A stretch of 64,000 bases of DNA from an uncultured Pseudomonadales bacterium (GTDB taxonomy: Bacteria; Pseudomonadota; Gammaproteobacteria; Pseudomonadales; Azotimanducaceae): positions 2,030,132-2,094,131 of the forward strand of contig OY282519.1 of NCBI GenBank assembly GCA_958296405.1, read 5' to 3'. A program made the translations under genes and the position numbers. Numbering within the stretch: the stretch's first letter is position 1; every line of letters begins with the position of its first letter. This document shows, piece after piece, positions 1 through 64,000 of this stretch. The notes beneath the pieces are model-generated. The model saw only the letters and a list, made by a program, of their open reading frames with translations, was not told the origin of the DNA and made no database searches.

Positions 1-1036
1 TGCCGATGCGCTGATAGCCGCTCGGCCGGATCTGCTCAAAGCGGCGGCGCACGGTCCTGGCATACGGGCGCACGGCATCGAGCAGCTTTTGGCTGTCCTC
101 GACGTCGGTTGTCGTCAACACCTCCTCGAACAGCCGGCAAAAGCCGCGCTTGTAGGCGCGCTGGTGATAGTCCCACTCGTCGTAGTGGAAACTGCGGGCG
201 CCTTCGTGGGCATCGCCAAGGCGGTGGCGCAGCGCGGAGCGTTCCATGTCGAGGCGCCGCTGCAGCTGGTCGCGTTGGGCGATGAGGTCTTTGCCGACAT
301 CGCGCAGGTCGCCGTCGCCTTCGCCTTCGCCAACTTGGGTGTCCTCGTCCGCCTCCAACATCCCCAGCATGGCGAGCTGGGCTTGGGCGGCATCGAGTTC
401 CTCGCGCCAGTCCTCAAGCCGTGCCTCGCGCTGCAGCCACTCCAATTGTCCGGGGAACTCAGGGCCCGTCCCGGTGGGCGCCGGCGCCAACGCCTGGTAG
501 CAAGCGAGCGCCTCGCGCGCGGTGTCATAGACGGTGGCGGTGGGGGATTGCAGGCGCTGCATCGCTGGGCGCAGCGCGGCCGGCGGCGGCTCGACCAAGG
601 GACGCAAGGCGGCGTGGTACTTCGCCGCGCCCGGGTACGCCGCCAGCGTTCGGGCTTCCACCCGCGCGCGCTCAAGGGCGTGGAACAGCAGGCGCGCCAC
701 CGCTGGCGCCTCGAAGTGGCCGAAAAACAACGTCAGGTCAGACTCGCGGCTCTGCGTCGGCAACGGGCGCTCTGCCAACTCTGGTATGCGCTCCCGCGCT
801 TGGTGGACACTGAAGTCGAAGGTGCCAAACGCCTCGAAGCCAAGCTGCACCAAGGTGCGCAGGCGATAGGTCGCGGCGTTCCAAGCGTCGTCGGCAAACA
901 GTTCGATGCTGGCCGGGAGATACAGGTGGCTTAGGTCCGCAGCGTCTTCCTCTCCGGCGCGCAGGTGCCGGTAGCGGCCGCCGATGCCCTGCGCGAAGAG
1001 CGCGAGCGTCGGCTCGACGTCGATGAGGTCTGCCAA
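1..1036 (-). CDS. NorD/CbbO-like partner of a MoxR ATPase (partial, C-terminus beyond window)
   Basis: On the minus strand, 12 bases after the stop of the MoxR-type ATPase gene and in the same frame, an uninterrupted frame runs to the window edge. The proposed start is TTG at 1036, preceded by AAGGCGG at suitable spacing. No in-frame ATG lies near, so the gene is easy to miss. The ~345 residues seen are helical and charged, with an acidic stretch near residues 235-250 and a WDYHQRAY-type segment near 290. This matches the N-terminal half of NorD/CbbO proteins, whose VWA (metal-binding) domain is C-terminal and would lie outside the window. Known NorD/CbbO proteins work with NorQ/CbbQ ATPases to activate a target enzyme. 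Here the upstream genes encode VOC-fold proteins, not Rubisco or nitric oxide reductase, so the client is unknown. Confidence 0.75.
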   Translation of the reverse strand, partial: MADLIDVEPTLALFAQGIGGRYRHLRAGEEDAADLSHLYLPASIELFADDAWNAATYRLRTLVQLGFEAFGTFDFSVHQARERIPELAERPLPTQSRESDLTLFFGHFEAPAVARLLFHALERARVEARTLAAYPGAAKYHAALRPLVEPPPAALRPAMQRLQSPTATVYDTAREALACYQALAPAPTGTGPEFPGQLEWLQREARLEDWREELDAAQAQLAMLGMLEADEDTQVGEGEGDGDLRDVGKDLIAQRDQLQRRLDMERSALRHRLGDAHEGARSFHYDEWDYHQRAYKRGFCRLFEEVLTTTDVEDSQKLLDAVRPYARTVRRRFEQIRPSGYQRIG

Positions 1037-1048
1037 GCGTGGGCCGCC

Positions 1049-1855
1049 TTAGGGCCAGACGACGTCCGCGATGTCGGCCACCGCCTGCTGCACGGTGGCG
1101 TCGTCGGACACGGCTTGGACGATGGCGAGGTCGCAGGCGCGGCGTGGCGCGATGCCGCGCTTCATCAGTTCACCCGCGTAGATGAGCAGGCGCGTGCTCA
1201 CCCCTTCCTCAAAGCCGTGCTCGCGCAGGTTGCGTATCTTGACGCCCAACAGCGCCAAGCGTTGCGCGACCTCCGCGCCGACGCCGGATTCGTGGGCGAC
1301 GATCTCGGCTTCCCGCTCCGCGTCTGGGTAATCGAAGGACAGGCTCACGAAGCGTTGTCGAGTGCTGGTCTTCAAGTCCTTCAGCACGCTCTGATAGCCG
1401 GGGTTGTAGGAGATGACGAGCAGGAAGTCTGGGTGGGCGTCGAGCAGTTCGCCGGTTTTGTCGATGGGCAGGATGCGCCGGTGGTCGGTGAGGGAATGCA
1501 CCAGCACGGTGGTGTCGTTGCGCGCCTCGACGATTTCGTCCAGATAGCAGATGGCGCCGGCCCGCACCGCCTGCGTGAGCGGCCCGTCCTGCCACACGGT
1601 GGCATCGCCGCGCAGCAAGTAGCGCCCCACCAAGTCTGTGGCGGTGAGGTCTTCGTGGCAGGAAACGGTGATGAGCGGATGCTTGAGGCGTGTCGGCGCC
1701 TCCACGGCCTCGAAGAGCCGCCACGCCATGTGCTCGATGAAGCGCGTCTTGCCGCACCCCGTCGGCCCCTTCAGCAACACCGGCAGGCGGCTCTGGTAGG
1801 CGGCCTCGAACACCGCCACCTCGTCGGCGAGCGGCAGGTAGTAGGGTGCGCTCAC
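1049..1855 (-). CDS. MoxR-family AAA+ ATPase, NorQ/CbbQ type
   Basis: This 268-aa protein has a Walker A motif GPTGCGKT near residue 33, a Walker B-like CYLDEIVEA near 107 and a sensor-like SYNPGYQS segment near 150. The length and motif layout are those of NorQ/NirQ/CbbQ ATPases. These form hexameric rings that remodel or insert metal into a client enzyme together with a VWA partner. Its ATG overlaps the stop of the upstream VOC gene (ATGA), and the VWA-type partner follows 12 bases downstream, so all are probably translated from one mRNA. No norCB, cbbLS or methanol dehydrogenase genes are visible nearby, so the symbols norQ and cbbQ are not assigned. Confidence 0.88.
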
Positions 1856-2718
1856 TGCGGATAGAACGCGTCGCGCCCCTCCCGGTACTTGAAGAATGTC
1901 TGCGCCGGATTGCGGTTCACCAGATGGCGCTTGAACATCGGATGGCGCAGGCTCCGCACCTCGTGCTCCAACTCCGCCAAGGGTGCGCCGGTGTCGACAT
2001 CCACCACCTGCTGAAAGCGGTACTGATGTTGATCTGATTCCTCGGTGACGATGCCGCGGCCGGCCAGAAACTGGTGCGCGGCGCCGAAATCCGCCACGTA
2101 GATGGCGATGTGATGCCCGTCATAGGCGGGGATGTCGTCGTCCGTTTCGCGGTAGAGCAGGCGTTGATCGAACCCCATCGAGACCTCGGCCCGCGCTGCG
2201 CCGCCATCCTCGGTCACGGTTGCCGGCGTGGCGAACACCTGTTCGTAGAAGCGCGCGATGCCAGCTGCCGCGCCGGGGCGCACCGGCATCTCGGCGTACG
2301 GAATGCCGAGCTCGCGGCCAGGAAAGCGCTCTGGCCCGAAGGCGCGGATGGCGTTGCCCCAAGGACAGGTGACGCGGATGTGGTCGTCATGCTCCTGCCA
2401 TGCGAAGTCTGTGCCGGCAAGGGGCTTTGTCACGAACGTGAGGCGCCGCCGCAGATCTTCGAGGCTCGGCACCACCACTGCGATGTGCCCGCGCCAGCGC
2501 TGCGCCGTGCTCTTCGGCAGGTGGAACTGCTGCTCGCCGACATTCACCCACATGTTGAACGTGCCGAAATCCATGTATGGGTCTCGCGTGAAGCCGAGGC
2601 CCGTCACATAGAAGAGCGCCGCGATTTGCTGGTCTGGCACGGTGAGGTTGATGTGCTCCATGTTGAGCACATTGCCGACGTTCTCTGAGAAGCGATCGAA
2701 TCGCGCTGCCTCGCTCAT
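1852..2718 (-). CDS. VOC-fold (glyoxalase/extradiol dioxygenase-like) protein, two-module
   Basis: This 288-aa protein is made of two vicinal-oxygen-chelate modules. The first (about 20-125) has [17 protein letters not shown] and HIAVVV strands. The second (about 135-260) has [11 protein letters not shown] and ends with a C-terminal extension [13 protein letters not shown]. Such proteins bind a divalent metal through His/His/Glu and include dioxygenases, isomerases and resistance proteins. The metal ligands cannot be assigned with certainty here. The chosen ATG overlaps the previous gene's stop (ATGA), and its own stop overlaps the start of the MoxR gene in the same way. This makes translational coupling likely and suggests that the VOC protein is the client of the MoxR/NorD-like pair. 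Confidence 0.8.
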
Positions 2719-3263
2719 GCCTCGGTCGCCTCCTGTTGCCGCAACGCCTGCGCGTGGGAGGCGTAGAACTCCTCGATGGGGGCGAAGCCGGGCGCGTCTC
2801 GATGCTCGGCTTCGTTTTGGGCGCGGATGTCTTCGTTCGAGGAGTTCGGGTTCCAAGTGCCGCCGACGGGTTGGCTGACGTGAAACGGGGTATCGCAGAA
2901 CACCTCGATGTTGTTGCCTTCCGGGTCGTTGAAGTAGATGGACCACGCGTTGCCGTGCGCCACCGGCGACAGGCGCTGCACCCGTGCGTCGTTGGCAAGC
3001 GTCGCGTGCAACGCCTTCACGTCGTCCAAGTTGGCCACCCGGAAGGCGAAGTGCGACACGTTGTTCGAGTGCGCCATGTCCTTGCGCGTGGGCGCGAAGG
3101 CGATCTGATGATGATCTGTCTCCACTTGGCTCATGAAGACCAACTCGTTGCCATCCACCTCGCCGCGGTCCGTGACGCGAAAGCCGAGCACCCGGGTGTA
3201 GAAATCCAGCATGGCCTCCAAGTTCTGCACATAGACGAAGACATGGGACCACTTGAGTTGCAT
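2715..3263 (-). CDS. VOC-family (glyoxalase-like) protein
   Basis: This 182-aa protein consists of one VOC domain. It starts MQLKWSHVFVYVQNLEA, continues with SHFAFRVANL and SIYFNDPEGNNIEVF, and has a C-terminal tail of about 50 residues. The final strand FNDPEGNNIEVF is the common glutamate metal-ligand strand of glyoxalase/bleomycin-resistance proteins, and HVF near residue 8 supplies a likely His ligand. I chose the internal ATG over an upstream in-frame TTG because GGGAGAGG sits at proper distance before it. It is the first gene of a four-gene minus-strand operon (VOC, VOC, MoxR, NorD-like). The substrate is not predictable from sequence. Confidence 0.82.
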   Translation of the reverse strand: MQLKWSHVFVYVQNLEAMLDFYTRVLGFRVTDRGEVDGNELVFMSQVETDHHQIAFAPTRKDMAHSNNVSHFAFRVANLDDVKALHATLANDARVQRLSPVAHGNAWSIYFNDPEGNNIEVFCDTPFHVSQPVGGTWNPNSSNEDIRAQNEAEHRDAPGFAPIEEFYASHAQALRQQEATEA

Positions 3264-3339
3264 GGCGGCGGCCTCTCCCAACGCTGCGCGGGGATTATAG
3301 ACAGAGCCGAGCGACGGGCGGCCAGCGGACAGTGCGCCG

Positions 3340-3494
3340 GGCTAGGGGGTGGGGTAGGAGGGCGGCTAGGGGGTGGGTAGGAGGGCAGCGAGGGGGTGGG
3401 TAGGAAGGGGTGGGCGGGTAGCGGGCGGGTAGCGGGTGGGTAGCGGGTGGGTAGCGGGCGGGTAGCGGGCGGGTAGAAGGAAGGGGCGGGCGGG
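3340..3494. repeat. G-rich tandem repeats in a divergent intergenic region
   Basis: Two adjoining repeat arrays are seen. About 3340-3411 holds three imperfect copies of a ~23-base unit resembling GCTAGGGGGTGGGTAGGAGG. Positions 3412-3477 hold six copies of the 11-base unit GGGYGGGTAGC with only C/T variation, the last ending in TAGA. The plus strand is almost pure G runs separated by 1-4 bases, which favours G-quadruplex formation. The array lies between the divergent starts of the VOC operon (3263) and the hydrolase gene (3556), so it may affect their transcription. It is also a likely site of copy-number change. Confidence 0.9.
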
Positions 3495-3555
3495 CGAACC
3501 GTGCCTTTGCGTCCGCGGCGGCGAGCCTAGAGAATGTCTGGCAAGAAGGAGCGCC

Positions 3556-4659
3556 ATGACCAGCCCAAGCGAACCCGACAACGAACCCTTGGTGGACGCC
3601 ATCGCTGGCTTGCTGCCGCCGCTCTTGAATGCCTTGGAGGCATTCGCCCATGTGGGCAGGCACTTGCATCCGCCCAATCTGATGGCGTTGGCGCACTCCG
3701 TCGCCACGCTCGAAGCGCCGGTGCGCGATGGGCTGCAGCCGTTTCAGCAGGCGGATTGGCCGCCGCATCTGCAAGCCTTTGCCCAGCAGGTGACGCTCGC
3801 CGCCGGGCACGTCTGCTCGGCGTTTGAGGGGCTTGCCGCCGCGGCGGCGCACGCGAACGCCACCATGCAGGGGTTCCGGGCGCTCCGCCATGTGACGCGG
3901 GCCATTGAGGCGCTTTACCCGGTGGCGTTGACGCTGCCGCCGGTGAGCCGGTTCTTCGTTGAGCCGGCGCGCCGAGACGATCCGGCCTTGGCGGCGAAGC
4001 TCGCCGCGGCGGATGCTTCCCGCGAAGATGTGGGCGTGATGCACGCCACCAACGCGCGTGAGCAGCGGGGCGGGTTTTCCATGTATGTGCCGGAGTACTA
4101 CGACGGCGGCGAGCCGTGGCCGTTGGTGATGGCGCTGCACGGCGGCAGCGGCCACGGCGCAGACTTCCTGTGGACCTGGGTGCGCGAGGCGCGCAGCCGC
4201 GGCGTGATCCTCGTCAGCCCCACGTCCCGCGAGGGCACTTGGTCGTTGATGGGGCCAGATGTGGACAGCGCGAACTTGGACGCCATCGTTGGGCGCGTCG
4301 CCGAGCGCTGGAACGTCGATCGCGAGCGGATGCTGCTCACCGGCATGAGCGATGGCGGCACGTTCAGCTATGTGAGCGGGCTGCGCGGGGAATCGCCGTT
4401 CACGCACTTGGCGCCGATTTCAGCGAGCTTCCACCCGATGCTGCTCGAAGGCTTTCCGGGCGAGCGCCTGCACAGGCTGCCGATTTACCTGATGCACGGC
4501 GCGCGGGATTGGATGTTCCCCGTGGAAATCGCCCGCACCGCCAACGCGGCGCTCGCCGCGGCCGGCGCCAAGGTGTGCTACCGGGAAGTTGAAGACCTGT
4601 CCCATACCTATCCCCGCGACGAGAACCCGGCGCTCATGGATTGGTTTCTGGGCGGGTGA
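3556..4659 (+). CDS. Alpha/beta hydrolase (esterase/phospholipase-like)
   Basis: This 367-aa protein has an N-terminal helical region of ~150 residues without recognisable motifs and then an alpha/beta-hydrolase domain. In order, that domain shows LVMALHGGSG (oxyanion-hole strand), LLTGMSDGGTF with the nucleophile Ser near residue 264, HGARDWMFP with the likely Asp, and EDLSHTYPRDE with the likely His. This resembles the PHB-depolymerase/phospholipase-carboxylesterase group. There is no signal peptide, so it is probably cytoplasmic. The ATG is preceded by AAGGAG at 5-base spacing. Substrate unknown. The extra N-terminal region is unusual for the family. Confidence 0.8.
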   Translation: MTSPSEPDNEPLVDAIAGLLPPLLNALEAFAHVGRHLHPPNLMALAHSVATLEAPVRDGLQPFQQADWPPHLQAFAQQVTLAAGHVCSAFEGLAAAAAHANATMQGFRALRHVTRAIEALYPVALTLPPVSRFFVEPARRDDPALAAKLAAADASREDVGVMHATNAREQRGGFSMYVPEYYDGGEPWPLVMALHGGSGHGADFLWTWVREARSRGVILVSPTSREGTWSLMGPDVDSANLDAIVGRVAERWNVDRERMLLTGMSDGGTFSYVSGLRGESPFTHLAPISASFHPMLLEGFPGERLHRLPIYLMHGARDWMFPVEIARTANAALAAAGAKVCYREVEDLSHTYPRDENPALMDWFLGG

Positions 4660-4771
4660 AGGCGGCTGCAGCGTTCGGGCGCGACGCCAACACGCCGGGG
4701 CCGAGTGCTCGCGGGAGCGCGCCCGAACAGCCCCGATCTTTCGACATCGCTAGCCTGCTAGCCAGCCCCTG

Positions 4772-6022
4772 ATGCCAGAACCGCGCCGCGTGAGGTACTT
4801 CCACGGCTGGAACGTCGTGGCGTTCACCCTCGTCATCCAAGCCGTCACCATCGGCATATCGATCTACAGCTTCGCGCTGTTTGTGGTGCCGTGGCTCACT
4901 GAGTTCGAGGTTGAGCGCACCGAGGTGATGCTGGCGATATTCCTGCTGCAGATGAGCTTCGGCGCCATCAGCCCGCTGTGCGGGCGGTTGCTGGACCGCT
5001 TCCCGATGCGGGCGCTGGTGATGATCGGCGGCGCCGCGACGGCCGCTGGGCTCCTCGCCATGTCCTTCGCAACCGCGCTGTGGCAGATCGTGCTCATCCA
5101 TGTGACGCTGCTGCCGCTGGGCATGGTGCTTGCCGGCACCTTGGCGTCGCAAACCATGGTGACCAAGTGGTTTGTCGCCAAGCGCGGCCTCGCCATCGGC
5201 ATCTCGACGATGGGCACATCGCTTGGCGGATTCGCCTTTCCGCTGATTACGGCATTCCTGATCGGCGCGCGGGGCTGGCAGGACACGCTGCTTGTCCTCG
5301 CTGCCATCGCGCTGGCGCTCACGGTGCCGGCTGCGTTTTTCGTGTTGCGTCGCCAGCCGCCGACGATTGAGCGCACCGGCCGCCCCGCGGTGCAAAACCT
5401 TGAGGCGAAGCAATTCCTCCGTTCACGGTCGTTCTGGATACCGATCGTCTGTTTCGTGCCCGTGAACGCAGCGTTCGGGGGCGTGCAGTTCAGCTTGGGC
5501 GCTTACGTTTTCGACCTCGGCTTTGAGCAGGGCATGGCGGCTAACCTCATCGCCATCACGTCCGTCGCAATGATCGCCGGCAAGTTCACGTTCGGCAGCT
5601 TGGGCGACCATGTGGACCATCGCAGGCTGTATTGGGTGGTGACGACCAGCCTCGCCGCCGCGCTGCTCTGCTACAGCTTCGCGCCGAGCCGGGCGGGCCT
5701 CATCGCGGCGGCCGCGCTGCAGGGGTTCGCCACGGGCGGCGTGCTGCCGCTCCTGAGCGTGATGTATGCAGAGCGCTTCGGCGTCGCGTCATTCGGCCGC
5801 GTGATGGGCTGGGTGAACCTTTTCGTGATGGTGGGCAGCGCGGGCTCCCTCTACTCGGGTTGGGTTTTCGACTTGACGGGCAGCTATCAACCGGCGTTCC
5901 TGACGTTCTTGGCCGCGCTGGCGCCGGCTGCCGTTCTGATGGCATGGCTGCCCACAGGAGGCTCAGGCGTCGCTGCGAAAACCAACGGAGGTCAGCCCCG
6001 GCAGGCAGTGGAAAGACGCTGA
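4772..6022 (+). CDS. MFS transporter (monocarboxylate/oxalate-formate antiporter type)
   Basis: This 416-aa protein has about 12 hydrophobic segments and the two six-helix halves of the major facilitator superfamily, with a central cytoplasmic loop near residues 195-215. It starts MPEPRRVRYFHGWNVVAF; the FHGW/WxVV start followed by a first helix is typical of the monocarboxylate-porter-like and oxalate/formate antiporter-like MFS subgroup. PLCGRLLDRFPMR near residue 70 is the loop 2-3 motif. It likely moves a small organic acid across the inner membrane; the substrate cannot be told. It lies on the same strand as the hydrolase, 112 bases downstream, and could be cotranscribed. Confidence 0.85.
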   Translation: MPEPRRVRYFHGWNVVAFTLVIQAVTIGISIYSFALFVVPWLTEFEVERTEVMLAIFLLQMSFGAISPLCGRLLDRFPMRALVMIGGAATAAGLLAMSFATALWQIVLIHVTLLPLGMVLAGTLASQTMVTKWFVAKRGLAIGISTMGTSLGGFAFPLITAFLIGARGWQDTLLVLAAIALALTVPAAFFVLRRQPPTIERTGRPAVQNLEAKQFLRSRSFWIPIVCFVPVNAAFGGVQFSLGAYVFDLGFEQGMAANLIAITSVAMIAGKFTFGSLGDHVDHRRLYWVVTTSLAAALLCYSFAPSRAGLIAAAALQGFATGGVLPLLSVMYAERFGVASFGRVMGWVNLFVMVGSAGSLYSGWVFDLTGSYQPAFLTFLAALAPAAVLMAWLPTGGSGVAAKTNGGQPRQAVERR

Positions 6023-6195
6023 ACGAGTTCTTGCCACAGGGCGTTGGTTGATTGGAAGCCTCCCCCGCATGGAGGGCGAGCACAGCCTTTCTGCGACGCG
6101 CCACGCGCCACCTCTCTGCCCCGCGGTGCCCGCTTCCCGCGACGCTAACCGACTAGCTGCGTGGCTGGCTGCCGCTGGCCACGCCACCAGCCGAG

Positions 6196-6230
6196 GGCGA
6201 CAGCCTGGCGCGCCGCGGCAGGCTGTCGCC
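6196..6230. terminator. Perfect 12-bp hairpin between convergent genes
   Basis: GGCGACAGCCTG at 6196-6207 and CAGGCTGTCGCC at 6219-6230 form a perfect 12-base-pair stem with an 11-base loop. It lies between the ends of the MFS gene (plus) and the urate-hydroxylase-like gene (minus). No clear U tract follows on either strand, so it may be an mRNA 3' stabiliser or a bidirectional terminator that is not classic rho-independent. The rest of the 233-base gap shows nothing recognisable. Confidence 0.6.
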
Positions 6231-6255
6231 AAGGCGTTGCTCAATGACGAGTTCG

Positions 6256-7071
6256 TCAACCCCCGCTCTGTGGAGTTTCCATGAGCGCATCGGTCCCGTC
6301 GCCGTCTCCAGCGGCTTCGCCAACCTCTGCTGGAACTTCCGAGGCCGCTTCATGCGTTTCCTCGGCGTGGGGCTGGGCTGGGTGCGTGTGCGTGTGCGTG
6401 TCGAAGCCGATGACCAATGCCATCACCACGGTCAGCAGAACGCTCGAGTAGATGACGCCTTTCACCGTTGCGATCGGCCCCGTCTTGCCCCAAATCGCGT
6501 TGGCCTCAATGGCGGTGATGATGGCGACGCCGATCCACATGCTCAGGCTGCCAAGTTCTCCCGGCAGGTGGACGCCTTGGGCGTGGCTGTAGCTGATCAT
6601 CAAGTAGAGCATCGGCAGCGACAGCAGCGTGTTGGTGCGTGATGCAAGCAGGGCCGTCGCCGCCGCCGACCCTTGGTTCGGGTCCGCTGCGCCGCCATCG
6701 CGCACGGCTTCGTTGGAGGCGATCACCACCTTTTGATTCGGCCAGATGATGAGCCAGACGTTCAGGAACATCACGATGGCCATCACTGAGCCAAGGACGA
6801 TGCCGACGGAAAGGCCTCGGTGGATGAAGAGCAGCAGCACCAAGCCAGTCAGGAAGGTCATCATGGCCGACCAGCGGAACCACCACAGCGCGCGCGGCAC
6901 GAGTTTCGTGAAGGCATCCACCCGGCCCTCGTCCGACGCCGCGGCCATGTAGGCGCCTTGGACGAAGTTGAAGTAGTACAGCAAGCCGATCCACGCGATG
7001 CCGAACACCACATGGCCCCAGCGGAACAGGAAGGGGGATGTGTCGATCAGGACATGCATCAAGGAATCCAT
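6256..7071 (-). CDS. PuuD-like (urate hydroxylase membrane domain) integral membrane protein
   Basis: This 271-aa protein has about six to seven membrane segments. The signature parts HVVFGIAWIGLLYYFNFVQ near residue 20, ALWWFRWSAMMTFLTG near 65 and NVWLIIWPNQKVV near 105 match the membrane domain (DUF989) of bacterial urate hydroxylase PuuD. In the characterised fusion form a C-terminal cytochrome c follows. Here no CxxCH is present. Instead there is a His/Glu-rich tail (FDTHTHTHPAQPHAEETHE) and then a low-complexity acidic end. It may therefore rely on a separate cytochrome or have another role. An xdhC gene lies 12 kb away, but no other purine-catabolism gene is seen. The start is ATG at 7071. 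Confidence 0.75.
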   Translation of the reverse strand: MDSLMHVLIDTSPFLFRWGHVVFGIAWIGLLYYFNFVQGAYMAAASDEGRVDAFTKLVPRALWWFRWSAMMTFLTGLVLLLFIHRGLSVGIVLGSVMAIVMFLNVWLIIWPNQKVVIASNEAVRDGGAADPNQGSAAATALLASRTNTLLSLPMLYLMISYSHAQGVHLPGELGSLSMWIGVAIITAIEANAIWGKTGPIATVKGVIYSSVLLTVVMALVIGFDTHTHTHPAQPHAEETHEAASEVPAEVGEAAGDGDGTDALMETPQSGG

Positions 7072-7224
7072 CAAGGTGCCTCACTCACGCAGTGAACTCG
7101 TCTGAATCATAGCAGAGCCTTGCAGCCGTTCGCCCGCAGTTCGCTCGCCGGCTTGGAGGCGGCTTGTGTCGCGCCTAGGCGGGCGGTTCGTCAAGGACGA
7201 AACATGGCGCCCGCCCGGCTGGCG

Positions 7225-8097
7225 TCATCGCTCGCGTTCGATCATGCCTCGGGCGAGCGCCGCCAATGCGTCCGCGCGGCTGCCGAAGATGGTGAGCGCG
7301 TCGAGGGCTTGGCGCAGTTGCCGATGCGCGGCCTCGCGCGCGCCGGCCACGCCGAGTACGCTCGCATAGGTGGGCAGGCCGCGTTGCGCGTCCGATCCAG
7401 CGGGTTTGCCGAGGCCGGCTTTGCCGGTGGCGTTCAAGACGTCGTCCTGAATCTGAAAGCCGAGCCCCACCGCCGCGCCGTAAGCGTCCAAGGCGGACAC
7501 CTCGGTTTCCGACAGGTTGCCGGCGGTGGCGCCAATGGCCACCGACGCGTGGATGAGCGCACCGGTCTTGCCGCGATGCCGCGTTTCGAGCTGCGTCTCG
7601 GTGGACGGCTTTGCCGCGCTTTCGATGTCCAGGGTTTGGCCGCCGGCCATGCCGGCGGCGCCGGCAGCGTCGGCGAGCAACTGCACCCAGTGGCGCACGA
7701 CGGTTGCCTCGGCCGGCGCCGCGGCGAGGGTCGCGAAGGCCGCCGATTGCAGCGCGTCTCCCGTCAAGATGGCGATGGCCTCGCCAAAGCAGGCATGCAC
7801 TGTCGGCTTGCCGCGCCGCAGATGGTCGTCGTCCATGGCCGGCAAGTCATCATGGACGAGCGAGGACGCATGGATGAACTCCACCGCGGCGCCGGCATGA
7901 TCCAACGTCGCCGACGGGGCATCAGCGATGGCGCCGGCTGCATGCACCAGACGGGGTCGAACCCGCTTGCCGCCGCTCAACACCGCGTAGCGCATCGCTT
8001 CCGCCAGCGTCGCCGGCGCCGTTTGCGTCGGCAGCAGCCGGGTCAAGGTGGCGTCAATGCGCGAGAGGTCATCCATGCGGGTTGCGCGGCGGGGCAT
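7225..8097 (-). CDS. ispA: Polyprenyl diphosphate synthase (farnesyl/geranylgeranyl diphosphate synthase type)
   Basis: This 290-aa all-alpha trans-prenyltransferase makes FPP or GGPP from IPP and an allylic diphosphate. It has GGKRVRPRLVHAAG (IPP binding) near residue 45, the first Asp-rich motif SSLVHDDLPAMDDD near 85, RRGKPTVHACFG, a KTGALIHASV motif and the second motif FQIQDDVLNATGK near 220. These match IspA. The start could also be the ATG seven codons in (8076). It is the last gene of a minus-strand group whose upstream members are a class II terpene-cyclase-like gene and an NHLP-type precursor. It may therefore serve isoprenoid housekeeping, that pathway, or both. In many Gammaproteobacteria ispA neighbours xseB and dxs; neither is here. 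Confidence 0.88.
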   Translation of the reverse strand: MPRRATRMDDLSRIDATLTRLLPTQTAPATLAEAMRYAVLSGGKRVRPRLVHAAGAIADAPSATLDHAGAAVEFIHASSLVHDDLPAMDDDHLRRGKPTVHACFGEAIAILTGDALQSAAFATLAAAPAEATVVRHWVQLLADAAGAAGMAGGQTLDIESAAKPSTETQLETRHRGKTGALIHASVAIGATAGNLSETEVSALDAYGAAVGLGFQIQDDVLNATGKAGLGKPAGSDAQRGLPTYASVLGVAGAREAAHRQLRQALDALTIFGSRADALAALARGMIERER

Positions 8098-8154
8098 CCA
8101 AGCAGCGTAACCGAACTCGGCGGCAATGAACTCTTGAGCTTGGGGCGCTGGCCG

Positions 8155-9129
8155 TCAGCCGCCAGCTTGTGCTTCGGGGTGGCGCGCGACGCGCTCCAAC
8201 GCTTCCACGCAGCACGCGGTGGTGAGCGTTGCCGATTCGAAGCTAAAGGGTTGGGCAGGCCCGCCGATCCAAGCGAGGCCGGCTGGCCAAGAGCCGTCCT
8301 CGCGTTGCGCCGCAAGCACACATTCCAGCGCCGGCCGCACCACGTCGTCCCGATCCAGGGCGCCCAAGCGATCCAACGCAGACAGCGCCTGCGCCGTGCG
8401 CAGCACATCGACGAAGGCGCCGGTGGCGTCTTGGCAGCCGAGGGTTTGGCGCAAGACCGGCTCGCGCAGTTCGCCGAGCGTCGGCGCTTTGGCCTCGCTG
8501 GCCCTTGCGATGGCCACGTAGAGGTCGAGCGGGTGCGGGTAGTAGTGCAGGACTTCGGCCTGCTCATCGGGCGACGCGGCCATCAGTTCCTTGAGCCAGC
8601 CTTGGGCGGCGCGGGTCTCTTCCACGTCTCCCAAACAGGCGATCACGTTGGCGTTCACCACGGCGTCGGGTTCGTTGAAGAGCGTCACAGCATCCTCTGG
8701 CCCTGGGATCCAAGTGAGAAAGTGGCCTTGGGCATTCCGCGGCGCCGCCGTGAGCGCATCGCTGGGTCCCGGCTGATCGTCCTCGGCAAGCGCGAGGCCG
8801 CAAATGGAGGTGTCGTCCGCATCTGGCGGCACGAACTGGGCATAGCGCCAGCGGCCGGTCGGTTCCCTGGTCGCGCGCAGGAAGGCCAAGGTGCGCTCCC
8901 GCAGCGGTGCGGCCTCCGGATGCTGGCAGGCGGCGAGCGACATCGCCCCAAGCGCGGCGACAAAGGGCGTGTAGTGCGTGACGACCCCTCGTATCGGGTC
9001 GTGGCTCCAGAACACGCTCGATGGCCAAGCGCCGGTCGTGTCCACCGCGTGCGAGAGATAACCCACGCCGGCGCCGATGGCCGCCTGAAGCGCCGCACTC
9101 AAATCCTCATGCATGGAGCGTGTCCCCAT
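8155..9129 (-). CDS. Class II terpene cyclase-like (squalene-cyclase-fold) protein with DxDD motif
   Basis: This 324-aa protein resembles the alpha-alpha barrel repeats of squalene-hopene and class II diterpene cyclases. PPDADDTS at about residues 101-108 contains DADD, which matches the DxDD catalytic acid motif (as in DVDDTA or DIDDTA), and AAQREDGSWPAG near 270 looks like a QW motif. It is about half the length of squalene-hopene cyclases, so it would form a single barrel domain. Family knowledge would suggest protonation-initiated cyclisation of a prenyl chain, or a prenyltransferase-repeat scaffold without activity. The neighbours are a prenyl diphosphate synthase 58 bases downstream and an unrecognised gene plus an NHLP-type peptide precursor upstream. 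The substrate is not known. An alternative start is ATG at 9114. Confidence 0.65.
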   Translation of the reverse strand: MGTRSMHEDLSAALQAAIGAGVGYLSHAVDTTGAWPSSVFWSHDPIRGVVTHYTPFVAALGAMSLAACQHPEAAPLRERTLAFLRATREPTGRWRYAQFVPPDADDTSICGLALAEDDQPGPSDALTAAPRNAQGHFLTWIPGPEDAVTLFNEPDAVVNANVIACLGDVEETRAAQGWLKELMAASPDEQAEVLHYYPHPLDLYVAIARASEAKAPTLGELREPVLRQTLGCQDATGAFVDVLRTAQALSALDRLGALDRDDVVRPALECVLAAQREDGSWPAGLAWIGGPAQPFSFESATLTTACCVEALERVARHPEAQAGG

Positions 9130-9226
9130 TCTTGTTCCGCTTCACCCAGCCGATGCATTGCCAGTGTGCCGCCCGTGGCGGCCGGAGTGGCCACGATGCA
9201 CGATGGCATTCCACTTGCCGCAACCA

Positions 9227-10264
9227 TCACGGTGGCCGGGCGTAGAGCACGCCCCCGTATGCCTTGGCAGTTGGTTGCTCGTGTGGCGCCGCCGCAAGCA
9301 ACGTGAGCTTGATGTGGTTGATGCCCCGTTGCAGGACGGCCATCCCCTCGTCGTCGTAGAGCCGTTCCAATGCGCACCAATCGAGCAGCGCGGCCGCCTT
9401 CGCGGGCCGGCACCAGCCGCGTTCGACCAACTCCGCCACCACCGGGCGCCAAGTGGAGCTCGTCGTGGTCAGCCAGCTATCGAATTGGTCCGCCGTGCGC
9501 TTGGCGAACAACTCAAAGCCGATGCGCGGCAACACGCCTGCCGCCAGCACGTCCAAGGCGAAGCGGAACCGCGGCAACACGGGACGCAGTTCGTCCAAGA
9601 GGCGCGCCGCTGCGTCGGACGCGCCGCCCCAGCCGAGCTGCCTGAGCGCGGCCGCCGCTTCGCCATGTTCAATGCGGTCGACGATGAGGCGCACCGCGCG
9701 CAATGGGCGGCCTGGCAGGGCGCCGATGAAGTCCACGGCGCTGGCAGGCGGGAGCGATGCCAAGGTGCGCTTGACGGCGCTTCCCAAATCGCCGCCGCCG
9801 TCCCAGCCCACCGCGCCGGCGAGGCTTGCGAGGGCCCGCTCGCGCTGGGCTGCAGGGGAGTCTGGGCGGAGCGGCTCGTGCAGCTTGAAGAACACGCCGG
9901 GCGGCGGGCGCTCGTCGTCAGGAACCTCGGCGACGTCGTACTCGAGGCCAGTTAGGTCCACCACTTCACGCAGTGCGGAATCGGCGTCGGCGAGGGCTTG
10001 CAAATGGCGGGCCAAGGCGCCCGGCGGCGATGTGGCGGGAGCGGATTCCCCTTGAGCGATGAAATGCCGCCCGACCGGCAGGTCTGGCTCCGCCGCGACG
10101 AACAGGTCGGCTGCCGCCTCTTCCACGCCAAGGCGGAACTCGAACCCGCAGTACTCCGGCACATACGCCGGCAGGTCTTGCACGCGAGCGAACAGCCGCT
10201 GCCATCCAGCGTCATCGAGCAGGGCGGGGGGCAAGAAGGGGCGCAGTTCCGAGATGACCTTCAT
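9227..10264 (-). CDS. Unrecognised 345-aa protein in the NHLP peptide / terpene-cyclase group
   Basis: I do not recognise a characterised family. The protein is soluble, without signal peptide or membrane segments. The N-terminal half holds EYCGFEFRLGVEEAAADLF and GRHFIAQGE. The middle shows GALPGRPLRAVRLIVDRIE. The C-terminal part has RIGFELFAK, then W-rich STWRPVVAELVERGWCRPAKA, and ends GINHIKLTL and AKAYGGVLYA. The ordered conserved-looking aromatic and charged motifs suggest an enzyme or a substrate-binding protein, not a structural filler. It sits between the precursor peptide gene (75 bases upstream) and the cyclase-like gene (97 bases downstream) on the same strand. A role in modifying or binding the precursor is inference from position only. 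Confidence 0.7.
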   Translation of the reverse strand: MKVISELRPFLPPALLDDAGWQRLFARVQDLPAYVPEYCGFEFRLGVEEAAADLFVAAEPDLPVGRHFIAQGESAPATSPPGALARHLQALADADSALREVVDLTGLEYDVAEVPDDERPPPGVFFKLHEPLRPDSPAAQRERALASLAGAVGWDGGGDLGSAVKRTLASLPPASAVDFIGALPGRPLRAVRLIVDRIEHGEAAAALRQLGWGGASDAAARLLDELRPVLPRFRFALDVLAAGVLPRIGFELFAKRTADQFDSWLTTTSSTWRPVVAELVERGWCRPAKAAALLDWCALERLYDDEGMAVLQRGINHIKLTLLAAAPHEQPTAKAYGGVLYARPP

Positions 10265-10338
10265 CGGCCTATTCGGTGGCAGGTTTTGTTGAGTGCAACC
10301 GGTGTCGGGTGGCCCACCCGATGCGCGGGCTGGCTGGC

Positions 10339-10638
10339 CTAGTGGCTGTGGGGGACGATCCGCGACGGCCCGTAGATACCGGCCGTTTGCAGATGGCCTC
10401 CGGCCACCGCTGCAAGGTCGTCCTCATTCAAGCTGGCCATCGGTGGCAGCACGAGGTGCGCCGACATCTCGGTGTCCTCGTGGACATGGATGGCGATGGA
10501 GTCCGGCAACTCGATGCCAAGCGCGTCCTTGATCGCAGACTTCGGGTCGTCGACGAGACGGCTGCGGAACTCATCGTCCGTGACGGCCTTGTCGATCAGG
10601 TCCGCCCGCAGTTCGGAATGGGACTTGGTGCTCTCCAT
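10339..10638 (-). CDS. NHLP-type (nitrile-hydratase-leader) RiPP precursor peptide
   Basis: This 99-aa peptide shows the layout of the nitrile-hydratase-like leader peptide family. It has an N-terminal helix with ELRADLIDKAVTDDEFRSRL, then DPKSAIKDALGIELP, a strand IAIHVHEDTEMSAHLVLPP, and LNEDDLAAVAGG ending at residue 81. The GG is the usual leader cleavage site. The rest, HLQTAGIYGPSRIVPHSH (82-99), would be the core. It has no Cys, one Thr, two Ser, three His and one Tyr, so lanthipeptide or thiazole chemistry is not strongly suggested. GAGGAAAC sits six bases before the ATG and a good promoter lies upstream. No LanM, YcaO, radical SAM or NHLM transporter gene is visible nearby. The leader family call is firm; the product chemistry is open. 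Confidence 0.85.
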   Translation of the reverse strand: MESTKSHSELRADLIDKAVTDDEFRSRLVDDPKSAIKDALGIELPDSIAIHVHEDTEMSAHLVLPPMASLNEDDLAAVAGGHLQTAGIYGPSRIVPHSH

Positions 10639-10668
10639 GGAAGTTTCCTCCGCACTTTCGTGATGCGC

Positions 10669-10697
10669 ACAATGCGCCGGCAACTGATGCGTGTCAA
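10669..10697 (-). promoter_or_regulatory. Sigma-70-like promoter of the NHLP precursor gene
   Basis: Reading the minus strand, a perfect TTGACA -35 (10697-10692) is followed by a 17-base spacer and CATTGT (10674-10669) as a weak -10. Transcription would start about 25 bases before the precursor ATG at 10638. The perfect -35 with a poor -10 is often seen at activator-assisted promoters. Confidence 0.5.
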
Positions 10698-10809
10698 ATC
10701 GGCGCGAGCCAATGTCCCAACGGAGATCAGAGGTGCCCCTGCCATCGCGTTGAGTGCCTTGGACGTCGCCGGCGGCGGCAAGGGGCAACGCGGGCCACGC
10801 CAGCGCGCG

Positions 10810-11892
10810 TCAAGCGAACCCTTGGACGCGGGCGGCTTCCTCGCGCACACGCTCCGGGCCGCCGAGGGTCTGCCGGTTGAAGCCAATGCGCTTGAACCAG
10901 TAGTGCAGGCCAAGGAGGTCTGTGAAGCCCATGCCGCCGTGTACCACGGTGGCGGTGCGCGCCACGAACTCGCCGGTCTCGGCGAGGTGGGCCTTCACAT
11001 GGCAAGCGGTGAGGCGTCCCTCTTCCGGCACTTCGTCCAAAGCGTGGGCGGCGTACCACACCAGCGCTCGGCTTGGTTCGATGGCCGCGGCCATCTCGGC
11101 GCACAGGTGCTTCACGGCCTGAAACGAGGCGATGACGCGATTGAACTGCTCGCGCTGCTTGGCGTAATCCACGGCTTGGTCGAGCATGTTCTGCGCCGCG
11201 CCTAACGTGTCCGCGGCCTGCACGACCCGCCCGACGTCGATCACGGCGCGGCAGGCTTCGCCATCGGCGCTGCCGGGCAGCAACTCCGCCGGCGTCGAAT
11301 CGAACGTGAGCTCAGCCATCCGCTGCGTGCGATCGACATGCGGCAAGGGGTTGACGCCAAGCCCGGCGGCGCCGCGTGCGACGATGTGCAGGCGCCGTTC
11401 GCCATCCGCCACCAAGAACATGTCGGCGTCTGCGTCGAGGGCGAAGAGCGAAGTGCCGGCCAGCTTGCCGTTCGCCGCCGTCACCCCGGCAGCGCCGCGG
11501 GCGCCGCACGCTTCGGCCAACGCCGCGCCAATCCGCAAGCTGCCGTCTGCGATGCGTGGCAGCCATTGCGCTTGTTGGGCGGTGTCTCCGGCGGTGCGCA
11601 GCGCTGTCACGGCGAGCACTGCGGTCGTCAAGAACGGCGCCGGCGCGACATGGGCGCCCAAGCACTCGGCGACCACCGCGGCATCCAGCGTCTTGAGGCC
11701 GATGCCACCATGCGCCTCCGGCACGAGCAACGCGGCGACGCCCAGCTCGGCGAGGCCGGCCCAGATGTCGGCGCCGACATCTTCCGCATCGTCCGCGTAC
11801 TTGCGCACCCGGTCGAGCTTCGCGTTGTCGTCGAGGAACCGGTTGATGGTCTCTTGCAGCAGGGTTTGCTCTTCGGAAAGCCCAAACTCCAT
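10810..11892 (-). CDS. Acyl-CoA dehydrogenase, small-subunit type (PimD-like)
   Basis: This 360-aa flavoprotein family member begins MEFGLSEEQTLLQETINRFL (N-terminal helical domain), has a middle beta domain around residues 125-215, and ends with the C-terminal helical domain QAVKHLCAEMAAAIEPSRAL and HGGMGFTDLLGLHYWFKRI. It lies one base after the stop of another acyl-CoA dehydrogenase gene. Such pairs often form heteromeric dehydrogenases acting on CoA esters of dicarboxylic acids, sterol side chains or aromatic-ring-derived acids. A canonical catalytic Glu cannot be placed confidently. The pathway substrate is unknown, and no thiolase or hydratase genes adjoin. Confidence 0.87.
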   Translation of the reverse strand: MEFGLSEEQTLLQETINRFLDDNAKLDRVRKYADDAEDVGADIWAGLAELGVAALLVPEAHGGIGLKTLDAAVVAECLGAHVAPAPFLTTAVLAVTALRTAGDTAQQAQWLPRIADGSLRIGAALAEACGARGAAGVTAANGKLAGTSLFALDADADMFLVADGERRLHIVARGAAGLGVNPLPHVDRTQRMAELTFDSTPAELLPGSADGEACRAVIDVGRVVQAADTLGAAQNMLDQAVDYAKQREQFNRVIASFQAVKHLCAEMAAAIEPSRALVWYAAHALDEVPEEGRLTACHVKAHLAETGEFVARTATVVHGGMGFTDLLGLHYWFKRIGFNRQTLGGPERVREEAARVQGFA

Positions 11893-11893
11893 G

Positions 11894-13090
11894 TCAGGCC
11901 TCCGCCTTCACGATGGCCTTGGGCTCCCGAGGCATCCCCAAGCCGCGTTCGCTGATGATGTTCTTCTGGATCTGCGAGGTGCCGCCGCCGATGATGAGGC
12001 CCAGGAAGTACATGTATTGGTTCTGCCAACTGCCCTGATCCCGAACGTGGGGATGCTTGCCGTACAGCAGCCCGAACTCGCCCATCACGTCGATGGCGAA
12101 GCCTTCCAACTCGTGGCGCAGCTCGGTGGCCTGCAGCTTGGTGATCATGCGCGCGAGGCCGGCGTCGGCGCCATTGAGTCGCGCCGAAAGGATGCGCAGG
12201 TCGTTGAAGCGCATCGCCATCACCCGCGCTTGGAACTTCATCAGGCGGTCTCGCAGAGCGGGGTTGTCCATCGGCCGGGCGCCATCCACGGTCTCGGTCT
12301 GCATGAGGTGGATCAGCCGGTTCAGGCGCGACAGGCTCGCGTTCGGGTCGCCCAAGGACTCGCGCTCGTGGCCGAGCACGGCGTTTGCCACGCGCCAGCC
12401 TTCGCCCCGGTGGCCGACGATCTGCTCCTTCGGCACGCGCACGTCCGTGAAGAACACTTCGTTGAAGTTTGGCTGCATCGTCATGTCCACCAGCGGGCGG
12501 ATTTCGATGCCCGGCGTGTCCATGCGCAGCAGCAGGAAGCTGATGCCTTGGTGCTTCGGCGCATCCGGCTCGGTGCGCACGAGGCAGAACATCCAATCCG
12601 CGAGGTGGGCGGTGGATGTCCAAATCTTCGAGCCGTTGATCACCCAATCGTCGCCGTCGAGTACCGCGGAGGTGCGCAAGCTGGCGAGGTCTGACCCTGC
12701 ATTCGGCTCTGAGTATCCTTGGCACCAAACGAACTCGCCGGTGAGCGTTGGCCGAATGAACTCCTGTTTTTGCGCCTCGCTGCCGAGCTCCAGCAAGGTG
12801 GGCACCAACATGGAGATGCCTTGGCCGCTCAGCCCAGTGGACACCTGCCCCGCGGCGAACTCCTCGCCGATGATGCGCCCCTTCAAGATGTCCGGCTCGG
12901 CGCCGTAGCCGCCGTACTCCGTCGGGATGGTGCGGGCGGCGTAGCCATGTTGAATCAAGAGCTGCTGCCACTCCTTCACGCGCGGCGAGCGCACCCCTTG
13001 CTGCGCCGGCGCCAAGTGCTTGTGCTTGGCGATGAAGCTGCGCACTTCTTGGCGAAAATCGTCGTACTCTGGGCCGTATGACAGGTCCAT
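11894..13090 (-). CDS. Acyl-CoA dehydrogenase, large-subunit type (PimC-like)
   Basis: This 398-aa protein starts MDLSYGPEYDDFRQEVRSFI with GGAGAAGGG just before the ATG; longer in-frame versions lack support. It has GYSEPNAGSDLASLRT near residue 130 (the FAD/substrate middle-domain signature), INGSKIWTSTAHLADWMF, and a C-terminal helical domain ending YGKHPHVRDQG and GGTSQIQKNIISERGLGMP. This is a full-length FadE-type dehydrogenase that would transfer electrons to ETF. It is immediately followed by a shorter paralogue (1-base gap), so a two-subunit enzyme is likely. Confidence 0.9.
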   Translation of the reverse strand: MDLSYGPEYDDFRQEVRSFIAKHKHLAPAQQGVRSPRVKEWQQLLIQHGYAARTIPTEYGGYGAEPDILKGRIIGEEFAAGQVSTGLSGQGISMLVPTLLELGSEAQKQEFIRPTLTGEFVWCQGYSEPNAGSDLASLRTSAVLDGDDWVINGSKIWTSTAHLADWMFCLVRTEPDAPKHQGISFLLLRMDTPGIEIRPLVDMTMQPNFNEVFFTDVRVPKEQIVGHRGEGWRVANAVLGHERESLGDPNASLSRLNRLIHLMQTETVDGARPMDNPALRDRLMKFQARVMAMRFNDLRILSARLNGADAGLARMITKLQATELRHELEGFAIDVMGEFGLLYGKHPHVRDQGSWQNQYMYFLGLIIGGGTSQIQKNIISERGLGMPREPKAIVKAEA

Positions 13091-13187
13091 CCCTTCTCCC
13101 CGCCGGTCGATGGCGGCCAGTCTACTGCAACCTTGCGGCGTTCGCGCAATCACGGGCAGGCGCTGCCAGCCACGCCAGGCGAGCGGC

Positions 13188-13817
13188 GTGACCGGCTACG
13201 CGGCGCAACTGCGCGAGATGGCGGCCATGCAGGCGCGCTACAACCGCGAGCTTCACCCACAGTGGCAAAAGCAGGGCTTCGCCTTCCATCGCGCGGTGTG
13301 GATCGAGTGCGCGGAACTGTTGGACCATTACGGTTGGAAGTGGTGGCAGCATCAGGTGCCGGCGCTCGCCCAAGTGCGGTTGGAACTCGTTGACATTTGG
13401 CACTTCGGCTTGTCGGATTTGCTGTGCGCCGGCGCCGTGGACGACGCGCTCGCCGCGCGCATGGCGGCGTTGAGCGATCCCTCTGGCGGGCAGGACTTCC
13501 GCGCCGCAGTGGAGGCGCTGGCGCTCACCAGCCTGCGCGACCAGCGCTTCGACGTGGATGCCTTCGTGCTGGCCATGAACGCGCTGCCCATGTCCCTTGA
13601 TGACCTGCACTTGGCCTACATCGGCAAGAACGTGCTCAACTCCTTCCGCCAAGCGCATGGCTACCGCGATGGCAGCTATGTGAAGGCTTGGGATGGCCGC
13701 GAAGACAATGAGCACTTGGTCGAGCTGGCCGCGCAGTTAGACCCGGCCAGCGGGACGTTCACGGCAGATTTGAGGGCAGCGCTCGAAGCGCGCTACGCGC
13801 AACTCGTCGCGTCGTGA
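13188..13817 (+). CDS. Dimeric-type dUTPase (dUTP diphosphatase, all-alpha NTP pyrophosphatase)
   Basis: This 209-aa protein matches the all-alpha dimeric dUTPase family that hydrolyses dUTP to dUMP and pyrophosphate. Near residue 25 it has HRAVWIECAELLDHYGWKWW and then QVRLELVDIWHFGLSDLL. Together these supply the metal-binding Glu/Glu (ExxEL) and Glu/Asp (ExxDI) residues. YIGKNVLNSFRQAHGYRDGSY near 145 is the C-terminal nucleotide-binding segment. I start it at GTG 13188, because longer versions would overlap the divergent acyl-CoA dehydrogenase. Its stop overlaps the next gene's GTG start, indicating translational coupling. This family is common in some proteobacteria, trypanosomes and phages in place of trimeric Dut. 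Confidence 0.85.
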   Translation: MTGYAAQLREMAAMQARYNRELHPQWQKQGFAFHRAVWIECAELLDHYGWKWWQHQVPALAQVRLELVDIWHFGLSDLLCAGAVDDALAARMAALSDPSGGQDFRAAVEALALTSLRDQRFDVDAFVLAMNALPMSLDDLHLAYIGKNVLNSFRQAHGYRDGSYVKAWDGREDNEHLVELAAQLDPASGTFTADLRAALEARYAQLVAS

Positions 13818-14839
13818 GCGGCTTGGCGGTGCGCTTGGCGGCGCCCTATCTCGTCTTCATCGGCGACGCCAAGGATGCGCTGGCGGTGAAGACTGGCCAA
13901 GGCGTCGTCGACTGGCGGCGCGATCGGTGCTTGGGGCAGCTGCGGCTGCCGGCGTGCGCGGCGAACCTCGGCTTGCCGGACATGACCATTGCTGAGGCGG
14001 CGGCACATGGTGCGAAGACGCTGGTCATCGGCGTGGTGAATCCGGGCGGCGTGTTGCCGGCGCATTGGGCGCCGGTGCTGGTGGAGGCGCTGCAGCGAGG
14101 GCTCGACGTGGCGAGCGGCCTGCACACGCGGCTTGGCGACGTTGAGGCGGTGCGCATCGCGGCCGAGCGGCACGGCCGGCGGCTCATTGATGTGCGCTTG
14201 AGCGAGGTGCAGTTTGCCACCGGCAAGGGCGTGAAGCGTTCAGGCCGGCGCTTGCTCACCGTGGGCACGGATTGCGCCGTCGGCAAGAAATACGCGGCCC
14301 TCTCCATCGAGCGGGCGCTGCGTGAACGCGGCGTCCAAGCAGATTTTCGCGCCACGGGCCAAACTGGCATCCTGATTGCCGGCGCCGGCGTGGCGGTGGA
14401 CGCCGTGCCGGCTGATTTCATCGCCGGCGCCGCGGAAGCCTTGACGCCGGCGGCTGCGCCCGACCACTGGGACATCGTGGAGGGGCAGGGCTCCTTGTTC
14501 CACCCTTCGTTCGCCGGGGTCTCGCTGGGCTTGTTGCATGGTGCCCAACCCGACGCCTTCGTGGTGTGCCACGAGCCAACCCGCGCCACGATGCGCAACG
14601 TGGCGACGCCGATGCCCTCGGTGAGCGCGGTGATCGACCTGACGCGCTCCTTGGGGCGCTTGATCAATCCAGACGTTCGCTGCGTGGGCGTGGCGGTCAA
14701 CACGGCCGCGTTGGCGGAGGCGGATGCGCGGCGGCATCTTGAAGCTTGCGCTCAAGAGTTGGGTTTGCCGGCGACAGACCCGATGCGTTTTGGCGTGGCG
14801 CCAATCATCGAGCGGCTTGGGCAAGTGTTTGGCCTGTGA
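13814..14839 (+). CDS. DUF1611 family protein (DgcN-like, D-glutamate N-acetyltransferase type)
   Basis: This 341-aa protein has an N-terminal Rossmann-like domain (YLVFIGDAKDALAVKTGQG) and a C-terminal P-loop-like domain with TVGTDCAVGKKYAALSIERAL near residue 155 and DIVEGQGSLFHPSFAGVSLGLLHG near 225. That layout is typical of DUF1611. One member, DgcN, N-acetylates D-glutamate in a D-amino-acid catabolic route where DgcA then racemises. The dgcA-like epimerase is not next to it here, so the role remains tentative. The GTG start overlaps the dUTPase stop by 4 bases. No signal peptide. Confidence 0.78.
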   Translation: MSGLAVRLAAPYLVFIGDAKDALAVKTGQGVVDWRRDRCLGQLRLPACAANLGLPDMTIAEAAAHGAKTLVIGVVNPGGVLPAHWAPVLVEALQRGLDVASGLHTRLGDVEAVRIAAERHGRRLIDVRLSEVQFATGKGVKRSGRRLLTVGTDCAVGKKYAALSIERALRERGVQADFRATGQTGILIAGAGVAVDAVPADFIAGAAEALTPAAAPDHWDIVEGQGSLFHPSFAGVSLGLLHGAQPDAFVVCHEPTRATMRNVATPMPSVSAVIDLTRSLGRLINPDVRCVGVAVNTAALAEADARRHLEACAQELGLPATDPMRFGVAPIIERLGQVFGL

Positions 14840-14868
14840 TGCGGTGCATGAGCGGTGGGGGGGCTTCT

Positions 14869-15531
14869 CTAGCGCTTCATCGCCAGCGTCAGCCCATCGC
14901 CGACGGGCAGCATGGCGGCATCAACCCGCGCGTCGGCGCGCACCTTCTCGTTCAGTGCGCGGATGGCTTGGGTGGCAGGGTCTGATTGGGTGGGATCTGC
15001 CACGCGGCCGCCCCACAGCACGTTGTCGATGGCGACTACGCCACGGTGCTTCAGCAGGGTGAGGCAGCGCTCGTAGTAGCTGTCGTAGTTCTCTTTGTCC
15101 GCGTCGATGAAGGCGAAATCGAAGGTGCCGGATTCGCCGGCCGCAATGAGGGCGTCCAGCGTCTCGATGGCCGGCGCCAGCCTGAGGTCGATCTTGTCGG
15201 CGACGCCTGCCGCGGCCCAATGGCGCTGCCCCACAGCCGTCCATTGCGCGGACACGTCGCAGGCCACGAGGCGCCCGTCCGGTGGCAGAGCCTGTGCCAC
15301 CATCAGCGCGCTGTAGCCGGTGAACGTGCCCACCTCAAGGGTGCGCCGCGCGTCGATGAGCTTGACCAACAGCGCCATGAAGGCACCTTGCTCCGGCGAC
15401 ACCTGCATGCCGCTCACGCGGCCAAGCTCCTGCGTCTCTTCCCGGAGACGCCGCGCGGCCGGGGATTCCGCCGCGCCGAGCAAAAGGTACTCGCTCAGCG
15501 CCGCTGTCATCTGAATCGAGTGGCTGGACAT
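14869..15531 (-). CDS. Class I SAM-dependent O-methyltransferase (CCoAOMT/COMT-like)
   Basis: This 220-aa protein is of the caffeoyl-CoA/catechol O-methyltransferase type. It has SPEQGAFMALLVKL, the SAM-binding RRTLEVGTFTGYSALMVAQAL near residue 60, the acidic VACDVSAQW and the metal/substrate segment FDFAFIDADKENYDSYYERC near 135, followed by GVVAIDNVLWGGRV. Such enzymes are Mg-dependent and methylate catechol-like hydroxyls; the bacterial substrate is usually unknown. The ATG at 15531 has GGAG six bases upstream. It follows the methylmalonyl-CoA epimerase gene by about 11 bases, so they are probably cotranscribed. Confidence 0.88.
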   Translation of the reverse strand: MSSHSIQMTAALSEYLLLGAAESPAARRLREETQELGRVSGMQVSPEQGAFMALLVKLIDARRTLEVGTFTGYSALMVAQALPPDGRLVACDVSAQWTAVGQRHWAAAGVADKIDLRLAPAIETLDALIAAGESGTFDFAFIDADKENYDSYYERCLTLLKHRGVVAIDNVLWGGRVADPTQSDPATQAIRALNEKVRADARVDAAMLPVGDGLTLAMKR

Positions 15532-15542
15532 TCGCGTCTCCG

Positions 15543-16019
15543 TCAATCGGCGTCAGTTGGCGACTCTGGCGCCGCCTCACGCTCCCAATAGGGCCGGTTG
15601 TTCAATGGCCCCAACGTCTGGCCGAGTTGGATGAGCACCCCGTGGGCGCTGCGCGGCGAGATGAACGCGCCGATGTTGCCGGGGTCGTCGAACTCTTTGT
15701 CGACGACGCGAATCCCAGCCGCCTCAAGGGCCTCTGCCTTATGCGCTAGATCGGGCGTCTGCAGGGTGATGTGGTGGACGCCTTCGCCCCGCTGCGCCAA
15801 ATGTTTGGCGAGAAAGCCGTTTTCGTTGGTGGGCTCCAAGAGCTCGATGCAGAACTCGTGCAGGTCGAGGATGGCGAGGCGGAAGCCGCCGTCCGGCCGC
15901 TCGACCGTCTGGCGCAGTTTGGCGCCCAAGGCTTGGGTGAAGAACGGCAGCGCCTTGTCGATGCTGTGAACGGCGATGCCGATGTGGTCGAGTCGGCCAA
16001 TGGGTGCTGGGTCTGTCAT
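15543..16019 (-). CDS. mce: Methylmalonyl-CoA epimerase
   Basis: This 158-aa VOC-fold protein interconverts (2R)- and (2S)-methylmalonyl-CoA in propionyl-CoA metabolism. Family marks are RLDHIGIAVHSID (His ligand) at the N-terminus, FCIELLEPTNEN, GVHHITLQTPD and GVLIQLGQT near the end, with metal ligands expected from His, His and Glu. The length is typical of the family apart from a ~15-residue tail. A carboxylase beta subunit gene of the propionyl-CoA type lies in the same window at 22.4 kb, which fits a functional propionate route, but no mutase gene is seen here. Confidence 0.87.
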   Translation of the reverse strand: MTDPAPIGRLDHIGIAVHSIDKALPFFTQALGAKLRQTVERPDGGFRLAILDLHEFCIELLEPTNENGFLAKHLAQRGEGVHHITLQTPDLAHKAEALEAAGIRVVDKEFDDPGNIGAFISPRSAHGVLIQLGQTLGPLNNRPYWEREAAPESPTDAD

Positions 16020-16065
16020 CGGGTTTGTTCCCTTCGGCAGTCAATGGGTGTTGCGTGTGGCGGCA

Positions 16066-18708
16066 TCACGGCGCTTCGGCCAGCGCCTTGGAGACCACCT
16101 CGCGCAAGTTCGGCGACAGGTCTCCGTCGGCGAGTGTCGCCAAGTTGCCCCGCATCAAACGGCCGCGGTCGGCATTGTGCTGTCGCCATCGGGTGAGGGG
16201 CGTGGCGAGGCGCGCCGCGATGTTCGGGTTCTTTGCGTCGAGCCGGGCGACGCGCTCGCGCAGGAAGTGATAGCCGGCGCCGTCCTCGGCATGGAAGTTC
16301 GGCACGTTGCCGCAGAAGGCGCCAATGAGCGCGCGCACCTTGTTGGGATTGTCTGCGTCGAAGACGGGATGCCGCTCCAGCGCTCGCACCAGCGACAGCG
16401 CCCCGGGGGCCTCGCTGCCCGCCTGCAGGCGCAGCCAGATGTCCACCAGCAGCGGTTGATCTCCCCAATTTGCGTAGAAGGCGTCGCAAATCGCTTGCCG
16501 ATGCGCCGCGGTGACGGTGGGCAGGTTCAAGAGCGCCGCCAAGGCGGCAACGCGGTCGGTCAGATTGTCGGCGTTGGCGAGCTGCGCCTCCAAGCGGCTC
16601 GCCCCGTCCACCGCGGCGAGCGCGTGCATGGCGAGCGCGTGGTTCTTGAGTTGCCGCCGCGCGAAGGCGGGTGCCGTCGTCTCGTAGCCGCTTTGCTCCA
16701 CGTTGCCTTCGTAGAGCGCGAGCCAGCGGTCTTCGAAGCGCTCGGCGAGCCGGTGGCGCAGGGCGTCGCGCCGGCGCTGCCAACGCAGGATGTCCGTGCC
16801 TGGGTTTTGCTCCAGCAGGTATTGCGCCCGCGGCAAGCGCATGGCCACCACCAACAGCGCCTTCGCCTCGCCATCGTCCGGCGCCTCTGCGGCGGCGTCG
16901 AGCAGCGTGTCGAAGACGGCTTCGACGTCCGCGTTCAGGCCATCGCCCTCGTCGGCGTCGGCAATGGCAGCGGTCAATAGGGACAGGGCGGCATCGCAAC
17001 GGGCGAAGCCGTCTGGATCTCGGGCGGCCAAGAAGGCCAAGTCTGCCGCGGGGCGTGGGTATCGCACCTTCACCGGCGCCGAGAAGCCGCGCAGGAAACT
17101 GACGCGGGCGTCTGCCGGGGCGTTCTCGAGGCGCAGCGCAGTGCGCCGTTCCACAAGGTGCGCGACCAAGGTGCCATCCGCGTTCGGGCGCTCCACGCGC
17201 GCATCGCTGGTCATCTCCACGGTGGTGCCGGCCAGCAGGTCCTCGCCGCCGGGGCCAACCAACCCCAACGCCAGCGGGATGTGGAAGGGCGCCTTCTCCG
17301 GCTGGCCAGGCGTGGGCGGGCACGCCTGCTCGACGGTGAGTGACAGGCCGCCTGCGTCGCGGCGCTCCGTCACGGTGAGCGTCGGGGTGCCGGCCTGCGC
17401 GTACCAACGCCGGAACTGCGTGAGATCGACGCCGGAAGCGGATTCCATGGCGGCGGCGAAGTCTTCGATGGCGACGGCCTGCCCATCGTGGCGCTCGAAG
17501 TAGAGGTCGCAACCGGCGCGGAAACGCTCGGCGCCGAGCAGCACGGACATCATGCGGATGACCTCGGCGCCCTTCTCGTAAACCGTCGTCGTGTAGAAGT
17601 TGTTGATTTCCTCGTATGAATCCGGCCGCACCGCGTGTGCCAAGGGGCCCGCGTCCTCGGGGAACTGCACGTCGCGGAGGAACTCCACGGCCTCTAGGCG
17701 CCGCACAGTGGGGGAGTTCATGTCGGCGCTGAACTCGGCGTCCCGATACACGGTGAAGCCTTCCTTCAGGCTCAGTTGAAACCAATCCCGGCAGGTGACT
17801 CGGTTGCCGCTCCAATTGTGGAAGTACTCGTGGGCGACCACCGCCTCCACGCGCTGGTAGCCGGCGTCCGTGGCGGTGTTTGGGGAAGCCAGCACGCAGT
17901 TGGTGTTGAAGATGTTGAGGCCCTTGTTCTCCATCGCGCCGGCGTTGAAATCCTCCACGGCGACGATCATGAAGATGTCGAGATCGTATTCGCGCCCGAA
18001 GCGCTCTTCGTCCCACCGCATGGCGCGCTTCAAGGCGCCCATGGCGTAGCCGCATTGGTCGATCAGGTGCGCCGGCGCGTAGATGCGCAGCGCCACCTCG
18101 CGTCCGGAGCGCGTGACGAAGGTGTCCTCCAACGCCGCGAGGTCGCCAGCGACCAGCGCAAACAGGTAGCTGGGCTTGGGGAATGGGTCTTCCCACGTCA
18201 CGGTGCGGCGGCCGTCGCGCACCGCGTCATGCACGAGGTTTCCGTTGGAGAGCATCACTGGATGCGCTGCGGCATCGGCGGTGATGGTGGTGGTGAAGCG
18301 CGACAGGACGTCGGGCCGGTCTGGGTAGTACACCATGCGGCGAAAGCCCTCCGGCTCGCACTGGGTGCAGTAGATGCCGCCAGACTTGTAAAGGCCCTCA
18401 AGGGCCTTGTTTCGCTCCGGTTCGATGCAGGTGCGCACTGTCACCACGCAGCGGCGCGGCACGTCGAAGAGGGTGAGCGACTCGTCATCCACCGCGAACT
18501 CGTTGTCGCCGAGCTCGCGCCCATCCACGGCGACGCCTTCAAACAACAAATCCTCGCCCGCAAGCCGCAGCGCCCCGCCGGGGCCGTCGAAGTGCAGGTC
18601 TGCCCGCACGGTGGCAAAGCCGTCGCGGAGGTCGAAGGCCAAATGCGTTGCGTCCAGCCGGAACGGATAGGGTTCGTAGTCCTGCCGAAGGGTCACGGGG
18701 TTCTGCAC
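16066..18708 (-). CDS. pepN: Aminopeptidase N (M1 family zinc metallopeptidase)
   Basis: This 880-aa protein is very close to the E. coli PepN length. It has NAGAMENKGLNIF (exopeptidase motif) near residue 258 and VVAHEYFHNWSGNRVT with HExxH near 292, followed by the distal Glu in LKEGFTVYRD. It starts MQNPVTLRQDYEPYPFR from GTG at 18708, where GGAG lies six bases upstream; longer frames upstream lack family similarity. It cleaves N-terminal amino acids from peptides in the cytoplasm. A FYTTTVYEKGAEVIRM segment carries the catalytic Tyr region. All key residues appear intact. Confidence 0.95.
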   Translation of the reverse strand: MQNPVTLRQDYEPYPFRLDATHLAFDLRDGFATVRADLHFDGPGGALRLAGEDLLFEGVAVDGRELGDNEFAVDDESLTLFDVPRRCVVTVRTCIEPERNKALEGLYKSGGIYCTQCEPEGFRRMVYYPDRPDVLSRFTTTITADAAAHPVMLSNGNLVHDAVRDGRRTVTWEDPFPKPSYLFALVAGDLAALEDTFVTRSGREVALRIYAPAHLIDQCGYAMGALKRAMRWDEERFGREYDLDIFMIVAVEDFNAGAMENKGLNIFNTNCVLASPNTATDAGYQRVEAVVAHEYFHNWSGNRVTCRDWFQLSLKEGFTVYRDAEFSADMNSPTVRRLEAVEFLRDVQFPEDAGPLAHAVRPDSYEEINNFYTTTVYEKGAEVIRMMSVLLGAERFRAGCDLYFERHDGQAVAIEDFAAAMESASGVDLTQFRRWYAQAGTPTLTVTERRDAGGLSLTVEQACPPTPGQPEKAPFHIPLALGLVGPGGEDLLAGTTVEMTSDARVERPNADGTLVAHLVERRTALRLENAPADARVSFLRGFSAPVKVRYPRPAADLAFLAARDPDGFARCDAALSLLTAAIADADEGDGLNADVEAVFDTLLDAAAEAPDDGEAKALLVVAMRLPRAQYLLEQNPGTDILRWQRRRDALRHRLAERFEDRWLALYEGNVEQSGYETTAPAFARRQLKNHALAMHALAAVDGASRLEAQLANADNLTDRVAALAALLNLPTVTAAHRQAICDAFYANWGDQPLLVDIWLRLQAGSEAPGALSLVRALERHPVFDADNPNKVRALIGAFCGNVPNFHAEDGAGYHFLRERVARLDAKNPNIAARLATPLTRWRQHNADRGRLMRGNLATLADGDLSPNLREVVSKALAEAP

Positions 18709-18890
18709 CAGTTTCTCCTTTGTGCCCAGAATAGAGTGCCGAAAGAAGTGCTTGCCGCCGCCAAGCTGCGCGGCTGAAGGACGCTGCGGCGCTCCGCTTG
18801 AGCGACACACCGCGCCCGCCGCTTTGCTTGAACGGCCGGCGTCGCCCGCTCGCCGACATGGGCGGGCATTCTAAGGTAGACGGCAGTTGG

Positions 18891-18920
18891 TTGGACGATG
18901 TTTGGGCCTTGCTCTACACT
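18891..18920 (+). promoter_or_regulatory. Promoter of xdhC, probably giving a leaderless mRNA
   Basis: TTGGAC (18891-18896), an 18-base spacer and TACACT (18915-18920) form a good sigma-70-like promoter. The expected start of transcription, 6-8 bases after the -10, falls on the ATG at 18928, and no Shine-Dalgarno sequence precedes that ATG. Confidence 0.55.
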
Positions 18921-18927
18921 GCCGGCA

Positions 18928-19932
18928 ATGCAAGCGGTAGACCGACAAGTTCTCGGCCAAGTCCACAAGTGGCTGGACGCCGGCGAGCCTTGCTGGCTGG
19001 CCACGGTGGTGGCCACTTGGGGGTCTTCGCCGCGGCCGGTGGGGTCGCTCCTCACCTGCAACCGCACCGGGCAGATGGTGGGCTCGTTGTCTGGCGGCTG
19101 CGTCGAGGATGACTTGCTGGAGAAGCTCACCAGCGGCACCCTCGCCAAAGACGCTGCGGCGTTCTTCCAGTACGGCATCACCCCAGAGGAAACGGAGCGC
19201 TTGGGGCTGCCGTGCGGCGGCCATCTGGACATTGTGGTGGAGCCGTTGGCGGCGGATGCGCGCACCCGCGAGCACTTTGCCGCGCTGGATGCCCGTGTGG
19301 CCGAGCGTGGCTGCGCCCGGCGCACGGTGTGGCTGAATGAGCGGCGTTTCGCCGCCGTGGATGTGCCGAAGCGCGAACCGATGGAGTTCGACGCTGAAGC
19401 GCAGTGCCTCACACACACCTACGGCCCCGGCTTTCACCTGTTCATCATCGGCTCGGGCATGGTGTCTGCGTATGTGGCGGAAATCGCCCAAGCGCTCGAT
19501 TTTCAGGTGACCGTGTGCGACCCGCGTGAGCATCTGCTTGAGGACTTCGCGGTGCCGGGCGTCACCAAGGTGGCTGCGATGCCGGACGACGCGATTCGCG
19601 AGCGCGCCAGCGACCCGCTGTCGGCGATCGTGGCGCTCACGCACGATCCGCGCATCGACGACATGGGCATGATGGAAGCGTTGAAGACACAAGCGTTCTA
19701 TGTGGGCGCGATGGGTTCCACGCGCACGTCTGCGAACCGGCGCGAGCGGCTGCGGGCGCTGGACCTGTCTGATGCCGAGATCGGCCGGCTGCGCGCCCCC
19801 ATTGGCCTGCCCATCGGCAGCAAGACGCCGCCCGAGATCGCCGTGGCCATCCTTGCCGAGATCACCGCGGTGCGCCACCAAGCGGTTGCCGGCGCGCAGG
19901 CGCGCCTGACGGCGCTCGCCGCCGGAGCTTGA
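18928..19932 (+). CDS. xdhC: XdhC/CoxI family protein (molybdenum-cofactor maturation for xanthine dehydrogenase-type enzymes)
   Basis: This 334-aa protein has an N-terminal XdhC/CoxI domain (CWLATVVATWGSSPRPVGS, then GSLSGGCVEDDL) and a C-terminal Rossmann domain (FHLFIIGSGMVSAYVAEIA, VCDPRE). It ends with the conserved YVGAMGSTRTSANRRERL and GLPIGSKTPPEIAVAILAEI. Family members bind and sulfurate molybdenum cofactor before insertion into xanthine-dehydrogenase-family hydroxylases. The next gene is MocA-like and overlaps the stop. The client hydroxylase genes are not in the window, and a PuuD-like gene 12 kb away is only weak support for purine oxidation. Confidence 0.9.
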   Translation: MQAVDRQVLGQVHKWLDAGEPCWLATVVATWGSSPRPVGSLLTCNRTGQMVGSLSGGCVEDDLLEKLTSGTLAKDAAAFFQYGITPEETERLGLPCGGHLDIVVEPLAADARTREHFAALDARVAERGCARRTVWLNERRFAAVDVPKREPMEFDAEAQCLTHTYGPGFHLFIIGSGMVSAYVAEIAQALDFQVTVCDPREHLLEDFAVPGVTKVAAMPDDAIRERASDPLSAIVALTHDPRIDDMGMMEALKTQAFYVGAMGSTRTSANRRERLRALDLSDAEIGRLRAPIGLPIGSKTPPEIAVAILAEITAVRHQAVAGAQARLTALAAGA

Positions 19933-20501
19933 CCACGGCGGACCGCGAGGGCATCGCGGCCATCGTGCTCGCGGCCGGCGTGTCGCGGCGCTTCGGCGCC
20001 GACAAGCGGCGCCATCTCATCGAAGGCGAACCCATGATCGCGCGCACGGTGGCGCGCTACGCTGAGGTGTTCGCGGATGTGTTCGTGGTGGTGCGGCCGG
20101 GAGAAGAGGCCATCGCGGAACTGGTGGCGCCTTGGCAGCCACGCATGGTCTTCGCCAGCCGCGCCAGCGAGGGGATGGGCTTGAGCTTGGCCGCCGGCGT
20201 GCAAGCCGCGGAGGCGCGCGAGCAAGTCGTCATCGGGTTGGCGGACATGCCGAACGTGTCCACGCGCACCTTGCTGCGACTGTGCGAGATGATGGGCCCG
20301 GGGCGCATCGCAAGGCCCATGCATCGGGGCGAGTCGGGGCATCCCGTTGGCTTTGCGCGGGTTTTCTTTGACGAACTAATGGCGCTGCGGGGCGATCAGG
20401 GCGCCCGCGACGTGATTCGCGCCCATCGCGACACGCTCGTGCAATGGTGGGCCGACGATCCGGGCGTGGTGGAGGACATCGACGTGCCGCCATCCGGCTA
20501 G
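19929..20501 (+). CDS. MocA/MobA-like nucleotidyltransferase (molybdopterin cytidylyltransferase type)
   Basis: This 190-aa NTP-transferase has an N-terminal GIAAIVLAAGVSRRFGADKRRH (the LAAGxSxRxGxxK nucleotide-binding motif), VVIGLADMPNVS near residue 97 (the usual DxP metal site) and GHPVGFAR near 140. These match MocA/MobA enzymes that attach CMP or GMP to molybdopterin. The TTG start overlaps the xdhC stop (TTGA), so the two are coupled. Pairing with xdhC favours the cytidylyl form used by xanthine-dehydrogenase-family enzymes; that specificity is inference. Confidence 0.85.
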   Translation: MTTADREGIAAIVLAAGVSRRFGADKRRHLIEGEPMIARTVARYAEVFADVFVVVRPGEEAIAELVAPWQPRMVFASRASEGMGLSLAAGVQAAEAREQVVIGLADMPNVSTRTLLRLCEMMGPGRIARPMHRGESGHPVGFARVFFDELMALRGDQGARDVIRAHRDTLVQWWADDPGVVEDIDVPPSG

Positions 20502-20840
20502 GCGTTAGGGAAGGTCTGCAAAAATCCCAGAGGCGCCGGACGCGGGTTCTCCCCGATGCTGGCTCCAGCACTCGGCACACACCGGTGCGGTCGGCGCACT
20601 CCACGGTGCCGTCGAGCTGCAGCGAGGGTGGAGGCAGCTCGAGCAGCGGTTGGCCCAGCTTCCCTCCAGCTCTCGCAGCCGCCGCAGCGCCTCCGCGTCG
20701 TCGGTCTCGTCCACCCGCAGCGCCCAAGAACGCGCTTGGGCGCGACACCGCCCCAAACGGGTGCTGATGCCTTCTAGAGCTGTTGTTAGCACATCATCAT
20801 GCGCACCAACAGTATTCGCCTTTAGCCGGCTGCATTGAGG

Positions 20841-21023
20841 CTACGGTCGATACCAAGGTGGCGGGCCGTTTGTCCGACCAACTGGGTGGTTCCGGTAGCT
20901 AACTTTGCCGAGTTTGGCTTCAATGAGTTTCTTCGCTTCAGCCTGCGAAGAGGCGTTTACCGTTATCAATTGTGGCGTGTGGGTGCCTGGCACGACAACT
21001 CTTGCATAGTAGGGTGTAGCCAT
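20841..21023 (-). CDS. Small hypothetical protein (60 aa)
   Basis: This short frame encodes MATPYYARVVVPGTH at its start, a middle with SSQAEAKKLIEAKLGKV (amphipathic helix) and a tail ending GPPPWYRP. The ATG at 21023 has GAGGAAG six bases upstream, which supports real translation. The pattern of two beta strands followed by a helix resembles small single-domain proteins, but I recognise no family. It lies inside the IS5-ended segment, so it may be a passenger gene or simply a resident gene flanked by element remnants. Confidence 0.55.
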   Translation of the reverse strand: MATPYYARVVVPGTHTPQLITVNASSQAEAKKLIEAKLGKVSYRNHPVGRTNGPPPWYRP

Positions 21024-21231
21024 GATGCTTCCTCGTCGGGACGAAGGCCGGAACCTATCAGGCGCTGCCGCGGGGGTCAAGGCCGCCTCGTCGTTGTCAA
21101 CGCAAAGTAGAAATGTCCCCTTTTGCCGGCGACGCAGCCCCTGAACGGCCGAGCCGCCGAGCCCGTCCGAGCAGCGTTTTCCACGGTCTTTCCACGGGCG
21201 CGGTCCCTAAGCCCATCGAAGCGGCAGATCG

Positions 21232-21323
21232 CGCCATTCTAGCGGCGGTTCCGTACCCAAGGCGCTGCCGAAGCCGCCTTTGCCGACTTGCAGCCGCCGC
21301 TCGGTGCTCCGTTCAGACCTTCC
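21232..21323 (+). repeat. IS5-type right-end sequence, copy A
   Basis: This 92-base stretch, from CGCCATTCTAGCGGCGGTTCC to GTTCAGACCTTCC, aligns without gaps by eye to 51959-52050, with scattered substitutions. The second copy is the right end of a transposase-bearing IS5 remnant, which identifies this one as an IS end. Confidence 0.75.
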
Positions 21324-21364
21324 GGGCGGTTGCCGGAACCGTCGTGCGGTGCGGGAGCGCCGTG

Positions 21365-22285
21365 TCAGCGCTCGCCCAAGCGGCTCGCCCAATCGAGCTT
21401 GCTGCGGCAAGACTCGAAGAAGCTATGCCCGCGCGGATAGGCGAGATGCAATGTGTGGGCGTGCTTGCGGATGGTCACGGCGTCGCCGGGGCGCACTTCG
21501 TAGTTCACTTGCGAATCGCAGCTCACTTGGGGCGCCGTGGCGCTGCTGCCGACGACGATCTCGATTTCCGCGTCGCCCGGCACCACGAGCGGGCGCGAGG
21601 TGAGGGTGTGCGGGAACATCGGCACCACGACGATGGCGTCCAGCCTTGGATGCATGATTGGCCCGCCGGCAGACAGGGCGTAGGCGGTGGAGCCGGTCGG
21701 CGTTGCGACGATCACGCCGTCGGAGCGTTGGCGGTAAACAAAGTCGCCATTGATGAAGAGCTCGAAGTCCATCATCCTGGATGCGGCCCCGGCATGCACC
21801 ACCACATCGTTCAAAGCCGTGGATGCCCCCAAGTGGGCCGCGCCCCGCTCGACGCGCGCATCGAGCAGGCAGCGCTCATCAATGGTGTACTGGCCTTCCA
21901 GCACCGCGCCGAGCTTGTCTTCGATCTGCTCCGGCGAGACATCCGCAAGGAAGCCGAGCCCGCCGCGGTTCACGCCCACCACCGGCGTGCCGCTGTGTGC
22001 CACGTCCCGCGCGACGCCGAGGATGCTGCCGTCGCCGCCCACCACCACGATGAGGTCGCAACGCGCGCTCAAGCCAGCGCGGTCGGTGGTGTCGAAGCCC
22101 GGTGCCGCCTCCCCCATGGTGGTGAGCGCGGTGCCAGCCATCTCGGCGGTGGGGCCTTCCAGCACCAGCTTCACGCCGGCGGCGAGCAGACAGCGCGCCA
22201 CGGCAACAACGGACTCGACGACCCGCGGATTGCCCGCCCGGCCGACTAAGCCGACAGTGCGGAACTGGGCCGTTGGCTCCGGCAT
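21365..22285 (-). CDS. nadK: NAD kinase
   Basis: This 306-aa ATP-NAD kinase makes NADP in the cytoplasm. It has RTVGLVGRAGNPRV at the N-terminus, VVVGGDGSILGVARD (the GGDG motif) near residue 65, GVNRGGLGFLADVS near 90 and TPTGSTAYALSAGGPIMHP near 180. It ends with the usual C-terminal strand region containing RPGDAVTIRKHAHTLHLAYP. The length is typical. The ATG at 22285 has AGGAG ten bases upstream. In many Gammaproteobacteria nadK is next to recN or grpE; neither is here. It is separated by about 107 bases from the upstream carboxylase gene on the same strand. Confidence 0.95.
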   Translation of the reverse strand: MPEPTAQFRTVGLVGRAGNPRVVESVVAVARCLLAAGVKLVLEGPTAEMAGTALTTMGEAAPGFDTTDRAGLSARCDLIVVVGGDGSILGVARDVAHSGTPVVGVNRGGLGFLADVSPEQIEDKLGAVLEGQYTIDERCLLDARVERGAAHLGASTALNDVVVHAGAASRMMDFELFINGDFVYRQRSDGVIVATPTGSTAYALSAGGPIMHPRLDAIVVVPMFPHTLTSRPLVVPGDAEIEIVVGSSATAPQVSCDSQVNYEVRPGDAVTIRKHAHTLHLAYPRGHSFFESCRSKLDWASRLGER

Positions 22286-22391
22286 CGAGGGAGGACTCCT
22301 ACGCGGGTGCCGCATTGCGCGGATGCCGCATTGTATGCCTTGCGCCGGCAGCGGCCGGGTTGCGGCTCGGCAGCCGGGCGACGGGCTGGTC

Positions 22392-23966
22392 TTACGGTCG
22401 GTACGGAATCGGTGGTTCCCCGAGCTGGGTGCGCAGCACCCGCTGGGCGTCCTCGGCGAACTCGCACAGGACGCTGCGGGTGTCGCGCGGGTCGATGATG
22501 TCTTGGCCGGTTGCCTCCGCGGTGCGGAAGGGCGAGGCGACGGCGTTGAGGCGCGCCTCGATCTCTTGGCGCTTCGCCTCTGGGTCTTCGGCCGCGGCGA
22601 TTTCGCTCCGATAGGCGGCCGCGGTGCCGCCGGCGATGGGCATGGAACCCCACGAAGCGGATGGCCAAGCGTAGCGGCGGAACATGCCGCTCGGTCGATG
22701 GTGGCATTGCCCGGCCACGCCGAAGAGGCGCCCCACGACCATGGTGATCCACGGCATCCGCGATTGGCAGACGGCCGCGACCAGCTGCGCGCCGGCGCGT
22801 TCGATCCCTTGCTTTTCGGATTCCAGGCCCACCATGAAGCCCGGCTCGTCCGCCAAGCTGACCAGCGGCAGGTGGAAGGTGTCGCAAAGCTGCATCAGGC
22901 GCATCACCTTGCTGCCGCCGGCCACGTCGGTGGAGCCGCCGTGGAAGCGGGGATCGTTCGCCATCACCGCCACAGGAAACCCGTGCAGCCGCGCCAGCCC
23001 CGTCACCCGCGAGCGCCCGTAGCGCGGCGCGATCTCGAAGAACGAGCCTTGGTCGAACACCGCGTCGATGAGGGCGCGCGTCTTGTAGATCTGGCGCCGG
23101 TCTCTCGGGATGATCGACAACAGCGATTCCTCGCGGCGCTCTGGAGGGTCGTCCGTGGCGCCGCGTGGCGCCATTTCATGGACGCTTGACGGCAGATAGC
23201 TCAAGAACTGGCGAATCTGCTCGAACGCCTGCGCTTCGGAGTCGGCCAAGTTGTCCACGCAGCCGCTCACGCGAGTGTGGATGTGAGGGCCGCCGAGGTC
23301 CTCCTTGGCGATGTCATAGCCGAGCGCCGCTTTCACCACCGGCGGGCCACCGGGAAAGAGCTGGCTCACATCCTTCACCATGACGTTGAAGTGCGCTAAG
23401 CAGGCGTTGATCGCCGGCAGCCCGGCGACGGAGCCTAGGAGCGCCGAGACGACGGGCACCTTGGACAACAAGTCCACGTCAACCTGCGCCCACCCATTGC
23501 CATCGGGCAGATAGGTGCGGCCAATCTCCTCGAAGCCGCGCACGCTGCCGCCGGCGGCGTCGAGCAGGCGCACGTAGGGCAGATGCCACTGCCGCGCCCG
23601 CTCGTTGGAGGCCAGTTCGCTGCCGAGGCCGCCACTGCCGCTGGTAGCCGAGCCGCCGCGCACCGTGAAGTCTCCGCCGCTCAGGATGACCTTGCGGCCG
23701 TCGAGCAACGCCGTTCCCTCCACGACGCCACGCGGCGTGAATGCCTTCAGCTCGGTGCCGTCGTAGGTGGCCTCGCCGGTGAGCGACATAAACTCGCGGA
23801 AACTGCCGGCATCCGCCAGCGCGGCGATGCGTTCGCGCACAGTGAGCTTGCCGCGCCGCCGTTGTCGCTCGACGCCATCCGGCCCGCCCATCTCGGCGCG
23901 CAGCGCCCGCCGCCGTGCGATCTCTTGAACCTCTTGACGCCAGCCCGTCTCGGTGTTCGCGCCCAC
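22392..23966 (-). CDS. Acyl-CoA carboxylase carboxyltransferase (beta) subunit, propionyl-CoA type
   Basis: This 524-aa biotin-dependent carboxyltransferase carries [17 protein letters not shown] near residue 35, [22 protein letters not shown] near 85, [14 protein letters not shown] near 205, and the C-terminal crotonase-like half with FVPIALADEPG-like [18 protein letters not shown] and SFRYAWPS-like [17 protein letters not shown]. The end QRVLRTQLG is typical. It carboxylates an acyl-CoA (propionyl-, acetyl- or another), taking CO2 from the biotin of an alpha subunit that is not in the window. I start at GTG 23966, after AGGGGGG; frames further upstream do not fit the family and run into the lexA promoter region. 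The presence of mce supports propionyl-CoA. Confidence 0.85.
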
Positions 23967-24107
23967 TTTCCCCCCTTTTGGCCCAAGCCGTGGCGCAATG
24001 TTTGCCTCTTGCGGGGGTTGGCCGCAAGCCCCGGTAGGAGCGCAGGGCGCTCCACGCGAACACCCCCAGCCGCGTGCCGTCCATGCACAGCCACTTGTCG
24101 CTCGCGG

Positions 24108-24135
24108 TTGCTTTGCCGCCGACACTGGATACAAT
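24108..24135 (+). promoter_or_regulatory. lexA promoter
   Basis: TTGCTT (24108-24113), a 16-base spacer and TACAAT (24130-24135) form a good sigma-70 promoter. The predicted transcription start lies just inside the downstream SOS box, so LexA binding would block initiation. Confidence 0.65.
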
Positions 24136-24144
24136 GCCATCTTC

Positions 24145-24160
24145 CTGTACGCACGGACAG
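24145..24160. promoter_or_regulatory. LexA-binding SOS box of lexA
   Basis: CTGTACGCACGGACAG fits CTGT-N8-ACAG, the gammaproteobacterial LexA operator. It lies between the -10 element and the lexA ATG, where negative autoregulation is expected. Confidence 0.85.
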
Positions 24161-24167
24161 CCCAGAA

Positions 24168-24770
24168 ATGCGCAAGCTCACAGACCGGCAATCAGCGATC
24201 TTGGATTTCCTCAAGCGCCACATCGAAGAGGAGGGTTATCCGCCTACCCGTGCGGACATCGCGCGGAAGTTCGGGTTTCGCTCGCCGAACGCCGCGGAGG
24301 AGCACCTGAAGGCATTGCGGCGCAAGGGCGTCATCGAAATGTCGCCGCATCGTTCGCGCGCCATCCGCATTCTGCACTCGCAGCCCGCCGGCCTGCCGGT
24401 GGTCGGGCGGGTCGCGGCGGGCAGCCCGATCCTGGCTCAAGAGCACATCGAAGACACCTGCGAACTGTCTGGCGAGTTCTTCCGCCCTCAGGCGAACTAC
24501 CTGTTGCGGGTGCGCGGCGACAGCATGACGGGCGCCGGCATCCTTGATGGAGACTTGCTGGCGGTACACAAGACGTCCGAGGCCCGCAACGGCCAGATCG
24601 TCGTCGCCCGCATTGAAGACGAGGTGACGGTGAAGCGTTTCCAGCGCGTCAACCGGGCGCGCGTCCTGCTCCTGCCAGAGAACGAGGACTACGACGCCAT
24701 TGAAGTGGACCTGCGCCAGCAAGAAGCAGTGATCGAAGGTTTGAGCGTTGGCGTGATCCGACGCGGCTAG
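24168..24770 (+). CDS. lexA: LexA SOS repressor
   Basis: This 200-aa protein has an N-terminal winged helix ([43 protein letters not shown]) and a C-terminal S24 peptidase domain. The self-cleavage site Ala-Gly lies in VGRVAAGSP near residue 85, the catalytic Ser is in VRGDSMTG near 119, and the catalytic Lys is in EVTVKRF near 155. It represses DNA-damage genes and cleaves itself when RecA filaments form. An SOS box sits seven bases before the ATG. The gene converges on topA, an arrangement close to that in Pseudomonas. No sulA-like gene follows. Confidence 0.97.
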
Positions 24771-24776
24771 CCCACA

Positions 24777-24824
24777 GGGGCGGGCGCCGCCCCGACGCAC
24801 CTGCCGGCCGGCTGGCGAGCCGGC
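24777..24824. terminator. Paired hairpins between convergent lexA and topA
   Basis: Two perfect stems lie in the 66-base gap. GGGGCGG/CCGCCCC (24777-24783 and 24787-24793) has a 3-base loop, and GCCGGCT/AGCCGGC (24807-24813 and 24818-24824) has a 4-base loop. Neither is followed by a T run, but their position between convergent genes suggests bidirectional termination. Confidence 0.6.
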
Positions 24825-24836
24825 GTTGCGGCTGGC

Positions 24837-27515
24837 TCAAGCGCCCTTTGGCGTCCGGCGCGGGCTCGGCTTCTTCCGCGCCCGTGAAGAACCCGTTTTG
24901 GCGGCGCTCTCTTGCCACGCGCCATCCTTGTGGACGGCGCGCCAAGCGGTGGGTTTGCCGTCGTGCTCGGATGTCACGAAGTGCTGGCCAGTCTTGCGGG
25001 AGAACCGGATCACCGCAGCGTTGCCGTCTGGGTCTGCCTCCGGGGCGGTGAGCAAGTGCTGGAACTTCGGGTCCAACTCGTTCGCATGCGGTTTGATCTC
25101 CCGCACCAGCGGCGCCCGTGTCTCGCGGTGCTTTGGAAACTTGCTGGCGGCGAGGAAGATGCCGGCCGCGCCGTCGCGCAGCACGAAGTGGTCGTCCGCC
25201 TTGCTGCACGGGAGTTCAGGCATGGGAATCGGGTCTGCCTTGGGTGGTGCTGGCCGCCCGTCGCGGAGCAGTTTGCGGGTGTTCTTGCAGTCTGTGTTGG
25301 TGCAGCCGAAGTACTTGCCGAAGCGGCCAGACTTGAGCTGCATCTGCGCCCCGCAACGGTCGCACTCGATGGTTGGGCCATCGTAGCCCTTGATGCGGAA
25401 CTGGCCCGTCTCGATGGCGAAGCCGGCGCAGTCTGGGTTGTTCCCGCAAACGTGCAGCTTGCGCTCTGCGTCCACCAAGTAGGCGTTCATGGCGGTGTCG
25501 CAAAGCGGGCAGCGGCGCATTGAGCGCAGCCGGCGGCCCTCCGCCTCTTCATCTTCGGCGGCGGCCTCGTCGCCCGGAAGCAGGTTCTGCGTGTTGGTGC
25601 AGCGCTCCTTTGGGGGCAGCCCATAGCCGGAGCATCCTAGGAACACGCCGGTGGCGGCGGTGCGCACCTGCATGGGGCGGCCGCACTGCGCACACAGGAT
25701 GTCCGTGTTCGTGGGCGTGTTGGCGCGCATGCCTTCACCGGGGGCGGCGATTGCCTTGGCGAGCCGCTGGGTGAAGCCGCCGTAGAAGCCGTCTAGCACC
25801 GTTCGCCAAGGCCGTTCCCCGCCCGCGATCTGGTCCAGCTCGCGTTCCATCCCCGCGGTGAAGGAGTAATCCATGAGGTTCTCGAAACTCTCCACCAAGC
25901 GGTCGGTCACGAGTTCCCCGATCTTCTCGGCGCGGAAACGGCGGTTCTCCAGCGTCACATAGCCGCGTTCCTGAATGGTGGAGATGATGGCGGCGTAAGT
26001 GGAAGGCCGGCCGATGCCGCGCTTCTCCAACTCGCGCACCAAGCTCGCCTCGCCGTAGCGCGGCGGGGGCTTGGTGAAGTGTTGCGTCACCCCGGCATCC
26101 ACCAAACGCAGCGGTTCGCCAACGGTGAAGCCCGGCACTGCTTGGTCTTCCTCGCGCCGCGGGGGAGGGGGTTGCACCCGGGTGAAGCCGTCGAACTTCA
26201 CCACGCGCCCGCGCAGCCGCGCCTCAAAATCGCCCCCAGTGGCGGCCACGGTGGTCACCAGATACTCGGCCCGCGCCATCTGGCAGGCAATGAATTGCCG
26301 CCAGATCAGATCGTAGAGCCGTTGTTCGTCCCGGGGCAGCGCGCCGAGCTGTTCCGGCGCGGCGTGTGCGTCCGTCGGGCGAATGGCTTCGTGCGCTTCC
26401 TGCGCGGCGGCTTTGCTGGCGTACCGCTGTGGCGAACTGGGCAAGTAACGCTCGCCGTGTGCGCTCAGGATGTAGTCCCGCGCCGCGGAGATGGCCGGGC
26501 GAGCGAGGTTCGTGGAGTCTGTGCGCGTGTAGGTGACGCGGCCCGCTTCGTAGAGGCGTTGCGCCAGCGTCATGGTCTTGCGCACCGAAAAGCCTAAGCG
26601 GGTGGCCGCCGCCTGCTGCAGCGTGGAGGTGATGAATGGCGCGCCGGGCCGCACCGTCGTTGGCCGGTCTTCGCGCTTGGCAACGCTGAACGTGGCCTCG
26701 CGCAGGCGCTTGAGCGCGGCGTTCGCGTCGGCCTCGTTAGTGGGGCGGAACGCCTTGCCGCCATCTCGGGCCACCTTGAAGCGGTGCCCCGCCTCCGCTC
26801 CTGCCCGCGCCAAATCCACAAAGCCGTCCCAGAACTCTTCCGGCACAAAGGCGCGGACTTCGCGTTCGCGTTCGACGATGAGCCGCACGGCGACGGACTG
26901 AACGCGCCCGGCGGACAACCCCCGAGCCACCTTCGACCACAACAGCGGCGACAACTCGAAGCCGACCACCCGGTCCAAGAACCGGCGCGCTTGCTGGGCG
27001 TTCACCCGATCTTCGTCGATGCCGCCGGGGTTCTCGAACGCTTCCTGAATCGCGCCGCGCGTGATCTCGTTGAACACCACGCGCCGAAACCGGCTTGGGT
27101 CGCCGCCGATCACCTGTTGCAGATGCCAAGCGATGGCCTCGCCTTCCCGGTCCAAGTCCGTGGCGAGATACACCCGCTCGGCGCGCTCGGCGAAGCGCTT
27201 GAGCTCGGCGACGACTTTCTCCTTGCCGGGCAGCACTTGATACTGCGCCGCCCAGCCGTTGTCCGGGTCCACGCCCATGCGCCGCACTAGCTGTTCGCGT
27301 GCCCGCCGGCGCCTGTGGCTGGCCTTTTCTTCCGGTGGGAGCTTGCGCGTCTTGGCCGCGGCTTGGGCGCGTTCCTTCGCGTCCGTGCGGGCACCGCCGC
27401 CGACCGGCAGATCCCGCACATGCCCGACGCTCGACTTGACGACGTAGTCCTTGCCGAGATAGCGGTTGATGGTGCGCGCCTTGGCTGGCGATTCCACGAT
27501 CACGAGTGAGGTCAA
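24837..27515 (-). CDS. topA: DNA topoisomerase I
   Basis: This 892-aa type IA topoisomerase relaxes negative supercoils. The Toprim domain opens it ([45 protein letters not shown]). The active-site Tyr is in [13 protein letters not shown] near residue 329. [21 protein letters not shown] lies near 510. Three C-terminal zinc-ribbon-like motifs follow: CAQCG...C...C near 625, CPLCD...C...C near 690 and CDRCG...C...C near 735. After these come topoisomerase C-repeat-like segments and a basic tail. The start is TTG at 27515 with AGGAG seven bases before it; no ATG fits better. The position next to lexA is shared with Pseudomonas. Confidence 0.96.
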
Positions 27516-27670
27516 CAGGCGTCTCCTGCACGAGGGGCACGGCTCCCGAGGCGGGGCCGCGGAGCGTGCGGTTTATATATCACGGCCATCGATGTGCGAA
27601 AGTGGATTGTTCGTGGATGCCGGCATAGGCCGACAGATGTTGCGTTGCGCGTCTATGTTGCGTTGCGCAT

Positions 27671-28231
27671 CTAACCCTCGCGTTCGCCCGCCGCTTGCTG
27701 CAGGGCGCCAATGGCGCGCAGGCGCTGCGCGATGTCGTCCACGGCAGCGTCACCCGATTTCGCGGCCACGTCTTCGGCCCAATGCCAACTCGCTGCCGCC
27801 GGCGTCGCCTCAATGGCCAGCACCGGCGTCGCCGTGTCCACCAACGCCTGCGCCACTGCATGCCAATAGGCGTCCGCGTCGCTTGGCAGCCGCTCGGCGC
27901 GCCGCCGCGGATGCGGCGCCCAGCCCTCGACGGGGCTCTCCGCGGCTTGGCCGCGAATCAGGAACCAACTTGGCGCCGCTTCGTTCCCTGGCGGCATCGG
28001 CAGGCGATACGCCGCGCACGGTTGCGCGGCGTCGCGACTGGCGCCGCCGGCGCTCACCCGGTCCTCGGGCTTCGGCGCAAGCAGCGGCACCCGCACCAGT
28101 TCCACCGCCATGCCATGCCGGCGCGCCGCTTCCCGGAGCCTTGCGAGCCGGCGATCGCGTCGCGACGGCAGTATCCACAAGATCGGGCCAAAGGCGACCA
28201 ACAGCCCCAAAGCGACGATGAGCCAGACCAC
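27671..28231 (-). CDS. Hypothetical membrane-anchored protein upstream of topA
   Basis: This 186-aa protein has a single N-terminal membrane segment (MVWLIVALGLLVAFGPILWIL), a basic stretch RRDRRLARLREAARRHG, and a soluble domain with YRLPMP, WFLIRG and GWAPHPRRR segments. N-in topology with a periplasmic or cytoplasmic tail cannot be decided. Small proteins of this layout are common beside topA in Gammaproteobacteria, without known function. The start is GTG at 28231 with GGAGG nine bases before it. It is on the same strand as topA, 155 bases upstream. No catalytic motif is seen. Confidence 0.7.
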   Translation of the reverse strand: MVWLIVALGLLVAFGPILWILPSRRDRRLARLREAARRHGMAVELVRVPLLAPKPEDRVSAGGASRDAAQPCAAYRLPMPPGNEAAPSWFLIRGQAAESPVEGWAPHPRRRAERLPSDADAYWHAVAQALVDTATPVLAIEATPAAASWHWAEDVAAKSGDAAVDDIAQRLRAIGALQQAAGEREG

Positions 28232-28382
28232 TTGATGCCCTCCTGCGCCCGGCGCTTGGGCGCTCTGCGCTCGCCGGTTGGATCGATCTTTGCGTCAAGG
28301 CAATCGCGTGCGCGCGGCTCTCACTTGTGGGCTGGGCGCTAGGCCTCGATTCGCTCTGCCATCATCGCGCGCCGCAGGCATA

Positions 28383-28411
28383 TTGAGACAGGCTCGCATT
28401 GTGTGTATGGT
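28383..28411 (+). promoter_or_regulatory. Promoter of the universal stress protein operon
   Basis: TTGAGA (28383-28388), a 17-base spacer and TATGGT (28406-28411) give a plausible sigma-70 promoter 25 bases before the ATG at 28436. The 204-base gap otherwise shows nothing recognisable. Confidence 0.5.
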
Positions 28412-28435
28412 CGGCGCAAATCGGGCTGCAGGGCA

Positions 28436-28897
28436 ATGCCTTTGGCCGCGTACCGACGCATCCTGCTCGCGGTCGATCTCACGGAGGAGTCCGGCGCGGT
28501 CGCCGAACGCGCCGCGGCATTGGCCAAGTCGTTTGACGCGCAGCTCCATGTCATTCACGTCATCGAGCCCTTGAGCCTCGCCTACGGCGCGGACTTTCCG
28601 ATGGACCTTTCTGTGGTGCAAGAACAGATACAGGCTCAAGCCGAGTCTCACTTGGCTGAGTTCTGCGCCGGCGTGGGCGTGCCGGCGCACCGGCGCCACC
28701 TGATCTTTGGGCGGCCGGAAACCGAGATTCACCGCATCGCGGAACAGGACGACATGGACGTCATCGTCGTGGGCAGCCACGGCCGTCACGGGCTAGCGCT
28801 GCTGATGGGCTCCACGGCAGGCGGGGTGCTGCACGGCGCGACCTGCGACGTCCTCGCAGTGCGCGTCGGCCCCGGCGCCCATCAAACGGGAGGTTGA
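28436..28897 (+). CDS. Universal stress protein, UspA family
   Basis: This 153-aa single-domain Usp has AAYRRILLAVDLTEESGAV at the N-terminus, a central LHVIHVIEP strand, and the ATP-binding signature VVGSHGRHGLALLMGSTAGGVLHGATCDVLAVR (split here only by reading, Gly-2x-Gly-9x-Gly type) near residue 112. Such proteins are dimeric and respond to stress or energy state; the partner is unknown. The stop overlaps the start of the slt gene (TTGA), so the transglycosylase is coupled to it, an uncommon pairing. The ATG has AGGG only three bases upstream, which is close. Confidence 0.88.
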   Translation: MPLAAYRRILLAVDLTEESGAVAERAAALAKSFDAQLHVIHVIEPLSLAYGADFPMDLSVVQEQIQAQAESHLAEFCAGVGVPAHRRHLIFGRPETEIHRIAEQDDMDVIVVGSHGRHGLALLMGSTAGGVLHGATCDVLAVRVGPGAHQTGG

Positions 28898-30813
28898 CTG
28901 GCATCCGACCTTTCCGGTGGGTCAGCGGTGGCGCGTCGTGCATCCTCTTCGCCCTCGTTGGCGCAGGGGCGCCGGCGGAGCTCGACCTGTATCAGGCGCG
29001 GGACGATTACCGGCGCGCCGTCGCGGCCCTAGAGGTCGGCCGCGTGCGCGAGTTCCGCCGCGCCTTGCAGACCCTTGATGGCTACGCGCTGCACCCGTAC
29101 CTCGTCTACTACGACGGCCGGTCGCGGGTGAACCATATGGATGCCGACGAGGCCGCGGCGCTGCGCGCGGAACTGCTCGACACGCCGTTGGGCGAGCGCC
29201 TGTACACCGCTTGGCTGCTCGCGCAGGCGCGCCGCGGCCGCTGGCAGACCTACCGCGACCACTACGTTGCGCAGCGCCGCGCAGACGCGCAGTGCTACCA
29301 CGCGCGCGCCCTGTACCGCACCGGCGAACGCGAGGAAGCGTTGATGCGCGCGGCGGAGCTGTGGCGGGTTGGCGAGTCGCAGCCGAAGGCGTGCGACCCG
29401 CTGTTCTCGGTGTGGATGGCGCAAGGGGCGCCGGGGGAGGGGCTGGCCTGGGAACGCTTGGGCCTCGCCATCGATAACAACGAACGGCAGCTCGCCCGCT
29501 ATCTGCTGCGCTTCTTCAAGGGCGCTGCGGCCACCGCGGCGCGCGCCTACTACGATGGCCATGTGAACCCCAGCGTCGTGCGCCAGCCAAGGCGTTTCCC
29601 AGACACGGAACGTGGCCACGAGGCGTTGGCGCATGCCCTCACGAAGTACGCCGGGCGGGAAGCGGAGCGGGCGGCGGAGCTGTGGGCGGACTATCGGGAG
29701 CGCTTGAGCTTCTCCGACGGCATGCGCGCCTACTTGGAGGAGCAGATCACCTTAGCGCTGGCGCGCGAGGGTGAGTTTCCGGTCACCTCCGCGCCGCCGG
29801 AGACGCACTCCATGGCGTTCATCGACGGCATGGCGCAGGCGAGCGTCATCCACCGCGAATGGGGCCGCGCGTTGCCTTGGATCGAGGCCATGTCCGCGGC
29901 GAACCGGCAGACGCATCGCTGGCGCTACTGGCTGGGCCGCGCACTCGTTGAGACCGGTGCCCAGGCGCAAGGCGAGGCAGTGTTGGCGGCGCTGGCAACG
30001 GAGCGCGATTACTACAGCTTCCTCGCCGCCAACCTCTTGGGCCGTGAGCCGGCCTTGAACGAACGCGCCACCCGCGCCGCCGCCGCGGTGCATCGGCGCG
30101 TGCGCGCGCATTCGGCCGTGGTGCGCATGATCGAGCTCTACGCCGTGCAGGACCTCGTCAACGCAAGGCGCGAGTGGAATCGCATCTACGACCAACTGCC
30201 ACCGGCCGAGCGCGGTGCGCTGGTGGAAATCGCTTCGGACATCGGATGGATCGATCAGGCGATCCTCGGCGCGAGCCGCGCTGAACTCAAAGACCGGTTG
30301 GCGCTGCGCTTCCCCACGCCGTTCTTCGACCTCTACAAACGCAGTGCTGTGGAGACCAACCTGCCGGTGTGGTTCTTGCTGGGCATTTCGCGTCAAGAGA
30401 GCGCGTTGAATCCGAACGCTCGCTCGCCGGCCGGGGCGCGGGGTTTGATGCAGCTCATGCCGGCCACCGCCCGTGCCACCGCGAAGGCGGCGCGGCTGCC
30501 GCGGCCGGAACTCGCGATGCTGTACGACCCGGCCACCAATGTGCGCTTGGGCAGCCACCACATGGCGCACTTGATGAAGCGCTACGACAATCACCGCGCC
30601 CTCTCGGCGGCGGCCTACAACGCCGGCGAGAGCCGCGTGAATCGCTGGCTCCGGGAGCGCGGCGACATGGCAACGGACGTGTGGATCGAGACGATTCCGT
30701 TCGCGGAAACACGCGGCTACGTCAAAGGCGTGCTGGCCTTCAGCTTGGTTTACGCGCAGCGCTTGGGCCACCCGGAGCCGTTGCTCGGCGAGCATGAGCG
30801 GCGCGTGCCGTGA
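28894..30813 (+). CDS. slt: Soluble lytic murein transglycosylase (Slt70 type)
   Basis: This 639-aa protein has a short N-terminal hydrophobic segment (CILFALVGAGAPA), a likely signal for the periplasm. A long alpha-superhelical U/L domain spans about residues 40-470. The C-terminal goose-type lysozyme domain shows SRQESALNPNARSPAGARGLMQ with the catalytic Glu near 503, AAYNAGESRVNRWL and ETRGYVKGVL. It cleaves peptidoglycan glycan strands to 1,6-anhydromuropeptides. The TTG start overlaps the Usp stop and follows GGGAGG closely. Its own stop overlaps the tatD start, so three genes form an overlapping operon. Confidence 0.92.
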   Translation: MTGIRPFRWVSGGASCILFALVGAGAPAELDLYQARDDYRRAVAALEVGRVREFRRALQTLDGYALHPYLVYYDGRSRVNHMDADEAAALRAELLDTPLGERLYTAWLLAQARRGRWQTYRDHYVAQRRADAQCYHARALYRTGEREEALMRAAELWRVGESQPKACDPLFSVWMAQGAPGEGLAWERLGLAIDNNERQLARYLLRFFKGAAATAARAYYDGHVNPSVVRQPRRFPDTERGHEALAHALTKYAGREAERAAELWADYRERLSFSDGMRAYLEEQITLALAREGEFPVTSAPPETHSMAFIDGMAQASVIHREWGRALPWIEAMSAANRQTHRWRYWLGRALVETGAQAQGEAVLAALATERDYYSFLAANLLGREPALNERATRAAAAVHRRVRAHSAVVRMIELYAVQDLVNARREWNRIYDQLPPAERGALVEIASDIGWIDQAILGASRAELKDRLALRFPTPFFDLYKRSAVETNLPVWFLLGISRQESALNPNARSPAGARGLMQLMPATARATAKAARLPRPELAMLYDPATNVRLGSHHMAHLMKRYDNHRALSAAAYNAGESRVNRWLRERGDMATDVWIETIPFAETRGYVKGVLAFSLVYAQRLGHPEPLLGEHERRVP

Positions 30814-31649
30814 TCGACGTCGGCGCCAACCTCACCAACGCCGCGTTCGACGCCGACCGCGATGCGGTGATCGCGCGGGCGCGGGCCGCCGGCGTTGATG
30901 GCATCGTGGTGACTGGAACGAGCGTGGCGGACTCACGCGCCGCAGCGCGCCTAGTGGCGGGGCGCGACGGGCTTTGGCATACGGCGGGCGTGCATCCGCA
31001 TGATGCGAAGTCCTGTGCGCCGGGCTGGTTGGACGAACTGGAGAGGCTGCTCAAAGGCGCAGCGGCGGTGGCCGTGGGCGAGGCGGGGCTGGACTTCCAC
31101 CGCAACTATTCGCCGCCGGCAGAGCAGCGAGCAGTGTTCGCGGCCCAAGCCGAGCTTGCCGCGGCGCTCGGCTTGCCGCTCTTCGTGCATGACCGCGAGT
31201 CCAACGGCGAGACGGCGCGCATCCTCAAAGCGAGCGGCATCGCGCCGGAACAAGTGTTGATCCACTGCTTCACCGGCACCCGTGAGGATTTGGAGGCGTG
31301 GCTGGAAGCCGGCTACCATGTCGGGGTCACCGGCTGGATCTGCGATGTGCGGCGCGGCGCTGCGGTGCGCGATCTCACGCCGCTCATTCCCGACGATCGT
31401 TTGGTCATCGAAACCGATGCGCCATTCCTCTTGCCGCGCGCGGCAAAGGCGGCGTCAGACGCGCCGCGTCCACAGGGGCGCCGCAACGAGCCTGGCTTCT
31501 TGCCGTGGGTGGCGGAAGAGTTAGCGCGGGTGCGCCGGACGACCGTGGCGCACATTGCTGCGCTCACCAGCGCCAATGCGCGGCGCTTCTTCCGCCTGCC
31601 GCCTGCGCCGGCTGACGCGGTGGCGGCTGGCGAGGGGGCGGGGGGTTGA
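30810..31649 (+). CDS. tatD: TatD-family metal-dependent hydrolase (DNase)
   Basis: This 279-aa TIM-barrel hydrolase starts IDVGANLTNAAFD and has TAGVHPHDAKS, VGEAGLDFHRNYSP, LFVHDRES, IHCFTGTRED and VIETDAPFLLP. The His, Glu and Asp metal ligands are in expected order. It is a two-metal 3'-5' exonuclease with suggested roles in DNA repair and nucleic-acid turnover; despite its name it is not needed for Tat export. The length is slightly above the common 260. The GTG start overlaps the slt stop by four bases. Confidence 0.93.
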   Translation: MIDVGANLTNAAFDADRDAVIARARAAGVDGIVVTGTSVADSRAAARLVAGRDGLWHTAGVHPHDAKSCAPGWLDELERLLKGAAAVAVGEAGLDFHRNYSPPAEQRAVFAAQAELAAALGLPLFVHDRESNGETARILKASGIAPEQVLIHCFTGTREDLEAWLEAGYHVGVTGWICDVRRGAAVRDLTPLIPDDRLVIETDAPFLLPRAAKAASDAPRPQGRRNEPGFLPWVAEELARVRRTTVAHIAALTSANARRFFRLPPAPADAVAAGEGAGG

Positions 31650-31722
31650 TTGGGCTGCGGTCATCCGCCGGCTGCGCGTGGCTGGACAGAGCCCGTGCCT
31701 GTTTGCGTTGGCGCCGGGGCCG

Positions 31723-31980
31723 CTACGTGTCGGCAAACAACCGCATGACGTCGCCGGCGTCGAACGGCCACGCCAGTTCGCGACTGCCAAGGGCGAGCAC
31801 TGGCACGCGGTCGCCATACCGGCGCAGGAGGTCGTCGTCGAACGCCACTTCTTGGGCAACGAGCGTGAGCGGCGGCGCTTGGGGCAGCGCGGCGAGGAGG
31901 TCCAACGCTGCCTCGCAAGCGGAGCAGGCGGTGGTGGTGTAAAGGATCGGATGGGCGGGCACGGGCAAGAGGTTATCCAT
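31723..31980 (-). CDS. Glutaredoxin-like (DUF836) thiol protein
   Basis: This 85-aa thioredoxin-fold protein starts MDNLLPVPAHPILYTTTACSACEAA. It has a CxxC-type redox site (Cys-Ser-Ala-Cys) near residues 19-22, the cis-Pro strand DRVPVLALG near 58 and ends ELAWPFDAGDVMRLF. These match the DUF836 glutaredoxin-like group of Gammaproteobacteria. It probably works in the cytoplasm on an unknown thiol partner. Its start region is divergent from, and slightly overlaps, the proposed start of the C39-like peptidase gene. Confidence 0.82.
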   Translation of the reverse strand: MDNLLPVPAHPILYTTTACSACEAALDLLAALPQAPPLTLVAQEVAFDDDLLRRYGDRVPVLALGSRELAWPFDAGDVMRLFADT

Positions 31981-32940
31981 CGCGCCGCTTTCGCGCCAGC
32001 GCAGCGCGGCTGGCGCTATCCGTTGCCTGTGGACGCAGCCCTCGCATGGCGGCGCAGCGGCGCCGAGTGGGTGGCGCAAGTTGAGTTGCCGTCGCTGCCG
32101 GCGGGGCACTTGGTGGTGCCGAGCTTCTCCGCCGTCGGCAGCCCCGGCTGGCGTTGCGCGCTGCTGCATGGAACGGGGCGCGCCGTCACTGCGGCGGTTG
32201 GCCGCCCGGCGGCGCAGGGGGCGACGCCACCGCACACCGACGCGGTGGAGACATTGGTGGATTGCTTCGCGGCGCGCGCCGCGCTCGTTGCGCCGCGCCT
32301 CGAGTTCTGCGTCGCCGCCGCCGCGGCGCCAACGGACTACTTGGCGGTGGTGAGCGCTCGGCCGCTGCGCGTTGCCATCCCTCCACCGCCGCCGGCGTCG
32401 CCGGGCCAGATTGCCGTGCCGTGTAGGACGCAAATGGCTGCGGCGAGTAACATTCGTGGGCGCATCTGCGCTCCGACTTGCGTGTCGATGGCGCTCTCGC
32501 AGCTTGGCATCGGCCACGAGTTCGGCCAATTGCTCGCCCGCAGCTACCATGGCCCGACGCGCATGTTTGGCGTTTGGCCGCAGAATCTTTGGGCCGCGAG
32601 CCGCTGGGCCTTAGGCGCAGTGGAGACCGCGGTGGATTGGGCCGCGGCGGGTTTGGCCTTGGCGGCCGGACATCCGCTGGTGGCGAGCATCGGGTTTCCG
32701 AAGGGCGGGCTCGACGGCAGCCCGTTGCCGGGCACCGCCGGGCATCTGGTCATCGTGCGCGGCATCGAGAATAATCGCGTTCTTGCGAACGACCCGGCGG
32801 CGGATGCCGCGGCGCGGGTGCCACGCAGTTACGACATCGATCAGTTCGCTGCCGCTTGGCTTGCCAACCGGGGTGTTTTCTACCTCTTTGCGCGCCCTTT
32901 GCAGGGTGGCGCGGGGCGTCTGGGCAAAGGTGAAGCTTAG
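31951..32940 (+). CDS. C39-like cysteine peptidase (standalone, Peptidase_C39_2 type)
   Basis: This protein of ~329 aa has a beta-rich N-terminal region and a C-terminal papain-like domain. GRICAPTCVSMALSQLGI near residue 175 carries the likely catalytic Cys, and PGTAGHLVIVRGIENNRVLANDPAA near 265 carries the His and Asp. This is the C39_2 layout, without an ABC transporter. No signal peptide is seen at the chosen ATG (31951, AAAGGA before it). The start is uncertain, and GTG near 32027 would avoid overlap with the divergent glutaredoxin-like gene. The peptide substrate is unknown. A link to the GG-type precursor at 10.6 kb is possible but unsupported by position. Confidence 0.72.
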   Translation: MGGHGQEVIHRAAFAPAQRGWRYPLPVDAALAWRRSGAEWVAQVELPSLPAGHLVVPSFSAVGSPGWRCALLHGTGRAVTAAVGRPAAQGATPPHTDAVETLVDCFAARAALVAPRLEFCVAAAAAPTDYLAVVSARPLRVAIPPPPPASPGQIAVPCRTQMAAASNIRGRICAPTCVSMALSQLGIGHEFGQLLARSYHGPTRMFGVWPQNLWAASRWALGAVETAVDWAAAGLALAAGHPLVASIGFPKGGLDGSPLPGTAGHLVIVRGIENNRVLANDPAADAAARVPRSYDIDQFAAAWLANRGVFYLFARPLQGGAGRLGKGEA

Positions 32941-33319
32941 AGACATCGGAGCAGGCGTCATTGCCGCGGCGGTTGTGTCGACGCTTGGCGTGGCGGCTGG
33001 GAATGCGGCCAGCGATGCCGCGGCGCGGCCCCGCCCTCGCCTCGGGGGACACTGGCGGGGTTTCTGGTGGGGGTGTCGGTATGGCTTGCGGCTCATGCTG
33101 GTGACCATTGGCGTCGCCTGCGTGACCTTTGGCGTGGCGTATTGGCACCACAATGACTTCGCCTTCCGCGGCCTTTGGTTCGAAGACGGCCTTGCGCTGC
33201 ATCCGCTGCATTTGGTGGCCATCGGCATTGCCGTCGTGCCTCCGGCCATCTGGGATGTGTTCGTGATGGAAGCAGCGCATGGGCAGCGGTCGTCATCGGA
33301 GCGCCCCGCTGGTGAATGA
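32930..33319 (+). CDS. Hypothetical membrane protein, two helices
   Basis: This 129-aa protein has two likely membrane segments: IGAGVIAAAVVSTLGVAAGNAA near residue 5 and LRLMLVTIGVACVTFGVAYW near 55. Between them is a proline/arginine-rich loop, and after them comes ALHPLHLVAIGIAVVPPAIWDVF, perhaps a third segment. The GTG start overlaps the end of the C39-like gene and its stop overlaps the next gene by about 40 bases, which supports membership in the operon. I do not recognise the family. Confidence 0.6.
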   Translation: MKLRDIGAGVIAAAVVSTLGVAAGNAASDAAARPRPRLGGHWRGFWWGCRYGLRLMLVTIGVACVTFGVAYWHHNDFAFRGLWFEDGLALHPLHLVAIGIAVVPPAIWDVFVMEAAHGQRSSSERPAGE

Positions 33320-33869
33320 CGCGCGCATCTACCTGCGCCATGTGCGCAAGAGCGATCAGGCGGAGGTGGTGGCCCTTGCCGTTGCTGCGCGCCCTCTGCA
33401 CGAGCCTTGGATTGCGCCGCCGCGCACGGTGCGCACGTTCAACCAATACTACGCGCGCACGCTCCGAGACGACCATGAGGGCGTGCTGGTGTGCCTGCGG
33501 GGCGACGATCGGATCGCCGGCGTCATCAATGTCAACAACATTGCCCGCGGCGCGGCCTTGAGCGCGACGCTCGGCTACTACGCCGACATCGAGTGCGCCG
33601 GGCAGGGGTACATGGCCGAAGGGCTGCGGCTGATGAAGGAATACGCCTTCGGCGAGCTGGGGCTGCACCGCATCGAGGCGAACATTCAGCCGGACAACCA
33701 TCGTTCCATCGCCTTGGTGAGGCGCTGCGGATTCACGCTGGAGGGCGTCGCCAAAGCGTTCCTCTTCATCGACGGCGCTTGGCGCGACCATGAGCGCTGG
33801 GCCGCGTTCGACCCACGCGCGACGCTGGCGCGGGAGGGTGGCCTGCGGCGCCGCTCCTTGGTGCAGTGA
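33279..33869 (+). CDS. GNAT N-acetyltransferase (RimJ/RimL type)
   Basis: This 196-aa protein has a leader of about 12 residues and then the GNAT fold: IYLRHVRKSDQAEVV, an acceptor-region loop, GVINVNNIARG, ATLGYYADIECAGQGYMAEGL (acetyl-CoA binding pyrophosphate loop) near residue 105 and HRIEANIQPDNHRSIALVRRCGF near 130. This is the pattern of RimJ/RimL/SpeG-like enzymes, which acetylate protein N-termini or small amines. ATG at 33279 overlaps the previous gene; starting further in would cut the first strand. Confidence 0.88.
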   Translation: MGSGRHRSAPLVNDARIYLRHVRKSDQAEVVALAVAARPLHEPWIAPPRTVRTFNQYYARTLRDDHEGVLVCLRGDDRIAGVINVNNIARGAALSATLGYYADIECAGQGYMAEGLRLMKEYAFGELGLHRIEANIQPDNHRSIALVRRCGFTLEGVAKAFLFIDGAWRDHERWAAFDPRATLAREGGLRRRSLVQ

Positions 33870-35794
33870 GCGCGACGCCACCCAAAGTCGCCCGGCATGG
33901 AGCGTGGGCGTCGCCGATCACGGCAGACTTCATCTTGTCCGCTTTCGTGTCGTTCGCCGAATTGCGCTACCGTGACGGCGCCTTCTATTGGCTGGAGGCG
34001 CGCCCGAACGAAGGCGGCCGCTCGGCGCTCGTGTGCTCGCGGGATGGCGAGCGGCGCGACCTCACCCCGGCGCCACTCAATGCGCGCAGCCGCGTGCATG
34101 AATACGGCGGCGGCGCTTTCGCCGTTTCCGACGCCACGGCTTGGTTCGTGAACTTCGAGGATCAGAACATTCACGCGGTGCCGCTGAACGGCTCGGTGGC
34201 CACCCGCGTCACCTTAAGCGATGCCGACGAACGCTTCGGCGGGCTGATCTGGGACGAGCGCCGCGCCAGCCTCATCGCGGTGCGGGAACGGCATGGCGTT
34301 GGCGACGAGGCCAGCAATGACTTGGTGCGCGTCGACGTCGCCGACGGCGCCATCGAAGTGCTGCATAGCGGCCATGATTTCTATGCCGGCGCGTGCCTCT
34401 CGCCTGGCGGCGACAAGCTCGCTTTTCTCGTTTGGGATCATCCCAACATGCCTTGGGACGGCACGCAGCTCATCGTCGCCACGCTCGATGCGGCCGGCGC
34501 CGTGGGCGAAGCCACGGTGGTGGCGGGCGGGGCGGCGGAATCCATCTGCCAACCGGAGTGGATGCACGACCACCGGCTGGCCTACGTCTCGGACGCGAGC
34601 GGTTTCTGGAATCTCCACTGCTATGACGAGTCTGGCGCCTATTGCGCTGTGCCGGACGAAGCCGAGTACGGTGTGCCGCTTTGGAGCCTGGACGCGCGCA
34701 GCTATGTGCCGGTGGGGCCCCGCCATGTGGTGGCGCAGCGCATCGAAGCGGGCGTCGCCGAGCTGGTCGTGGCGGACTTGGACCAGGGCCTCACGTCGCC
34801 GCTCGCCGCGGAGTGCTCAAGCTACCGCAGCCTCGCCCGCACCCCCACCGGCGTCGCATTCATCGGCGGCAGAAGCGACGATGTGGGCGCCGTGCTGGAG
34901 CTTGACACCGCGGCCAGCGAACTCACGCGCTTGGCCGTGGAGGGGCGCGTCGCGTTGCCAGGCGGGGTGCTGTCCGCGCCGCAGTCCATTCGCTTTCCGA
35001 GCGCCGGCGGCGCCGTGGCGCACGGCAACTTCTATCCGCCGCGCAACGCCGGCTTCGCCGCGCCGGAAGCCGATCGGCCGCCGCTGTTGGTGATGAGCCA
35101 CGGCGGTCCGACAGGCGCGGCGTCGCGGGATTTGAGCATGCGCATCCAGTACTACACGTCGCGCGGCTGGGCCGTGTTGGACGTGAACTACGGCGGCAGC
35201 ACAGGTTTCGGGCGCGCCTACCGCGAGCGTCTGGCCGGCAACTGGGGCATCGTGGACGTGGAGGATTGCGCTGCCGGCGCGCGTTTCTTGGCCTTGGAAG
35301 GGCGGGTGGACGCAAACCGCGTGGCCATCCGCGGCGGCAGCGCCGGCGGCTACACCACCTTGGCCGCGCTGGTCTTCACCGACATCTTCAAGGCTGGGGC
35401 CAGCCACTACGGCGTGGGCGACCTCGACAAGCTGGCGCGGGACACGCACAAGTTCGAGTCGCGCTACATTTACAGCCTCGTCGCCAAGGAGGACTTTGCG
35501 GCGCGTTCGCCGGTGACGCACATCGACCGGCTGCGTTGCCCCACGATCTTCTTTCAGGGCGCGGACGACCGCATCGTGCCCCGCAATCAAGCTGAGGCGA
35601 TGTTCGACGCGCTCAAGGCGAAGGGCATTCCGGTGGCGTATCTCCTGTTTGAGGGAGAAGGCCACGGCTTCCGCCGCGCCGAGAACGCCAAGCGCGCCAT
35701 GGAATGTGAACTTGCCTTTTTCAGCAAGGTGTTCGGCCTTGAACCCGCCGATGACCTGCCGCCGTTCAGCGTGGAGAACGCCACGTGGAGTTGA
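33866..35794 (+). CDS. S9-family prolyl oligopeptidase / acylaminoacyl-peptidase-like
   Basis: This 642-aa serine peptidase has a beta-propeller N-terminal half (residues ~20-400, repeated WD-like strands such as RYRDGAFYWLEARP and LAYVSDASGFWNLHCYD). Its C-terminal alpha/beta-hydrolase domain has LVMSHGGPTGAASRD, the nucleophile in IRGGSAGGYTT near 493, the Asp in GADDRIVPRNQ near 568 and the His in EGEGHGFRRAEN near 600. No signal peptide is present, so it would trim short peptides in the cytoplasm. The GTG start overlaps the GNAT stop, and its stop overlaps the ddl start by 10 bases. Confidence 0.92.
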   Translation: MSATPPKVARHGAWASPITADFILSAFVSFAELRYRDGAFYWLEARPNEGGRSALVCSRDGERRDLTPAPLNARSRVHEYGGGAFAVSDATAWFVNFEDQNIHAVPLNGSVATRVTLSDADERFGGLIWDERRASLIAVRERHGVGDEASNDLVRVDVADGAIEVLHSGHDFYAGACLSPGGDKLAFLVWDHPNMPWDGTQLIVATLDAAGAVGEATVVAGGAAESICQPEWMHDHRLAYVSDASGFWNLHCYDESGAYCAVPDEAEYGVPLWSLDARSYVPVGPRHVVAQRIEAGVAELVVADLDQGLTSPLAAECSSYRSLARTPTGVAFIGGRSDDVGAVLELDTAASELTRLAVEGRVALPGGVLSAPQSIRFPSAGGAVAHGNFYPPRNAGFAAPEADRPPLLVMSHGGPTGAASRDLSMRIQYYTSRGWAVLDVNYGGSTGFGRAYRERLAGNWGIVDVEDCAAGARFLALEGRVDANRVAIRGGSAGGYTTLAALVFTDIFKAGASHYGVGDLDKLARDTHKFESRYIYSLVAKEDFAARSPVTHIDRLRCPTIFFQGADDRIVPRNQAEAMFDALKAKGIPVAYLLFEGEGHGFRRAENAKRAMECELAFFSKVFGLEPADDLPPFSVENATWS

Positions 35795-36750
35795 GGGTGG
35801 CTGTGCTCGCCGGCGGCGGCTCGCCGGAAGCCAGCGTCTCGCGTTCGTCCGCTGGGCAGGTGGCGGCAGCATTGCGGGCGCGCCACGAGGATGTGCTGTT
35901 GCTGGAACTCGACGCCAACCTCACTGCGGCGCTGTTGGATTTCGCCCCCGATGTGGTGTTCCCGGTGCTGCACGGCCCGCCGGGTGAGGATGGCACGGTG
36001 CAGGGGTACTTGGAAATGCTCGGCTTGCCCTATGTCGGCAGCGACGTGCGCGGCAGCGCGTTGGGCATGGACAAGCACGCTTCCAAGGCGTTGTTCCGCG
36101 TCGCTGGGCTGCCGGTGCTGGACGAAGTCGCACTCGCGCCGGAGGAGGACTTGGACGCCGCGGTGGCCGCGGTGCAGGAGCGCTTCGGCAGCCGCGTGGT
36201 GGTGAAGCCGAGCCGCCAGGGCTCTGCGTTGGGCGTGACCCCGCTGCCGAATGGAGGCGATTTGCGGGCGCCCGTCGCCGCCGCGCAGCGTTTCGGCGAC
36301 ACGGTGATCGTGGAGCCGTTCGTGCAAGGCCGCGAGATCACGGTGGGTGTCTTGGATTTGCAGGGCGACGCGCCGCAGGCTTGGCCCGCCATCGAGATCA
36401 TCACTGCCCGCGACGAGTGGTACGACTACGAGAACCGCTACACGCCGGGCAAGAGCGAGCACATCATCCCGGCGCCGCTGACGGACGCTGTGACGGCAGC
36501 GGTGCGCGACATCGCCATCGCCGGCCACCAAGCCATCGGCCTGCGCGATCTCTCCAGGGCAGACTTCTTGGTGACGGACCTAGACGACATCTGGCTGTTG
36601 GAGATCAACACCATGCCCGGCATGACGCCCACCAGCCTCTATCCGGATGGCGCCAAGGTCGCCGGGCACGACTTCGAGGCATTGGTCGACGCGCTCGCCC
36701 GCAGCGCGTGGCGACGCGGCGCAAGCCTGCCGCGGGCCTGCTTGGCCTGA
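35785..36750 (+). CDS. ddl: D-alanine--D-alanine ligase
   Basis: This 321-aa ATP-grasp ligase starts VELRVAVLAGGGSPEASVS from GTG at 35785. It contains FPVLHGPPGEDGTVQGYLE (Ddl signature), YVGSDVRGSALGMDKHASK, VVVKPSRQGSALGV, ITARDEWYDYENRYTPG and LLEINTMPGMTPTSL. It joins two D-Ala residues for peptidoglycan precursors. It lies outside any mur/fts cluster and overlaps the S9 peptidase gene, which suggests either a second Ddl (A type) or rearrangement of the mur cluster. The signature residues appear intact. A ~13-residue C-terminal basic extension is seen. Confidence 0.92.
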   Translation: MELRVAVLAGGGSPEASVSRSSAGQVAAALRARHEDVLLLELDANLTAALLDFAPDVVFPVLHGPPGEDGTVQGYLEMLGLPYVGSDVRGSALGMDKHASKALFRVAGLPVLDEVALAPEEDLDAAVAAVQERFGSRVVVKPSRQGSALGVTPLPNGGDLRAPVAAAQRFGDTVIVEPFVQGREITVGVLDLQGDAPQAWPAIEIITARDEWYDYENRYTPGKSEHIIPAPLTDAVTAAVRDIAIAGHQAIGLRDLSRADFLVTDLDDIWLLEINTMPGMTPTSLYPDGAKVAGHDFEALVDALARSAWRRGASLPRACLA

Positions 36751-36814
36751 CCGAACATGTGCCGGCGCCGCTGACAGCCGGCGTTGGACGCCGCTGCCCG
36801 GTTGCACCGCTGAG

Positions 36815-37585
36815 CTACGCGAAGTCCACCCCCACCGGGCAGTGGTCCGAACCAAGGGTGTTTGGCCAGATGAAAGCGTTCGTCACCCGCTTTGCGGCGC
36901 TCGGCGAGGCGAGCACGTAGTCGATCCGCCAGCCCACGTTGTTCTCCCGCGCGCCGCCCCACTGCCGCCACCAAGTGTAGTGTCCGGGCTCGCCGGGATG
37001 CTGGGCGCGGAACGCATCCACCCAACCGGCTTGCAGCCAACGCGACAGCTCCGCCCGTTCCTCGGGCAAGAAGCCGCTCGTCTTTTCGTTGCCCTTGGGG
37101 CGGGCGAGGTCGATGGCTTCGTGGGCGGTGTTGTAGTCACCGACGACGAACACCGGGCCGCGCCGCCGCAGCGCTTGCAGGCGCTTGAAGGCGGCGGCGT
37201 AGAACTCGAGCTTGTAGGGCACCCGGCTGTTGTCGCGGTCCTTGCCGCTGCCCTTGGGGAAGTAGACCGAAGCCACCGAGAGCCGCCCGAAGGAGGCTGC
37301 GATGAAGCGGCCCTCGGCATCGAAGCGGTCCTCCCCCAAGGATGTTTCCACGCGGCTCGGCGCTTGGCGCGAGTAGATGGCGACGCCGCTGTAGCCGAGC
37401 CGCTGCGCCGGCGCGAAGGCGGCGTGCCAGCCTGCCGGCGCCTGCACCTCGGCGGCAAGCTGGCTGGGCAGCGCCCGCACTTCCTGCAGCGCCACGATGT
37501 CCGCGCCGCAGGTGTCGAGGACGCCGAGGAAGCCCTTGCGCACGCAGGCGCGCAGCCCGTTGACGTTCCAACTCATGATGCGCAT
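36815..37585 (-). CDS. xthA: Exodeoxyribonuclease III (AP endonuclease)
   Basis: This 256-aa EEP-fold nuclease starts MRIMSWNVNGLRA and has the catalytic Glu in ALQEVRALPSQ, YSGVAIYSR, FVVGDYNTAHEAIDLARPKGN (catalytic Asp and Asn), and GWRIDYVLAS followed by LGSDHCPVGVDF with the catalytic His. It cuts DNA at abasic sites and removes 3' blocks in base-excision repair. The length is typical. I start at ATG 37585; longer frames upstream are without similarity. It converges with ddl. Confidence 0.94.
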   Translation of the reverse strand: MRIMSWNVNGLRACVRKGFLGVLDTCGADIVALQEVRALPSQLAAEVQAPAGWHAAFAPAQRLGYSGVAIYSRQAPSRVETSLGEDRFDAEGRFIAASFGRLSVASVYFPKGSGKDRDNSRVPYKLEFYAAAFKRLQALRRRGPVFVVGDYNTAHEAIDLARPKGNEKTSGFLPEERAELSRWLQAGWVDAFRAQHPGEPGHYTWWRQWGGARENNVGWRIDYVLASPSAAKRVTNAFIWPNTLGSDHCPVGVDFA

Positions 37586-37788
37586 GGGGTTGTCGCGGCG
37601 GCTCGGTGGTCTCCGGCGGCTATTGTGGCTGCGACGCAGCACGCGGCGCTTCAGCGTCCACGGCGCCATTGTAAGTCGCGAGCGTTGGGTTGGCCCGCCA
37701 ACGTGGATGCCAAAGATGGCGCCGGCAAACCGAACCGCCGGCACGGGGTGGCGGTAAACTACTTTGTCTCCCGCTGTTGGACAGGCCC

Positions 37789-38697
37789 TTGCGTCGCATT
37801 GCCAAGCACCACATCGAGCACTATCACGAACACGGCTACGCGATCGTGGAGGGGTTCCTGAACGCCGACGAGCTCTCCGGCGCGCGGGGCGAGCTGCGCG
37901 ACCTCCTGCCTGGCTGGGTGGAGTACTGCGACGATCCGACCCGGCCGAAGCCCCCGGATTGGGATCGGTCCGGCGGGCCGGGCAACATCTTCGGCCAGCG
38001 TTTCCCATTTCCCGGCACCTTCCTGAACGCCATCACCATGCACCCGGAACTCGTTGAGTTCGCGCGCATGGCGGCTGGCGGCAGCGAGCTCTTCTGCGAG
38101 CAATCGCATCTGCACTTCAAGTGCAAGGGCCATCCGGCGGATCAAGACCAAGCCATGCACTGTGATTACGTCAACCACACGCTCGCCTACCCGCCGAACC
38201 TGCCGGCGTATTGGCAAACGGCATATCTGCTGTACTACTCAGACGTGACCGAGGCGCATGCTCCCACCGCGGTGTGTTCGCGGCAGCACTACCCTGAACG
38301 CATTCTCTGGCCCGCCTACTACAAGCGCGAGCGACGCCCAGAAATCTACGACAACGAGCACCGCATCGTCGTGCCGGCGGGGTCGCTCTTCATTTACAGC
38401 ATGCGCACGTTCCACCGCGGCACGCCGTTTCACGCCGATGTTGGCCGCCTTGGCCAATTCATCACCTATGCGCCGGCGGCTTGGCGCTGGCTCGGCATCG
38501 TCGGCTGGTCTGCCTACGCCATCAAGCGCGAGTTCCGCGACTGGATTGAACAAGCAACGCCGGCGCAGCGCGAGATGCTCGGCTTTCCGCCGCCGGGCCA
38601 TTCCTATTGGACGGCAGAGACCTTGGACGGCGTGAGCGCCCGGTACCGGAACATGGACATGACGCCATATCGGGACGCTTGTAGCCGCGAGGGCTGA
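37789..38697 (+). CDS. Phytanoyl-CoA dioxygenase (PhyH)-family Fe(II)/2-oxoglutarate enzyme
   Basis: This ~302-aa protein has HYHEHGYAIVEGFLNADEL at the N-terminus, typical of PhyH. The iron site shows AMHCDYVNHTL (His-x-Asp) near residue 123 and TFHRGTPFHADVGRLGQF with the distal His and an Arg that could bind 2-oxoglutarate near 205. Such oxygenases hydroxylate lipids, small metabolites or osmolytes. The substrate is unknown. The start is unsettled: TTG at 37789 or 37777, both with weak ribosome-binding sites. It diverges from xthA across ~200 bases with nothing else recognisable. Confidence 0.8.
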   Translation: MRRIAKHHIEHYHEHGYAIVEGFLNADELSGARGELRDLLPGWVEYCDDPTRPKPPDWDRSGGPGNIFGQRFPFPGTFLNAITMHPELVEFARMAAGGSELFCEQSHLHFKCKGHPADQDQAMHCDYVNHTLAYPPNLPAYWQTAYLLYYSDVTEAHAPTAVCSRQHYPERILWPAYYKRERRPEIYDNEHRIVVPAGSLFIYSMRTFHRGTPFHADVGRLGQFITYAPAAWRWLGIVGWSAYAIKREFRDWIEQATPAQREMLGFPPPGHSYWTAETLDGVSARYRNMDMTPYRDACSREG

Positions 38698-38712
38698 ACG
38701 GTCGCAAGTGCC

Positions 38713-40248
38713 GTGGCGAACCTAGCGCTTGAGCTGTGCCGAGACAGGGGCGGTGCATCAACGGCGCCGCGCGCTGGCGGTTGCAGCGCGGGCCGGCAGG
38801 CGAAGCGGGGGCCGGGCCCACACTCGCTTGCGTGGTGGGCGCTTCTCCCCTTCATCCCCTTCGCCCTGGTGGGCTGCTCGCCGGCCATCGACATTGAATC
38901 CTTGCCGGAGGCGGCGGTGCAGCCGGAGCGCATCGTCGGCATTTGGGAGGGCCGTCTGGAAGCGGCGGACCTGCGTATCATTGTGCAGGTGACGCACGCC
39001 AACGGCGCCCTGTCGGCGACATTGGACAGCCCAGACCAAGGCGCCTACGGCATCGTGGTGGACGACGCGCGCTTTGATGGCGAGCGTTTCGCCTTGCACG
39101 TCAAGGCGTTGGCGGCCTCCTACTCCGGCGTCGTGGCCGCGCCGGGGACGCTCGAAGGGGAGTGGCATCAGGGCGTGGGGATGGACCTCAGCCTGGCCAA
39201 GGTGGACAAGCCCTCGGTGCGCCCCCGCCCGCAAACGCCAAAGCCGCCGTTTCCTTACGCTGCGCAGGACATCACGCTGCCGGGCGGGGCGCCGGATGTG
39301 ATGTTGGCCGGCACGTTGACGCTGCCGGCCGGCGGGCCGTTCCCGGCTGTGGTTTTGGTGACCGGCTCCGGGCCGCATGATCGGGACGAGACCTTGCTTG
39401 GCCACAAGCCGTTTGCGGTGCTGGCGGATCACCTGTCGCGCAATGGCGTGGGCGTGTTGCGATATGACGACCGTGGCGTCGGCGCCTCCACCGGCAACTT
39501 TGCGAAAGCCGTCACCAGCGACTTTGCCGCCGATGCCGCGACGGCGGTCGCTTGGCTGCGGCGGCGGGAAGGAATCGACCCACAGCGCGTCGGCGTCATT
39601 GGCCACAGCGAAGGTGGGTTGGTGGCGGCGCAGCTCGCGGCTGAGGACGCCGGCCTCGCCTGCGCGGTGATGTTGGCTGGGCCCGCTGTGTCCGGCGAGG
39701 CGCTGCATCAACGCCAGATTCGTTTAGTGCTCGACGCCGGCTCGACGCCGCTGTTCGATTCCACCATAGAACAGTTTGCCGATCTGCAGGCGACCCTGTA
39801 CGAAGTGGTGCGCGCGCCCGGCACTTGGGAGGAGCGCCGCGCCGCGGGGCTCAAGCGCTACGCCGCCGCGTTGGCAGACTTCAACTTCGTTGAACGCACC
39901 CTGCTGCAGCTCGATGCCGACAGTGCCGCCCTCGTCGATTTCATCGTCTCGCCTTGGTTCCTCGAGTTCCTGAACTACGACCCGCGGGAAGACTTGTTGG
40001 CGGCACGGACGCCGATGCTCGCGCTCTATGGCGAACGAGACCTGCAAGTGCCGCCAGCGCAGAGCGTGCCGGTGATGCAAGCAGTGAACGCCGTGACGGG
40101 CGCCATCGACCTGCGCGTGTTGCCGGGCTTGAACCACCTCTTCCAGACCGCGGAGACGGGTTCGCCGGAGGAATACCCACGCATTGATGAGACCATGGCG
40201 CCGGCGGCCCTGAGGGCCATCGGCGCTTGGGTGTTGGAGAACTGTTGA
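38713..40248 (+). CDS. Alpha/beta hydrolase lipoprotein
   Basis: This 511-aa protein has an unusually long N-region (~37 residues, with KRG) before the hydrophobic segment LAWWALLPFIPFALVGC, whose lipobox LVGC indicates a lipoprotein. A beta domain (~60-170, binding-like) is followed by an alpha/beta hydrolase. VVLVTGSGPHDRDE, RYDDRGVGASTG, the nucleophile in GVIGHSEGGLVAAQ near 301, the Asp in YGERDLQVP and the His in PGLNHLFQ are in order. This resembles the YjcH/BAAT-like bacterial secreted hydrolase group. The start is GTG at 38713; no closer start codon exists before the signal segment. Its stop overlaps the next gene. Confidence 0.82.
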   Translation: MANLALELCRDRGGASTAPRAGGCSAGRQAKRGPGPHSLAWWALLPFIPFALVGCSPAIDIESLPEAAVQPERIVGIWEGRLEAADLRIIVQVTHANGALSATLDSPDQGAYGIVVDDARFDGERFALHVKALAASYSGVVAAPGTLEGEWHQGVGMDLSLAKVDKPSVRPRPQTPKPPFPYAAQDITLPGGAPDVMLAGTLTLPAGGPFPAVVLVTGSGPHDRDETLLGHKPFAVLADHLSRNGVGVLRYDDRGVGASTGNFAKAVTSDFAADAATAVAWLRRREGIDPQRVGVIGHSEGGLVAAQLAAEDAGLACAVMLAGPAVSGEALHQRQIRLVLDAGSTPLFDSTIEQFADLQATLYEVVRAPGTWEERRAAGLKRYAAALADFNFVERTLLQLDADSAALVDFIVSPWFLEFLNYDPREDLLAARTPMLALYGERDLQVPPAQSVPVMQAVNAVTGAIDLRVLPGLNHLFQTAETGSPEEYPRIDETMAPAALRAIGAWVLENC

Positions 40249-40820
40249 GCGCCGCCGACCGTGGCCGTTGGGAGGCGCGCTACCGTGAAGGCGCCTACGC
40301 TGAACGGAAGCAGCCGAGCGGGTGGCTCACAGAGTGGGCCGCGGCCGCGCCGCCGGGACGCGCGTTGGACGTTGCCTGTGGCAGCGGGCGCAACGCGCTC
40401 CACTTGGCCCAACTCGGCTTTGACGTCACCGGTGTGGACGTGGCGCCCACCGCGCTCGCGCAAGCCGCGGCCGCCGCCGCGGCGCGGGGGCTCGCCGCCA
40501 CATGGCTGGAGAGGGACTTGGACGATGGCCTAGGCATCGCCGGCGAGTTCGCCTTCATCGCCATGATCCGCTATGTGGACCAAGCGCTGTTGCGGCAACT
40601 TGGCGGGCGGCTCGCGCCGGGTGGCGTGCTCGTGGTGGAGGAACACTTGCAGACGACGCAGGACGTCGGCGGCCCGCGCAACCCAGTGTTCCGCGTGGCG
40701 CCGGGTGCGTTGCTGGAGGCTGCCGCCGGCCTCGACGTCCTCCACCATTGGGAGGGCGTGACAGCGGACCCGGACGGCGTGGTCATGGCGCTGGCTCGGC
40801 TGGCAGCCAAGCGGCCCTAG
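40245..40820 (+). CDS. Class I SAM-dependent methyltransferase
   Basis: This 191-aa methyltransferase has GRALDVACGSGRNALHLAQLG (motif I) near residue 40, VTGVDVAPTAL (acidic loop), and FAFIAMIRYVDQALL (motif IV region). It resembles the tellurite-resistance/TehB-like and small-molecule methyltransferases. TTG at 40245 overlaps the upstream stop (TTGA) and has GGAG six bases before it. No specific substrate can be named. Confidence 0.83.
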   Translation: MSAADRGRWEARYREGAYAERKQPSGWLTEWAAAAPPGRALDVACGSGRNALHLAQLGFDVTGVDVAPTALAQAAAAAAARGLAATWLERDLDDGLGIAGEFAFIAMIRYVDQALLRQLGGRLAPGGVLVVEEHLQTTQDVGGPRNPVFRVAPGALLEAAAGLDVLHHWEGVTADPDGVVMALARLAAKRP

Positions 40821-40943
40821 CGCCCACGCGCGGTGCCGGCGCCGCGCCGCAGCGCTCGCTCATCAGAGACAGGCTTCTCGCCGGCGCGTTTCCGCTGCTG
40901 TGCCCGGCGCCGTCCCTTGAAGCAAACCCTCGCCAAGCAACAC

Positions 40944-42482
40944 TCAGGCGGACCGGAAGTAACGCTGGTCCGACTGCATGGGCACCACATCGCAGGTTTC
41001 CATGTACCAGCTCAGCATGCGTTCCTTGAGGCCCTGCACGGCGTCTTGGCATGTCGGGTCCAAGATGCGGTTGCGCGTCTCGCCGGGGTCTTCCACCAAG
41101 TCGTAGAACTCGTCCGGCTCAAAGGCGCGTCGGACGTACTTGAAGCGCTCTGTGCGGCACATGGCCGCCTTGGTGTGCGGCAGGCGCTCCGCCTCCTGCA
41201 ACTGAACCGTGATGCGCGGCATGTAGAGGCCGATGGCGGTTTTGCGGAGGGCTTCCGGCGTGCCGGCCGCCAAGCTCTCCCGCTCGCTGGCATGTCCCTC
41301 GCCGCGCAGCCGACCGCCCTCGCAGAAGACCGCGTTGCGATGCGTGCCCGCTGCATCGGCGAACAGGGGCACGAGGCTGCGTCCGAAATGCCAGTAGCCG
41401 CAATCGATGCCGGCCAGGTCGTGCGCGGTGGCGGGAAAGTCAATGAGTTCGATGAGCTGTTCGCGCACGCCGGGTTGCACGTTCACGCTGGCTGGCGGCT
41501 TCATCAGGAAGGGCACCCGCGAGAGGCAGTCTTGGAAGGTGTTTTGCGTCTTTTCCACCAAGCCGTAGTCGCCGGTGAAATCGCCGTGGTCCGAGAAGAC
41601 GAAGATGGCGCTGTCGTCGTAGTGGCCGGTTTCCTTGAGCGCGTCGCGCAACATGCCAAATTGGTGGTCCACGCGGCTGCACATGCCGTAGTAGGTGGCG
41701 CGCAGCTCGCGCCAACGCTCCTCACTCCAGCCGGCGAGGCCTTGGTTGTCACGCATCTCACGCAGCAGCCGCGGCTTGTCGTCCCAAGTTTCGTAGCGGT
41801 GGCGTGCTGGTATCGCGCCGCGTTCCGTGAGCGAATGCCACGGCTCTTCCACGCAGTAGGGCGGGTGGGGGTAGCCGAGGGGCAGGAAGACGCAGACGGG
41901 CTGCTCGCCCTGCCAGCCGCGCAGAAAGTCGATGGCACCGTGGACCATCGCCCAGTCGCTGTCGAACCACACCTCGCCCGGCGGGGTGTCCAACCGCCCT
42001 TTCAGGAAGCTGTAGTAGTTGTCGCCTTCTGGCGCGCCGCGCCACGCGAGGTCGCCGCCGTGGTTGCTGTGGCGGCGCCTCACGCCCCAGCGCTCGTAGT
42101 CCGCCGGCGTGGGGCGAAAGTGGATGTCGCAATGCTCGGCGTAGCCGAGTTGGCCGGGCACCAGGTCATTCTTGCCGCCCCACCACACGAAATAGCCGTT
42201 GTCGCGCAGCGTCTGCAGCAGGTTCGGCTCGCCGAGGCCGGGGTTCAACATCCGGTGCATGGTGCGGTGGCCACGCACATGGGGATACCAACCGGTCATG
42301 AAGGCGCAGCGGCTTGGCGTGCAAACGGTGGCCTGCGCGAAGGCGTTGCGGAACGACACGGCATCTTGCGCTGCGAAACTGTCCAACTGCGGCGTTTGCA
42401 CGGCCGGATGGCCCAGATGCCCCAGCGCGTCGCCGCGCCACTGGTCTGGGTTGAAGATGATGATGTGAGGACGCTTGCTCAT
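40944..42482 (-). CDS. Type I sulfatase (formylglycine-dependent)
   Basis: This 512-aa alkaline-phosphatase-fold sulfatase starts MSKRPHIIIFNPDQWRGDAL (metal ligands normally in the first Asp/Asn) and carries TVCTPSRCAFMTGWYP with C-x-P-S-R at residue 54, the Cys-type site modified to formylglycine. IFVFSDHGDFTGDYGL near 215 supplies further metal ligands. No signal peptide is seen, so it is probably cytoplasmic, which is unusual for sulfatases of free polysaccharides and points to imported small sulfated substrates. The maturase is not in the window. Choline-sulfatase- or heparan-type subgroups are possible. Confidence 0.9.
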   Translation of the reverse strand: MSKRPHIIIFNPDQWRGDALGHLGHPAVQTPQLDSFAAQDAVSFRNAFAQATVCTPSRCAFMTGWYPHVRGHRTMHRMLNPGLGEPNLLQTLRDNGYFVWWGGKNDLVPGQLGYAEHCDIHFRPTPADYERWGVRRRHSNHGGDLAWRGAPEGDNYYSFLKGRLDTPPGEVWFDSDWAMVHGAIDFLRGWQGEQPVCVFLPLGYPHPPYCVEEPWHSLTERGAIPARHRYETWDDKPRLLREMRDNQGLAGWSEERWRELRATYYGMCSRVDHQFGMLRDALKETGHYDDSAIFVFSDHGDFTGDYGLVEKTQNTFQDCLSRVPFLMKPPASVNVQPGVREQLIELIDFPATAHDLAGIDCGYWHFGRSLVPLFADAAGTHRNAVFCEGGRLRGEGHASERESLAAGTPEALRKTAIGLYMPRITVQLQEAERLPHTKAAMCRTERFKYVRRAFEPDEFYDLVEDPGETRNRILDPTCQDAVQGLKERMLSWYMETCDVVPMQSDQRYFRSA

Positions 42483-42635
42483 GGCTTTGGCTGGCTGCTC
42501 TCCAAGGGTTGTCACGGTTGCGCCCGCCACCGCTCAGGTCGGGCGCGGCTGCGCGGATGCGGGGCTATCATGGGCGGGCGCGGCGATTTGGCAAGCCATC
42601 GCCGCGCTTCGCCCAATCGCTAGGAGGCCGGCATC

Positions 42636-45086
42636 GTGCTCTCATCCTATCGTGTGCTCGACCTAGCGGATGAGCGCGGCATGTTTTGCGGCTACATCTT
42701 GGCTCAGCTCGGCGCGGAGGTGATCGCCATTGAACCGCCCGGCGGTTCGCCGGCACGGGCCCTGCCACCGTTCGGGAAGGGGCTGGCCGACGCCGAGCGA
42801 AGCCTGTGGTGGCAGGCCTATGCGCGGGGCAAGACGGGTTGCGTGTTGGATCTTGAGGGGCGGGAAGGTCGCGCCAAGTTCCATGAATTGGTCGCTGGGG
42901 CAGATTTCCTCATCGAGTCCTTCCCGGCGGGGCAGGCGCAAGCGCTCGGCACAGACTACGAGACGCTGGCTGCCATCAACCCAGCGCTGATCGTCATTTC
43001 CATCACCCCGTTCGGGCGCACCGGCCCGAAGGCGGATTGGCCCGCCACGGACTTGACGGTGTGGGCCGCTTCCGGCGCCCATGCCTTGGCTGGCGACGCG
43101 GATCGAGCGCCCGTGCGCACCAGCGTTCCACAGTCTTTCTTGCATGCCGGGGCGGATGCGGCGGGCGCGGCCCTCATCGCGCTGCAGGCGCGGCATGTGG
43201 ATGGCCGCGGCCAGCATGTGGACGTCTCGGCGCAGCAATCTTCGGCGCAGGCGGCGCTGTCGGCCAACCTCGGCGCTCCCAACAATGCGGGGCTCATCGT
43301 GCAACGCGTCGCCGGCGGCCTCGCAGCGACGTTCCCGATCAAGCTGACGTGGCCTTGCAAGGATGGCCACATTGCCCTCACGCTGCTTTTTGGCCACGCC
43401 TTCACCGCAGCGAACCAGCGGCTCTTGAACTGGCTGTTGGAGCACGACGCCTGCACCGCGGAGGATGCGGCGAAGGATTGGGGGCTCGAAATCGCCGCGA
43501 TGGTGCAGCAGGAGCAATCGCCAACGCCGTACTTCGATCTGTGCCGGAAGATCGAGGCGTTCACCTTGCAGCGCACGCAGCACGAGCTGTTTCGGGAGGG
43601 CATCGAGCGCGGCATCTACATCGCGCCGATATTCGATGTGCAGGGCTTGTTGGACGAACCTCATTTCAAGGCGCGAGACTTCTGGGCCGCGCTTGAAGTG
43701 GGTGCCGGCAGCGCGGTGCCAGCACCGGGGCCATTCGCCAAGTTCTCGGCCACGCCAGTGGGCGCGTCGCCGCCGGCGCCGCGGCTTGCCGCCGGCGCGG
43801 CACCGCCGGCGCGGCGGGCAACGGGAGCGCCGATGGGCAGCGTCGGCCCCGCTTGGGCCGCCGACGTCGCGGATCCACGCCCCCTCGCCGGCCTCAAGGT
43901 GCTGGACTTCATGTGGGTGATTGCCGGCCCGTTCTTTTCCCGTGTGCTGGCGGACTATGGCGCCACGGTCGTCAAAGTGGAGTCCAGCGGCGCGCACATG
44001 GAGCCGGCTCGGGCGGCGCCCCCTTTCAAGGACGGCGAACCGGGCGTGGAGACCGGCGTGTCGTTCGGCAATTTCAACGCCGGCAAACTCGGCGTCACCA
44101 TCGATCCGGGCAACCCCGCCGGCCGCGATGTGATCTTGGACCTCGTGCGCTGGGCAGACGTGGTGACGGAGTCCTTCTCCCCCAAAGCGATGCAGGGCTG
44201 GGGGCTGGACTACGCCGCCTTGAGGGAGGTGAATCCGTCCATCATCATGCTGAGCAGTTGCCTGATGGGGCAAACCGGCCCCCGCGCCGGTGTGCCGGGG
44301 TACGGCAACATGGCGGCGGCGCTCACCGGCTTCTACGACCTGACGGGTTGGCCCGACCGTTCACCAGCGGGCCCGTACCTCGCCTACACGGACGGCGTAT
44401 CGCCGCGCATGATGCTGGTGTCTCTGCTGGCCGCGCTTGAGCACCGCCGCAAGACCGGGGCAGGGCAGCACATCGACGTGTCGCAGGCCGAAGCGGCCAT
44501 TCACTACTTGGCGCCGGCGATTCTGCGTTGCGGCGTGAACGGGGAAGTCTGGCGCCGCATGGGCAACCGCGACCTAGCGCTTTGCCCGCACGGCGTCTAT
44601 CCGGCGCAAGGGGACGACCGTTGGGTGGCCATCGCGTGTCAGTCCGACGCCGCATGGCTCGCGTTGTGCGAGACCATGGGCTTCGGGGAAGCGGCGGCCG
44701 ATGCGGCGTTGGCCGATGTGCCCGGGCGGCTGGGCCGCGCCGACGCCATCGACGCGATGATCGCGGCTTGGACATGTGAACGCCCAGAGGGCGAGATCGT
44801 GTCTGTGTTGATCGCCGCAGGGGTGGCGGCGCATGTGGTGCAGAACTCGGCTGAGTGCTGGGCCGACCCGCAGTTGGCGCATCGCGGCCACTTCGTGACG
44901 GTGCCGCACACGGGGCTGGGGGAAATGGTGGTTGAAGGCAGCCGCTTCAAGCTCTCGCGCACACCGGGCGGCCCGCGTCACGCAGGCCCAGAGTTAGGCG
45001 AGCACACGGTCAAAGTGTTGCAGGAGATACTCGGCTACGACGACGAGCGCATCGCCAATGCCTTCGCTTCGCTGGCGGTGGGGTGA
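42636..45086 (+). CDS. Fused class III (CaiB/BaiF) CoA-transferase, two tandem domains
   Basis: This 816-aa protein contains two complete-looking family III CoA-transferase modules. Module 1 (about 5-380) has RVLDLADERGMFCGYILAQLGAEVIAIEPP and GRGQHVDVSAQQS. Module 2 (about 410-800) has GLKVLDFMWVIAGPFFSRVLADYGATVVKVES and GAGQHIDVSQAEAA. They are joined by an Ala/Pro-rich linker near 385-400. Normal family members are ~400 aa and act as intertwined dimers, so the fusion could form a pseudo-dimer in one chain. It moves CoA between carboxylic acids. GTG at 42636 follows AGGAGG. It diverges from the sulfatase gene over 150 bases. Confidence 0.88.
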   Translation: MLSSYRVLDLADERGMFCGYILAQLGAEVIAIEPPGGSPARALPPFGKGLADAERSLWWQAYARGKTGCVLDLEGREGRAKFHELVAGADFLIESFPAGQAQALGTDYETLAAINPALIVISITPFGRTGPKADWPATDLTVWAASGAHALAGDADRAPVRTSVPQSFLHAGADAAGAALIALQARHVDGRGQHVDVSAQQSSAQAALSANLGAPNNAGLIVQRVAGGLAATFPIKLTWPCKDGHIALTLLFGHAFTAANQRLLNWLLEHDACTAEDAAKDWGLEIAAMVQQEQSPTPYFDLCRKIEAFTLQRTQHELFREGIERGIYIAPIFDVQGLLDEPHFKARDFWAALEVGAGSAVPAPGPFAKFSATPVGASPPAPRLAAGAAPPARRATGAPMGSVGPAWAADVADPRPLAGLKVLDFMWVIAGPFFSRVLADYGATVVKVESSGAHMEPARAAPPFKDGEPGVETGVSFGNFNAGKLGVTIDPGNPAGRDVILDLVRWADVVTESFSPKAMQGWGLDYAALREVNPSIIMLSSCLMGQTGPRAGVPGYGNMAAALTGFYDLTGWPDRSPAGPYLAYTDGVSPRMMLVSLLAALEHRRKTGAGQHIDVSQAEAAIHYLAPAILRCGVNGEVWRRMGNRDLALCPHGVYPAQGDDRWVAIACQSDAAWLALCETMGFGEAAADAALADVPGRLGRADAIDAMIAAWTCERPEGEIVSVLIAAGVAAHVVQNSAECWADPQLAHRGHFVTVPHTGLGEMVVEGSRFKLSRTPGGPRHAGPELGEHTVKVLQEILGYDDERIANAFASLAVG

Positions 45087-45096
45087 GCCGCTCGGG

Positions 45097-46521
45097 TTAG
45101 CGCTTCCCCGCCGCGGCCGGCCAATACGCATTGAGTTCCCGCCGCAGCACCGGCGCCAACAGGTACAGCCCCAAAAGATTGGGGATCGCCACAACGAACA
45201 CCAATGCATCCGAGAGATCCACCAACGCGCCCAAGTTAAGGCTGGAGCCGACGATGGCGAACAGGCAGTAGAAGAGCTTGAAACCCAAGTCCTTCGCGCG
45301 CCCGTCCCCAACCAAGTAAGTGAACGCCTTCAGGCCGTAGTAGGCCCAAGCGATCATGGTGGAGAACGCGAAGAGCAGCGCGGCCACCAACAGCAGCACT
45401 GGGGCCCACGGCAGTGTTGAAGCGAAGGCGCGGGTGGTGAGCGCGATGCCGTCCACGGCGCCGCCGGCGTCAGCCGGGTCGTAAACCGTGAGGATGATGA
45501 CCAATGCCGTCATCGTGCAGATCACCACGGTGTCGATGAAGGGCTCCAACAGGGCGACGAAGCCCTCGCTCACGGGCTTGGGCGTCTGCGCCGCGGCGTG
45601 CGCGATGGCCGCGCTGCCGAGACCCGCCTCGTTGGAGAAGACGGCGCGGCGAAAGCCCATGATGATGACGCCGAGCATGCCGCCGGCGACCCCCTGCGGC
45701 GCGAAGGCGCCTTCCCAGATGGCGACGAACGCGCTCGGCAGGCGCTCGAAGTTCAAGCCAATGACCAACAGGGCGGACACCACATAGAGCACCGCCATCG
45801 TCGGCACCAACCGCACCGTGGTGCTGGCGATGGACTTGATGCCGCCGACGATGACAAGGCCGATCAACCCTGCGAGCAACAGTCCAATGAGCCACGCGTT
45901 GTTCGCTAGGAACTCGCTGCCCGTCACATGCACGATGATGGCGGTGGCTTGGTTGGACTGGAACATGTTGCCGATGCCGAGGCAGCCGAACACCATCGCC
46001 GCCGCGTAGAAAAGCCCCAACCCGCGGCCGAGCCGCGCCCAGCCGCGTTCAGCGAGGCCACGCTCTAGGTAATGCATCGGGCCGCCAGACACCGAACCGT
46101 CCGGATGGCGGCGGCGATACAGCACGCCGAGCGAACATTCCGCGAACTTGGTGGACATGCCGAGCAAGCCGGAGACGATCAACCAGAAAGTGGCGCCGGG
46201 CCCGCCCACGGAAATGGCGATGGCGACGCCGCCGATGTTGCCGATGCCCACCGTGCCGGAGACCGCGGTGGTGAGCGCCCGGAACTGCGAGATCTCGCCC
46301 GGGTCGCCGGGCGCTTTGTAGCGCCCCGTCACCACGCGCACGGCGTGGGCAAAGCCGCGCAGGTTGATGAAGCGCAGGTAAACGGTGAAGAAGACGCCGC
46401 CGGCCACCAGCCAGGCGACGATGAGCGGCACATCGGCGCCGAGCAGGGGAACGCTGTAGAAAACGATTGCGGAGACGAAATCCGCGAGGGGCCGCACCGC
46501 GGCGTCGATGATCTGGTCCAT
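45097..46521 (-). CDS. Sodium:alanine symporter family (AGCS) amino-acid transporter
   Basis: This 474-aa inner-membrane protein has about 11 hydrophobic segments. The family signature GTVGIGNIGGVAIAISVGGPGATFWLIV lies near residue 90 (read in parts), followed by GMSTKFAECSLGVLYRR, SNEAGLGSAAIAHAAAQT near 295 and GDGRAKDLGFKLFY near 425. AGCS proteins import alanine or glycine with sodium. The length is typical. It converges with the CoA-transferase gene, with only about 10 bases between them. Confidence 0.93.
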   Translation of the reverse strand: MDQIIDAAVRPLADFVSAIVFYSVPLLGADVPLIVAWLVAGGVFFTVYLRFINLRGFAHAVRVVTGRYKAPGDPGEISQFRALTTAVSGTVGIGNIGGVAIAISVGGPGATFWLIVSGLLGMSTKFAECSLGVLYRRRHPDGSVSGGPMHYLERGLAERGWARLGRGLGLFYAAAMVFGCLGIGNMFQSNQATAIIVHVTGSEFLANNAWLIGLLLAGLIGLVIVGGIKSIASTTVRLVPTMAVLYVVSALLVIGLNFERLPSAFVAIWEGAFAPQGVAGGMLGVIIMGFRRAVFSNEAGLGSAAIAHAAAQTPKPVSEGFVALLEPFIDTVVICTMTALVIILTVYDPADAGGAVDGIALTTRAFASTLPWAPVLLLVAALLFAFSTMIAWAYYGLKAFTYLVGDGRAKDLGFKLFYCLFAIVGSSLNLGALVDLSDALVFVVAIPNLLGLYLLAPVLRRELNAYWPAAAGKR

Positions 46522-46760
46522 GCGGTCAAGCGCCGAGGAATGGGTTGCGCCCAGTGCTCGCCATCATAAACGCTCTGCGGGCGCGTGCCCTTGGCGCGCC
46601 GGCGCAAGCGTCCAAGTCGCGGCGGGTTGGGCGCTGTTGGTGGCGTGTGAGAGGACGTTTGGGCTCGGCAGCTCGGGCAACAGCCTCAGGCTGGCCCAAC
46701 CCAGCGGAAGAACTGGACAGATAAACGTGCTAGAAGAATGGCCGTGTGTAGACTTGCGCC

Positions 46761-47897
46761 ATGAAACCCGCCAATCGCCGTTTGTTCACGCCGGGAGACG
46801 GCGCAACGCCGCCGTTGCTGAGCGGGCGCGAAGAACAGCAGGCCGTGCTTTCCCGGTGCTTGTCGGACTTGCTGGAAGGCGAGCCGCCGCCGCACAACGT
46901 GGTCTTGATCGGCCCGCGAGGCAACGGCAAAACCGTTCTGCTCAATTGGTTCAAGCGCGAATGCCGGGCGAGCGGCGCCGTGGACGTGGCCGCGTTGACG
47001 CCGCAGGACATACCCGATTTGCGCAGCCTGGTCGCCGAGCTGGCGCCGCGTTCCGCCTTGGCTCGGCTGCTGCCGCGCAAAGCGGGGGGCGCCGCCGCTG
47101 GCTCGCTCGCATGGAAGACGGGAACCGACGCGCCCGCCCGCCTGACCCAGCGTTTAATCGCCAGATGCGGCGCCAAGCCGCTTGCCGTCTTGCTGGACGA
47201 AGCGCACACGCTGGACATCGCCGTGGGGAGCGCACTGCTGAACGCGAGCCAGCGGGTGCGCGACGAAGCGCCCTTCCTGTTGGTGCTGGCAGGGACGCCG
47301 GGCTTGCCGGGCCATCTTGCCAAGATGGACGCCTCGTTTTGGAATCGTTTGGGCGCGGGCCGGTTGGGTGTGGGCCGACTCTCCAAGGACACCGCCCGGA
47401 ACGCTCTGCAAGAACCGTTGCGGGCGCAGGGCGTAGGCTTTGACGCGGATGCGCTCGATCAGGTGGTGGACGAGAGCCAGTGCTATCCGTACTTCGTCCA
47501 GCTTTGGGGGGATGCACTGTGGCAGCAGCACGGGACGGCCGGCACGACGTCCCTGACCACTGAACACGTCGACATCGTGCGCCCCGTAGTGACCGCGCAA
47601 GCAGCGGAGTACTACCAAGATCGCTATCGTGAATTGGAAGCTGCTGGGCTGCTCGCCGCGGCCGTGGCAGTGTGGCCGGTATTTCAAGCCAGCGCAGACG
47701 CCGAAGCGAGCGACCGCGAGATCGACGCCGCGCTCGCAACCAGCGGCGCGGACGCTGCCGCTCGGCTCGCCGCAAGGGAGGAGTTGAACCGCCTCGGCTA
47801 CATCTGGTGCCCGCCGGGCCAGCGACCGCCGGTGACTTGGGGCGCCGGCATTCCTTCCTTGATGGCCCATGTGCAGCGACAGTTCACCTTGGCCTAG
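46761..47897 (+). CDS. AAA ATPase (Orc1/Cdc6-like, STAND-related)
   Basis: This 378-aa ATPase has NVVLIGPRGNGKTVLLNW (Walker A) near residue 50, PLAVLLDEAHTL (Walker B) near 140 and LVLAGTPGL (sensor 1-like) near 180. A C-terminal region may hold a winged helix (LNRLGYIWCPP). It resembles archaeal-type ATPases that stand alone or within defence and regulatory modules. The neighbours (AGCS transporter, sucrase/ferredoxin-like) do not suggest a partner. Two further ATPases of related type occur at 53.4-57.5 kb. Function unknown. Confidence 0.8.
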   Translation: MKPANRRLFTPGDGATPPLLSGREEQQAVLSRCLSDLLEGEPPPHNVVLIGPRGNGKTVLLNWFKRECRASGAVDVAALTPQDIPDLRSLVAELAPRSALARLLPRKAGGAAAGSLAWKTGTDAPARLTQRLIARCGAKPLAVLLDEAHTLDIAVGSALLNASQRVRDEAPFLLVLAGTPGLPGHLAKMDASFWNRLGAGRLGVGRLSKDTARNALQEPLRAQGVGFDADALDQVVDESQCYPYFVQLWGDALWQQHGTAGTTSLTTEHVDIVRPVVTAQAAEYYQDRYRELEAAGLLAAAVAVWPVFQASADAEASDREIDAALATSGADAAARLAAREELNRLGYIWCPPGQRPPVTWGAGIPSLMAHVQRQFTLA

Positions 47898-48009
47898 GGC
47901 GTGGTGGTGGATGAAGATCGGCGCCGCGACTAAACAAGGGCGACGAGCTTTTGGATGACCTCGGTGACCCCGCAAGGACTGGCCAGCGGCCCGCGGGCTG
48001 CTGAACCGT

Positions 48010-48037
48010 CGCCCCCAGCGGCCTTCCGTTGGGGGCG
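48010..48037. terminator. Strong 12-bp hairpin after the AAA ATPase gene
   Basis: CGCCCCCAGCGG (48010-48021) and CCGTTGGGGGCG (48026-48037) form a 12-base-pair stem with one G-U pair and a 4-base loop, about 110 bases after the ATPase stop. There is no T run after it. Confidence 0.55.
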
Positions 48038-48106
48038 AGTGTCTAGAAGGTGCTGAGCCCGTTCAGCGCTTGGCGTTGCCAACCGGGGCGTCTACCATGT
48101 CCCACC

Positions 48107-48970
48107 ATGCCAGCGCATCCTTCTTGCGCCGAACGTTCCGCACGCATGGGCGAGCCGATGCTCGGCACGTCTCCGGCGGTGAACGTTTGGATCATCCTCA
48201 CGCATCGCTCGACATGGCGCGCGAAGGCGCTGGAGGACAACGACCTGCCGCCGCCAGTGCAGACATGGCTGCACGCTCAAGTGGCGGCATTCGCGGCGGC
48301 GGGGCTGCGGGCGCGCCCGCAATTTGCAAGGCAGAGCAGCCCATTGGACGGCGTCACGTTGTTCGTGGCACGTGGCGGCGAGCTGCATCGGCTGAACGTG
48401 CCGGACGAGGGTGAGCTTCTAGGCCTCGACCTCACTGTCGAAGCGACCCTCGCCACCCGGTTTGAGCAGGTGCTGTCGGCCCAGTACTTCGTTTGCACGA
48501 ACGGCCAACGAGATGTGTGCTGCTCACGCCTTGGCGTGCCGGTGTATGCGCGCCTGCGCGAGTTGGTGGGCCGCCGCGCCTGGCAGACGACCCATGTTGG
48601 CGGGCATCGCTTCGCTGCCAATGTGCTGGCGCTCCCGCAGGGCGTGTTGTACGGCCGTCTCGCGCCGGAAGCCATCGCGGATTTCTTGGCCGCGGTGGAG
48701 GCCGGCCGCGTTGCCACGCCGTACCTGCGCGGGCGCGCCGCGTTGCCGCCGCAAGCCCAAGCCGCGGAGGCCCTCTTGAACGAGCCGGCCCTTGAAGTGG
48801 TGGAGTGTGAAGACGCTCGCGTGGTGCTGCGCACCGCCAGCGGCTGCCACACCGCGGCGGTGACGCCGACGCCATCGGCAGGTGTCTTGGCGAGCTGCGG
48901 CGACGGCGACGGCAAGGAGGTCGTCGCCTACAGCGCAAGCTTGATCCCTGCTGCCAGCGGCCTGCGCTGA
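48107..48970 (+). CDS. Sucrase/ferredoxin-like (thioredoxin-like [2Fe-2S]) protein
   Basis: This 287-aa protein matches the Suc_Fer-like family. It has VFVCTNGQRDVCCSRLG-type residues near 143 (FVCTNGQRDVCC), HVGGHRFAANVLALPQGVLYGRL near 170, and a C-terminal domain with AxCG-like LASCGDGDGK. The cysteines are in the arrangement of thioredoxin-like [2Fe-2S] ferredoxins. It is probably a cytoplasmic iron-sulfur protein; its reaction is not known. The ATG at 48107 lacks a clear ribosome-binding site, and an upstream TTG/GTG start cannot be excluded. Confidence 0.82.
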   Translation: MPAHPSCAERSARMGEPMLGTSPAVNVWIILTHRSTWRAKALEDNDLPPPVQTWLHAQVAAFAAAGLRARPQFARQSSPLDGVTLFVARGGELHRLNVPDEGELLGLDLTVEATLATRFEQVLSAQYFVCTNGQRDVCCSRLGVPVYARLRELVGRRAWQTTHVGGHRFAANVLALPQGVLYGRLAPEAIADFLAAVEAGRVATPYLRGRAALPPQAQAAEALLNEPALEVVECEDARVVLRTASGCHTAAVTPTPSAGVLASCGDGDGKEVVAYSASLIPAASGLR

Positions 48971-49017
48971 AGCGCGCCCTTAGCAGGGCGACCAAGCGTT
49001 GGGCGCTTCACTCGTCG

Positions 49018-49839
49018 CTAGTTCGGTACGGTGCGGTGGCCCGTTCCCGCCACGGTGCGGACGAAATCGCACACCGCCTGATTGAAGCCCGCAGCGTCCT
49101 GCATATTCACTGCATGCCCCGCATTCAAGTCCACCACGCGAAGCCTTGGCATTTGCGCGGCGGCGAACTCCCGGTGTGGTTGAAAACGCTTCTCGAAGCG
49201 TCCGCAGGCGAGCAGGGCGGGCACCCGGTTGCCGCTCACCACCTCGCGCACGGAGGCGTCCGGCGTGGTGACCTGGACCGTGTTGGCGATGCCGGTTGGA
49301 TTCAGGGCCTCGGCATCCCGTGCCAAGGCGCTGGACACCTCCGGCGGCAGGCGCCGTGCATGTTTCGGATGCACGGGCATGCGCTCGATGGCCGCCAAGC
49401 CCCCCTTTCGGATCGACGCCGCGGCGGCTTCCGCACCGGCCGCCCACTGCTCGCTCTGCGCTGCATCCGCGAAGGCGGACATGGAGTTCGTGAACACATG
49501 GCCGAAGAGCCGCTCCGGGTGCGTGAGCGCATAGCGAACGGTGAGGGCGCCGCCCAAGGAATAGCCACAGACGAGCCAGCGCTCGGCGCCGAGCGCTGTG
49601 CGCACCGCCTCGAAGGCGTCGACGTAGGCGCTGGGCGCATAGGCGTCCGGAGCCTCTGGTGCTGGCGAAGCGCCGTGGCCATACAAGTCAACAGTGACTG
49701 GCCTGCACACTGCGCCGAGCGCGCGCACATTCAGCAGCCACTGTGCAGAACTGGCGAGAAAGCCGTGAACTAAGAACAGGAACGGCCCGGTGCCTTGATG
49801 GACGGCGTAGACGAGCGGTGGATGGGGGCTTGCGCTCAT
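49018..49839 (-). CDS. Alpha/beta hydrolase (MenH/BioH-like)
   Basis: This 273-aa hydrolase has FLFLVHGFLASSAQWL (oxyanion strand), VDLYGHGASPAPE, WLVCGYSLGGALTVRYAL with the nucleophile Ser near residue 94, ALLACGRFEKRF near 212 and LNAGHAVNMQD with the His near 243. The GYSLGG form of the nucleophile elbow is common in MenH-type lyases and esterases. No signal peptide. The substrate is unknown. It lies about 110 bases downstream of the decarboxylating dehydrogenase gene on the same strand. Confidence 0.85.
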   Translation of the reverse strand: MSASPHPPLVYAVHQGTGPFLFLVHGFLASSAQWLLNVRALGAVCRPVTVDLYGHGASPAPEAPDAYAPSAYVDAFEAVRTALGAERWLVCGYSLGGALTVRYALTHPERLFGHVFTNSMSAFADAAQSEQWAAGAEAAAASIRKGGLAAIERMPVHPKHARRLPPEVSSALARDAEALNPTGIANTVQVTTPDASVREVVSGNRVPALLACGRFEKRFQPHREFAAAQMPRLRVVDLNAGHAVNMQDAAGFNQAVCDFVRTVAGTGHRTVPN

Positions 49840-49951
49840 GGGGCCTTGGGCGGTGCTGGGGCGGACGCTGAGATGAGCGCGGTCGGATGGACGGGGCAGG
49901 TGGCAGGTACTGTCGGGCGCGGTGCGGCAGGTTGCGGCCGCAAGAGGCCCG

Positions 49952-51001
49952 TCACAGTGCCGCGGCCACGGCGCCGCAGAAGTCCTCGGTAGTCGCGCGG
50001 CCGCCTTGATCCGGCGTCAGGGCGTGCCCTTGCGCGTACACGCGGCGCACGGCTTCACGCAAGCGCGCGCCGGCCTCGTGCAACTCCAAGTAGTCGAGCA
50101 TCAGCGCGGCGCTTAGGAGCGTGGCGGTGGGGTTGATGATGTGCTGCCCAGCGATGTCTGGCGCCGTGCCGTGGGCGGGTTCGAAGTAGGCGTAGTCGTC
50201 GCCGTAACACGCGCTCGGCGCGAGCCCTAGGCTGCCCAGCAGTCCCCCGGCGGCATCGGAGAGGATGTCGCCATACAAGTTCGGCATCACCACCACGTCG
50301 AAGCGCTGCGGCTCGCGGATCATGCGGCACGCGAAGTCATCGACGATGAAGGCGTCGAACGCGACATCCGGGTAGTCCGCCGCCACCTCCCGCGCCACCT
50401 CTAGGAAGAAGCCGTCGGTGTCGCGCAGCATGTTGTGCTTAGTCGCGCAGGTGAGTTGGCCGCGACGTTGGCGCGCGAGTTCGCAGGCGAAGCGGGTGAC
50501 GCGCTCGACGCCGACGCGAGTGATCGCCTTGATGGCGTACTTGCCGGCACCCAACTCATGCACCGGCCGGCGAATGGTGCGTCCCGTCAAACCGAGCGGC
50601 GCCAAGTCTTCCAACGGGCCTTCGCAGCCAACGTAGAGGTCTTCCAAGTTCTCCCGCACGATCACGAAGTCGATGCCTTCGGGACGCGCCAACGGGCTCG
50701 CGCAGCCAGGCAGGTGCTGGCAAGGGCGCACGTTTGCATAAGTCTGTTTGCCCCATCGCAGGTACATGAGCGCCGCACCAGACAGCCCGCTCGTCGAGCC
50801 GAACAAGGTGGCGTCGGCGGCGTCGATGGTGGCCCGGGCAGCGTCCGGAAATGGGCTGCCCTCGGCTGCGAGCGCGGCCTCGCCCACCTGTGGGTGCTGA
50901 AACTCAAGGCCCAAGTTCAGCGACTGCAATAACTCCACCGTCGGCCGCATCGCCTCCGGCGCGGCGTCGTCCCCTTCAATAACGGCGATGGTCTTTAGCA
51001 T
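49952..51001 (-). CDS. Isocitrate/isopropylmalate dehydrogenase-family protein
   Basis: This 349-aa protein is a beta-decarboxylating dehydrogenase. It starts [20 protein letters not shown], with [17 protein letters not shown] near residue 115 (the Arg/Glu substrate region), [29 protein letters not shown] and [24 protein letters not shown] (the family signature) near 230, then [12 protein letters not shown]. The substrate (isocitrate, isopropylmalate, tartrate or homoisocitrate) is not resolvable by eye. The absence of leuCD argues against leucine synthesis. The ATG at 51001 has no strong ribosome-binding site. The 51002-51299 stretch upstream shows only a possible TATACT -10 near 51078. Confidence 0.85.
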
Positions 51002-51316
51002 TTGGTTGTCCGTTGGCAAGCGTTGCGGTTTTCGCACGACGCCCGCTTAGGCAGGGCAAGCGCGGATCAAGGACGCAGTATAACGGGCGGCATGTTGCGG
51101 TTGCCGTCGCGCCCGTCGAGTTCACCCGCTCGGGCACCGCTCCAACGATAGCGTCTTGGCCGAGAACGTCCAGGTCGGCCGCCGAAGACATCCCCTTGCG
51201 CTTCCCGACCCCGAAGTTCGCCAGTGCTTTGCTCTCGCCGCACCTCAACCTCCACCGTCGCGTTGCGCGACGTCGGCACGCCTTGTGAGGGACCCGAGTT
51301 CATTGATGGTGCCGAG

Positions 51317-51913
51317 CGCTCCTCTGCTGGAGAGGCACGGCTTGGGGGAGAAGCTGCTGTCGGCGATCAACGCGAGCTTGGCTTCGCGGGGCCTGAGGCT
51401 GCGGGAGGTCGTCGACGAAGAACCGTTCGGGCAAGCGGGATCCGGAGATGCGGCAGGCGAAGAAGGGGAACCAGTGGCACTTCGGGATGAAGATGCACGT
51501 CGGCGCCGACGCGGAGACGGGGTGTCGCACAGCTTCGCGGCGAGGGCGGCGAGCGAGTCGGACATGGCGCATGCGCACCGCCTCCTGCACGGCGGTGAGC
51601 GGCGCGTCTGGGCGGACGCGGGCTACCGCGGGGTGGGGAAGCGCCCAGAGAACCAGTGCCGGGGCGTGGACTGGCGGGTGGCGATGCGTCCGGGCCTGCG
51701 GCAGCAGTTGGAGCCCGGCGGCGAGGCGGCGCTGCGGGAGAAGGGGAAGGCGTCGGTCCGCGCCAAGGCGGAGCATCCGTTCTTCTGCGTGAAGCGGATG
51801 TTCGGCTACGGCAAGGTGCGCTGCCGGGGGCTTCACAAGAACGCGCAGCGGATCGCGCTCTGCTGCTGGGCTTCGCCAACCTGCTGATCGCCGAGCGGAG
51901 GCTGGCCGCCTGA
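51317..51913 (+). pseudogene. IS5-family transposase remnant
   Basis: Pieces of an IS5 transposase appear in order but in different frames. LLERHGLGEKLLSAINASLA starts it. [25 protein letters not shown] at 51448 is in another frame. [20 protein letters not shown] is back in the first, followed by [17 protein letters not shown] and [38 protein letters not shown] at ~51865-51912 is in a third arrangement. The N-terminus and the segment around the first catalytic Asp (VDATII-type) are missing. It cannot make active transposase. Confidence 0.82.
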
Positions 51914-51958
51914 GCGCGGCGCCCGTGTGCCCGGAAGGCGGGGAAAACGCCGGAAACG

Positions 51959-52050
51959 CGCCATTTTCGCGGCGGTTCCGCGCCCAAGGCGCTGCCGAAA
52001 CCGCCTTCGCCGACTGCCGGCCGTCGATCGGCGCGCTGTTCAGACCTTCC
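51959..52050 (+). repeat. IS5-type right-end sequence, copy B
   Basis: This is the 92-base right end of the IS5 remnant. It aligns without gaps by eye to 21232-21323, sharing CGGCGGTTCCG, CCCAAGGCGCTGCCGAA and the terminal GTTCAGACCTTCC. Confidence 0.78.
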
Positions 52051-53118
52051 TTAACGTGCTGGCGCCATTGAAGGCGGCAGCCGCCTGGATTCTAGAAGCC
52101 GCCCCGTCAACCAGCGGAAGTAGCCGTCGAAGTAGCCATTGGAGTCGATGTATTCCAGCCACCTATTTGGAGTGCCGGCGCGTCCGTATCGTGCGCCAAG
52201 CACGGCGCCGGCGATGGCTCCATTGGTGTCTGTGTCGCCACCGGCGTGGGTGATTGCGACTATCGCTTCCTCGAAGTCCAGCGGCGTTTCCGCCGCCCAT
52301 AGGCCGCATTGGAGCGCGAGCAGCGTGTGGCCGATCAAGCGCTGATCCTGCCGCAGCCAGCCAGCGTCCGCGGGTGGTGGCCGGCTGTCATGCAGCGCAT
52401 CGAACACCTCAGCAGGGATGCCGTCGGATCTAGCCCGGGCTAGCAGGTCTTGGCTGGTATCCGCTTCTATGGCGTTCAGGAGTTCGGCGGTTGCTGGCCG
52501 CTTGCCGCACAACAAACGCGCCGTTGTCGCGTTCAAGAGGATGCAGGAGAGTTGGCACAGCGGCGCGGCGTGCGTCACGGCCGCGGTAATGGCGCTGATG
52601 CGCACCAGATCTGCCGGCCGGTTCCAGCACGCGAGGGCCACGGGCGAGCAGCGCATCGCCGCGCCGTTCGGGGCGTGCTCTCCCGATGCACATTCGTCCC
52701 ATGCCGCTTCGAGAGGTTCCTCGCCTTTGAGAAACCGACGGATCATGCGGCGTGTAAGGTGCCCCATGCCCTTGCCGTTCACCATCGCCCAATGTACGAG
52801 TCGCCCGGCTAGCACGCTTGCCAGTTCGTCATCCGTCTGGTTGCTTTGCGCCTCCAACGCCAACGCCAATTCCAGTGTTTGAGCGACATCGTCGTCGAGT
52901 TCGCGCGTCCTCAAACGCGGGAACTCTCGCATGCCGGCAGGAAATCTGGCGTCGATGGACGAGTGGTGTACACCTTCGAAGCGCAGGCCTAGCAGATTGC
53001 CGATTACTACGCCGGGCAGCATGCCGGCCGCACGATCAAGGTCGATGCGGTCGTTCGATGTGGGAAGCAGCGCCTGCAGGGTCGACGCCGAGCAGATCAA
53101 GTGGGTTGCGGCGGGCAT
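52051..53118 (-). CDS. ADP-ribosylglycohydrolase-family protein
   Basis: This 355-aa protein has AAGMLPGVVIGNLLGLRFEGV near residue 30 (the usual GxxxGDAxG entry), TRELDDDVAQTLELALAL (Asp-rich metal motif, normally DDTQ-like) near 70, GRLVHWAMVNGKGMGHLTRR, and THAGGDTDTNGAIAGAVLGARYG near 300 with the second metal site. ADP-ribosylglycohydrolases remove ADP-ribose from Arg residues or act on related N-glycosides. The ATG at 53118 is proposed; an open frame continues upstream to 53310 but does not look like family sequence. The TAA stop is the TTAA at the very edge of the IS5 element. The 53119-53402 gap shows nothing else. Confidence 0.83.
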   Translation of the reverse strand: MPAATHLICSASTLQALLPTSNDRIDLDRAAGMLPGVVIGNLLGLRFEGVHHSSIDARFPAGMREFPRLRTRELDDDVAQTLELALALEAQSNQTDDELASVLAGRLVHWAMVNGKGMGHLTRRMIRRFLKGEEPLEAAWDECASGEHAPNGAAMRCSPVALACWNRPADLVRISAITAAVTHAAPLCQLSCILLNATTARLLCGKRPATAELLNAIEADTSQDLLARARSDGIPAEVFDALHDSRPPPADAGWLRQDQRLIGHTLLALQCGLWAAETPLDFEEAIVAITHAGGDTDTNGAIAGAVLGARYGRAGTPNRWLEYIDSNGYFDGYFRWLTGRLLESRRLPPSMAPAR

Positions 53119-53402
53119 TCCGTTGATGTGTGCTTGAGCGCAGTCGCGACCGCGGTGTCGAGCAGTATAGGGCAGCCGGACGTCTCTATGGGAAGCCCTA
53201 GTGCGGCAGATTGTCCACGGGAAGCCGAGAAGGAAGACGCCAGGCATCTCGGCGACGCGCTCGTGGAACCCGTTAGCAAACACATGGCGCAACTCCAGCT
53301 CGAACGCCAACAGGCAAATCGAACGCCAACAACGTGCGCAACGGCGCGAGACTCGTCGCCGGCGTCCAAGGGAGGATCACTGAGTAGCATGTGGTTGGCG
53401 CA

Positions 53403-56300
53403 CTAGCTCGCGGTGAACGGCAGCACGGTCTCCAGTAGCTGACGCTGTTCGAGCGGCAGGCTCAACAAATGCCTCTGGTCGCCTGTCTTCGTGTACCGCA
53501 CCGCCACTTCGAGCATCGCGACGGGGATGCGGCAGCCGGGCAGGTCGGTCAGGGAGACGGCGAGACTCTCCAATGCCTGCTCCCAATCCGCCAAGGATCC
53601 CACGAAACCGTCTTTAGCGTTCGCCTTCAAGAAGTCCGTGAGGATGTTGCCGATGACGTCTCCTTGGAACCGAACCATCAGCAGGTCGCAGAGCTTCGCC
53701 AACCCTTGCGGGAGATGCCGGGGACCGAAACTGCGCAACGAGACGGTGAGAATCCCTACGACGGCTTCGAGATGCCGTTCTTCGTGAATGTCGAAGTCTC
53801 TACATTCAAGGATTTCCCCAAGCGCATCCAGCGCGATCGGCAACGGCTTGGTTGCCGCGGCGACCTGCGTAGCAAGCAGGCGGCCGAGAAGCAAACCGTC
53901 TGGAAGCGCCTCAATTCTGGCGGCACTCTCGGCGGCCGCGTCGAAGACGCGCTCGTCGATGCACAGCCGCGTGTGTTCGATCCAAAGTTGCTGACTGTCT
54001 GGCTGCAATTCGGCCACCCGTTCGAGGTATCTGCGGGCCGATGAGTAGTCGCTCATCTGGCGAGCGGATGACCCAGCGAGCAGCAATGAATGGCAATCGC
54101 TCGTGGACAGAAGCACATCAAAGGCGGCGATCGCTTCGCCGGAGCGGCCCAATTCGATCAACGCCTGTCCCCGCAGATAGTGCGCATGGTTGTGCGTCGG
54201 GTCGACTTCGATGAGGTGTTCTGCCACATCGACGGCTGCCGCCCAATCTCCTGAATGGAGCAACGAATCGGCCAGAAGGCTGTGCGCGAATACGGAGTCT
54301 GGGCGATGAGATGCGGACTGTCGCAACTCCTCGCTCGCCCGGCGGTAATCTCCCATTTTGAAGAGAACTAGCCCCCGCAAGTAACGCGCCAGTTGGTCGC
54401 CAGCGTCGATGTCTAGTACTTTATCGACTAGTTCTAGGGCTTCGTCGGGCCGATCTTGGGATAGGTAGAACGCCGATGCGGTCTGCAACGCCGTTGGTTC
54501 GTCGGGCGCAAGACGAACCAGTTCCCTCGCGTAAGCTTCGGCATCCCGAACGCGGCCCAAGCCGGTCGCGGCGCCCATCATCTGCGCAAAGCTCTGCCAG
54601 TGGTCGCACTTCAGGTCGAGTACGGCTTGCGCCTCTTTGAGCGCCTCCTCGAACTGATCGAGCATTAGTAGCATGTCGGCCCGGAGGCTGCGGTAGGCGG
54701 GTTTTGCGCCATCAAGGGCGACAGCCCGATCGATGGTGGAGAGTGCCTCGACGAATCTATCCTCCCTAAAGAGTGCGTGCGTGAGGCAATAGTAAAGGTC
54801 GGCGTCGTCAGGGTGTTTATTGGTGCCTGCGTAACCGGCGGCAATCGCAGCCTGGTTGTCGCCTGCCTCCACGAGAGCCAATGTCCATACGCGATAGTGG
54901 TCTGCCGCGCCGCCAGCCTGCACCAAGGTCTCTTGAATCGTCGCCAACCCCCTGTAATCGCCGGCTTCCCAACATCGCTTCGCTTCGACCTCCAACGCAT
55001 CGACGAGTGGCTCGTGAACATCCGCGAGGGAGCACCTGATGGCCTCTTCGACGTGAATACGATCCAGACCTGCGTGGTCGCCGTGCTGGAACGCCGCTTG
55101 CCGCCGTTCGAGTTCGCGGCTGGTGAACCAGTGACGCAGGAACTCGACGAACAGACGGAAGTGTTGGGTCTTGTTGTCCTTGACCTCAATGCAGATCCGC
55201 ATCAACGGCTCCGAGAGTTCGCAATAGGTGTTGCGTCCGACGCGCGTCCGGTTGACGAATCCGGCAGTCTCAAGTTCGCCGACCTGTTTGGCAGCGGTCT
55301 GCTGCGACATCAGGCAGGGCGTCGCAATGTCCTTGATGGTCGTGGGCGTGCCTTCAAGGCACAGGAACTCGACGATCTTGCGCTGCGCCGGGGCGAGCTG
55401 GCGCATCCGGTCTTGGTAGTAGGGCGTCAGATCATCGACCATCTCCATAAATGGTCGGACGAGATCCTCGAGGGACTCTTTGTCGAGGAAATCGAAAAGG
55501 ACGACATAGGCCCGGTGATTCCCAGCGGCAAGGTGGTGGATGGCCCGGACACGGGCGCGGCCGAGGGGCGTGCGGATGAAGTTCGCCAGCTCCGTGTTGC
55601 CCTCGTGGATGGCCTTCTTCACGAGCAGCTCCAGCCCGCTGTCGAAGTCGATCTTCTTCAAGGCACGGATCGTAAAGAAGCCGTAGAAGGGGTTGTCTTG
55701 CAGTGTGACGGCGGAGAACAGAGACGGCGTGGAGGCAACGATAGTCCAGTTGCCGTCTTCCTGGATCGTGGCTCGCCACCGCTTCTGCCCCTCCTCGCCC
55801 AAACCATCGAACAGGTCCACCAAGTTCTCGCAGAGGAGTAGAAGCGTCTTGCCCCGCGTGTGTCGTCGAAGCCGAGCCACGGCGAATGCCTCGGCGTCCG
55901 CGTGACCTGTCGAGAACCTCTCGTATATTCCGGCGACTTCGGCGTTGATCTGTGGAGCCTCATCGGCGAGGGCTCTCAAGATGCGCACGACGAGGTCGAG
56001 GAAAGATGCGACCCCCCACTCCTCCTCCTTGAGCAGAGCCACGGCGACGCGGTCGCGGGCGTTGGCCGCGCGCAACCGATCCATCAATCGATGATAGGCG
56101 AGGGCGAGGAAGTGGGTTTTGCCCGAACCCCTTGGCCCGACCAGAAGAACGTAGTGCTTCGCCTGGGTTTGTGTCGCGTTGGTGACGCGGGACAGCACAT
56201 TTTCCATGACATCGTCGCGCCCGACGAAAAGAGCCTCTAGCGACTCGCGATTCATGTTTCCTGGACTGTAGCGTGAAGCGCGTAGGAAGCCCTGTCTCAT
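53403..56300 (-). CDS. STAND-like AAA ATPase with winged helix and TPR array
   Basis: This 965-aa protein begins with an ATPase domain: FVGRDDVMENVLSRV, HYVLLVGPRGSGKTHFLAL (Walker A) near residue 50, TLLLLCENLVDLFDGLG (Walker B-like) near 155 and IVASTPSLFSAV near 190. A winged-helix-like segment (KIVEFLCLEGTPTTIKDIA, then QQTAAKQVGELETAGFV) lies near 325-375. About 450-800 is a run of TPR-like helical pairs, for example ALSTIDRAVALDGAKPAYRS, and the rest is an all-helical tail. This is the signal-sensing-ATPase-plus-repeat architecture. Its ATG overlaps the stop of the smaller ATPase gene (ATGA). Function unknown; a defence or stress-sensing role is inference. Confidence 0.82.
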   Translation of the reverse strand: MRQGFLRASRYSPGNMNRESLEALFVGRDDVMENVLSRVTNATQTQAKHYVLLVGPRGSGKTHFLALAYHRLMDRLRAANARDRVAVALLKEEEWGVASFLDLVVRILRALADEAPQINAEVAGIYERFSTGHADAEAFAVARLRRHTRGKTLLLLCENLVDLFDGLGEEGQKRWRATIQEDGNWTIVASTPSLFSAVTLQDNPFYGFFTIRALKKIDFDSGLELLVKKAIHEGNTELANFIRTPLGRARVRAIHHLAAGNHRAYVVLFDFLDKESLEDLVRPFMEMVDDLTPYYQDRMRQLAPAQRKIVEFLCLEGTPTTIKDIATPCLMSQQTAAKQVGELETAGFVNRTRVGRNTYCELSEPLMRICIEVKDNKTQHFRLFVEFLRHWFTSRELERRQAAFQHGDHAGLDRIHVEEAIRCSLADVHEPLVDALEVEAKRCWEAGDYRGLATIQETLVQAGGAADHYRVWTLALVEAGDNQAAIAAGYAGTNKHPDDADLYYCLTHALFREDRFVEALSTIDRAVALDGAKPAYRSLRADMLLMLDQFEEALKEAQAVLDLKCDHWQSFAQMMGAATGLGRVRDAEAYARELVRLAPDEPTALQTASAFYLSQDRPDEALELVDKVLDIDAGDQLARYLRGLVLFKMGDYRRASEELRQSASHRPDSVFAHSLLADSLLHSGDWAAAVDVAEHLIEVDPTHNHAHYLRGQALIELGRSGEAIAAFDVLLSTSDCHSLLLAGSSARQMSDYSSARRYLERVAELQPDSQQLWIEHTRLCIDERVFDAAAESAARIEALPDGLLLGRLLATQVAAATKPLPIALDALGEILECRDFDIHEERHLEAVVGILTVSLRSFGPRHLPQGLAKLCDLLMVRFQGDVIGNILTDFLKANAKDGFVGSLADWEQALESLAVSLTDLPGCRIPVAMLEVAVRYTKTGDQRHLLSLPLEQRQLLETVLPFTAS

Positions 56301-57472
56301 GATCGTCTCGCCTTCCACCATCTCTTGACGAGCTGCCAACGGAAGTCGTACGTCGTTCCGGCGGCGCTCTTCCTTGGCTCGATGTAGTGATCTTCGGCTA
56401 GAACCGTGAGGACTTCGCGCAGTGCTTCCTCTTGCAGCGATGGATCGCGGTGCCGGCACAGATTGAGGAGCTCCGGGATAGGCACCGGAGACGACAGGCC
56501 GGCCACAGTGTCGAGCACGACTAGGGCGAGCGCTCCCTCATCGGCAGCATAGTAGGAAGACAGGCGGTTCACGTAGTAGTTGAAGTTCGCCGGGTCGTGG
56601 GGGTCGTAGACGAGCTTGTCCACCGCGGCTGACACGTCCTCTAGGAGAGGCGGTCGCTGCAGTTGGTCTAGCTGATCGACAACATGGTGGACGTAATAGG
56701 GAAAGCCGCCGACTTCGCTTGCGATGCGCGAGGCCATGCCCGAGATGCGGGACGGGGCGGCACGGGTTTCTTCGAGCAACGCCGCAGCAAGGTCGGTGGT
56801 GTCTTGAGGGGCCATCGGCGGGACAGTGAGCGATAGCATGTCGTTGACGGGATCATTGGTGTTTCCCGCCGCACGCAAAGATCGAAGCACGAGATGGAGG
56901 CCGATTGAGCCTGTGAACAGGAAGCGCAGACGGTTGGCGTGGCGAAGACGCAATGCGCGCAGGTGATCTAGCAGTTGTATGGCAGCGTCCGGCCCCTCCC
57001 GGCGTTGAAGGTTGTGCAGCATGAGCGGGAACTCGTCCCAAAGTAAGAGTATGACCAAGTTGTTGGCCAAGCCCATCAAATCGTCGAATGCTTCGGCAAG
57101 GAGAACCTGCCAAGTGCTGTCGCCGGTCGGCAGATCGACACCGGATATCTTGTTTGGAAGCAGAGAAGACCATTTGGCGATGTAAGCCTTAAGCTTAACG
57201 CTGGGCAACGCACTCGAGGACTGTTGAACGGTGTCGTAGATCGAGCGGATGAGTTCCGGGATCGAGTGAACCGCCTCAAGGTCCTGATAGAAGGGCAGAT
57301 ATCCGCTTCTACATTCGTCCCGCATCTTGAGAACGATATGAGTCTTGCCAATGCGCCGCTCCGCCGAGACAACAAGCCCTTGGCGCTCCAGAATGCGCCA
57401 ATATCGGGCGATTTCGTTGTCCCGGCCCACCACGTCGTTGGTGTTCAGGCGTCCGCCCGGGTTGATCTGCAC
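56297..57472 (-). CDS. AAA/archaeal-type ATPase with C-terminal winged helix
   Basis: This 391-aa ATPase starts with DVVGRDNEIARYWRILERQG and has GLVVSAERRIGKTHIVLKM as Walker A (the second Gly replaced, RR-x-GKT type common in archaeal ATPases) near residue 35. LVILLLWDEFPLML as Walker B lies near 140 and RFLFTGSIGL as sensor 1 near 185. A C-terminal winged-helix-like part (REVLTVLAEDHYIEP) follows. The GTG start has GAGGAA seven bases upstream. It is the first gene of a two-gene operon with the larger TPR ATPase, preceded by an inverted repeat. Its codon composition looks less GC-extreme than that of neighbouring genes. Confidence 0.85.
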   Translation of the reverse strand: MQINPGGRLNTNDVVGRDNEIARYWRILERQGLVVSAERRIGKTHIVLKMRDECRSGYLPFYQDLEAVHSIPELIRSIYDTVQQSSSALPSVKLKAYIAKWSSLLPNKISGVDLPTGDSTWQVLLAEAFDDLMGLANNLVILLLWDEFPLMLHNLQRREGPDAAIQLLDHLRALRLRHANRLRFLFTGSIGLHLVLRSLRAAGNTNDPVNDMLSLTVPPMAPQDTTDLAAALLEETRAAPSRISGMASRIASEVGGFPYYVHHVVDQLDQLQRPPLLEDVSAAVDKLVYDPHDPANFNYYVNRLSSYYAADEGALALVVLDTVAGLSSPVPIPELLNLCRHRDPSLQEEALREVLTVLAEDHYIEPRKSAAGTTYDFRWQLVKRWWKARRS

Positions 57473-57495
57473 AGCACGCTTCCTCTATGCCCATC

Positions 57496-57531
57496 ATACG
57501 CCAATAATAGCTTACGTCAATTGTGGCGTAT
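57496..57531. promoter_or_regulatory. Inverted repeat, candidate operator of the ATPase operon
   Basis: ATACGCCA (57496-57503) and TGGCGTAT (57524-57531) form a perfect 8-base inverted repeat with a 20-base AT-rich spacer. It lies 24 bases upstream of the ATPase GTG start. Spacing of about 28 bases between half-site starts is nearly three helical turns, suitable for a dimeric regulator or looped pair. The other bases of 57473-57704 show no gene. Confidence 0.5.
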
Positions 57532-57704
57532 TACGGGTGTCGATGGCAAATCGATTTGTCCGCCTTCGACAGCGTGTGTCTGTCCGGTTCTTCCGCTGGT
57601 CGGGGGGAGCGCCGGCGGGTCGCTGTCCGAGCAGCCTCCCATGCGCCCGCTGGCGCGCCGTCCGCCCCGTAGCGGCGATGCGGACTGATTGGGAAACATG
57701 ATCG

Positions 57705-57791
57705 TGGTGCCTGGGGAGAGACTCGAACTCTCACAGGGTTGCCCCTACCAGATTTTGAGTCTGGCGCGTCTACCAATTTCGCCACCCAGGC
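57705..57791 (-). tRNA. tRNA-Leu (anticodon CAA)
   Basis: Read on the minus strand, an 87-base gene starts GCCTGGGTGGCGAAATTGG and ends in encoded CCA. The acceptor stem GCCTGGG pairs with CCCAGGC. The anticodon arm CCAGACTCAAAATCTGG shows anticodon CAA. A long variable arm and TTCGAGTC T-loop follow. CCA is genomic. The 3' end faces the accessory block to the left, the side on which tRNA-targeted islands usually lie. Confidence 0.96.
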
Positions 57792-57820
57792 GGGGTGGCC
57801 CCGGCGTTGCGGGGAACGGG

Positions 57821-57849
57821 ACTGTAGCGACGCCGGCCACGCCGGTCAA
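57821..57849 (-). promoter_or_regulatory. Promoter of tRNA-Leu(CAA)
   Basis: On the minus strand, TTGACC (57849-57844), a 17-base spacer and TACAGT (57826-57821) form a strong sigma-70-like promoter about 30 bases before the tRNA 5' end. Confidence 0.7.
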
Positions 57850-57914
57850 ATCGCGGCGACGGGCACCGCGGGGCGACCGCTCTGGTCAGCGCCGCTGGGC
57901 CGCCCCATCGCCCC

Positions 57915-58919
57915 TCACAGCAGCTCTTCGGCCATGAATCTGAGCGTTTCGGTGTCTGCCGTGCCGACGTTCAGCATGGTCACGGGGCTCTCGCGCCAAG
58001 CGGCCAAGCGCTCCCGAATGCGCGCCTTCGGCCCCACTAGGGAAATCTCGTCGCAGAGTTCGTCCGGCACCGCGGCGATTGCTTGATCCCGGCGGCCGGC
58101 CATGAACAGCTCTTGGACGCGATTCGCGGCGTCGCCGAAGCCCATGCGCGTCACATGATCTTTGTGGACGTTGAAGCTCTTCGCGCCCATGCCGCCCACA
58201 TAGAAGCCCACCTGCTGTTTGATTTGCGCGAGCGCCCGTTCCACGTCGTCATCGACGATCACGGACACCGTGGCGGCGATCTCGAAGCCGGGGGCGCGAA
58301 TGGACATCGCGTCCTTGTATTGCTCCATCATGCGGTACGGCGACAGGAACATCGGAATCCAGCCGTCGCAGATTTCCGCGCTGAGCGCCACGTTCTTCGG
58401 CCCCTCGGCGCCGAGATAGACGGGGATGCGCTCGCGCACCGGATGCAGGATGAGCTTCAAGGGCTTGCCGAGGCCCGTGCCGCCGGGCAGCGGCAGCTTG
58501 TAGTGGTCGCCGTCGAAAGACACGGTGCCGTCGCGGGAGACGATGGAGCGAAAGATCGACACCCACTCCCGCGTGCGCGCCAACGGCTTCGGATAGGGCT
58601 GGCCGTACCAGCCTTCCACCACTTGCGGCCCGGAGACGCCGATGCCGAGGATGAGCCGTCCGTTCGACAAATAGTCCAAGGCGACGGCATGCATGGCAGC
58701 GCTTGCCGGCGTGCGGGCGGAAATCTGCATGATGGAGGTGCCGAGGTTGATGCGCTCGGTGCGCGCCCCAATCCATGTGAGCGGCGTGAAACAGTCTGCG
58801 CCGTAGATTTCCGGTGCCCAGATGGTGTCGTAGCCCAACGCTTCCGCTTCTTGGGCGAGTTGCACCAAGCGCGCGCCGCCTGGCGGGCCGAGTGGGCCGA
58901 TGCCGAGTCCTAGCTTCAT
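57915..58919 (-). CDS. LLM-class flavin-dependent oxidoreductase (luciferase-like)
   Basis: This 334-aa TIM-barrel protein starts MKLGLGIGPLGPPGG and has EALGYDTIWAPEIYGADCFTPL, RTERINLGTSIMQISARTP, SNGRLILGIGVSGPQVVEGWYG near residue 95 and a long C-terminal helical part. This is the bacterial luciferase-like family, in which FMN or F420 is the cofactor; the close MKLGLxIG start and GVSGPQVVEGWYG element resemble F420-type proteins of MSMEG family clusters. The cofactor cannot be settled by eye. The ATG at 58919 has GGA five bases upstream. Confidence 0.9.
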   Translation of the reverse strand: MKLGLGIGPLGPPGGARLVQLAQEAEALGYDTIWAPEIYGADCFTPLTWIGARTERINLGTSIMQISARTPASAAMHAVALDYLSNGRLILGIGVSGPQVVEGWYGQPYPKPLARTREWVSIFRSIVSRDGTVSFDGDHYKLPLPGGTGLGKPLKLILHPVRERIPVYLGAEGPKNVALSAEICDGWIPMFLSPYRMMEQYKDAMSIRAPGFEIAATVSVIVDDDVERALAQIKQQVGFYVGGMGAKSFNVHKDHVTRMGFGDAANRVQELFMAGRRDQAIAAVPDELCDEISLVGPKARIRERLAAWRESPVTMLNVGTADTETLRFMAEELL

Positions 58920-59152
58920 GGAGTCCTGCCCTGCCTTCCTAAAGTGCGGTAACGAAGCATAGCGCAGGTTCCCCGCGCCGGCAGGGGGATGCGCCAGAAG
59001 GCCATTTGGAGGAGCTGACGGAAACAGCCTCCCCGCGCCCTCGGAGGGAGATGCGCTCCTCGTCGGCACTGCCGCGCGGGGCTTGGGAACCTGCTCCAGA
59101 GCGACCAAGGAAGGCGCAGCCGCCAGTCTCCGTGCGGGTCAGGGGGGTGCCT

Positions 59153-59181
59153 GTGACGGTGGGCCGCCCTTGTGTTACATT
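59153..59181 (+). promoter_or_regulatory. Possible promoter of the TonB-dependent receptor gene
   Basis: GTGACG (59153-59158), a 17-base spacer and TACATT (59176-59181) form a plausible promoter 60 bases before the ATG. No Fur-like or riboswitch element is recognised in the leader. Confidence 0.4.
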
Positions 59182-59242
59182 AAATTGGAAGTGGCGGCCG
59201 CTTACGCTCGCGAGCCGCTTAATCACTTTAAGGGAGAACTCC

Positions 59243-62092
59243 ATGACACGCGCGACTTGGGAACGGAACAAACTCAGCATCGCCGTGACCGCCGCGTTGG
59301 CCAGCGCTTCGGGAGCGTATGCGGCTGGCGAGATCGAAGAGATCATCGTCACCGCCACCAAGCGAGCCGCGAGCATGCAGGACGTCGCCGTCGCTGTGCA
59401 GGCGATTACGGGCGATGGCTTGCGGGAACAAGGCATCGAGACTTTCGACAAGTATGTGGATTACCTGCCCAACGTCGTTGGCGCCGGCAACGGCCCCGGC
59501 AAGAAGGAGCTTTACATCCGCGGCAGCGCGACGGAGCAAACCAGCGTCACCATTAGCTCCGCGCAGGGGTCGGCGCCTGGCGTCGCCCTGTACTTGGACG
59601 AACAGCCAGTGTCGTTCGGCGGCCGCAACTTAGACGTCTATGGGGCAGACTTGGAGCGCATTGAGGTGTTGGCGGGCCCCCAAGGCACCCTGTTCGGCGC
59701 CAGCTCGCAGTCCGGCAACCTGCGGCTCATCACCAACAAGCCGCGCCAGGGCGAGTTCGGCGCCGGCTTCAAGGCCACCTACAGCATGACGCGCGACGGT
59801 GCGGACAGCAGCGGCGTGGATGGCTACGTCAACGTCCCGCTCACGGAGTCGCTTGCCATCCGCGCGGTGGTGTACAGCGATACGCAAGGCGGCTGGATCG
59901 ACAACGTGCCGGCCACCTTCACGCCGAGCGGCGTCGTGGTGGACCGCAACAACGCCGCCGGCTTTGGCCCCAACCTCATCGGGGCAGACTCCATCGCCAG
60001 CGCCCGCAATGACGCCATCGTGCAGGATGATTGGAACGAAGCCTCCTACCGCGGCACGCGGCTTAGCGCTGCCTACGACATCAATTTGGATTGGGAGGTG
60101 CTCGTCCAGCACACGGCGCAAACGTTGGAAGCCGAGGGGGCGTTCATCATCGATCCGAGCTTGGATGGAGACCACTCCATCGGCAACTTCTCGCCAGACT
60201 ACAACCGCGATGAGTTCGGCTTGACGACGTGGACGTTGAGCGGGCGGCTGTGGGGGTTGGACGTCATCTACACCGGCGGCCATTTGAGCCGCGAAGTGGA
60301 TAGCGTCATCGACTACACCCACTACAACAACGGCGGTGGGTACATCACTTATTACCTGTGCAGTGGCAACCTCTACGATTCGACGGATCCGAATAACTGC
60401 TACGACCCGACCAAGCAGTACACGGAAGACACGGAAAACACCCGCACGACGCATGAGTTCCGCTTCACTACAGATCCGACGAACCGCTGGCACGTTCTCG
60501 CCGGGGTGTACATCAACGACGCCGAGACGAACCACATTGGAGACTTCCAGTACGCCGCCTCCAATCCTGCCTTCGCCGAGCACATCAACAGCTACTACAA
60601 CAACAATTCCGGCGATGGTTTCTTGCTCGGCAACGCTAGCTTGCCCACTCGCGGGGTCAATGCCTCAGGGCCGCGTTCACCCTTCACGACGTTCTTCAAC
60701 GACTTCACGCGTGAGGTGGAGGAGCTGGCATTCTTTGGCGAGTTCTCCTTTGACTTGACCGATGATTGGAACATCGCGTTGAGCGCTCGTCGGTACGACT
60801 TGACGTCGACCCTTGCCGGCGCTGCGAACTTCTCATTCGGCTGCCGCTATGGCATCGGCTCAAACGCCCAAGAGACGGCGGACGGGCGCTGCAACGGCAC
60901 AGACTTCAGCAACGACGTCACCGAACGGCTGCGCACCTTGGGTCGGTACGGCGCCAGCGGCGACGACAGCATCATCCTGAACGCGCGCAGCCCGAATGGC
61001 GAGGACGGTTCACCGCGGGATTTATTCCGTGGCGGCGGCAGCAATCAAGCGACCTTGGACGCCATCAAGAATGGCTACCTCGACATCGGCAGCTTGGAAA
61101 GCGATGGCTCCATCAACGAGGAGGACACCATCTTTCGCGCCACCGTCAGTTGGCAGGCCACCAACGACCTGATGTTGTTTGCCGGCTTTGCCGAGGGATA
61201 CCGCCCGGCGACCCAGAACCGGAACGCGGGGCAACTCTCCACCAACCAATCCGGCGTGTTCGAGAACTACGTTGTGCCGGCTGCGGCATTGACGGATCAC
61301 CTCAGCAGCTATGAAGTCGGCCTCAAAGGCGATTTCTTGGGCTTGCGCGTGAATGCCACGCTGTACCGGTCGGACATCGAGGATCTGCAGGTGTCGCGCT
61401 TCGACCCGTCGAACGTCGCGTTCCTGTTTTTCATTGAGAATGTCGGCGACGCGGAAGTGAGCGGCTTGGATGCGGATTTCACATGGGCTCCCACCGAACG
61501 CTTGACCATCACCGGCGCCGTGACGCTGCTCGACACCGAGCTCACGCGCATCAATGCCCAACTCAACGGCATCGCGGTGCCGACCGGCTCGGAAATGCCG
61601 CTGGCACCGGGCTTCTCCGGCAACATCCGCGTGAATTATCAGTTTCCGTTGGATGCGCTGCAGGCGGATGCATTCCTCAACGCCGCTTTGAACTACCGGG
61701 GCGAGAGCGTGTCCGGCATCGTCGGCAGCGCCGAGTTCATGGATGACACGCTGTTCCGTCAAACCGGCAGCGTTTCCGGCTTGAAGCGCCAAGACGAGGG
61801 CGGCACCTATGGCACGGTGTCAATCCCGGTGGCTGGCCCCGGCGTGGGAGATCCCAACGACGTGAGCGGCGAACTCAGGCTGCCGACGAACTCACGCTTC
61901 ATCAACCCGGCTGCCACCACGCTGACGCTATCCTTCGGCATCATCAAGGACGGCTGGCGCGGCGAGTTCTTCGTCGACAACGCCAACAACGAAGAAGCGC
62001 CGATCATGCAAATCGCCGGCCACTACACACCCTATGTGACGCACCAGCGGCCGCGCACCATTGGACTGCGCCTCACCTACGATTTCCCGTAG
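59243..62092 (+). CDS. TonB-dependent outer-membrane receptor
   Basis: This 949-aa receptor starts MTRATWERNKLSIAVTAALA, with a signal peptide cleaved after SGAYA near residue 28. A TonB box, EEIIVTATKR, is close behind at about 31-40, followed by the plug domain (VAVQAITGDGLREQGIETF, LYIRGSATEQTSVTI) and a long beta-barrel ending in RTIGLRLTYDFP with terminal aromatic. The length and plug pattern fit the CirA/FecA-like and nutrient receptors of Proteobacteria that take up siderophores, glycans or vitamins; the ligand is unknown. GGGAGAA precedes the ATG. A TPR-sulfotransferase gene follows 51 bases downstream. Confidence 0.93.
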   Translation: MTRATWERNKLSIAVTAALASASGAYAAGEIEEIIVTATKRAASMQDVAVAVQAITGDGLREQGIETFDKYVDYLPNVVGAGNGPGKKELYIRGSATEQTSVTISSAQGSAPGVALYLDEQPVSFGGRNLDVYGADLERIEVLAGPQGTLFGASSQSGNLRLITNKPRQGEFGAGFKATYSMTRDGADSSGVDGYVNVPLTESLAIRAVVYSDTQGGWIDNVPATFTPSGVVVDRNNAAGFGPNLIGADSIASARNDAIVQDDWNEASYRGTRLSAAYDINLDWEVLVQHTAQTLEAEGAFIIDPSLDGDHSIGNFSPDYNRDEFGLTTWTLSGRLWGLDVIYTGGHLSREVDSVIDYTHYNNGGGYITYYLCSGNLYDSTDPNNCYDPTKQYTEDTENTRTTHEFRFTTDPTNRWHVLAGVYINDAETNHIGDFQYAASNPAFAEHINSYYNNNSGDGFLLGNASLPTRGVNASGPRSPFTTFFNDFTREVEELAFFGEFSFDLTDDWNIALSARRYDLTSTLAGAANFSFGCRYGIGSNAQETADGRCNGTDFSNDVTERLRTLGRYGASGDDSIILNARSPNGEDGSPRDLFRGGGSNQATLDAIKNGYLDIGSLESDGSINEEDTIFRATVSWQATNDLMLFAGFAEGYRPATQNRNAGQLSTNQSGVFENYVVPAAALTDHLSSYEVGLKGDFLGLRVNATLYRSDIEDLQVSRFDPSNVAFLFFIENVGDAEVSGLDADFTWAPTERLTITGAVTLLDTELTRINAQLNGIAVPTGSEMPLAPGFSGNIRVNYQFPLDALQADAFLNAALNYRGESVSGIVGSAEFMDDTLFRQTGSVSGLKRQDEGGTYGTVSIPVAGPGVGDPNDVSGELRLPTNSRFINPAATTLTLSFGIIKDGWRGEFFVDNANNEEAPIMQIAGHYTPYVTHQRPRTIGLRLTYDFP

Positions 62093-62143
62093 GCGCTTGC
62101 GTTCGGGCAGCGGCTTGCTGAAGGCGCTGCCGGGGCTGGGCTA

Positions 62144-64000
62144 GTGCCAGAGCGGGGCTCGCAAGACGCGTTGCTTGCGGCGCAACGGGAGCTTGCGGCA
62201 GGGAGACCGGCGCGTGCGGAGCGTGCGCTGGTCGCCTTGCTCGAAGCCGAGCCAGACAACGACGAGGCGCGGTACGCCTTTGCGGTGGCGTTGCGGCACG
62301 GCCAAAAATGGCAGGCGGCACTCAACGCCCTCGCAGAGATTCTCAAACGCCGGCCGGGCTTCGGCAGGGCGCTGCAGGAGGTGGGGTACAACCACATCGC
62401 CCGGCGCGACTTCGTCGCGGCACGGGCAGCGTTTGAGGAGGCGGTGGCGGCGGATCCGTCCCTCATCAATGGCTGGAAATGCCTCGTCAAGCTGTACGAG
62501 GACGATGCGCCCGACGCCGCAGCGCGTGGCAAACTTGCGGCGGCCCGTGAGCGGGCGGCTTGGCTCGGTGGCCTGCCGGCGGAGCTGCTCACCGTCATCA
62601 GCTACCTCTCCGAGGACCGGCTCGCCGACGCCGAGCGGCTGTGCAAGCACTTTCTGCGCACCAACCAGACCCATGTGGAAGGCATGCGCCTGCTGGCCGA
62701 GGTGGCGACGCGCAACAAGGCCCTCGGCGAGGCGGAGTTCCTGCTGGAGAGCTGCGTCGAGTTCGAGCCGCGACACCGGGAAGCGCGCATCCAATACGCG
62801 AGCGTGTTGTTGCAGGCGCAGAAGTTCGCCAAGGCGCGCGACCAAGCCGGGCAGCTGCTCCAGGAAACGCCCGAAGATGTCGGGATCGTTCGTTCCGTCT
62901 ACGCCGCCGCCTTGGGCGGCGTGGGCAACACCGCGGCGGCCATTGAACACTATGAGCGGTTGATGGCGGCGCATCCAGACAGCCATCTGCATCCGATCGC
63001 GCTCGCCCATGTGTACAAGGCCCAAGGCGACATCGACCGTGCGGTGGCGCTCTACCAGCAGGCGTACCGCGTCAAGCGAGACCACGGCGACGCCTATTGG
63101 AGCCTCGCCAACACGAAGTCCCACACGTTTTCGGACGCCGAGATCGATGCGATGGTCGCGCTGGAAGTGACGCCGACCACAGCGGCGGAGGATCGCATCC
63201 ACATCTGTTTCGCCTTGGGCGCGGCTTTTGAGAGCCGCCAGGATTACGAGCGCGCGTTTGGCTACTACCGCAAGGGCAATGCGCTGCGGCAGGCGGATGC
63301 CGGACACAGCCCCGAACACCTTCAGGTGCGCATCGACAGCCAGATTGAGGTGTGTGGGGAGGCGTTGTTCGGCGCCAAGGCTGGCTTGGGTTGCGATGCG
63401 CCAGATCCGATCTTCATCGTTGGCCTGCCGCGCGCGGGATCGACCCTCATCGAGCAGATTCTCGCCTCGCACTCGCAGGTGGACGGCACGATGGAGCTGC
63501 ACAACATCCTCAATCTGGCGAAGCGGCTGCGTGGCCGCGACGCGCCCGGGGAGCCGCCGCGCTATCCGAAGCTCCTCGCGGAACTGGAGGATGGCTACTT
63601 CCGCCGCTTCGGCGAGCAATTCATCGAGGAGACGCGCGCCTACCGCGGCGGCGCGCCCTTCTTCATCGACAAGATGCCGAACAACTTCTTCCACATTGGC
63701 CTCATCCGGTTGATTCTGCCGAACGCGAAAGTCATCGACGCGCGCCGCCATCCCATGGATTGCTGCGTCAGCGGCTTCAAGCAGCTCTTTGGCGAAGGGC
63801 AGGAGTTCTCTTATGGGTTGCGCGAAGTCGGCAACTATTACCGCCAGTATGTGAGGTTGATGGACCACTGGGATGCCGTGCTCCCCGGTTTCGTGTTGCG
63901 GGTGCTGCACGAGGACGTGGTGGCAGACCTTGAAGGCCAAGTGCGGCGCATTCTGGACTTCTGTGGTTTGCCATTCGAGCCGGCCTGCGTGGCATACCAC
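62144..64000 (+). CDS. TPR-sulfotransferase fusion protein (partial at right edge)
   Basis: From GTG at 62144 an open frame of 619 codons runs off the window. Residues ~1-370 are TPR-like helical repeats (for example FGRALQEVGYNHIARRDFVAAR and AIEHYERLMAAHPDSHLHPIAL). A sulfotransferase domain starts near 420 with PIFIVGLPRAGSTLIEQILA, the PAPS 5'-phosphosulfate-binding loop, followed by PFFIDKMPNNFFHIG and VIDARRHPMDCCVSGFKQLF, the 3'-phosphate-binding segment. The architecture matches bacterial TPR-sulfotransferases, whose acceptors are mostly unknown. It is 51 bases after the TonB receptor on the same strand. The longer reading on the opposite strand is a shadow. Confidence 0.88.
   Translation, partial: MPERGSQDALLAAQRELAAGRPARAERALVALLEAEPDNDEARYAFAVALRHGQKWQAALNALAEILKRRPGFGRALQEVGYNHIARRDFVAARAAFEEAVAADPSLINGWKCLVKLYEDDAPDAAARGKLAAARERAAWLGGLPAELLTVISYLSEDRLADAERLCKHFLRTNQTHVEGMRLLAEVATRNKALGEAEFLLESCVEFEPRHREARIQYASVLLQAQKFAKARDQAGQLLQETPEDVGIVRSVYAAALGGVGNTAAAIEHYERLMAAHPDSHLHPIALAHVYKAQGDIDRAVALYQQAYRVKRDHGDAYWSLANTKSHTFSDAEIDAMVALEVTPTTAAEDRIHICFALGAAFESRQDYERAFGYYRKGNALRQADAGHSPEHLQVRIDSQIEVCGEALFGAKAGLGCDAPDPIFIVGLPRAGSTLIEQILASHSQVDGTMELHNILNLAKRLRGRDAPGEPPRYPKLLAELEDGYFRRFGEQFIEETRAYRGGAPFFIDKMPNNFFHIGLIRLILPNAKVIDARRHPMDCCVSGFKQLFGEGQEFSYGLREVGNYYRQYVRLMDHWDAVLPGFVLRVLHEDVVADLEGQVRRILDFCGLPFEPACVAYH

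Follow-up and report, generated by a model that had tools for sequence, protein, structure and literature searches.

A RiPP precursor locus with a terpene cyclase homologue and an accessory isoprenyl diphosphate synthase suggests a RiPP–isoprenoid pathway with separate parts

Within a 64,000-nucleotide stretch of DNA from an uncultured Pseudomonadales bacterium (contig OY282519.1; henceforth termed the window), four genes on the minus strand form a same-strand block at positions 7225–10638. In reading order, they encode an NHLP-type RiPP precursor, a 345-amino-acid protein (U345), a class II terpene cyclase homologue (CYC), and an isoprenyl diphosphate synthase (IDS), with intergenic gaps of 74, 112, and 57 bp. 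A preliminary description of this DNA had grouped the same four genes, and their ORFs were found again at the coordinates given below, all on the minus strand. The ORFs are not chance reading frames, as all four are retained in a sister genome, and its comparison with the window gives dN/dS values between 0.16 and 0.25 (purifying selection). A promoter scan returned no promoters, and 2 terminator-like sites were seen where 2.3 were expected. As described before, no LanM, YcaO, radical SAM, or NHLM exporter was recognized among the 52 genes called in the window; the four block genes were scanned against family libraries, while the other window genes were judged by recognition.

The 99-amino-acid precursor (10339–10638) belongs to the NHLP, or proteusin, type according to TIGR03793 (68.2 bits, cut-off 50.9) and the VAGG sequence ahead of its core, which bears out the leader and GG site noted earlier. 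Behind the GG lies a predicted 18-residue core, HLQTAGIYGPSRIVPHSH (10342–10395), which lacks Cys, as previously observed, and also Trp. The window genome contains 16 NHLP matches, including 15 precursors with cores, and the sister genome carries two precursor copies at its locus L018. Core conservation, proposed earlier as a check, was found as a single His-Tyr-His-x-His pattern: H-x(2-10)-Y-x(2-12)-H-x-H fits 26 of the 27 cores from the two genomes, that of the window included, with Tyr present in all 27 and Cys in none. When cores were paired, pattern residues were changed at 0 of 44 positions and the remaining core residues at 28 of 163. The window precursor had been treated as a single substrate; the genome points instead to a set of approximately 15 dispersed precursors and suggests that the enzymes serve these in trans. 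Of 21 genomes from the family, 3 have TIGR03793 matches that exceed the cut-off, and each of these also contains U345. At a leader-only ORF (L028), an Asn-synthetase neighbor had no match in the 3.2 kb examined of the sister genome. The literature searched contained no description of an NHLP core with the H-Y-HxH pattern or of this gene set.

CYC (8155–9114) is a single-domain homologue of class II terpene cyclases with 319 amino acids, or 324 from an alternative ATG at 9129, the length reported earlier. Its family profile matches drimenol synthase (9mhs, E 9.8e-13), AstC (22ty, E 1.6e-8), and squalene-hopene cyclase (3sqc, E 4.7e-7), and MstE only at E 0.03, while the single CYC protein falls below the Pfam SQHop cut-off (23.5 versus 26.1 bits). 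The putative catalytic acid motif DADDT (amino acids 98–102; 8809–8823) aligns in register with DLDTT of drimenol synthase, D-x-D-x-T being invariant in 6 of 6 aligned members and also present in L062, and a QW-like motif, QREDGSW (amino acids 270–276), is located at 8287–8307. These features agree with the cyclase-like protein described before and make a class II assignment by sequence a good one; structure prediction from a two-row alignment (window and L018), on which a placement of the motif in an open hydrophobic pocket would depend, gave a pLDDT of 36.5. Unlike drimenol synthase, AstC, squalene-hopene cyclase, and MstE, to which it is related by profile and motif, CYC is a single short domain that is found at RiPP loci and in some cases follows an NHLP-like leader.

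Recurrence of the gene order had been named as a check, and it was found. The full order of precursor, U345, CYC, and IDS is kept in one near-identical sister genome, and U345 with CYC, but without IDS, recurs at loci in four more genomes; no IDS relative was found beside the pair within the stretches fetched for L020, L022, L023, and L038. In three of these four genomes CYC carries a fused NHLP-like leader, which scores 36.5–44.6 bits against the TIGR03793 cut-off of 50.9 and lacks a GG end. Locus L038, from another order, has CYC adjoining U345 in a radical-SAM NHLP locus, and CYC-like proteins without a called U345 occur on two plasmids (L061, L062).

Defining features of FPP and GGPP synthases are a first and a second Asp-rich motif and the Lys in a K-x-TY stretch. 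IDS (290 amino acids; 7225–8097) exceeds the cut-off of the FPP-synthase model NF045485 (292.8 versus 275 bits), in line with the earlier assignment as an FPP/GGPP-type synthase, and has two of these motifs altered. The first Asp-rich motif, DDLPAMDDD (7825–7851), is intact; the second reads DDVLN (7432–7446) and the last GLPTY (7366–7380), having lost the Lys, as opposed to DDVLD and GKNTY in the gene linked to xseB. Both changes are the same in the sister genome. Three PF00348 (polyprenyl-synthase family) matches in the window genome, one of the others being of FPP-synthase type and adjoining xseB, identify IDS as an extra copy. Found at only 2 of the 15 U345 loci, this accessory synthase is not a regular component of the system.

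U345 (9227–10264) has no match in Pfam or NCBIfam at E ≤ 1, consistent with its earlier description as a protein of no recognized family; when 16 family members were compared with curated families, only weak matches of single members appeared and none for the window protein. Invariant residues are P32, G181, R192, L207, and H317, near-invariant ones E42, L45, D53, E108, D110, F125, R186, G249, K319, K334, and Y336, and many charged residues are kept across the family. The barrel of ABBA-type prenyltransferases consists of five alpha-beta-beta-alpha repeats. A crude secondary-structure estimate of U345 gave alternating helices and strands, in which only three of five expected strand pairs appear with any clarity and pair 2 has its first strand assigned as helix; structure prediction from a two-row alignment (window and L018) reached a pLDDT of 38.4. 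Profiles of U345 retrieved nothing from PDB sequences at E ≤ 10, and hhalign against NphB or an NphB family of 8 gave probabilities below 1%. Our own profile–profile test against the NphB family yielded z values of 1.5–2.3, with at least one shuffle outscoring the true alignment in each of three sets of 60 and the reversed profile scoring 39.4 locally versus 44.0. Homology to the ABBA type was thus not detected in these comparisons, which covered the NphB family and PDB sequences. Without significant homology, U345 is best described as a protein that may work like an ABBA-type prenyltransferase rather than as a member of that family; its residue pattern, the crude structure estimate, and the RiPP context make it a possible peptide prenyltransferase of this type.

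Of 15 places with U345 homologues, 13 are RiPP loci, of YcaO, MNIO, LanM, and radical-SAM types. Assignments of YcaO, desaturase, LanM, exporter, xseB, and leader were first made by eye and later confirmed; an L024 protein taken by eye as HprK-like had no Pfam match at E ≤ 1e-4. CYC partners U345 at 6 of the 15 loci, the other 9 showing no CYC. Across 194 genomes of the order, U345 occurs in 6 and CYC in 4, each of the latter containing U345; as all four belong to one family, they are not independent. A class-wide search found U345 in 4 of 369 genomes, including that of the window, a phylum-wide search only in the window's own among 299, and no relative was found in the viral contigs scanned. 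Cores linked to U345 frequently include an aromatic residue: besides the Tyr of the 27 cores above, Trp is the C-terminal residue of 7 of the 8 precursors from Azospirillum and of the one from Pseudanabaena, cores at L020, L022, and L023 contain CCCW, and that at L038 contains Trp. Since cores without any aromatic residue occur at L019 (ECIC, VCQC, CACM) and L036 (LCCC), an aromatic acceptor is not general for U345.

Elsewhere in the window genome, an NHLM exporter pair is encoded near two precursors (L026), with one gene above the TIGR03796 cut-off (902 versus 853 bits) and its partner, clipped by the end of the stretch, below that of TIGR03797 (507 versus 709). A genome-wide search for YcaO found none, with a positive control, and a LanM-domain search likewise none, a search that also returned none in control genomes.

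Together, the gene content of the block fits what would be expected for a RiPP with a cyclised isoprenoid. We give an even chance to the block being a RiPP–isoprenoid pathway with separate parts, in which the peptide modification itself is inferred. IDS would supply the prenyl diphosphate, and the NHLP leader would recruit U345, which would move the prenyl group onto an aromatic core residue, most likely the Tyr present in every core. CYC would then protonate and cyclise the peptide-bound chain, and the NHLM exporter encoded elsewhere would cleave at the GG/AG site and export the product. U345, CYC, and IDS would act in trans on the approximately 15 precursors dispersed over the genome. Directly observed are the genes with their order and conservation, the family of the cyclase and its catalytic motif, the RiPP surroundings of U345, the set of precursors, and the exporter gene; the fold and activity of U345, the acceptor residue, the chain length, the step order, and the action in trans are conditional parts of this proposal. 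The same assignment of roles had been suggested before; it stands as the best-supported reading, backed by recurrence and precedents, and is weakened by the lack of significant U345 homology, by the U345 loci that show no CYC, by the CYC-like plasmid proteins without a called U345, and by the altered motifs of IDS and its presence at so few loci. Beyond the preliminary description, new are the 15-precursor set, the core pattern, the finding that IDS is an additional copy in which two motifs are changed, and the NHLM exporter elsewhere.

An unlikely alternative, although one with some weight, is that U345 introduces a different modification or acts as a generic partner, with the neighboring terpene-type genes only adding to it in an unknown chemistry. 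Its lack of detectable homology and the Cys-only cores at some loci would agree with such a role, while a terpene-cyclase homologue partners it at six loci, and its residue pattern and crude strand order are compatible with a prenyltransferase barrel. Rather improbable is that the IDS homologue is the peptide prenyltransferase and that CYC cyclises, with U345 an accessory leader-binding or scaffolding protein of many RiPP systems, as its association with four different maturase types could indicate. Trans-IDS-like character is described for PalQ and for the P domain of ChrPC, and such prenyltransferases repurpose the second Asp-rich motif, as described in PMC13290415, which is reminiscent of the retained first motif and the altered DDVLN and K-x-TY in both genomes. 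Against this assignment, IDS exceeds a curated FPP-synthase cut-off, has no relative in the stretches fetched around the four other U345–CYC pairs, and would face a Trp-free window core, whereas the characterized trans-IDS-like enzymes, as far as the sources describe them, all act on Trp; U345 also retains many charged residues. Least probable, in our view, is that IDS and CYC produce a small terpenoid in free form, with the precursor and U345 as unrelated neighbors: a prenyl diphosphate synthase and a class II cyclase do form a minimal terpenoid pathway, adjacency to one precursor is weak evidence because precursors sit at several genome sites, and CYC-like proteins exist outside recognized RiPP loci (L061, L062), but U345 lies between precursor and CYC, the leader–CYC fusions occur in three genomes, and all four CYC genomes of the order contain U345.

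The proposed RiPP–isoprenoid pathway has precedents, since NctPC and the mpp cluster have been published (PMC13290415, PMC12715784, PMC11791876, PMC10853753), and RiPPs with cyclised isoprenoids are already known from NctPC and ChrPC (compare mppC/mppD). NctPC, a prenyltransferase–cyclase fusion (Hubrich et al. 2024, as described in PMC13290415), resembles the block in combining a prenyltransferase with an MstE-like cyclase on a RiPP, the alpha-beta-beta-alpha type being suspected for U345 too. It differs, by description, in being fused rather than encoded by two genes, and its acceptor is Trp, whereas in the block an accessory synthase is present and the window core contains no Trp. ChrPC likewise joins prenyltransferase and cyclase on a RiPP, but its P domain is trans-IDS-like, forms one protein with the cyclase, and uses Trp as acceptor (PMC13290415). 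As described in PMC11791876 and PMC12715784, the mpp cluster of Moorena contains separate prenyltransferase (mppC) and terpene synthase (mppD) genes and a long-leader precursor, as here, and prenylation by MppC was shown to be leader-dependent; it has a Nif11 leader, LanM, and a halogenase, in contrast to the NHLP leader and absence of a recognized maturase of this kind in the window. For PalQ/PalX, prenylation of an NHLP precursor by an isoprenoid enzyme is described, as is proposed here, yet PalQ belongs to the trans-IDS-like enzymes, with specificity for a terminal Trp, and its three-gene cluster as described has no cyclase (PMC10853753). Prochlorosins share the principle of one leader family of precursors served by one enzyme system, but employ a ProcM-type lanthipeptide enzyme and Nif11 leaders instead of NHLP leaders and a His-Tyr-HxH core (PMC10783134).

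A more far-reaching and quite improbable extension would have the two genomes make combinatorial, Cys-free, Tyr-terpenylated peptides through a split prenyltransferase–cyclase pair acting in trans on the approximately 15 precursors. After GG/AG cleavage, the invariant N-terminal His, Tyr, and HxH of the cores might form a metal site, which we take to be comparable to a histidine brace, in exported, membrane-anchored metallopeptides, and U345 would be a new peptide-prenyltransferase family common to YcaO, MNIO, LanM, and radical-SAM systems. If the proposed role is true, U345 stands for a family of peptide prenyltransferases that lacks annotation and is shared by several classes of RiPP, and isoprenoid-decorated peptides would therefore be more widespread than the small number of cases on record. 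The dispersed precursors with one nearly invariant core pattern represent a natural substrate panel for acceptor choice, and the leader–cyclase fusions would, if the reading is correct, directly connect a homologue of terpene cyclases with peptide maturation guided by a leader.

The block of four minus-strand genes (7225..10638), whose positions the preliminary description gave correctly, lies in a 3.83 Mb genome assembled as one contig. The precursor (10339-10638) was rightly called an NHLP peptide, scoring 68.2 bits against the leader model TIGR03793 (cut-off 50.9), and the isoprenyl diphosphate synthase (IDS) passes the FPP-synthase model, in agreement with its proposed type. The sister genome OY282379.1 (L018) retains the entire block, with the 345-aa protein (U345), the class II terpene-cyclase homologue (CYC) and IDS 92-94% identical to those of the window. 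It has two precursors, which are 87% and 75% identical to the window's single one. Between the two genomes, dN/dS is 0.16 for U345, 0.25 for CYC, 0.19 for IDS and 0.23 for the precursor, similar to a flanking gene (0.19) and a transporter (0.20), with a neighbouring acyl-CoA dehydrogenase at 0.05; by these sequence measures, the block genes look like functional, working genes. The gene order recurs in part: all four genes are kept in L018 and the pair U345 and CYC in L020, L022, L023 and L038, while IDS was seen in the window and L018, the latter's being the only IDS relative among 230 proteins called in U345 and CYC neighbourhoods (L061 left out).

U345, described as belonging to no known family, indeed matches nothing in Pfam or NCBIfam at E<=1, and across 16 family members every match was confined to one member (best E 0.006). 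A crude alignment-averaged propensity estimate has U345 alternating helices and strands, with three of five expected strand pairs discernible, pairs 1-2 only partial and one expected strand called helix; the same method gives five pairs, some incomplete, for the NphB family. Polar positions conserved in all or nearly all members include E42, D53, E108, D110, R186, R192, H317, K319, K334 and Y336, and such polar residue sets line prenyltransferase barrels. U345 profiles matched no PDB sequence at E<=10, hhalign gave a probability below 1% against NphB or its family, and a profile-profile test reached z values of 1.5 to 2.3, each of its sets of 60 shuffles producing one or more scores above the true alignment. 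Since these homology tests were negative or weak and the structure model was unusable, we suggest that U345 may work like an alpha-beta-beta-alpha-type prenyltransferase, and do not claim membership.

U345 has homologues at 21-31% identity. Within the order they were detected in 6 of 194 genomes, and within the class in 4 of 369 (the window's own counted in both); a phylum-wide search gave 1 of 299 (the window's own), and 4 of 72,556 plasmid records carry a homologue. All 15 loci found (window, L018-L024, L035-L038, L058-L060) were examined, and 13 carry a RiPP precursor or maturase. Five pair YcaO with an AlkB/desaturase-like protein (L020-L023, with YcaO by Pfam; L036, by 62% identity); L019 has an MNIO with a DUF2063 partner; LanM is present in L035 (by annotation), L058 (by Pfam) and L059 (by similarity), and a radical SAM protein in L038 (by Pfam) and L060 (by annotation); the window and L018 form their own type. 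Outside the 13, L024 encodes an Asn-synthase-domain protein together with one of 295 aa that matches nothing in Pfam, and in L037 U345 adjoins an 839-aa protein (5140-7659) that has a laminin-G-like domain and, internally, an NHLP-like stretch.

Several loci show further features. In the LanM/Nif11 locus L035, the U345 homologue is fused with a 2OG-Fe(II) oxygenase (14974-16767), and the Acaryochloris homologue in L060 (8751-9618) is broken into two ORFs and may have decayed. L019 (5420-17597), from the window's genus, combines MNIO, DUF2063, a methyltransferase, two U345 copies, NHLM-type exporters and three NHLP precursors whose short cores contain Cys. On an Azospirillum sp. B510 plasmid (L059:996-8947), eight NHLP precursors, seven with C-terminal Trp, adjoin U345, a LanM-like protein and a third protein 41% identical to U345's neighbour in Pseudanabaena (L035:16754-18550, no Pfam match).

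The reading of CYC as a DxDD cyclase-like protein held up. Its match to the squalene-hopene cyclase C-terminal model is below cut-off; a six-member CYC profile matched PDB sequences of drimenol synthase (E 9.8e-13), AstC (1.6e-8) and squalene-hopene cyclase (5e-7), and weakly MstE (0.03). In the profile alignment, D-x-D-x-T of CYC falls in register with DLDTT of drimenol synthase, the variants being DADDT in the window, DTDDT in L038 and DLDST in leader fusions. CYC accompanies U345 at six loci (window, L018, L020, L022, L023, L038); among the order's 194 genomes it occurs in four, all U345-positive and from one family. The association is not universal: CYC was not seen at nine of the 15 U345 loci, and CYC-like proteins occur on two plasmids without a called U345 (L061, within a TPR protein, and L062). 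In L020 (12391-13692), L022 (2626-3957) and L023 (2899-4197), an NHLP-like leader opens the CYC ORF; it stays under the TIGR03793 cut-off (42.8, 36.5 and 44.6 bits, respectively), reaches model position ~63 of 77 and lacks a GG end. These fusions adjoin YcaO, a desaturase-type protein (with an additional weak GlnE match in L020), U345 and an ABC exporter.

IDS is one of three polyprenyl-synthase-family genes in the genome; the second, adjoining xseB, scores above the FPP-synthase cut-off too (304.8 bits), and the third is, judged by eye, of a longer-chain type. In the window and L018, IDS has DDVLN in place of DDVLD and GLPTY in place of GKNTY, with the first Asp motif intact. IDS is therefore an accessory synthase, and its altered motifs suggest that its product range or role may have changed.

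The window's genome holds 16 NHLP matches, 15 over the cut-off and 15 with a core: ten form a single tandem array, two lie close to an NHLM exporter pair, one is the window's and three are elsewhere. The sister genome holds 14 (12 with a core, one leader-only, one truncated). The absence of Cys noted for the window core extends to all 27 cores of both genomes; Tyr is present in 27/27 and Trp in 11/27. The core conservation looked for was found, as 26 of the 27 match H-x(2-10)-Y-x(2-12)-H-x-H. Of the 22 unique cores, 21 conform; when residues were shuffled within cores 5000 times, 1.2 conformed on average and never more than 6. As the pattern was defined after inspection of the cores, this comparison measures order within cores, not prediction. 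Eleven pairs of similar cores, chosen by eye and some of them not independent, had changes at 0 of 44 motif positions and at 28 of 163 others. G076, a genome of the same genus, has four NHLP precursors over the cut-off with Cys-rich cores, and other U345 copies; as far as examined, His-Tyr-HxH cores thus accompany the window-type block. Genome-wide, no YcaO was found in the window's genome; LanM gave no match there, in a search whose control was likewise silent. We infer that the block acts in trans on the dispersed precursors. A 68-aa NHLP ORF (L028:9306-9512), adjoining an Asn-synthase-domain gene, is leader only and ends in LPPDKE; the sister genome (L110) retains it, equally coreless, ending in LPPEKE.

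RiPPs with cyclised isoprenoids are already published. NctPC and ChrPC are prenyltransferase-cyclase fusions (PMC13290415), the mpp cluster encodes prenyltransferase and terpene synthase separately (PMC11791876), MppC needs the leader (PMC12715784), and PalQ acts as prenyltransferase on an NHLP precursor (PMC10853753). Unlike in NctPC and ChrPC, the two functions would lie on separate genes here, in a gammaproteobacterium. The block further differs from these systems in its accessory synthase, in a candidate prenyltransferase that no Pfam or NCBIfam family covers, and in dispersed Cys-free precursors with a nearly invariant His-Tyr-HxH pattern, and its relatives differ in their leader-cyclase fusions.
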